IMG/VR virus record: IMGVR_UViG_3300043409_001212
Coordinates: 1 to 20,272 of that record
Reading direction: 5' to 3' (one strand)
Source: a virus
DNA length: 20,272 bases
Positions within the stretch are counted from its first letter, which is position 1; the number at the start of each line of letters is the position of its first letter. A program made the position numbers and the translations under genes. Positions 1 to 20,272 of the stretch are shown here, piece after piece. Below the pieces are notes generated by a model that was not told the origin of the DNA, searched no databases, and worked only from the letters and a program-made list of their open reading frames with translations.

Positions 1-111
1 TTGGTAATCCAGCGAAGCGGCTTGCATCCCCGCTTGAGATTTCGCAATTCGGCCCTGCTGCACTTGGCCGAAGGCATTCATTCCCGCCACCGCCACATTG
101 ACAAACGACAT
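1..111 (-). CDS. internal virion protein (gp14-like), N-terminal fragment
   Basis: Only the first 37 codons are in the window; the gene runs off the left edge. It starts with ATG 11 bases after the stop of the nozzle gene. The visible protein begins MSFVNVAVAGMNAFGQVQQG and continues as an Ala/Gln-rich amphipathic stretch. In T7-like podoviruses the genes after the nozzle (gp12) encode internal core proteins that form the ejection channel, and gp14 homologues start with a short hydrophobic segment followed by a Gln/Ala-rich helix. The assignment rests on position and composition, not on a recognised motif. It could equally be another small virion protein. Confidence 0.5.
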   Translation of the reverse strand, partial: MSFVNVAVAGMNAFGQVQQGRIAKSQAGMQAASLDYQ

Positions 112-122
112 TCAGTGCCCCC

Positions 123-2549
123 TTAATTGTTGACGGTGAACTTGCGCACCGCTGAAAGCAAGTGCATGGGCAGCGGCTGGTCTTGCACCACCGTCACATC
201 GGCGCGGCCAACTTCCCAACCCAGCATCTCAATGCGCACCGCACCCGTGAACGGTTCAGGCGGCTGGTCAAGCATCACCGGCCCGAAGTGACGGAATGGC
301 AGCAACTGCTCGCGCCCCTCGCCATCCACCACCGTGGCGCCGATGGTGTCCAAGAACCGCAGCGAAACCTCGTGCGTTGACATGGCGTTGGCCTGCGCCG
401 TGCCTGTGCCCGTGCCAACCTCGGGCGTGAGCAGCCCAACCTCGCTCCGGAAGTGCAAGCCAAACAGCACCCGGTGCGCATTGCGTGGCAGCGTGATCGA
501 GCCATCCAGCGCCACCACTTGCTGCGGCAACACTGAGCCATCGGCCAAGATATCCACCGTTTTTCCCGCCAGGTGCGGCACCGAAAACGCAGCCTGCCCC
601 GGCACACTGTCGAAGCTGCGAGCGCAATCAGCCGTCATCCCGAACACGGGCGCCAAAGTGGTCGGCGGGTAGGCGTTGGGGTCGCTGGCCAGGTAGCGAA
701 CCGTCTGCCCATTCACCGTGCGCCGCACGATGGCCCACGTCTCATCCCGGTCGCCGTTGGGAATGGTGGCCAACGATTCGAACGCCCCTTCTGTGTAGTG
801 CCGTGCCCAGCCTGTCACCTGCTGCTCGCGGTCAATCGTGCAGCTCAACAACGTGCCATCGGCCAGGCCTGCCCACAGCAGCATGTCGGGCTCTTGTTGG
901 TAGGCCATGCAAGCCACACCCGCCCCGGTGATGTGCTCGGCAAGGCTGGTCAGGTCGGGCGCCTGGTAGCCGTCCACGTCATAGCGGTAGCCCATGGCCC
1001 GCACCTTGCGGCCTGCGCGCTGCACGAAAACCGATTCCTTGCCAATCGTCACCGGCCGCACGCCCTTGGAGCCATGCGCGGATTCAGGCCGAATGCGCAC
1101 ATTCGTCGGCGTGATCGGCTTCTCCACGCCGCCCTGTAGCGAGAACTCCCCGCCATAGGTGTGCACCACCATGTTGCGCAGGCTGGCCAGGAATGAAATC
1201 GGGTTCACCTCATCAGCCGCGATGGTGAAGGAATAGGCGTCGTCGTCGTTCGATCCCTTGGTGAAATCCAGGTACTCTCCGATGCGGCTGCCCCAAATCG
1301 TCTGCGGCAATGCGTTGCTTCCAGCCGCCACCAGCCGCTGCTCGTGCAGGGTCAGGGTGCGCGGGTAGCCCGCCGATGCAGACCACACCGATGATTCCAG
1401 CGTCCATGCCAATGGTGGCGATGCCACCGTGCCAGAAAGCGCCGTCAACAGCACCGCCTTGGCCTGCACCGATGACACGATGGAAGTCACCTTGCACAGC
1501 CCGCCATTGATGCGCACGAACTTGCCCACATCCTCCGCGCGCCAGGCTGAACCCGTCACCCCATAGCCGCCCTTTGCGTAGGTGGTCGAGATGAAATCGG
1601 AGCTTGTGGTGGCATTCACTTGCGTGGGGCTGGTGTAGGCCGTGATGGCTGCCACGCCGCTGTCCGCGTAGATCGAAAGCCCAACATCACCCGGCGCAAA
1701 AATTCCGGCCGTTGCCGTCACCGTGATGGCGCCTGTCTTGGCCGTAAGCGTCAGGTCTGCAGCGCGTGTGATGGAAGCCGTCAGGTCGATCACCGATGCC
1801 ACCGGGTCTTTCACCGAAGGCTTCAGGATGGCCTGGGGTGAAACATCCAACTTCCACGCGCCAGAAGCCAATGCCGTGCCGCTGAAGCCGATGGTGATGT
1901 CAGCCGTCAACACCGTGGGCGACGTGTAGCCCGTGATCAGCGCCAGCCCAGCGCCAGAAATCAACTGCCGCCCCACATCGCTGGGCAAGAACACTCCCGC
2001 CGAAGCCGTCACCGTGCGGCCCGTGCCAACGCTTGAAGCGGAAAGCGTCACATTGGCCGCCAACGCATGGCCAAGCTCATCGAATGGCGTGGTGGTGAAC
2101 GGTGCGGCCCCCAGGTCAAACGCCGCACCACCGAAGCGGCGCAGGCGCTGAATCGGCACTGCCGAATGGGCTAGAAACATGGTGTCAGCACCCTGCGCGT
2201 AGTCCACATCACCAATCATCGCTTCGGTGTAAGGGGTGGCCACCTCAGCCACGTAGGTGGCGCCACCGGCTGGCCAAACCCGCATGTACGCATCGCCAAT
2301 TTCCAGCATGAAGGCCAGGTCGCTCGAGAACACGAACGGGATCAACCTGCTGCGCTTGACGCCGCTGTCCTTGGTGGCCGCCACATACCGCGTGCCCGCG
2401 CGCCGCTTCGCCCCGCCATGAATGACAGGGTGTGCATTGATCAGCGAACGCGCCGCGTTGGCGTGCCGGTCAATGTCAACCCGGCCTGCAAGCCGTGGCG
2501 AAAACTCGCCCGCCGTGAAGTTGGTTTTGATCAGGCTCAAGCGCGGCAT
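123..2549 (-). CDS. tail nozzle protein (T7 gp12 / tail tubular protein B-like)
   Basis: An 808-aa protein, close to T7 gp12 (794 aa). I chose the ATG at 2549 because it lies one base after the stop of the upstream gene and gives the usual family N-terminus, where a FTAGEFSPRLAGRVD segment is followed by HPVIHGGAKRRAGTRYV. That N-terminus is characteristic of podovirus stabilisation or nozzle proteins. Residues about 167-235 and 265-330 are two related beta-rich units sharing the pattern VTA-x-AGxF-x-PxDVG, then AITxYTSPT, so the beta-propeller core appears to carry tandem inserted domains. The C-terminal half has repeated beta strands typical of the nozzle. It should form the distal hexameric tail tube. 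It follows the gp11-like gene exactly as in T7 and is probably translationally coupled to it. Confidence 0.82.
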   Translation of the reverse strand: MPRLSLIKTNFTAGEFSPRLAGRVDIDRHANAARSLINAHPVIHGGAKRRAGTRYVAATKDSGVKRSRLIPFVFSSDLAFMLEIGDAYMRVWPAGGATYVAEVATPYTEAMIGDVDYAQGADTMFLAHSAVPIQRLRRFGGAAFDLGAAPFTTTPFDELGHALAANVTLSASSVGTGRTVTASAGVFLPSDVGRQLISGAGLALITGYTSPTVLTADITIGFSGTALASGAWKLDVSPQAILKPSVKDPVASVIDLTASITRAADLTLTAKTGAITVTATAGIFAPGDVGLSIYADSGVAAITAYTSPTQVNATTSSDFISTTYAKGGYGVTGSAWRAEDVGKFVRINGGLCKVTSIVSSVQAKAVLLTALSGTVASPPLAWTLESSVWSASAGYPRTLTLHEQRLVAAGSNALPQTIWGSRIGEYLDFTKGSNDDDAYSFTIAADEVNPISFLASLRNMVVHTYGGEFSLQGGVEKPITPTNVRIRPESAHGSKGVRPVTIGKESVFVQRAGRKVRAMGYRYDVDGYQAPDLTSLAEHITGAGVACMAYQQEPDMLLWAGLADGTLLSCTIDREQQVTGWARHYTEGAFESLATIPNGDRDETWAIVRRTVNGQTVRYLASDPNAYPPTTLAPVFGMTADCARSFDSVPGQAAFSVPHLAGKTVDILADGSVLPQQVVALDGSITLPRNAHRVLFGLHFRSEVGLLTPEVGTGTGTAQANAMSTHEVSLRFLDTIGATVVDGEGREQLLPFRHFGPVMLDQPPEPFTGAVRIEMLGWEVGRADVTVVQDQPLPMHLLSAVRKFTVNN

Positions 2550-2550
2550 G

Positions 2551-3135
2551 TCAACCCCAACGCCCGGCACCCATGCGGGCAGCCAGAAGCGGTGAATCGC
2601 CGAAGGTTTCCGGCGTTCCGTCTTGTCCGTCAACTGCACGGGCTTGCCTCAGCACATCCTTCAGCGCGGCCTCGACAAGCTGTTCCATGCTGGCCGATTT
2701 CGTGATGGGGTAGGCCAGCACCGCCTTCATGGAAACGGTGGCGCCCCACACCAGCATGTCGTCCCATGAACCCGTGTTCTCGTTGCGCCACACGTACCGC
2801 AACAGCGCCGGGTTCTCGTCGCAAAGCAGCTTGCCACTCTCGATGCTGAACTCAGCTTCAGCTCCTGCCTCGCCCACCGAAAGCGTGCGCAGGTAGTCCG
2901 ATGGCAGGGTGTACTGATAGGCCCAGTCAAACTCAGGCGCGGCGGTGTCGGGCGACAACACTACGCGCTTGATCGCGCAGTTCCACGGGTGCCGCCGAAG
3001 CACGTAATCGCGCACGGCAGGCCACAGGTTTGACGCCGCCCGTGCGCGGTCTGTTCCCTCGGTGAAAGCGTTGATGGGCTGCGCACCCAGCATCAGCAGG
3101 GCGTTCGAGCAAATGCTTACCGGTGTGGCCGCCAT
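2551..3135 (-). CDS. tail tubular protein A-like head-tail adaptor (T7 gp11-like)
   Basis: 194 aa from the ATG at 3135, which has an AAGGA ribosome-binding site about 9 bases upstream; T7 gp11 is 196 aa. An in-frame ATG at 3168 exists but lies inside a terminator hairpin, so the shorter form is preferred. The N-terminus (ICSNALLMLGAQPI, then a segment with RARAASNLWPAVRDYVLRRHPW) is the classic signature of the family: an N-terminal helical pair in which small residues are followed by R-D-x-x-L-R-x-H-P-W. The middle holds a W-x-Y-x-Y-x-L-P-S-D beta segment. The protein forms the dodecameric gatekeeper ring between portal and nozzle. It sits between capsid genes and the nozzle gene as in T7. 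Confidence 0.85.
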   Translation of the reverse strand: MAATPVSICSNALLMLGAQPINAFTEGTDRARAASNLWPAVRDYVLRRHPWNCAIKRVVLSPDTAAPEFDWAYQYTLPSDYLRTLSVGEAGAEAEFSIESGKLLCDENPALLRYVWRNENTGSWDDMLVWGATVSMKAVLAYPITKSASMEQLVEAALKDVLRQARAVDGQDGTPETFGDSPLLAARMGAGRWG

Positions 3136-3151
3136 GTCTGCTTCATCCTTC

Positions 3152-3179
3152 AAAGAAAAGGGGGGCACACTGGCCCCCC
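3152..3179 (-). terminator. Rho-independent terminator after the capsid genes
   Basis: On the minus strand a perfect 7-bp stem GGGGGGC / GCCCCCC (3179-3173 and 3166-3160) with loop CAGTGT is followed directly by TTTTCTTT. It lies 34 bases after the stop of the 233-aa capsid-module gene and just before the gp11-like gene. This is the same place as T-phi in T7, between gene 10 and gene 11, where partial termination keeps capsid mRNA in excess over tail mRNA. That functional parallel is inference. Readthrough must occur for the tail genes unless they have their own promoter, which I do not see. Confidence 0.85.
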
Positions 3180-3213
3180 GTTGAACTCAGCCCCAAGGGT
3201 GGGCGCTGCGTCA

Positions 3214-3915
3214 TCAGTCCTGCACGTAGAACGCCTTGAGCGTGATCACCTGGTTGGCAGGTGCAGCAGCGCCAGCGATCACCGACATCAGCGTGGCATC
3301 GTCCGTCGTGCTGTTGAAGGCGTTCGAAACGCTGTTGCTGTCGTCGTTCACCTCGTACCCGTCACCGGTGGCCGTGATCGTCTGGTTGCCGGTGGCCGTT
3401 GCCGGTGCCGACAAGGTGACGAGTGTGCCGACACCGATGCCGTTGGTTGCCGTCACGAAGGTGCCCGCCGTGATGCCGGTGCCTGAAACCAGGTTGCCGG
3501 TACGGTAAGCGCCAGGTGACGCCACCACAACCGCCACGTTTGAGCCAGCAGTCAGCGCCAAGGTGCCGACGTTCACCTGCTCCGAGGCCGTTGGGCTGGC
3601 CGCGCCCGCCGTGGTGATGGAAGTGGCGGCCATGTGGCGTGCGGGGTTCACGTTGTCGCCCAGGTTCATCGTGCTGGATGCGGCGCCAGTCGTCCAGATC
3701 ACCCGCGAAAGGTGGCCAAGAAGCACAGCGCGCAGCGGCAGCTTCCCCCACACGATCTTGTCCGCCACCAACAGCGTGGCAGCGGGCGAGATGATGCTGG
3801 CTTCCAGCACGCGCAAGCGCCCGCCCAGTTTGGTAGTGCGCACACGGGTGGCGGGCGCCAGGCCAGTGGCCGGGCCGTTGATCGTGTTTTGAGTGTCTGC
3901 GTAATAGGTAGGCAT
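3214..3915 (-). CDS. beta-rich capsid-module accessory protein, candidate decoration protein
   Basis: 233 aa, starting MPTYYADTQNTING with an AAGGA-type site upstream, 28 bases after the capsid gene. The first ~95 residues look like a small virion protein of phage capsid modules. The stretch around residues 140-190 contains SGTGITAGTFVTATNGIGVG followed by VTLSAPATATGNQTI, a pattern seen in Ig-like or decoration-type phage domains. No enzyme motif is visible. Its place directly after the major capsid gene, before the terminator, suggests a product needed in capsid-like amounts, such as a decoration or head-stabilising protein. I do not recognise a named family, so the role is inferred from context only. 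Confidence 0.72.
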   Translation of the reverse strand: MPTYYADTQNTINGPATGLAPATRVRTTKLGGRLRVLEASIISPAATLLVADKIVWGKLPLRAVLLGHLSRVIWTTGAASSTMNLGDNVNPARHMAATSITTAGAASPTASEQVNVGTLALTAGSNVAVVVASPGAYRTGNLVSGTGITAGTFVTATNGIGVGTLVTLSAPATATGNQTITATGDGYEVNDDSNSVSNAFNSTTDDATLMSVIAGAAAPANQVITLKAFYVQD

Positions 3916-3943
3916 GTCGTTTGTCCTTCAGTTGTTTGGTCGA

Positions 3944-4837
3944 TCAGGCGCAGGCAATCTCGACCACACCCTCGTCCTCGATTCGGGTGGCGCCAAGGCT
4001 CATGTCGCAAAACACCTGCCATGCGTTGTTCTTGTCCGGGCGACGATCAACAGAAGTGCTGATCTCTTGGCCAATGCCAAGGGCCACGCAATTGCGAGAG
4101 AACGCAATGGCATAGCCAGTCGTCGCCACACCGTCTCTCGCCAGGCGCTCACTGCGCACGAACTTGAAGCCCAGGAAGGTGTCGATCTGTCCTTGCGCCA
4201 GCGCCTTGATGGTGTTGAAGTCCACCGACTTGATTTCAGTCGTGCCATAAAGGTTGGTGAGCATCTTGGAGTTCACCACCATAACGCGGACTGCTGCACC
4301 GTTTGGCGTCTGGCCGTCCGTGGCCATACTGGCGTCGTCGTCAACCTCGTTCGCGTCCAGGATTTCCTTCGTCGCCAGCAGCTTGGCAAGCGTCAAGTTC
4401 GAGCCGCCCACCGCAATTTTTTGCGTTGACGGCAGAACCGAAAGGCCTGCATTGGTGCGAGACGTGCCGCGTGCTGCCGCAAGAATGATGTCGTCAATTT
4501 GACGGTTCATCGCCGAGGTTGCAAGAACCGAGTAACCATTGACAGGATCAGCCAGCAGGCGAACCTTGTCCATCTTGTCGATCAGCTCAGCCCAGCCCTT
4601 GTCCTGCAAGTCGATCCAGCGGCGCGAATGCGGCACCTCGACGAACTTGGTGTCAGCGTGGCGGCTGGTGATGTCGTAGGCTTCAGCGCGGCCCAAGCGT
4701 TCCACGCTCTTGGACTGGCCGACGATGCCGCTTTCCAGCTGGCACCACGGGCGCAGGCGGGCCTGCTTCTGCTGAAAAAGGATTCGGTAGTTGTTCGCGT
4801 ACTGAACAACCATGCTTTCAGGGATTTGGAAACTCAT
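3944..4837 (-). CDS. major capsid protein
   Basis: 297 aa, with a GGAG site about 8 bases before the ATG. The sequence has the layout of a podovirus coat protein: an N-terminal arm (MSFQIPESMVVQYANNYRIL), an early segment with ADTKFVEVPHSRRWIDL followed by IDKMDKVRLLADPVNGY (long helix region), a central LPSTQKIAVGGSNLTLAKLL helix entry, and a C-terminal part with VVNSKMLTNLYGTTEIKSVD, FLGFKFVRSERL and a final DEGVVEIACA. This pattern of an alpha-rich spine helix, then a domain ending in IRxD/EGV-type strands, matches HK97-fold coat proteins (T7 gp10A is 345 aa). The upstream gene is the scaffold, as expected. The identification is firm; the exact capsid family is not settled by eye. Confidence 0.9.
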   Translation of the reverse strand: MSFQIPESMVVQYANNYRILFQQKQARLRPWCQLESGIVGQSKSVERLGRAEAYDITSRHADTKFVEVPHSRRWIDLQDKGWAELIDKMDKVRLLADPVNGYSVLATSAMNRQIDDIILAAARGTSRTNAGLSVLPSTQKIAVGGSNLTLAKLLATKEILDANEVDDDASMATDGQTPNGAAVRVMVVNSKMLTNLYGTTEIKSVDFNTIKALAQGQIDTFLGFKFVRSERLARDGVATTGYAIAFSRNCVALGIGQEISTSVDRRPDKNNAWQVFCDMSLGATRIEDEGVVEIACA

Positions 4838-5019
4838 TGGATTCTCCGAAGTTGAACGATGTGTTCGCCTGCGGGTTGTCCTTTCCAGGGCCCTGATACG
4901 TCACGAGGAACCGGCTGCCGCTTTCGTGACGGGCTGTGCCGGTTGTCCACTTGCCAAGGCGGGCCGGTTGGATGCCATGGTGTGCGCACCACCGTGGCGG
5001 AATCCAGCCAGCCCAAGCA
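4838..5019. other. 182-base gap between scaffold and capsid genes
   Basis: Unlike nearly all other junctions in the window this one is long. It holds the capsid ribosome-binding site near its left end, a 19-base sequence repeated at 12652, and a possible 39-codon reading frame coupled to the scaffold stop. I see no terminator and no convincing promoter. Confidence 0.6.
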
Positions 5020-5020
5020 T
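4901..5020 (-). CDS. possible 39-aa ORF coupled to the scaffold gene
   Basis: A frame starts with ATG overlapping the scaffold stop codon (TGATG) and runs MLGLAGFRHGGAHTMASNRP to a TGA at 4903-4901. The last part is small-residue-rich (Ala, Pro, Ser, Gly). The only support is the stop-start overlap, which resembles real junctions elsewhere in the window. Two other minus-strand frames are also open here, so composition does not decide between them. The N-terminal codons are made of the 19-base repeat. It may well be untranslated. Confidence 0.25.
   Translation of the reverse strand: MLGLAGFRHGGAHTMASNRPALASGQPAQPVTKAAAGSS
4992..5010 (-). repeat. 19-base dispersed repeat, copy A
   Basis: Minus-strand TGGCTGGATTCCGCCACGG, identical to the copy at 12652-12670. 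It contains a short imperfect hairpin (TGGC/GCCA around TGGATTCC). The sequences on either side differ between the copies. Both copies lie shortly after a stop codon in a non-coding or weakly coding spacer. Confidence 0.7.
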
Positions 5021-6003
5021 CAGCCCGTCTTGAAGCTGTGTGTCTTGCCTTGCGTGACAGTCTTGTTGCCAGCAATCTGTTGGGTCAGCGCCGTCACTTT
5101 GGCCATGGTCGCCGTGTGCTGCGGGTCGTTGCCATTGAGGTATGAAGGTGAATTCATCAGCGTTTCCAGGCTGTCCTGAATTTGCGCCTGTGCCTCAGGC
5201 GATGCTGACATGTCTTCCTGCATTTCCCTGCCAATGCTGGCCAGGCCGCGAATCAGCCGCGCGTCGTTGCCGTAGTCCTTGACGATGCCCTCAAAGTCTT
5301 TGCCGAAGATGCTTTGCCCGGCGTGCCAAGCGCGGCCCACCTGGGCCTTGTATTCGCCATCGCTTTTCCAGCCTTCAGCCTGCCGAAGATCGGCCTCACA
5401 CGATGCCTGATCCAGCACCGGCCCGGCCTCCTTCAGCGCCAGCGAACGCTCCAAGAAATCAGCCGTCACCACGTCGAACTGCTTTTGCGTTAGACCCACG
5501 CCATGGGCCTTGGCCATGAAGTCCTTGAAACCAGAATTCGACGCCAACTCTTCGGCCTTGATCTTCTCGCCAAGTGCCTCGGGCACGTTCACCTTGTAGC
5601 TGGTGGCGTCAGCCGGTGGCGCATCACCGCCGCCGAAGCGCTTCTCAAGGTGGCCATACGCCTCGGAAACCTTCAGCGCGGTGGCCGCGTGGTCGGTTTC
5701 ACCCGACGCCGTTTTGACGATGAACTTTTCCGGGACGTTGACAACCCCGCCAGCGGCAGCACCGGCAGCCGCAGCAACTGCCCCTGCACCGCCATCTGCA
5801 CCGCCCGCTGCAGGCGCACCGGCAGCCAGGGCGGAACCAGCGCCGCCACCGTTGCCAGATGCCGCAGCGTTGTCGCTGCCTGCGCCTGCCGCACCAGTGC
5901 CGCCACCGTCTGCTGTGCCGCCCGTTTCTTCGCCGCCGCCTGCGCCCGCCGCGCCGCCAACGCCTGCCGAATCATGGAGAACATGAAACCTCCGTTTGAG
6001 CAT
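5020..6003 (-). CDS. capsid assembly scaffolding protein (T7 gp9-like)
   Basis: 327 aa from the ATG at 6003, which has GAGG 8 bases upstream; a GTG at 6012 would add three residues. T7 gp9 is 307 aa. After a basic N-terminus (MLKRRFHVLHDSAG) comes an extreme Gly/Ala-rich tract to about residue 90, then VPEKFIVKTASGETDHA leading into KVSEAYGHLEKRFG, a segment typical of phage scaffold proteins. The rest is mostly charged helix ending in a basic tail (TVTQGKTHSFKTG). It should direct procapsid assembly and be released before maturation. It lies immediately upstream of the capsid gene. The Gly/Ala tract is longer than I expect for the family. A strong GGAGG (complement of 5989-5993) inside the gene precedes an ATG in another frame. 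Confidence 0.85.
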   Translation of the reverse strand: MLKRRFHVLHDSAGVGGAAGAGGGEETGGTADGGGTGAAGAGSDNAAASGNGGGAGSALAAGAPAAGGADGGAGAVAAAAGAAAGGVVNVPEKFIVKTASGETDHAATALKVSEAYGHLEKRFGGGDAPPADATSYKVNVPEALGEKIKAEELASNSGFKDFMAKAHGVGLTQKQFDVVTADFLERSLALKEAGPVLDQASCEADLRQAEGWKSDGEYKAQVGRAWHAGQSIFGKDFEGIVKDYGNDARLIRGLASIGREMQEDMSASPEAQAQIQDSLETLMNSPSYLNGNDPQHTATMAKVTALTQQIAGNKTVTQGKTHSFKTG

Positions 6004-6036
6004 TTGAAACACCTCGCCAGTTGAAAAAGGCCGCGG

Positions 6037-6285
6037 TCAAGCGGCCGGTTGAGAATCGTCATCGGGTGATGGCACATCGTTGGCGCGGTTCACCTGGCCG
6101 ACGATGAAGTCGAGCACGGCGCGGCGGCCAAGGTTGAAATCAGTTTGGCGCCGCCCTTCCTCGCCACCCTTCACGAACAGCGCCCCGCCGAAACGTGAGA
6201 TCAGATCATCAAGAATCTGCGCGCCCTCGTGGTGGCCTTCGAACACGCGGGCATAGGCCGCTGCATCGGGGCGTTGCTTGTTCAT
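6037..6285 (-). CDS. Bbp19-like small phage protein
   Basis: 82 aa starting MNKQRPDAAAYARVFEGHHE. The layout YxRVF-x5-G-x-x-I-L-x-D-L followed by a second half with GRRxVLDFI is the pattern of the Bbp19 family from Bordetella phage BPP-1. That family is found just before scaffold and capsid genes in many podoviruses. Its function is unknown; a small structural or assembly role is usually assumed. It starts 11 bases after the stop of the lyase-like gene. The acidic, proline-containing tail (VPSPDDDSQPAA) is probably disordered. Confidence 0.75.
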   Translation of the reverse strand: MNKQRPDAAAYARVFEGHHEGAQILDDLISRFGGALFVKGGEEGRRQTDFNLGRRAVLDFIVGQVNRANDVPSPDDDSQPAA

Positions 6286-6296
6286 CAATCCGGCCG

Positions 6297-9074
6297 TCAC
6301 CCTGTCACCGTCAGTGCGTTGGTGGTCAGGTTGAGCGACACCGTGCAGGTGCGCCCGCCGTAGGTGGCAGACCAAGTGAACACGCCGCCGGACACACTGG
6401 CCACCTCGCCGCTGACGCGGTTGCTGCCCATCTCCAGCCGCATGGGGGCCACCACGCCGGTGCTGGCCGCCCACTGCACGTAGTTGTGCCAGTAGGCGTG
6501 ATTGGCGTCTGCCAGCGTGCCATCGGGCGATTCAGGATAGGCTGAGTTCAGAATGGCGTTGGCTGGCGGCGCCGTGCCAGATGGCCAGGCGCTGTCGGTG
6601 ATGAGCTGCGCGGTGGGCGCCACGATGCCACTGCCTGCAATGGGCGTGAGCACTGCGCCAGCCACGGCGTCCACCGTGCGCGTGGCGCTTGTGCTGGTGA
6701 CGCCGAAGAGGTTGATGGGGCTGCCTACCCCTGCGCTGCTGGGCGCGGCTGGGGTATGGAAGCACCACTCGAACGTGTAGCTGGTGCCCCAGGCTGCGCG
6801 GTCAACAATCAGCAGCAAGCCGGGTGAAAACCAAAGCAAGGTGCGAACTGCTGCGGTGTGGACGTATGACGCTTTGCGGTACGCCTTGGACAAATCAAGC
6901 TGCAAGTAGCCCGAGTGTTCGCCTTCGAAACTGCGCAGGGGAATGCTGCGGTTTTGCGAGCCGGTGTTTGCGCCGTCCACCTGCGTGCCCAGTAGGCCAT
7001 TGAGCGCCCAGCAGTTGTGCGAGCGGCTGCTGTTGGCCCAATTCGTTTTGTGTTGGTCGGTGATGCCGACTGACCCCGGCAAGCTGTATGCCGCGATGAG
7101 CAAGCGGCGGCCATTGGCCGCAGCCTGGAACCCCCCCGCCCCGCCATTGCCGTGGTTCCAGCGGCCACGGCGGCGGACGTTGACCAAGACGCTGGGGGCA
7201 TCGGGGTTGTAGGGGTCACTGGTGGCAGACCAAACGGTTTCCAGCGCGTCTGTCCACAGGCGCTTGTGAGCGGGTGCGGTGTGCACTGTGCCGGTGTCAA
7301 CGTTGGGCACGTTGAGGTGGACGAATGGCCAGTTCGGATCGCTGTCGAGCGCATTGATGTTCCAGCCTTGAGATTGCAGGATGGCTGGCAGATAAGGGCT
7401 GGCTGTTTTTGATGCAATGGTGACGGCAAACTGGGGGCTTGGCACCGCGTAGTGGTCATCACCATCTGCCAGGCGCGGGCCGGAGCTTTTGCGCATTTGG
7501 AACGCCGCCAATTCGGCGGCTTTTTGCCACCGCGGCTGTGTCCAGAATGCGTCGCTGATGCCCAGCGCGTTGACGAGGAAATCAATGCCAGGGGAGAAGT
7601 AGCCCATGAAGCCGTGGTAGGCCGCGCCTTCCCAGTTGCCGCCCATGTCGGTGTTGCTGGCGTAGTGCCGGTGCAGCAGCACAGAGGCCGCAGCACAGAA
7701 CACCGGCAGGTTGGCCGCCAGGCCAAAGTGGCTGGCGGTGAACTCGGCGGCAAGCCCGGCTTGCGATGCTGCGCCCGCGCACAGCACAGCCATCCATTCG
7801 TGGATGTGCCCAAGAAAATCACCCCGATCCCACGGGCCGCGGCCCATGTAGCTGTTGGCGAACGCCTGCACCCACAGGGGCACCCCCCACGAGGCGTAGC
7901 CAGAGGGCTCCAGCGTCATGCTGAGCATGTAGCCCAGGTGGTCTCGGTAGGCGTCCTTGTCGGCCTGGGTGAGGCTGCCCCAGAAAGCGCAGGTGCCATA
8001 GAACAAGGCGATGAGCTTGAAGCGGCCTGGATCATCGCTAAGGTGGCTGAGCGAGGTGCAGCGGGTCATCGAGGCGGTATAGGTGCCGTTGGTGACGCCC
8101 ACAGGCACGGGGAAGGTGCCCACCGTGGTGGATGACATCGTCAAAACACGGCCGCTGCTGTTTAAGGTGGCGTTGCTGGCGCCTTCAATCGCCACATTGG
8201 TGGTGCTGCCCACCGCGTACCGGGTGGCGGCGGGGAAGGTGATTGTGGCGATGCCGTCACCGACGCCGGTGCTGCCGGTGACCACGATGTTGGTGGGGGC
8301 GTACTTGCCGGTGCTCCAGGCGAGCATGCTTCTCAGCCTGCGCAATCCTTCCGTTAGCGCCGAGGCGTTGGCGTCGGCAGCGTACAGCCAGGCGCACTTG
8401 AGAATTCGAGACGCTTCAAGTTGTGAGGCACCATTTTGGTCAGTTTGGCTGGCCAACGATGCGCCCACAAAAGAAGCCAGGCCGTTTTGACCCGTGGCCA
8501 TGGCGGTGTAGTGATCGCGCGAGTGGCCGCCAGCCTGGTAGTGCACCAGGCTGGCTGGGAAGCCGCGCTGGCCCACGGGGCGAGCAGCGAACGCAGAGAA
8601 CAGATCTGCGCGTTTTGGAATGTTGAGCGTGACGGCTTCGGCGCTGACTTCGAAATCGATCCAGCCGGACTGTGCGGCAGGCGTACCGGGGTAGTAAGTT
8701 TGGTCGGTGTAGCGCCACTGGTAGCGCACGCCCCGCGTCAAAGGCGTGGCAAGGGGGTGGGCCACTTCGTTGCGGCCTGGATCACTGGTGGCACTGAAAA
8801 GCACCCCACCACCGGAGAACAGGCGCACTTCCACCAGCCACACGGTGGCATCGTTGCCGCTGCTGCTGTAGGGCATGCGCTTGGTGAAGCGGTACAGCGG
8901 TTGGGTGACACCAATGACTTCGCCCCCCTTTGGGTAGAAAGTGGGGAGTGTCGATTCGGTGCCTGCGTCGTACAGCGCCCAGCCTTCGGCCGTGGGGTCA
9001 TCATTGGCCCAGGCCACCCATGGAAGGGATGCCGCCGCGCGGCCTGCGCCTGTTTTTGCAAGTGGCTTGGCCAT
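6297..9074 (-). CDS. heparinase II/III-like polysaccharide lyase, putative virion depolymerase
   Basis: 925 aa. Residues ~50-145 form a beta-sandwich-like N-terminal region (PLYRFTKRMPYSSSG, then W-L-V-E-V-R-L-F and RGVRYQWRYTD), like the FnIII-type entry domain of heparinase II/III and oligoalginate lyases. Residues ~155-560 are helical with conserved aromatics (HIHEWMAVLCAG, MGGNWEGAAYHGFMGYFSPG), fitting an alpha/alpha toroid. Residues ~635-770 match the HepII_III core: HGNGGAGGF, a Gly-anchored strand, SRSHNCWALNG (the sHNtvxvdG motif) and LLWFSPGLLLIVDR. A beta-type insert (about 262-336) interrupts the toroid. The expected HxHxD motif reads HGN, so activity is not certain. There is no signal peptide. 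It starts 3 bases after the fibre-like gene's stop. A role in cutting host exopolysaccharide is inferred. Confidence 0.68.
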   Translation of the reverse strand: MAKPLAKTGAGRAAASLPWVAWANDDPTAEGWALYDAGTESTLPTFYPKGGEVIGVTQPLYRFTKRMPYSSSGNDATVWLVEVRLFSGGGVLFSATSDPGRNEVAHPLATPLTRGVRYQWRYTDQTYYPGTPAAQSGWIDFEVSAEAVTLNIPKRADLFSAFAARPVGQRGFPASLVHYQAGGHSRDHYTAMATGQNGLASFVGASLASQTDQNGASQLEASRILKCAWLYAADANASALTEGLRRLRSMLAWSTGKYAPTNIVVTGSTGVGDGIATITFPAATRYAVGSTTNVAIEGASNATLNSSGRVLTMSSTTVGTFPVPVGVTNGTYTASMTRCTSLSHLSDDPGRFKLIALFYGTCAFWGSLTQADKDAYRDHLGYMLSMTLEPSGYASWGVPLWVQAFANSYMGRGPWDRGDFLGHIHEWMAVLCAGAASQAGLAAEFTASHFGLAANLPVFCAAASVLLHRHYASNTDMGGNWEGAAYHGFMGYFSPGIDFLVNALGISDAFWTQPRWQKAAELAAFQMRKSSGPRLADGDDHYAVPSPQFAVTIASKTASPYLPAILQSQGWNINALDSDPNWPFVHLNVPNVDTGTVHTAPAHKRLWTDALETVWSATSDPYNPDAPSVLVNVRRRGRWNHGNGGAGGFQAAANGRRLLIAAYSLPGSVGITDQHKTNWANSSRSHNCWALNGLLGTQVDGANTGSQNRSIPLRSFEGEHSGYLQLDLSKAYRKASYVHTAAVRTLLWFSPGLLLIVDRAAWGTSYTFEWCFHTPAAPSSAGVGSPINLFGVTSTSATRTVDAVAGAVLTPIAGSGIVAPTAQLITDSAWPSGTAPPANAILNSAYPESPDGTLADANHAYWHNYVQWAASTGVVAPMRLEMGSNRVSGEVASVSGGVFTWSATYGGRTCTVSLNLTTNALTVTG

Positions 9075-9077
9075 GGC

Positions 9078-9713
9078 TTATTCGAGGAAGACGTGGCACT
9101 GACGGCAAACGACCGTCTCGTTCACGGCGCCAGCCGCTTCCAAGCACACCGCCATGGTGATGGCGGCAGTGAGGTCAAGCGCAGCACTCAAGGTGGTGTC
9201 TGAACCGGAATTGGTGACCGGCTCTTGGGTTGAGCGCAAGCGGCCTGCCGCGCCAACAGTGTCGACAAACACCTCACCCACAGACCGAGCGGCCAAGGCC
9301 GCCGCGTTGAGCTGGGCCAAGAAGAGCACGGCGCCCGCAGCATTGCCCAGGCGCAGGGTTAGCTGCTTGAAAAGCGTTGTGCCCCCGGTGTTTGCGATGT
9401 TGTAGTGAATGCGAAGGCGCCGGTTTAGGCTGTTCATGTCGCCCGCAGCGAACACCAGCGTGCCGATTTGCTGCGCTGCGCCGCTGGCCGTGAAGTTGGC
9501 GCTTCCGGTGATGTTGCCGAAGTCTTTGGCTCCAACAACCAACGGGTCGAGCACCCAACTGGCGCCGCCCCCGGAAACGATGATGTCGCCCTTGTCGCCA
9601 TCGGTCACACCAGCACCGCCAGCGCTGCCTTGGTACTTTGCGCTTCCCGTCATCACCCAGCCACCCGCGCCCAGGGTGGCCAGGTCGGATGTCACGCTGT
9701 TTGAGTCTGCCAT
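9078..9713 (-). CDS. fibre-type virion protein with GDKGD motif
   Basis: 211 aa. The N-terminal third is Gly/Ser/Ala-rich and contains GVTDGDKGDIIVSGGGASWV (residues ~35-54), a motif common in phage tail fibres and spikes where a short turn joins beta repeats. The remainder is beta-rich (NITGSANFTASGAAQQIGTL, LRIHYNIANTGGTTLFKQL) and ends CRQCHVFLE, resembling the globular tip domains of phage fibre proteins. It lies between portal and the lyase-like gene, with 3 bases to the latter, so the two probably work together at the particle surface: an anchor or receptor-binding component plus a lyase. No catalytic motif is seen. Assignment as a fibre rests on composition and the motif. Confidence 0.6.
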   Translation of the reverse strand: MADSNSVTSDLATLGAGGWVMTGSAKYQGSAGGAGVTDGDKGDIIVSGGGASWVLDPLVVGAKDFGNITGSANFTASGAAQQIGTLVFAAGDMNSLNRRLRIHYNIANTGGTTLFKQLTLRLGNAAGAVLFLAQLNAAALAARSVGEVFVDTVGAAGRLRSTQEPVTNSGSDTTLSAALDLTAAITMAVCLEAAGAVNETVVCRQCHVFLE

Positions 9714-9723
9714 ATCGCTTCCC

Positions 9724-11346
9724 TCAGGCGGCCTTCACCGTGCGCTGCAAAGCAGCATCGGCGGCCATGGTTTGCATTTCGTGTTTCTTGGCCTCTTGCG
9801 CGGCCTCTTCCTGCTGCTGCGCCTTGGCCTCTCTGAACGCGGCCAATTGATCGGCATCACGCAGCAGGCGCATCGGTGCACCAACACCGTCCACCATCAC
9901 ATCCACCGCCGCATCGAAGTCCACCTTGTCAAGCGCTGCAAGTGCCGAGGGCGCGAACTGCCCCAGGTTCGCAAGCCCGGCCAAGTTGGCGGTCAGCCGT
10001 TCAACGGCGGCCACGTCTTCAGCCTTCTGTGCGCGAGACAACGGGTTGTTGTATTTGACTTTCAAGCCTTGCCCGCCCAACGTCTCAGGTGCTTCGCCGA
10101 ACAGCCCGGCGCGGTAGGCCAGGCCGAAGCAGCGTTCAACCAGCGGCGCCAAGTATTCGGCTTGCAAGCGGCCATAGATCGGCCCCAACAACTGGCGGAT
10201 TAACCCAACGCGAACATGCACCTCGGTCGCCGTCATCGCTGGGCCATCCTGCGGCTGCAACTGGTCAGCCATCAGAATCTTTCTGATCGCTCCGGCATAC
10301 TGCTGAATGCGTGAATCGGCCAACTGCCAATCACCGCCAGCGCTCAGTTGTTTCATGCTGTCCACGCTGTTGGCCACGATCACCTTGCGAGGGCCAACCT
10401 TTACGGAACGAGGGTTCAGAACGCCGTCGTCTTCGGCGATCCACATGCCTGCGATGGCGAGCTCTGCATTCATCCGATCCATGCGCAGGAAAGTATTTAG
10501 CTCACGCGCATCGGGCAGCGCATCGAACATCGGCCCGATGGCGTAAACCGTGTCCGGTATCACTGACCACCTGGGCACGATCACCGGCATCTCGTGGTAG
10601 CCGCTTTCGCGCAGCAGCTTCTTCGTCTCCACCTCGAAATGGCACGATGCCACTGGCAGGTTCTTGGCCAGCTTCGCGCCCACCGCATAGGTGCTGCGTG
10701 GGTAGATCGCATGGCACAGCGAAACCGGTGCGTCGGGTTCCTTCTCGGCCTTTTTCGAAGTGTCCGCACTCACGGCATTGGCGCCGAACTCACGAACGCA
10801 CTGCTCAGCCGTCAGGCTGTACTCGCGCAGCACGGTGTCAACCGGGCCGCTTGCCTTGGTGGTTGCACAGAACACGCTGGAAATGGGCCACTGCTCAAAC
10901 GAGAACCCACCCGCTTCACGATCCACGTCAACGTAGAGCGCAAACCAGCCAGCAGCCACCAGATCAAGCGCGCACTCATAGGCTGCCGCGTCGAACGTGC
11001 CAGCATGAATCTCTTCGTGCAGTTGCTTGCCCTTCTCGTCCAGCCACCGCTTACCGCCATCGTCGGCGCCGGTCACCGTCAACAGCGCCCACACAGAACT
11101 TGAAGGCGTGGCGCCAGACACCACCGAAGCGGCCAATGTTCGCGCCGCATCCGTGGCCACGCTGTGCAGTAGTCTGGACTTGCGATCCATAGCCTGCTGC
11201 GCATCCATCGGATGGCCACCCGTCAGGCCGCTGCCACGAATCGGGAACGAATGATCGAAGCAATCACGCCAAACCGTCTCATGCGGTTGCCGTAGTTGCT
11301 TCAGCCGCATCAAGCGGCGATAGAGGGCTTCAACACTTGCGCTCAT
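9724..11346 (-). CDS. portal protein (T7 gp8-like head-tail connector)
   Basis: 540 aa, almost the length of T7 gp8 (536). The N-terminus (LYRRLMRLKQLRQPHETVWRD) and the following segment (RLLHSVATDAARTLAASVVS then TPSSSVWALL) are the standard opening of the podovirus connector family: R-x-x-x-E-x-x-W-R-D, then a Ser/Ala-rich helix with GxTP/S. Further on are DALPDARELNTFLRMDR, the mid-protein helix, GPAMTATEVHVRVG (the conserved P-x-T-A-T-E motif) and LLGPIYGRLQAEYLAPLVER, followed by a Gln/Glu/Ala-rich C-terminal coil. It forms the dodecameric ring for packaging and ejection. It starts two bases after the stop of the 136-aa gene. Identification is strong. Confidence 0.92.
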   Translation of the reverse strand: MSASVEALYRRLMRLKQLRQPHETVWRDCFDHSFPIRGSGLTGGHPMDAQQAMDRKSRLLHSVATDAARTLAASVVSGATPSSSVWALLTVTGADDGGKRWLDEKGKQLHEEIHAGTFDAAAYECALDLVAAGWFALYVDVDREAGGFSFEQWPISSVFCATTKASGPVDTVLREYSLTAEQCVREFGANAVSADTSKKAEKEPDAPVSLCHAIYPRSTYAVGAKLAKNLPVASCHFEVETKKLLRESGYHEMPVIVPRWSVIPDTVYAIGPMFDALPDARELNTFLRMDRMNAELAIAGMWIAEDDGVLNPRSVKVGPRKVIVANSVDSMKQLSAGGDWQLADSRIQQYAGAIRKILMADQLQPQDGPAMTATEVHVRVGLIRQLLGPIYGRLQAEYLAPLVERCFGLAYRAGLFGEAPETLGGQGLKVKYNNPLSRAQKAEDVAAVERLTANLAGLANLGQFAPSALAALDKVDFDAAVDVMVDGVGAPMRLLRDADQLAAFREAKAQQQEEAAQEAKKHEMQTMAADAALQRTVKAA

Positions 11347-11348
11347 GG

Positions 11349-11759
11349 TCAGATCGAATTCGCCCGTGTTGGCTTAGTTGGGGTGCGTACTCGCCCGGCA
11401 ACGGATGCAGGTGCACCAGCGCCCAATGCAGAACCGCCCGATGCCGCGCCCACTGCGGCATTACGCGCAGCAGGTGCAGGCCCACCCATGGAAAGCACCG
11501 AACCGCCGCCCAGCGTGGCATCGCTGCCGTTTGGATCGCCCAAGGCCAAAGCGTTACTTCTGCGGCGCCGCGTCGTCTCGGCAGTCTTGGCGTTGGCCGC
11601 CACTTGCGCCGATGTCTCAGCCTCGGCGGTTTTGCGGGCGTCATCCTCGCGTGCCGCCTCAAGCGCCGATGCTTGCCGGTTCGAAGTCTTTCGCGCTTGG
11701 TCGGCCGAATAGATGTTGGTTCCAACAAAGGCCGCCACGGCAACACCGACAAAGCTCAT
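11349..11759 (-). CDS. small virion-module protein with N-terminal hydrophobic segment
   Basis: 136 aa. It opens MSFVGVAVAAFVGTNIYSAD, a short hydrophobic stretch ending in a Y-S-A-D-Q-A-R-K junction, then an Ala/Glu/Arg coiled region (ASALEAAREDDARKTAEAE) and a Gly/Ser-rich end (GDPNGSDATLGGGSVLSMGG). Proteins of this shape are common upstream of the portal gene in podoviruses and are usually listed as hypothetical or internal virion proteins. The ATG overlaps the upstream stop (ATGA), so it is translationally coupled. Its first nine residues resemble those of the partial internal protein at 1-111. Function unknown. Confidence 0.72.
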   Translation of the reverse strand: MSFVGVAVAAFVGTNIYSADQARKTSNRQASALEAAREDDARKTAEAETSAQVAANAKTAETTRRRRSNALALGDPNGSDATLGGGSVLSMGGPAPAARNAAVGAASGGSALGAGAPASVAGRVRTPTKPTRANSI

Positions 11760-12250
11760 GCGTCAATCTCCAAGGGTTCAGCGTCAGCCAGGGCCAATCG
11801 GCGAGACTGCAAGGCGCTGGCGTCATCAATCAGCATCGCCTCAAGTGCAGCAACATCGCGCACGTTGTCGGGGTTCAGGTGGATCGATGTCCAGTAGGTG
11901 GTGGCGTGCGCCATGCCAACCCGCTTGGCGCCTGCCTGCGATGGCAGCACGTGGTAACCGGTCAGCCTGCGCATCCCGCCCTCAGTCCACACCGTGATGT
12001 CACCCGCGCACACGTTCAGGTGTTCGCTTCTGTGCAACCCACCAGTCAACAGGCACCCGGCGTCGATCCTGATCGTCCGTGCCACCAGGCCATCGGCCCA
12101 GCTGTGCCACGTTGGGATCACCGTTTCGCCAATTACCTTGGCGGCTTGCAGTAGATGCGCCTCCAGCCGTTCGATCTGCTCACGCGTGGGCGTAGCAGAA
12201 AGCGGCATCAGGCCAGTGGCGCAGGCTTCAGCGGCGGGCGTAGTAGCCAT
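11756..12250 (-). CDS. cupin-like phage protein of unknown function
   Basis: 164 aa from the ATG at 12250, which overlaps the upstream gene by 23 bases; ATGs at 12298 and 12211 are alternatives. The core reads as a short cupin beta-barrel: IPTWHSWADGLVARTIRIDA, then GCLLTGGLHRSEHLNVCAGD, ITVWTEGGMRRLTGYHVLPS and GMAHATTYWTSIHLN. The H-x-x-E-H pair and the later W-T-x-x-H strand are features I recall from a widespread phage family in head-gene clusters. The final helix (ALEAMLIDDASALQSRR) is also typical. No substrate or reaction can be named. Its place upstream of the portal suggests a structural or assembly role. Confidence 0.72.
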   Translation of the reverse strand: MATTPAAEACATGLMPLSATPTREQIERLEAHLLQAAKVIGETVIPTWHSWADGLVARTIRIDAGCLLTGGLHRSEHLNVCAGDITVWTEGGMRRLTGYHVLPSQAGAKRVGMAHATTYWTSIHLNPDNVRDVAALEAMLIDDASALQSRRLALADAEPLEIDA

Positions 12251-12593
12251 CACTGCACAGGTAGCTGCACACCGGTTCGGCAAGCTTGCCGTCATCAATG
12301 GCGAGCATCACCTGTGCGGTTGTCATGTTGGCCGTGTTGCTTGCAGCCAGCGCCTGGGCCCCCTTCGGGGTCGTGGGCTCATAGACCACTTGCGGAAGCG
12401 CTGCCTTGCTTGCGGCTTCTGCGGCACGCGCATTCGCCTCGGACGTCGCCTGTTGCGCAGCGGCAAGGCGGACCTCGAGCTCAGCAATGCGCAATGCCGG
12501 GTCTGCTGCATCGCCATCAGGCATCCCTGGGTTCTCGGCGCCAGGCATCTCGGTGGCCTTCGGTGTTTGCTCGGGTGCTGCTGCTTTCGCCAT
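12228..12593 (-). CDS. small coiled-coil phage protein, function unknown
   Basis: 121 aa with an AAGGA site 8 bases before the ATG. The first 30 residues are Pro/Ala/Asp-rich and probably disordered. Residues ~35-65 form an Ala/Glu/Arg helix (RIAELEVRLAAAQQATSEAN) likely to be a coiled coil. The end (MTTAQVMLAIDDGKLAEPVC then SDGYYARR) resembles short proteins seen at the start of podovirus head operons. It is the first gene of the virion block after an 89-base leader that contains an inverted repeat and a dispersed repeat. I do not recognise a function. Confidence 0.65.
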   Translation of the reverse strand: MAKAAAPEQTPKATEMPGAENPGMPDGDAADPALRIAELEVRLAAAQQATSEANARAAEAASKAALPQVVYEPTTPKGAQALAASNTANMTTAQVMLAIDDGKLAEPVCSYLCSDGYYARR

Positions 12594-12617
12594 GGGGTCA
12601 GTCCTTTGGTGAGTTGA

Positions 12618-12633
12618 GGCCTACTAATAGGCC
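12618..12633. repeat. 16-base inverted repeat in the late-operon leader
   Basis: GGCCTA-CTAA-TAGGCC, a perfect 6-bp stem with a 4-base loop, 25 bases before the first virion-module gene. No T-run follows on either strand, so it is not an ordinary terminator. It may be a regulator binding site or an RNA hairpin in the leader. The 89-base interval 12594-12682 also holds copy B of the 19-base repeat; I see no clear promoter in it. Confidence 0.6.
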
Positions 12634-12651
12634 CGCATCGTCAACCGCCAC

Positions 12652-12670
12652 CCGTGGCGGAATCCAGCCA
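12652..12670 (-). repeat. 19-base dispersed repeat, copy B
   Basis: Minus-strand TGGCTGGATTCCGCCACGG, identical to 4992-5010. Here the flanks allow a 5-bp hairpin GTGGC/GCCAC with the loop TGGATTCC. It begins 13 bases after the stop of the small HTH gene, in the spacer before the virion operon. Confidence 0.7.
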
Positions 12671-12682
12671 CCGCGTGCGGCG

Positions 12683-12955
12683 CTACCTCGCGTGCGCCGA
12701 AAGACTGCGCCGCTCCTTTGGCGCGAAACCCCTGTCCTTGCCCGTCAACTGGCACCACCGCAGCAGCAGCGCCTCACCGTCCGCATGCTTGGGCTCGCTG
12801 CCATCAAGCCACCCACGCAGGGTTCCTCGCGCCACGTCCAAGGCTTTGGCAAGCTGCTCCTGGGTGCAAGGCACACGACCCCGGCCGTCGATGGTTGGCT
12901 CACCCAGCACATGCGCCAGGTCGCCCAGAACCATCGGCCAGTCCACGCGCTGCAT
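12683..12955 (-). CDS. small helix-turn-helix protein, possible late regulator
   Basis: 90 aa. The ATG at 12955 overlaps the resolvase stop as TGATG; an upstream in-frame start would lie wholly inside the resolvase gene. Residues ~30-52 (CTQEQLAKALDVARGTLRGW) form a clear helix-turn-helix with A-x-x-x-x-V and a recognition helix ending G-W-L-D-G-S. The tail is basic (GKDRGFAPKERRSLSAHAR). It is the last gene of the early operon, directly before the virion operon, which is where lambdoid phages keep their late activator or antiterminator. That role is inferred from position. A small-terminase-like DNA-binding role is the main alternative, because such proteins also start with an HTH. Confidence 0.7.
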   Translation of the reverse strand: MQRVDWPMVLGDLAHVLGEPTIDGRGRVPCTQEQLAKALDVARGTLRGWLDGSEPKHADGEALLLRWCQLTGKDRGFAPKERRSLSAHAR

Positions 12956-13446
12956 CACGCCAGCACCTTTTGCCCGTAGTGCGCCATCAGCAACGCGTCG
13001 GCCCGGTTGTGGTCTTTCATCCGCTTGAGCATGTGCATCGCCATGGGAAACAGCGTGCGGGCGGTGCCAAGGTTGTCGCTCTTCTCCTTGCCGGTCAGGC
13101 CGTAGAAGCGCTTCCACGCCGATGGCTGAATCGCCCGCACATCCAGCCGCTGAAGCTCAAGCACGGCCTCGATGCGGCCCCGGTTCATGTCGAGCGATGA
13201 CCTCGCCGCAACGCCGGGCCCCATGCCAGCGTGAACATCCTCGATCAAGGCCAGCGCCACCTCGCCAGGCGGCACCAACGTGCGCAGCACATCGCGCAAG
13301 CCAATGGCACTGACGCGCCGCTTGATCATCCGGTTTCCCGCCTTTGGAATCTCCTCGATGGGCAGATCGACCACGAAGTGCGTGCCGCGCGAATCCACCG
13401 CAGCGATGGCACCGGTCAGGCCGATGTCGATGGCCAGAACGATCAT
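12955..13446 (-). CDS. RuvC-like Holliday junction resolvase
   Basis: 163 aa from the ATG at 13446, which overlaps the upstream stop (ATGA). RNase H-fold signs are clear: MIVLAIDIGLTGAIAAVD supplies the first catalytic Asp (D7) in a D-x-G-x-x-G strand, ALALIEDVHAG the central Glu (E69), and KDHNRADALLMAHYG the C-terminal Asp (D150) with the HNRAD-A-L-L-M-A signature. RAIQPSAWKRFYGLTGKEKS is the conserved helix and loop between them. Phage members of this family resolve branched DNA before packaging. Length and motif spacing fit the family (E. coli RuvC is 173 aa). No motif is missing. Confidence 0.88.
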   Translation of the reverse strand: MIVLAIDIGLTGAIAAVDSRGTHFVVDLPIEEIPKAGNRMIKRRVSAIGLRDVLRTLVPPGEVALALIEDVHAGMGPGVAARSSLDMNRGRIEAVLELQRLDVRAIQPSAWKRFYGLTGKEKSDNLGTARTLFPMAMHMLKRMKDHNRADALLMAHYGQKVLA

Positions 13447-14114
13447 GCTGCAAGCCTTTCGGTGTCGGAATTCGAAGCCAGGGCACGAAGCACCAGCAGC
13501 GTTTGTGCTTTGGCTTTTTGGCCCGCGTTGCAACGTTGCCGGGCAACCTTGGCCCCCATGCGCCTGGGCTTTCGTGCGTCAACGCCAGCGCCCATCACAA
13601 AGCTGGGCACCTGCACACCTGAGCCATTGGCGTTCGCACAGTCCCAGTCGAACACGTGGCACAGGCCCAGGTTCCGGGCGATGCGGATCAGCTCCATCAC
13701 CTGCATGTACCCAGACCCAACAGCTTCAGCAACTCGCTTGCCCTGCGCTGGCTCTTCGAACGCCTGAAGCACTGCCCGAAGTTGCACCAGCTCGGGGAAA
13801 CGTTCGCGGCTTGCGATGCCCTTTCGTTCCACAGCCCCAGGCCCATAGCCCCACAGCGCCACAGCAGGCCCCGCACGGCTCACCCGCCGAGTCCCGGTCG
13901 TGTGCACCATGCCCAGCTCCGCCATACGCCAAAGCAGCTCACGTGCACGCTGGCGGGTGGCGCCAAAAGCATCGGCCACATCGACCGAAGTTGCAGGCCC
14001 AGCAGCAAGGAACCCCAGCACGCAGAGGTACCCGCGCATGCCCAGCCGGGGGGACTTCAACTCGCGCCAAAGTTCCACGGCTCGGGCGCGCGCGTGTGTG
14101 GCGTCGGGGGTCAT
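13443..14114 (-). CDS. double winged-helix DNA-binding protein
   Basis: 223 aa from the ATG at 14114, overlapping the upstream stop (ATGA). Residues ~28-72 (LCVLGFLAAGPATSVDVADA, then ATRQRARELLWRMAELGMVH) form a winged helix. A second similar unit appears near residues 110-160 (LRAVLQAFEEPAQGKRVAEA, then YMQVMELIRIARNLGLCHVF). The C-terminus is basic (RKPRRMGAKVARQRCNAG). Two tandem wHTH units suggest a DNA-binding regulator or replication accessory protein. It lies inside the early operon between the zinc-ribbon and resolvase genes. I do not recognise a named family. Confidence 0.7.
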   Translation of the reverse strand: MTPDATHARARAVELWRELKSPRLGMRGYLCVLGFLAAGPATSVDVADAFGATRQRARELLWRMAELGMVHTTGTRRVSRAGPAVALWGYGPGAVERKGIASRERFPELVQLRAVLQAFEEPAQGKRVAEAVGSGYMQVMELIRIARNLGLCHVFDWDCANANGSGVQVPSFVMGAGVDARKPRRMGAKVARQRCNAGQKAKAQTLLVLRALASNSDTERLAA

Positions 14115-14439
14115 GCTGCAACCCCCAAAACCCCACGCTGCAAAGCAGCCAGAAACGCCTTCTGCACGCTGTTCATCGTGACCCCGCTGCGCTGCATCAT
14201 CTCGAGCCGATGCGCCGCGTAGGCCCGTGGCGTCATGCGTTCTTTCGCCGCCTTGTCGCCGAAGAAGGTGCGCCCCTTGAACGCTGCCCGGCAGAACGAT
14301 TCGTAGCAACCACGGCACCGCGCGCCATAGGTCGACATGTCGACACGGCTTGTCGGCGTGCCGCAGCCGTTGCAGGTGAACGTGTCGCCGTGAACCGCTG
14401 CGGATGCCTCGATCACGGCCCGTGCGTTGAATGCTTTCG

Positions 14440-14443
<4 letters not shown>
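14111..14443 (-). CDS. small zinc-ribbon protein
   Basis: 110 aa from the ATG at 14443 (ATGA overlap with the upstream gene). Four cysteines in two CxxC pairs, C24/C27 and C43/C46 (TCNGCGTP and ARCRGCYESFC), with 15 residues between the pairs, make a convincing zinc ribbon. The rest is basic and helical (DKAAKERMTPRAYAAHRLEM). Such small ribbons in phage early operons usually bind nucleic acid or a protein partner. No specific function can be given. Its neighbours are the replication protein and a double winged-helix protein. Confidence 0.72.
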
Positions 14444-15449
<1,006 letters not shown>

Positions 15450-15453
<4 letters not shown>

Positions 15454-15686
15454 TCCGTGGCCTTCCTGCCCGTTCCTTGGCCTTCCTGGCCATTCCTTGC
15501 GATTCCTGCACGCCGGAATTCATCGGCCAACAACATGACGTCATGCACCACTGCCTTGACGTGCGGCGCCACGATGCTTTCGATGTACTCACCGAGTCCC
15601 ATGTCCTTGGACTGCGCGATGGCGCGCAGGGCTGCATGTACCTCGTCATCGAAGTAGACCTTCACGTCTTTTCTTGGGGTGGACAT
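15450..15686 (-). CDS. ribbon-helix-helix-like DNA-binding protein
   Basis: 78 aa starting MSTPRKDVKVYFDDEVHAAL. The layout of a short beta strand with alternating residues (DVKVYFDD), a helix (EVHAALRAIAQSKDMG), then LGEYIESIVAPHVKAVVHDV, is that of an Arc/CopG-type ribbon-helix-helix protein. The C-terminal third is charged and probably flexible (NGQEGQGTGRKATE). It is the second gene of the leftward early operon, 3 bases after the Cro-like gene, and its stop overlaps the start of the replication gene (ATGA). It may be a second early regulator. The targets are unknown. Confidence 0.72.
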
Positions 15687-15689
15687 GGG

Positions 15690-15956
15690 TCAGGCGGCTT
15701 TCGCGCCAGCAACTGGAGATCCATCAGCCCCCACGATTTCCGGCCAGATGAGGAACCAGTCGCTCGCCCTGAGGTGCCACCGCCTGACCACATACCCAGA
15801 ACGCTCTTCAACTCGAACGCAAACGGCTGGGTCAAGTGTTTTCTGTCCGTAGGAGACGTTGCGAAGGTGATTCGCCGTCGTGCCACAGGCAATTGCGAAG
15901 GCCTCCCGAGCTTCATCAGACCCGAGGCTTCGAAGAAATGAGCGAAGTGTTTCCAT
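15690..15956 (-). CDS. YdaS/Cro-like transcriptional regulator
   Basis: 88 aa from the ATG at 15956. Longer in-frame starts at 15965 and 15986 lie in or upstream of the -10 box and would not be transcribed from the promoter described here. The protein reads METLRSFLRSLGSDEAREAF, AIACGTTANHLRNVSYGQKT, then C-V-R-V-E-E-R-S-G-Y-V-V-R-R-W-H-L-R and W-P-E-I. That is the YdaS/Cro pattern: HTH, an A-V/I-x-x-E-R-x-T/S-G segment, then R-x-x-L-R-x-x-D-W...W-P-E. It should act against the CI-type repressor encoded divergently. The predicted transcription start falls on the A of the ATG, which suggests a leaderless message. Confidence 0.78.
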   Translation of the reverse strand: METLRSFLRSLGSDEAREAFAIACGTTANHLRNVSYGQKTLDPAVCVRVEERSGYVVRRWHLRASDWFLIWPEIVGADGSPVAGAKAA

Positions 15957-15963
15957 CGCCCGC

Positions 15964-15992
15964 ATTTCACCAAATAGTGAAGGCATCGTCAA
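15964..15992 (-). promoter_or_regulatory. leftward early promoter (PR-like)
   Basis: Minus-strand -35 TTGACG (complement of 15987-15992), 17-bp spacer, -10 TGAAAT (complement of 15964-15969). The -10 box overlaps one operator and the -35 box is abutted by another. It has the same design as the rightward promoter at 17475-17503. It drives the Cro-like gene and the operon after it. Confidence 0.75.
15966..15981. promoter_or_regulatory. repressor operator, left site 1
   Basis: TTCACCAAATAGTGAA, a near-perfect palindrome overlapping the -10 box of the leftward promoter. It matches the consensus TTCACC-N4-GGTGAA at 11 of 12 arm positions. Confidence 0.75.
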
Positions 15993-16006
15993 CACCAACC
16001 AGTGAA
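15991..16006. promoter_or_regulatory. repressor operator, left site 2
   Basis: AACACCAACCAGTGAA, at the upstream edge of the -35 box of the leftward promoter and centred 25 bp from left site 1. It has the same geometry as the pair at the rightward promoter. Confidence 0.7.
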
Positions 16007-16027
16007 AAGACGATGCTTTACTGCGCC

Positions 16028-16471
16028 ATGGCCGATGACGCCCGGATCAGAACCGAAAACCTGCGAGCACTTTGGGATGCGCGGGGCTTCACAGTCACGT
16101 CTGCGCCAAAGGTACTTGGTCGATCGGCAAGTTTTTGGTCTGATCTTCGCAAAGGCAACAAGTCGTTTGGGGAAAAGCTCGCGCGCGACATCGAAGAGCG
16201 GCTCCAACTGCCTCGCGGATGGCTTGATCAAGCGCACGACACAAACAATGGCCTTTCTACGTCGCCCGCTCCGCCGCCGCGCGATTTCGCTGACCCCCGG
16301 TTTGTGGACGATGAGGAATTCGAAATCGTGCGCGACTTCCGCGACCTGGCAGATGGTGACCGTGACCGCTTCAAGGCCAGCTTGAGGCAGATGGCCGATG
16401 CGTACCGGATCTACCGAGACGGCGTGATCTCCGATCTCAGGGCCAAGGGAAAACTGAAGGAGGAAACATGA
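16028..16471 (+). CDS. CI-type phage repressor, short form
   Basis: 147 aa from the ATG at 16028 (MADDARIRTENLRALWDARG); an ATG at 16013 would add five residues. The N-terminal ~65 residues form an HTH domain (SAPKVLGRSASFWSDLRKGN, then SFGEKLARDIEERLQLPRGW), a form common in repressors of beta-proteobacterial phages. After a Pro-rich linker comes a helical C-terminus (FEIVRDFRDLADGDRDRFKA). There is no S24/LexA-type peptidase domain, so RecA-stimulated self-cleavage is not expected. It is flanked by two promoters with matching palindromic operators and lies divergent from the Cro-like gene. A weak -10 (TTTACT, 16017-16022) just before the ATG may serve as its own promoter, as lambda PRM does. 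It is the first gene of a three-gene operon. Confidence 0.82.
   Translation: MADDARIRTENLRALWDARGFTVTSAPKVLGRSASFWSDLRKGNKSFGEKLARDIEERLQLPRGWLDQAHDTNNGLSTSPAPPPRDFADPRFVDDEEFEIVRDFRDLADGDRDRFKASLRQMADAYRIYRDGVISDLRAKGKLKEET
16457..16463 (+). promoter_or_regulatory. strong ribosome-binding site inside the repressor gene
   Basis: AAGGAGG, 4 bases before the ATG of the PEP-CTERM gene and inside the last codons of the repressor gene. Together with the ATGA overlap it indicates that the surface protein is meant to be translated efficiently from the lysogenic message. Confidence 0.8.
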
Positions 16472-17088
16472 AAGCAATCACCATCGCTATGGCCGCAATG
16501 CTGGCTGCAGGCGCCACCCATGGGACACTGCAAGACCGAGGCCCGCTGATGTTCTTTGATGACGTGGCCAACCTCACGTTCTACAAGGTAAGCGCAGCAG
16601 GTAGCGCATTCGATGACGGCTTCTCTGCCAGCGATGGCCTGGTGAGCTGGGCATCCGCTGGCGCCTGGGCTGCAAGCCTTGCCGTGACAAACACCTTCGG
16701 CGTGTCCAGCACCGGCTGGCGCCTTCCCGCCCAAACCGAGCCGACCTATGCCGCCACAGGCAGCGCCTTCGGCTGGTATGCCGATCTTTACGACCTGTCG
16801 TCCAACATCATCCCCACCGGTGGGAATTCGATCCTCACCGTGAATGGCTGGCTTGTCCGTGAGCCCACCCACGTATGGCCGCCATCGCTGGCCTGGACGT
16901 ATGGCAAGGGCTTCGGTGTAGCCGTCGCAGCGCTCACACTCACAGACGGCAACGTGTTCCACGACTATGGCCAGGCCTGGGCCGTGCACTCGGGCGACGT
17001 GGGCGCGGTTCCCGAGCCTGCCGCCATTTCGCTTGCGGGTGCGGGTGCTGCATTGCTTGGGCTTCTGGCGCTGCGTCGGCGCACTTGA
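16468..17088 (+). CDS. PEP-CTERM sorted surface protein (moron in rex position)
   Basis: 206 aa. Residues 1-19 are a signal peptide (MKAITIAMAAMLAAGATHG). The body opens TLQDRGPLMFFDDVANLTFY and has GLVSWASAGAWAASLAV and GWRLPAQTEP, the layout of DUF1566/Lcl-like PEP-CTERM proteins (DRGxGLIYDD..LNITW..W..A..WA..L..GWRLPT). The end is a full PEP-CTERM signal: VPEP at 181-184, a hydrophobic helix (~186-202) and RRR at 203-205. Known PEP-CTERM proteins are exported by Sec and processed at this signal by a host exosortase, often in strains making exopolysaccharide. The ATG overlaps the repressor stop (ATGA) with a strong AAGGAGG upstream, so it should be made in the lysogen. No exosortase is in the window. 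Surface alteration or superinfection exclusion is inferred. Confidence 0.88.
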   Translation: MKAITIAMAAMLAAGATHGTLQDRGPLMFFDDVANLTFYKVSAAGSAFDDGFSASDGLVSWASAGAWAASLAVTNTFGVSSTGWRLPAQTEPTYAATGSAFGWYADLYDLSSNIIPTGGNSILTVNGWLVREPTHVWPPSLAWTYGKGFGVAVAALTLTDGNVFHDYGQAWAVHSGDVGAVPEPAAISLAGAGAALLGLLALRRRT

Positions 17089-17090
17089 AG

Positions 17091-17330
17091 ATGCCAACAA
17101 CGGATGAACTTGCGCGCCAGATCAATGTTCTGAATTCAGCCGTGCATGTGCTGTGCGCGGTGCTTACCGCAGAACAGCAAGCGCGCGCCTCTGTTCTACT
17201 CGCTGAAGCCTTGCAACGCGTTCAAGCCAATCTCGAATCCTCTGCCGCTTCGGACGAAGAGCTTTCCCGCCACGTCGAGCTACAAGCCTCTTTGCTGAAG
17301 GCGTTGCGATTCCCGTCGTCGTGTCCATGA
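17091..17330 (+). CDS. small helical protein, third gene of the lysogenic operon
   Basis: 79 aa starting MPTTDELARQINVLNSAVHV, two bases after the stop of the PEP-CTERM gene. It is largely helical and rich in Leu, Ala, Glu and Gln (LTAEQQARASVLLAEALQRV), probably a coiled coil or a helical hairpin. The phrase LCAVLTAEQQAR resembles short hypothetical proteins of phages and beta-proteobacteria. There is no signal peptide or membrane span. A larger minus-strand frame covers part of it but shows no family pattern and runs into operator DNA. Function unknown; its operon suggests a role in lysogeny or together with the surface protein. Confidence 0.65.
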   Translation: MPTTDELARQINVLNSAVHVLCAVLTAEQQARASVLLAEALQRVQANLESSAASDEELSRHVELQASLLKALRFPSSCP

Positions 17331-17397
17331 CGTTGGCCCGAAGTTGGCCTGATTGATCGTAGAGCCACATTCCTGCAATCTCCATCTCTTGCTCCAT

Positions 17398-17420
17398 GCC
17401 CGCCGCGCGCGGGCTTTTTT
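17398..17420 (+). terminator. Rho-independent terminator of the lysogenic operon
   Basis: GCCCGC-CGCGC-GCGGGC (17398-17414), a perfect 6-bp GC stem, followed by six T (17415-17420). It lies 67 bases after the last gene of the repressor operon and just before the operators of the rightward promoter, so it isolates lysogenic transcription from the early operon. Confidence 0.9.
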
Positions 17421-17440
17421 GTGCCTGGATCGTAGGTGTT

Positions 17441-17456
17441 TTCACCATCGAATGAA
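17441..17456. promoter_or_regulatory. possible third operator, right region
   Basis: TTCACCATCGAATGAA, with one arm matching the consensus exactly and the other at 4 of 6. It is centred 20 bp upstream of the next site. It may be a weaker auxiliary operator. Confidence 0.45.
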
Positions 17457-17460
17457 TAAA

Positions 17461-17476
17461 TTCACCGTTTGGTGTT
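17461..17476. promoter_or_regulatory. repressor operator, right site 2
   Basis: TTCACCGTTTGGTGTT, overlapping the first two bases of the -35 box of the rightward promoter. It differs from the perfect palindrome only at the last two bases. Confidence 0.78.
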
Positions 17477-17503
17477 GACATTCCTATCACCGTTTGGTGA
17501 AAT
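17475..17503 (+). promoter_or_regulatory. rightward early promoter (PL-like)
   Basis: -35 TTGACA (17475-17480, consensus), 17-bp spacer, -10 TGAAAT (17498-17503). It is embedded between two operators exactly as the leftward promoter is. With a 7-base discriminator the transcript would start at A17511, the first base of an ATG. Confidence 0.82.
17486..17501. promoter_or_regulatory. repressor operator, right site 1
   Basis: ATCACCGTTTGGTGAA, covering most of the -10 box, centred 25 bp from right site 2. It shares the core CACCGTTTGGTG with that site. Confidence 0.8.
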
Positions 17504-17510
17504 ACATCCC

Positions 17511-17549
17511 ATGCCCCAAGACAACCGCACAGCGGGGGGCACCAGGTGA
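17511..17549 (+). other. possible leaderless 12-codon leader ORF
   Basis: ATG at the predicted transcription start of the rightward promoter opens a frame MPQDNRTAGGTR ending in TGA at 17547-17549. Its last codons contain the AGGTGA ribosome-binding site of the next gene, so translation of the leader could influence that gene. It may simply be chance. Confidence 0.25.
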
Positions 17550-17553
17550 TGCG

Positions 17554-17904
17554 ATGGGCTACACGGCACAGGAAGACAGGGTTCACGAACAAAGCGTGAG
17601 CATCTACGCCGAGTCTTACAACACGTTGCTGAAGGATTTCCAGGGCGCGGCGTTGGCTGGCAAAGACATCGAGATTCCCGCGCCTGCCTGGTTAAAGCCG
17701 GGCGTGTTCCCCATCAGCAAAATCATCTTTGATGATCTGGCCGAAGACAACGGCCGCGAGATGCTGGCCATCATTGCAGCCTGCGCCCGCGGTGAGGACG
17801 CCACCTTGCGCGCCTCAGTTTGGATCAGGCGCAACGCTGAGGCCTATGCAGCCGAAAACGTGGACGACATGGCACGCGGGATCCTGCGCGACATGGATTG
17901 CTGA
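17554..17904 (+). CDS. first gene of rightward early operon, function unknown
   Basis: 116 aa from the ATG at 17554 with AGGTGA 4 bases upstream; a longer frame from 17494 starts inside the operator and precedes the transcript. The protein has an acidic, helical character (VSIYAESYNTLLKDFQGAAL, then KIIFDDLAEDNGREMLAIIA, NVDDMARGILRDMDC) and one Pro-rich turn (EIPAPAWLKPGVFPISK). There is no signal peptide, membrane segment or known motif. First-expressed phage genes are often small anti-host or anti-restriction proteins; nothing in the sequence proves that here. Confidence 0.7.
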   Translation: MGYTAQEDRVHEQSVSIYAESYNTLLKDFQGAALAGKDIEIPAPAWLKPGVFPISKIIFDDLAEDNGREMLAIIAACARGEDATLRASVWIRRNAEAYAAENVDDMARGILRDMDC

Positions 17905-17907
17905 CCC

Positions 17908-18072
17908 ATGGCCAGCCGACAAGACCCAATCAAAAGCGCGGCCTTGGCCTGCGCGGTTGGCTTTGCCCTCGCCGCCTGCATTTTCTTTGGCGCGTGCGGC
18001 GGTGGCGGCGACGCCACCGACATGCCAACCCCACGAGTTAACTGCCAACAGAACCCGGAGCTTTGCAAGTGA
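17908..18072 (+). CDS. tiny phage lipoprotein (54 aa)
   Basis: MASRQDPIKSAALACAVGFA continues with a hydrophobic stretch and two possible lipobox cysteines: LAAC at residues 21-24 (better consensus) and FGAC at 27-30, followed by GGGGD, the usual start of mature beta-proteobacterial lipoproteins. The mature part is only ~25 residues and ends in a Cys-x6-Cys pair (NCQQNPELCK), which could form a disulfide. The start lies 3 bases after the upstream stop, and the stop overlaps the next GTG. Short phage lipoproteins expressed early can block receptors of later phages; that is inference. The frame is supported by its tight fit between neighbours. Confidence 0.65.
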   Translation: MASRQDPIKSAALACAVGFALAACIFFGACGGGGDATDMPTPRVNCQQNPELCK

Positions 18073-18200
18073 GCCGCGAACTTCCTGGCTGGATACGCAA
18101 GCCGTTTCTGCTGATCGCACTGGTGATTTTCATCCTGCTCGAAGGCTTGCGCATTGCTTTCTTCGGTTCGGGCGAAGACGACGAAGGTGGCCAGCCATGA
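18069..18200 (+). CDS. tiny single-pass membrane protein (43 aa)
   Basis: GTG start overlapping the lipoprotein stop (GTGA), stop overlapping the next ATG (ATGA). The protein reads SRELPGWIRKP, then a ~17-residue transmembrane helix (FLLIALVIFILLEGLRI), then an acidic tail (GSGEDDEGGQP). Positive charges before the helix and negative charges after it favour a cytoplasmic N-terminus. The double overlap is the main evidence that it is a gene. Function unknown; an envelope role together with the preceding lipoprotein is possible. Confidence 0.62.
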   Translation: MSRELPGWIRKPFLLIALVIFILLEGLRIAFFGSGEDDEGGQP

Positions 18201-18394
18201 GCATCGCAGGCGTCAGTGATTCTGAGTGGGCCGACTACGAGGCCAGCAGCAAGCCAAACCCATTGCCAGGGGTGTCGGTGGTGCTGCTGCTGCAAAGCGG
18301 CGCGATTGAAGGGCCGTTTCGTGTGACGCAGCCGGTCACTGTATCAACGTGGCAGCGCATCAAGCGGGCTGTCAGAAACTGGAGCCTGAAGTGA
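18197..18394 (+). CDS. small early protein, function unknown
   Basis: 65 aa starting MSIAGVSDSEWADYEASSKP, coupled at both ends (ATGA before, GTGA after). The middle is a short beta-type segment (PGVSVVLLLQSGAIEGPFRV) and the end is basic and helical (WQRIKRAVRNWSLK), perhaps DNA- or membrane-binding. No family is recognised. It directly precedes the exonuclease gene and may be an accessory to recombination, but that is only position. Confidence 0.6.
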   Translation: MSIAGVSDSEWADYEASSKPNPLPGVSVVLLLQSGAIEGPFRVTQPVTVSTWQRIKRAVRNWSLK

Positions 18395-19281
18395 AAACAA
18401 TGATAGGCATTTTCGAAGGCATGCCGTTTGACGAGTACCTTGCGGTCGATGCTTTGAGCGCCACCGGCTTGAAACAGCTTGCGCGTTCTCCCTGGCACTA
18501 CAAGCACCGCATCGACACAGACCCAACGCCTGCGATGATGCGCGGCACCCTGGCCCACTGCGCGATTCTTGAGCCTGGCGCCTTTGCGCAGCGCTACGTG
18601 GTGCAGCCTGTTGACGCGCCTCGCAGGCCATCGAAGGCCCAATGGTCAGCAAAAAATCCGAGCGCTGAAAGCATCGCGGCGATGAAGTGGTGGGAAGCCT
18701 TCAACGATTCTCTTGCCGGGCGCGATGTTGTTTCAGCCGATGACTTCAGCTTGTGTGCACAGCAGCTGCAAGCCATTGCATCAAACACTGAACTGTCGGG
18801 GCTTTTGAAGCATGGGCGGGGTGAGGTTTCAATCTTCTGGATCGACAAAGCAACCGGCCTCTACTGCAAGGCCAGGCCGGATTGGCTGCCATCGCCTATT
18901 GGCAGCACGATCATGCCGGTGGACATCAAGACATGCATTGACGATTCACCCAGCGGCTTCGGCCGCGCTGCTGCCCGCCTGAGGTACGACTTGCAAGACG
19001 CGCACTACACGGCAGGCATTGAAGCCGTTACCGGCTTGCACGTTCAGGCGTTCGTTTTCGGTGCCGTCAGCAGCAAGCCCCCTGTTTTGGCTGTGCCCTA
19101 TGTGCTTACCGATGAGATCAGGGCGCAAGGCCGAGATGAGCGCCGCGAGCTGATTGACAAGTTGGCCTGGTGCCAGCGAGAGAACACCTGGCCAGCCTAC
19201 GGGCAAGGCTTCCAGATGCTGGATTTCCCAGCCTACGCCAAAGCTGGCGGAGATGTTGAAGTTGAATGGAGCGAATCATGA
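18391..19281 (+). CDS. RecE/exonuclease VIII-like phage nuclease
   Basis: 296 aa from the GTG at 18391 (GTGA overlap, GGAG site six bases upstream); ATG 18400 is the alternative. The N-terminus (DEYLAVDALSATGLKQLARS, PWHYKHR) is the standard start of exonuclease VIII-type PDDEXK proteins, where S-x-T-x-L-K is followed by S-P-x-H/Y. Catalytic features are present: GTLAH (H56), E145, ARPDWL (D164), VDIKTC (D178, K180) and the QxxxY motif of RecB-family nucleases (Q202, Y206). E. coli RecE is far longer because of an N-terminal extension; this is the nuclease domain alone, as in many phages. It would chew 5' ends to make 3' tails for annealing. An annealase should follow to the right. Confidence 0.87.
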   Translation: MKTMIGIFEGMPFDEYLAVDALSATGLKQLARSPWHYKHRIDTDPTPAMMRGTLAHCAILEPGAFAQRYVVQPVDAPRRPSKAQWSAKNPSAESIAAMKWWEAFNDSLAGRDVVSADDFSLCAQQLQAIASNTELSGLLKHGRGEVSIFWIDKATGLYCKARPDWLPSPIGSTIMPVDIKTCIDDSPSGFGRAAARLRYDLQDAHYTAGIEAVTGLHVQAFVFGAVSSKPPVLAVPYVLTDEIRAQGRDERRELIDKLAWCQRENTWPAYGQGFQMLDFPAYAKAGGDVEVEWSES

Positions 19282-19859
19282 ATGCAAGCGTTGAAGACCT
19301 GCGCCCGACGATCATCCCGAAGTCGGATCAGTTGAATGCAGAACAGTTACTTGGTGGCCCCATGGTGCTCACCGTCACCGATGTGCGCGTGAGCGAAAGC
19401 GGCGAACAGCCGGTGACGGTGCACTACGCTGGCGAGGGTGGCCGACCGTTCAAGCCTTGCAAGACGATGCGCAAGGTTTTGATCCACGCATGGGGGCCCG
19501 ATGGCCGCGTGTGGGTTGGCCGCTCGCTGAAGGTCTACAACGACCCGACCGTGCGCTTTGGTGGTGATGATGTCGGTGGAATCCGAATCAGCCACTTGAG
19601 CGACATCGAGCGCGACGTGAAGGTTTCACTGACTTCAACGCGCGGCAAGAAAGCAAAGTACGAAATCAAGCGGCTTGCATCTCAGATCGCCGAGCACTTG
19701 GCCGCTGTTGTTGCGGCACCAGAAACCGAAGTTTTGAAAGACGTTTTTGGCGCCGCCTACAAGAGCACCAAGGACACAGGCGAACGCGCCCAACTTAAGG
19801 CCGCATATGACAAGCGGCTGGCAGAACTCCAGCCACCACAACAGGAACCACAGCAGTGA
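19278..19859 (+). CDS. phage recombination-module protein, function unknown
   Basis: 193 aa from the ATG at 19278 (ATGA overlap with the nuclease). The phrases LRPTIIPKSDQLNAEQLLGG, FKPCKTMRKVLIHAWGPDGR and WVGRSLKVYNDPTVRFGG, then GGIRISHLSDIERDVKVSLT, match a conserved protein often found next to RecE-like nucleases in phages of proteobacteria. The N-terminal ~125 residues look beta-rich, the C-terminal part is helical (AAYKSTKDTGERAQLKAAYD) and ends Gln/Pro-rich. No enzyme motif is visible. Its constant neighbour suggests a helper in recombination or ssDNA handling, which is inference. The family assignment is from memory of the pattern. Confidence 0.72.
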   Translation: MNASVEDLRPTIIPKSDQLNAEQLLGGPMVLTVTDVRVSESGEQPVTVHYAGEGGRPFKPCKTMRKVLIHAWGPDGRVWVGRSLKVYNDPTVRFGGDDVGGIRISHLSDIERDVKVSLTSTRGKKAKYEIKRLASQIAEHLAAVVAAPETEVLKDVFGAAYKSTKDTGERAQLKAAYDKRLAELQPPQQEPQQ

Positions 19860-20092
19860 CCACCAAGACCCGCATTTACATCGTCCAGCCACGTCGCCAG
19901 GACGGCGCCACAGCGCCCATTGAGCAGCGCCGAATCGTGCGCGCAACCCACCCAGCCCACGCACTCAAGCATGTCGCTGATGGCGCCTACGTGGTGGCCG
20001 TGGCCGATCAAGAGACTCTGGTTGAAATGCTCGAAGCCGGACACAAGCCGGAAGACATCAAGGCCGAGCAGCAAGAACTGCCGACAACTTAA
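19856..20092 (+). CDS. small early protein, function unknown
   Basis: 78 aa beginning at GTG in a GTGA overlap. The protein has a beta strand with R/K-rich start (TKTRIYIVQPRRQDG), a short helix (THPAHALKHVADGAYVVAVA) and an acidic C-terminal helix (LVEMLEAGHKPEDIKAEQQE). The phrase RRIVRATHPAHALKHVADGA resembles small phage proteins from recombination modules, whose function is not known. It is followed by a 38-base gap with a good ribosome-binding site, so the next gene is less tightly coupled. Confidence 0.68.
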   Translation: MTTKTRIYIVQPRRQDGATAPIEQRRIVRATHPAHALKHVADGAYVVAVADQETLVEMLEAGHKPEDIKAEQQELPTT

Positions 20093-20130
20093 GTGCCCCG
20101 CTTTCAACCACAGAACCCAAGGAGAACCAA

Positions 20131-20272
20131 GTGACCTTTGAAATCGAATCACTCGCCAAGGCCAAGCTGCTCGATGTCGTCGTGCTCAGCCAGAAGAACC
20201 GCCAACCCGATGAGAACCCTGGCGCAAAACTCACGCTCGAAATGCAGGCCGCGAACGACGTGCTGTCGGCTT
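20131..20272 (+). CDS. conserved phage early protein, N-terminal fragment
   Basis: GTG start with AAGGAG 6 bases upstream; 47 codons are seen before the window ends. The protein begins TFEIESLAKAKLLDVVVLSQ and continues KNRQPDENPGAKLTLEMQA. The K-N-R-x-P-x-E-x-P-G-A-K-L phrase is one I recall from hypothetical proteins in phage recombination regions. No domain can be assigned from the fragment. Its position suggests that the recombination operon continues to the right. Confidence 0.7.
   Translation, partial: MTFEIESLAKAKLLDVVVLSQKNRQPDENPGAKLTLEMQAANDVLSA

Follow-up and report, generated by a model that had tools for sequence, protein, structure and literature searches.

The window analyzed here is a 20,272-base virus record, IMGVR_UViG_3300043409_001212, positions 1 to 20,272. 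Its minus strand carries, in order, the portal gene, a 211-aa ORF, a 925-aa ORF, a Bbp19-like gene, a capsid-assembly-like gene, the major capsid protein gene, a 233-aa ORF, and the genes for two tail proteins, one gp11-like and the other large and nozzle-type. The match of the capsid-assembly gene to its T7-type family is weak (PF05396, E 0.012), and the major capsid protein is matched by PF19821 (E 2e-70). The original prediction placed two ORFs of 211 and 925 aa between the portal and the Bbp19-like gene, and its coordinates are exact:

9724 to 11346, minus strand: portal protein, flanking gene (PF12236, E 2e-99)
9078 to 9713, minus strand: 211-aa fibre-type protein, the putative adaptor (P0002; ORF and translation)
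6297 to 9074, minus strand: 925-aa heparinase II/III-superfamily lyase-like protein (P0001; ORF and profile comparison)
6037 to 6285, minus strand: Bbp19-like protein, flanking gene (PF25181, 28.8 bits, above the cut-off; start read from the sequence)

These genes are packed head to tail, with gaps of 10 nt between the portal gene and the 211-aa ORF, 3 nt between the two ORFs, and 11 nt between the 925-aa ORF and the Bbp19-like gene. The lyase-like gene sits in the structural-gene region beside a fibre-type protein, as expected of a tail depolymerase. We compared the junction in five relatives found via the portal (YeP5, Piluca, TPWB-05, APEC, and Baldr). In each of them, the Bbp19-like gene, as recognized by Pfam, directly follows the portal gene and is itself followed by the next head genes. 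Because the two genes are directly adjacent there, the 211-aa/925-aa pair is an extra at this junction as far as five relatives tell, which bears out the earlier view of a cassette inserted into the head-gene order. We discarded the notion of a module standing in for a tail fibre that normally lies between the gp11-like gene and the nozzle, since in Piluca and YeP5 the gene at that place is itself nozzle-like.

Searched by sequence, the 925-aa protein has no match in Pfam (PF07940 itself included), PHROG, NCBIfam, or PDB, none among 50,697 phage records at E 0.01, and none among 72,556 plasmids. We therefore turn to profile-profile comparison (hhalign), in which a two-row phage profile, made of P0001 and its relative from the locus L001 described below, was compared with heparinase II/III proteins from bacterial genomes. 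The profile matches a set centred on L059, a heparinase II homologue, with E 6.7e-6 and a set centred on L094 with E 3.7e-6, while reversed queries against the same two sets give E 0.3-0.8. L094 scores 1040 bits against the solved PL15 oligoalginate lyase Atu3025, of which it is an orthologue, and across 398 Pseudomonadota genomes it is the best match both for the phage profile (E 1.6e-7) and for P0001 alone (E 6.5e-6). When residues 260-340 are omitted, the alignment extends to 424 columns (E 4.3e-7). The profile score of 65.6 stands against a maximum of 27.2 in 150 column shuffles and 26.4 among 166 real phage ORFs, and the heparinase-like signal extends through a large part of the protein, exceeding chance by a wide margin in residues 600-790. 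With these profile matches in hand and both null sets below half the score, membership of the 925-aa protein in the heparinase II/III superfamily is secure at the level of sequence profiles, which also place it nearest the PL15 oligoalginate lyases.

Heparinase II/III-like homology had been proposed in the original prediction, which named the 635-770 region as the place where it should exceed chance; that region lies within residues 600-790, where the signal is well above chance. The two motifs quoted in its support, SRSHNCWALNG and FSPGLLLIVDR, do align to strands of the family, but SRSHN reads RSASV in the relative, and stronger markers that had not been listed are H425, GGxxEGxxY486, and H641. 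Two groups of candidate matches were set aside. Matches to Rhizobium microvirus capsids (E 0.007) were judged to be chance, and faecal "Bacteriophage sp." records with heparinase-like ORFs are unannotated, the one opened being marked UNVERIFIED, and were not counted as phage examples.

The alignment covers the regions of both a predicted toroid and a beta-sandwich, and the protein can be divided as follows:

8565 to 9074, minus strand: N-terminal beta domain, residues 1-170, resembling the small N-terminal PL15 domain (hhalign)
8055 to 8297, minus strand: segment of residues 260-340, which the bacterial family lacks, within the predicted helical region (its omission lengthens the profile match)
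7275 to 8054, minus strand: second part of the predicted alpha/alpha toroid, residues 341-600, within the 225-703 match to PL15-type proteins
6705 to 7274, minus strand: Hepar_II_III_C-like beta-sandwich, residues 601-790 (hhalign)
6300 to 6704, minus strand: C-terminal extension, residues 791-925, strongly conserved (amino acid identity to the L001 relative)

Taken alone in hhalign, residues 600-925 match the PL15 set with E 1.1e-6 and the heparinase II set with E 1.8e-6. Residues 1-170 match the PL15 set with E 1.7e-4 (prob 49) and give nothing significant against a broader set, and the toroid region by itself is likewise not significant. The AlphaFold models are too low in confidence to be used (pLDDT 36 for P0001 alone, 27 for P0001 with its one relative); in the 260-340 segment they place low-confidence strands.

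Identity between the two phage proteins is 81-84% over residues 751-900 versus 49-67% before. Silent sites in 751-900 are about as diverged as elsewhere, so this region is under strong constraint, and recombination as the source of the conserved C-terminus was rejected on the same grounds, namely the divergence of its fourfold sites. The conservation suggests that the region may contact the adaptor or form oligomers. Across the last 175 residues (6297-6824), the proteins of the two unlike phages agree at about 80% of positions, and this piece is unmatched in annotated phages.

The profile alignment with the bacterial proteins also points to candidate active-site residues:

7800 to 7802, minus strand: codon of His425, equivalent to Atu3025 H311, proposed catalytic base (profile alignment)
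7617 to 7619, minus strand: codon of Tyr486 in GGxxEGxxY, equivalent to Atu3025 Y365, proposed catalytic acid/base (profile alignment)
7152 to 7154, minus strand: codon of His641, equivalent to Atu3025 H531 (profile alignment)

All three are invariant in the nine bacterial members compared and in both phage proteins; together they supply the conserved Tyr and two His of the superfamily active site, and H425 and Y486 supply the His311 and Tyr365 (Atu3025 numbering) by which PL15 is recognized. In PL15, H311 of Atu3025 is the proposed base and Y365 the proposed acid, and a Tyr can do both (PMC11921355); this Tyr and the His of the third position, H531, are found across related lyase families (PMC11848413). 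These related families also carry a structural metal site in the beta domain (PMC11848413). The HxHxD stretch, present in 9/9 bacterial members, reads HGNGG in one phage protein and HGLGG in the other, and because of this replacement the structural metal is, judging from the residues, probably absent from the phage protein. At the position of PL15 Arg314, both phage proteins have Met428, and the Arg is also missing from five of the nine bacterial members; the Arg314-type residue, R229 in VBAly15A, neutralises the substrate carboxylate (PMC11921355). With the HxHxD residues and Arg314 missing, we do not file the 925-aa protein as a PL15 member, and it may still work in a PL15-like manner.

Set beside Atu3025 as a whole (PDB 3A0O/3AFL), the phage protein has the same order of N-terminal beta domain, helical toroid region, and beta-sandwich, and it keeps the positions of H311, Y365, and H531. 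It differs in that identity is about 20%, that H533, D535, and R314 are not kept, that it has the inserted segment 260-340 and the conserved C-terminal extension, and that it is encoded beside a fibre-type protein. The likeness to heparinase II (PL21, PDB 2FUT/3E80) consists of the beta-sandwich match via the L059-centred set (E 6.7e-6) and a segment of GH-x-H type ahead of the catalytic Tyr, which L059 has as well, whereas zinc-site-type residues are not kept and identity is very low.

The changes at the HxHxD residues and the Arg314 position in both phage proteins, together with the fact that conservation peaks in the C-terminal extension and not in the catalytic part, would suit a protein that has kept the lyase scaffold, lost catalysis, and become a non-enzymatic polysaccharide-binding (receptor-binding) virion protein. 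We consider this unlikely, since both proteins retain all three catalytic residues despite an overall identity of 62%, and the Arg is dispensed with in five of the nine bacterial members as well. Our preferred reading of the 925-aa protein thus remains that of an active, divergent lyase.

The only close relative of the 925-aa protein is a full-length protein of 62% identity on IMG/VR contig 3300005069_000007 (L001). Scans of IMG/VR and of bacterial-genome contigs, including one for a GGNWE...YHG-type DNA pattern, gave no further close relative, and 17 genome matches to that pattern showed no homology. The L001 phage, like the phage studied here, is a podovirus, but its portal is of P22 type and its large terminase subunit of the Terminase_3 family, and the two are otherwise unrelated. 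Its lyase-like gene is likewise preceded by a gene for a putative adaptor, in this case of 262 aa, and comparison of the two divides the 211-aa protein:

9543 to 9713, minus strand: N-terminal part of the putative adaptor, residues 1-57, proposed virion attachment; contains GDKGD and is unmatched in the L001 adaptor
9585 to 9599, minus strand: GDKGD motif, residues 39-43 (sequence)
9081 to 9542, minus strand: C-terminal domain of the putative adaptor, residues 58-211, which co-travels with the lyase-like gene (52% identity to L001)

The C-terminal 154 aa match the L001 262-aa protein with 52% identity over 157 aa (E 1e-49) and have no match in annotated phages. The GDKGD stretch, already seen in the original prediction, is real and occurs again in 32 IMG/VR loci, always as this short segment without the rest of the adaptor. 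In place of it, the L001 adaptor has in its N-terminal part a different 42-aa segment that is also found, at 74% identity, on a neighbouring 665-aa protein, and this matches what an exchanged attachment part predicts. Over the stretches compared, what the two loci have in common is the whole lyase-like protein and, of the adaptor, no more than residues from about 58 to 211. Because nothing beyond this C-terminal domain and the lyase-like gene is shared, the pair, as read from the two sequences, travels as a module whose N-terminal part is exchanged, in good agreement with the transferable module that had been proposed.

In L001, the ORFs at 3076-5073 and 8658-10076 flank the lyase pair and contain, by eye, SGNH-esterase-like motifs (GNS..., FEND, DGIH; GDS...), a reading that Pfam and PDB sequence searches do not support; such proteins might deacetylate the polysaccharide cut by the lyase.

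In the enzyme itself we recognise no domain for virion attachment, as would be the case if it were an active lyase outside the virion, either a soluble enzyme freed at lysis or cargo that digests polysaccharide for the host population, with its head-operon site owed to insertion chance. Co-inheritance with a fibre-type protein, the N-terminal part of which is swapped from one phage to the next, and the 3-11 nt packing within the head operon, argue against this explanation, to which we give slightly less weight than to a loss of catalysis. It is very improbable that the protein looks heparinase-like by chance and is some unrelated structural protein of the phage: the silence of Pfam, PHROG, NCBIfam, and PDB and the unusable structure models speak for it, but the score is more than twice the best of the shuffles and of the real phage ORFs, and independent superfamily sets agree where reversed controls are silent.

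We favour, with moderate confidence, the interpretation of the pair as a transferable tail-depolymerase module, composed of an attachment adaptor and a divergent, PL15-nearest lyase that would act on an acidic host exopolysaccharide by beta-elimination; for this module we infer the fold, catalysis, substrate, virion location, and contact between adaptor and enzyme. The N-terminal part of the adaptor would attach to the virion and be replaced as the module moves into another phage, its C-terminal domain would travel with the enzyme, and the adaptor would thereby hold the 925-aa protein on the virion. The lyase is predicted to begin with a beta domain, followed by an alpha/alpha toroid, which the inserted segment interrupts, and a beta-sandwich. 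With His425 and/or His641 assisting, Tyr486 would take the C5 proton from a uronic acid, and the glycosidic bond would then be broken by beta-elimination, opening the exopolysaccharide for infection. More tentatively, we put forward the full combination: a two-protein system whose transferable lyase, of heparinase II/III type but without the metal-site residues of that family, rides on the virion by way of a small adaptor, and only the N-terminal part of this adaptor is exchanged between unrelated phages.

The module would do the work of the beta-helix tailspike depolymerases of podoviruses, namely to open the capsule or exopolysaccharide of the host, and it differs from them in its predicted fold and in having the attachment part and the enzyme as two separate proteins. 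The original prediction called the lyase fold unusual. Toroids are indeed rare among phage depolymerases, but they have been reported: DepoScope found alpha/alpha toroids in 11/984 phage depolymerase candidates (PMC11326577), and for this reason a toroid phage depolymerase is rare, not new. The 925-aa protein would belong to the same broad fold class as those phage proteins, a likeness by fold class and not member by member, and it differs from them in being unmatched among the annotated phages of the collection searched. A virome survey lists PL15, PL17, and PL12 among read-level CAZyme hits (PMC9602057). Our searches of the open-licence literature turned up no tail protein described as PL15 or heparinase II/III-like, which is no proof of absence. 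A heparinase II/III-type enzyme is a very rare choice for a phage that probably needs to cut the sugar coat of its host. These results point to a depolymerase lineage missed by the annotation libraries tried, and the modular layout of an exchangeable adaptor and a separate enzyme is directly testable. Should the enzyme be active, acidic exopolysaccharides would have a phage lyase that does not belong to the beta-helix class.

Two further genes in the window deserve mention. A 206-aa protein (16468-17088, plus strand) carries a C-terminal PEP-CTERM sorting motif (PF07589, 22.6 bits vs a cut-off of 20.7); it also weakly matches the FxDxF and floc-associated PEP-CTERM families and has no match among the 50,697 phage records. 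PEP-CTERM systems are associated with exosortase and exopolysaccharide formation. An exosortase-sorted protein is unexpected in a phage and hints at an exosortase-bearing, exopolysaccharide-forming proteobacterial host, which is compatible with the depolymerase model and is no test of it. A PDDEXK-like protein (18349-19281, plus strand; DUF3799, E 4.9e-21) resembles the C-terminal part of exodeoxyribonuclease VIII and is probably a member of a phage recombination module.

Follow-up and report, generated by a model that had tools for sequence, protein, structure and literature searches.

A gene for a PEP-CTERM protein lies directly behind the repressor in the lysogeny operon of an epsilon15/BPP-1-like podovirus, between two operator-like regions. 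Its product is a diverged homologue of a chromosomal family of PEP-CTERM proteins, and the corresponding position in related phages (the 'slot'), where it is occupied, is biased toward envelope-type proteins. Two points are unusual, the exosortase-type tag on a lysogeny-operon gene and the leaning of the slot toward envelope proteins among these phages. The window, by which we mean the whole stretch of DNA analysed, is a virus record of 20,272 bases, and it is the source of the only copy of the gene that we found in viruses. An earlier note on this DNA had reported a PEP-CTERM gene in a lysogeny operon, and we confirm that observation.

The phage

The structural genes are on the minus strand and include a head-tail connector (PF12236, E 2e-99), a capsid protein (Phage_capsid_2, E 2.2e-70) and a tail protein (phrog_376). 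The replication and Cro-like genes come next, also on the minus strand, followed by the repressor and the PEP-CTERM gene on the plus strand and then by a rightward operon. In tblastn searches the nearest named relatives of the connector were found in Yersinia phages YeP4-6 (56%) and Alcaligenes phage Piluca (42%), in whose annotation epsilon15 is cited for tail proteins; among related phage loci, L002 and L003 were closest, with 82% identity. Because YeP4-6 and Piluca are the closest named relatives of the connector, we assign the phage to the epsilon15/BPP-1-like podoviruses, an assignment with which the capsid and the tblastn matches to YeP5 and Piluca agree. Judging from its immunity region, we take the phage to be temperate. 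We noticed no integrase in the part of the ORFs examined in this 20-kb record, which is possibly a fragment.

Also among the structural genes is a 925-aa ORF (window 6297-9074, minus strand) that by eye resembles a polysaccharide lyase and is possibly a tailspike depolymerase; it had no Pfam or PHROG family, no phage match by tblastn, and scores at chance level only against the PDB.

The PEP-CTERM gene occupies the rex position

The immunity region and the genes next to it are arranged as follows.

15690..15956, minus strand: Cro-like or early repressor gene, divergent from the repressor (matches the transcriptional repressor family phrog_35 with E 5.9e-5; the listed ORF is 15690-15998, and by eye its ATG is probably at 15956)
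15964..16006: OR-like operator region, with a palindrome at 15966-15981 (TTCACCAAATAGTGAA) and a weaker site at 15990-16006
16013..16471, plus strand: repressor, 152 aa, starting at 16013 or 16028 (phrog_5736, E 1.6e-10, and phrog_12107, E 7.3e-10; transcriptional regulator/repressor)
16457..16463, plus strand: AAGGAGG, the ribosome-binding site for the PEP-CTERM gene, separated from its ATG by four bases
16468..17088, plus strand: PEP-CTERM protein, 206 aa (ORF reading, Pfam and family profile)
17091..17330, plus strand: 79-aa ORF in the rexB position, two bases after the PEP-CTERM stop, soluble-looking
17398..17420, plus strand: stem-loop and T run resembling an intrinsic terminator (site 17398-17414, then six T)
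17440..17503: OL-like operator region, with sites at 17440-17456, 17461-17476 and 17486-17501
17554..17904, plus strand: first gene of the rightward operon toward the recombination genes (from the ORF list; no Pfam or PHROG family)
18349..19281, plus strand: exonuclease VIII-type recombination gene (phrog_412, E 2.4e-72; PF12684)

The ATG of the PEP-CTERM gene overlaps the TGA of the repressor (16469-16471) as ATGA, a four-base overlap. The repressor, the PEP-CTERM gene and the 79-aa ORF all lie between the OR-like and OL-like regions, with the terminator-like site at the end. The PEP-CTERM gene is thus behind the repressor, on the same strand and between two candidate operator regions, which by its anatomy is the rex position. 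The earlier note had placed it there in a lambda-like operon, and the case is now stronger than at first reading, as operator-like sites flank the module on both sides. With phage genes and operator-like sites to either side, the gene is phage-borne and not part of a chromosomal flank.

The two operator-like regions resemble each other closely. Read by eye, both contain TTGAC(A/G), 17 nt and TGAAAT reading outward, which in the OL-like region gives a putative early promoter (TTGACA at 17475-17480, TGAAAT at 17498-17503, 17-nt spacer); a promoter scan listed no site for these by-eye promoters. The operator pattern matched four times in the window (one palindrome being counted on both strands) against 0.21 expected, and none of 100 shuffles reached four. 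Furthermore, 15964-16006 is an inverted copy of 17461-17503 at 34 of 43 bases, while the maximum in 200 mononucleotide shuffles was 25 (0/200).

The earlier note had the operon ending at an intrinsic terminator. A terminator-like site is present there, but a scan found two such sites where 2.2 were expected in shuffles, so that the evidence is positional only, and the 79-aa ORF intervenes between the site and the PEP-CTERM gene.

In lambda, two genes stand behind the repressor (cI-rexA-rexB), between two operator regions, and RexA is a cytoplasmic sensor. The likeness here consists of two genes behind the repressor, two operator-like regions and the terminator-like site at the end. The difference is that neither the PEP-CTERM protein nor the 79-aa protein showed homology to RexA or RexB in Pfam, PHROG or PADLOC, and that the first product looks exported, in contrast to RexA. 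The 79-aa ORF matched no family above cut-off. The repressor itself matched Pfam HTH_31 weakly (14.6 bits, under the cut-off of 27) and gave no match to the S24 peptidase domain, which is present in 26 of 50 related records; with no match to this autocleavage domain, induction of the phage may work differently. A pattern search found no relatives of the repressor in viral contigs, and none were found in 80 related loci at E 1e-3.

The protein carries a PEP-CTERM sorting tail

The tail and the start of the gene inside the repressor stop, behind AAGGAGG, are read directly in the sequence, as the earlier note had them, and the tail scores above the cut-off of PF07589 (22.6 bits against 20.7). With NCBIfam TIGR02595 it stays below (13.5 bits against 16), so that one of two curated tail models was passed. 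The C-terminus, AVPEPAAISLAGAGAALLGLLALRRRT, combines a PEP motif, a hydrophobic helix and a basic tail. At the other end, the N-terminus MKAITIAMAAMLAAGATHG looks signal-like, judged by eye and by a hydropathy maximum of 1.83. Between them the layout runs from a signal-like helix (residues 1-19) through an N-terminal block shared with the family, which reaches to about residue 93 and includes GWRLP at 83-87, and a diverged centre (about 94-165) to WAVHSGDV at 171-178, VPEP at 181-184, the hydrophobic helix and RRR. The GC3 of the gene is 0.71, and seven other genes of the window span 0.56-0.735. Structure prediction was uninformative, with a mean pLDDT of 45 for the protein aligned with 12 relatives and of 50 for a chromosomal relative, and a profile search of solved structures gave no match at E up to 0.01.

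The protein is a diverged homologue of a chromosomal PEP-CTERM family

The PEP-CTERM protein belongs to a family found in chromosomes of Nitrosomonas, Sulfuricella, Thiohalobacter and Methylococcaceae. A scan of named genomes matched 18 loci, 17 of which are one family; the other, L099, reads as a transporter and was dropped as a chance match. For a family profile we used 12 of the 17, omitting partial, duplicate or broken copies (L086, L087, L093, L094 and L096). With the row of the window removed, the 12-relative profile picked the PEP-CTERM ORF out of 311 six-frame ORFs of the window with E = 1.5e-20, the next best having 0.28, and homology to the chromosomal family is therefore beyond chance. 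The profile matched in two blocks, one from the N-terminus to just behind GWRLP and one from WAVHSGDV to the tail, and left the centre unrecognised; identity was 30-42% over the alignment of 12.

The motifs of the family are a signal peptide, stretches of the ITWLADAN, GWRLP, SEMGHLFY, YWSGTE and AWAVHSGDV types, and PEP or VPLPA tails. The phage protein has in common with its chromosomal relatives the signal-like N-terminus, a YYDxxLNITW-like start, GWRLP, AWAVHSGDV and a tail of the PEP-CTERM or VPLPA kind. The chromosomal proteins keep a SEMGHLFY/YWSGTE-type centre and a match to Lcl_C (DUF1566, PF07603), which was found in all seven relatives tested and was over the cut-off in five, whereas the phage protein has neither; in Pfam it gave no match to PF07603 at E up to 1. 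We therefore describe it as a homologue of the Lcl_C PEP-CTERM family and do not file it as an Lcl_C protein. In Legionella, the C-terminal domain of Lcl binds sulphated glycosaminoglycans, according to a passage on that protein (PMC11162425). Since the phage protein has no Lcl_C match and a centre that the profile does not recognise, a lectin-like function may have been lost.

The relatives sit in chromosomes, while the phage gene sits behind a phage repressor. When 16 phage proteins were compared with 20 loci that have chromosomal matches, none matched at E 1e-3, so that those loci are not the same prophage, although they may hold prophages of other types.

Other viral copies and the literature

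No other viral copy of the gene was found by protein patterns or by the DNA pattern WAV(R/H/Q)xGDV..PEP (0 matches), searches whose scope is this family and tail type. Besides L001, which is a copy of the window, the strict DNA pattern recovers 9 of 19 chromosomal family loci, many loci having other tails such as VPLPA. Searches by tblastn of 50,697 phage and 72,556 plasmid records (the phages with the PEP-CTERM protein and with a relative) also gave no copy. A looser pattern yielded 33 viral stretches; in these and 80 related loci, four weak family-profile scores (E 0.047 to 0.16) were rejected, as they do not read as family members. A regular expression for the tail had no match in 113 viral loci, a weak test given that it matches the PEP-CTERM protein but just 5 of the 12 relatives. 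PF07589 was above its cut-off in none of 50 related phage records (50 of 80 covered), and the family profile found no slot gene among the 80 related loci.

The earlier note knew of no described phage gene of this kind. For the 206-aa protein, family-specific searches found no second viral copy, but the statement is too broad for the tail: in a passage on a Yellowstone virome, the genes said to have moved into virus contigs include those of 13 TIGR03118 proteins, a family whose C-terminus putatively interacts with exosortase (PMC11003980). Virus-borne exosortase-type tails are therefore not wholly new. The TIGR03118 proteins resemble ours in being virus-borne with an exosortase-type C-terminus, yet they are another named family, and the passage on the Yellowstone contigs gives neither operon context nor function (PMC11003980). 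In largely open-access literature on PEP-CTERM/exosortase and phages, we found no report of phage use of PEP-CTERM sorting in a lysogeny operon, PMC11003980 being the nearest; in the excerpts concerned, PEP-CTERM genes are bacterial only (PMC12642866) and phage go unmentioned (PMC1569441).

The slot behind the repressor favours envelope proteins

In L003 a lipoprotein-like gene begins inside the repressor stop. Because this locus has an envelope-type gene coupled to its repressor, we mapped repressors across the related records. The sample comprised 35 phages, 33 from 50 of the 80 related records together with the isolates Piluca and YeP5; the 33 were 26 with S24 and seven with HTH_3 only at 51 bits or more, HTH_3-only matches below 51 bits being left out. 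To count as a slot gene, an ORF had to begin with ATG, encode 50 aa or more and lie no more than 30 nt from the repressor stop, and the start closest to the ATGA position was taken. Products were called envelope-like if they had a hydropathy of at least 1.6 or a lipobox, a crude measure that a quarter of control ORFs pass. As controls we took 332 ORFs that follow genes other than the repressor with the same kind of coupling, in loci of at least 9 kb.

A slot gene was present in 22 of the 35 phages, none being found by the rule in the other 13, and 8 of the 22 had the exact ATGA overlap with the repressor. The products were envelope-like in 21 of 22 cases, against 83 of 332 control ORFs; the remaining one, from L021, looks cytoplasmic. 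A stricter hydropathy limit of 2.0 left 15 of 22 slot products and 32 of 332 controls. Fisher's test gives p 2e-11 for this bias, a value that is overstated, as the rule was post hoc, the phages are related and some are near-duplicates (L056/L067, L070/L073 and L026/L115). An earlier, looser count had 23 of 28 slot genes over the hydropathy limit and 155 of 477 control ORFs. The later rule corrected picks in the wrong frame in L062 and L114 and excluded more distant genes, including that of L047 (a Rap1a gene, +53 nt).

The slot genes fall into lipoprotein-like, Rap1a, Adhesin_E and inner-membrane types. Pfam named four of ten slot proteins tested and found no family above cut-off for the other six. 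The lipoprotein-like and the Pfam-named genes are the following.

L003, 3030-3395: lipoprotein-like
L014, 639-1082: lipoprotein-like
L062, 4118-4363: lipoprotein-like
L114, 1435-1740: lipoprotein-like
L074, 3819-4259: Adhesin_E
L072, 2572-2907: Rap1a
L047, 2910-3239: Rap1a (outside the rule)
L070, 1340-1708: Rap1a

The slot genes of these podoviruses share with the PEP-CTERM gene their position, in several cases the ATGA overlap, and predicted export; they differ from it in family and in anchoring. Outside the count, bbp33, the gene after cI in BPP-1, reads as a small membrane protein and starts in the cI stop. Epsilon15 does not share the arrangement: some 220 nt, with three annotated repressor sites, separate its repressor from the next annotated gene. 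Two similar tiny proteins, each with a hydrophobic N-terminus ending in cysteine, are encoded at L044:3460-3648 and L024:3149-3388 and start in the repressor stop.

The slot survey is the more general result: in epsilon15/BPP-1-like podoviruses, an occupied position behind the repressor predicts an envelope protein. It also provides a list of genes that may be regarded as candidates for superinfection exclusion.

A proposed role in the lysogen

The PEP-CTERM gene is best read as the exosortase-sorted version of the envelope slot of related phages. We propose that it is an envelope-protein 'moron' in the rexA position that is expressed in the lysogen, sorted by exosortase if the host is able, and alters the envelope, likeliest for superinfection exclusion; we regard this proposal as evenly poised between right and wrong. 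The idea of the earlier note, that the phage uses host sorting to change the surface of the lysogen, is thereby partly supported. For an envelope function of this gene, the slot survey is indirect evidence.

We infer expression, exosortase processing, surface location and a role in exclusion or biofilm along these lines. The gene would be co-transcribed with the repressor in the lysogen, and its product would be exported by the signal peptide and then anchored in the inner membrane through the PEP-CTERM helix. Given a host exosortase, the protein would be released and sorted to the outer surface, where it would alter the envelope of the lysogen. The most likely benefit would be superinfection exclusion, the surface polysaccharide or the receptor of competing phages being masked or remodelled; a second possibility would be stickier, polysaccharide-associated cells. 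PEP-CTERM/exosortase sorting is found in many environmental bacteria, and an exosortase scored over the cut-off in 11 of 15 genomes with chromosomal matches to the family. Among 399 genomes of one order, the connector had only distant matches (26-31%), in 13 genomes; the PEP-CTERM protein matched two genomes with E up to 1e-8, including the Sulfuricella genome that served as centre. If the protein is processed, it would represent a route of lysogenic conversion that turns the matrix-sorting system of the host to the use of the prophage, with relevance to flocs and biofilms.

We favour exclusion since certain prophage proteins are known to keep other phages out by acting in the cell envelope. 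Examples are Ltp of TP-J34, a prophage-expressed, surface-exposed superinfection-exclusion lipoprotein (PMC3952083), and SieA of P22, a prophage-expressed superinfection-exclusion protein (PMC10883804). Similar to these, the PEP-CTERM gene sits in an operon predicted to be expressed in the lysogen. Ltp is a lipoprotein and SieA a membrane protein, whereas our protein has an exosortase-type tag and exclusion by it is a proposal; to our knowledge, no superinfection-exclusion protein with an exosortase tag is known.

We consider this the best explanation given the tail above the PF07589 cut-off, the family match at E 1.5e-20, the ATGA coupling with AAGGAGG and the mirror-image operator-like regions, with further support from the slot survey, bbp33, the exosortases in 11 of 15 genomes, the Lcl_C body of the family, and the glycosaminoglycan binding of the Legionella Lcl domain. 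Against it we count the single record, the TIGR02595 score under cut-off, the diverged centre and the inflated odds of the slot survey. A more specific version, in which a lysogen surface protein made through the host exosortase and associated with polysaccharide shuts out competing phages, as one of many interchangeable envelope proteins in one repressor-coupled slot, is possible but tentative.

The main rival, which we find somewhat unlikely, is that the gene mainly benefits the host, encoding a matrix or adhesion protein that causes lysogens to aggregate or to retain exopolysaccharide and does not act directly on the entry of phages. Passages on floc-forming bacteria report that Zoogloea resiniphila requires PEP-CTERM proteins to form flocs (PMC9012009) and that a protein of this kind takes part in floc formation in Aquincola tertiaricarbonis (PMC9850573), and the relatives of our protein carry Lcl_C, a carbohydrate-binding domain in the passage on Lcl (PMC11162425). 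However, most slot proteins are small and of lipoprotein, periplasmic or inner-membrane type, and they share no adhesive character, one Adhesin_E match excepted, so that blocking of entry fits better, and in the phage protein the Lcl_C-like centre has diverged.

It is rather unlikely that the phage picked up a PEP-CTERM gene of a host behind its repressor by accident and that the gene is drifting there, of no function to phage or host. In favour of this reading, the relatives found are chromosomal, the centre has diverged and family-specific searches found no other viral copy. But the frame is intact, the ribosome-binding site is good and the start is coupled through ATGA, the protein retains both conserved ends, sorting tag included, and the GC3 of 0.71 lies inside the range of the seven other genes; moreover, the envelope bias of the slot would become a coincidence.

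Slightly less likely again, in our judgement, is a plain inner-membrane protein whose PEP tail is just a membrane anchor and makes no use of exosortase, as in the inner-membrane types of other slots. Several slot proteins do look like such types, and TIGR02595 is under its cut-off; yet the tail has a PEP motif at the helix border and a basic end and is over the Pfam cut-off, and it is preceded by a long, apparently exported body. Finally, a chimeric assembly of phage sequence and a PEP-CTERM gene from a host, conceivable for a single virus record, is very improbable in view of the four-base overlap with the repressor and of the matching inverted operator-like regions and phage genes on both sides.
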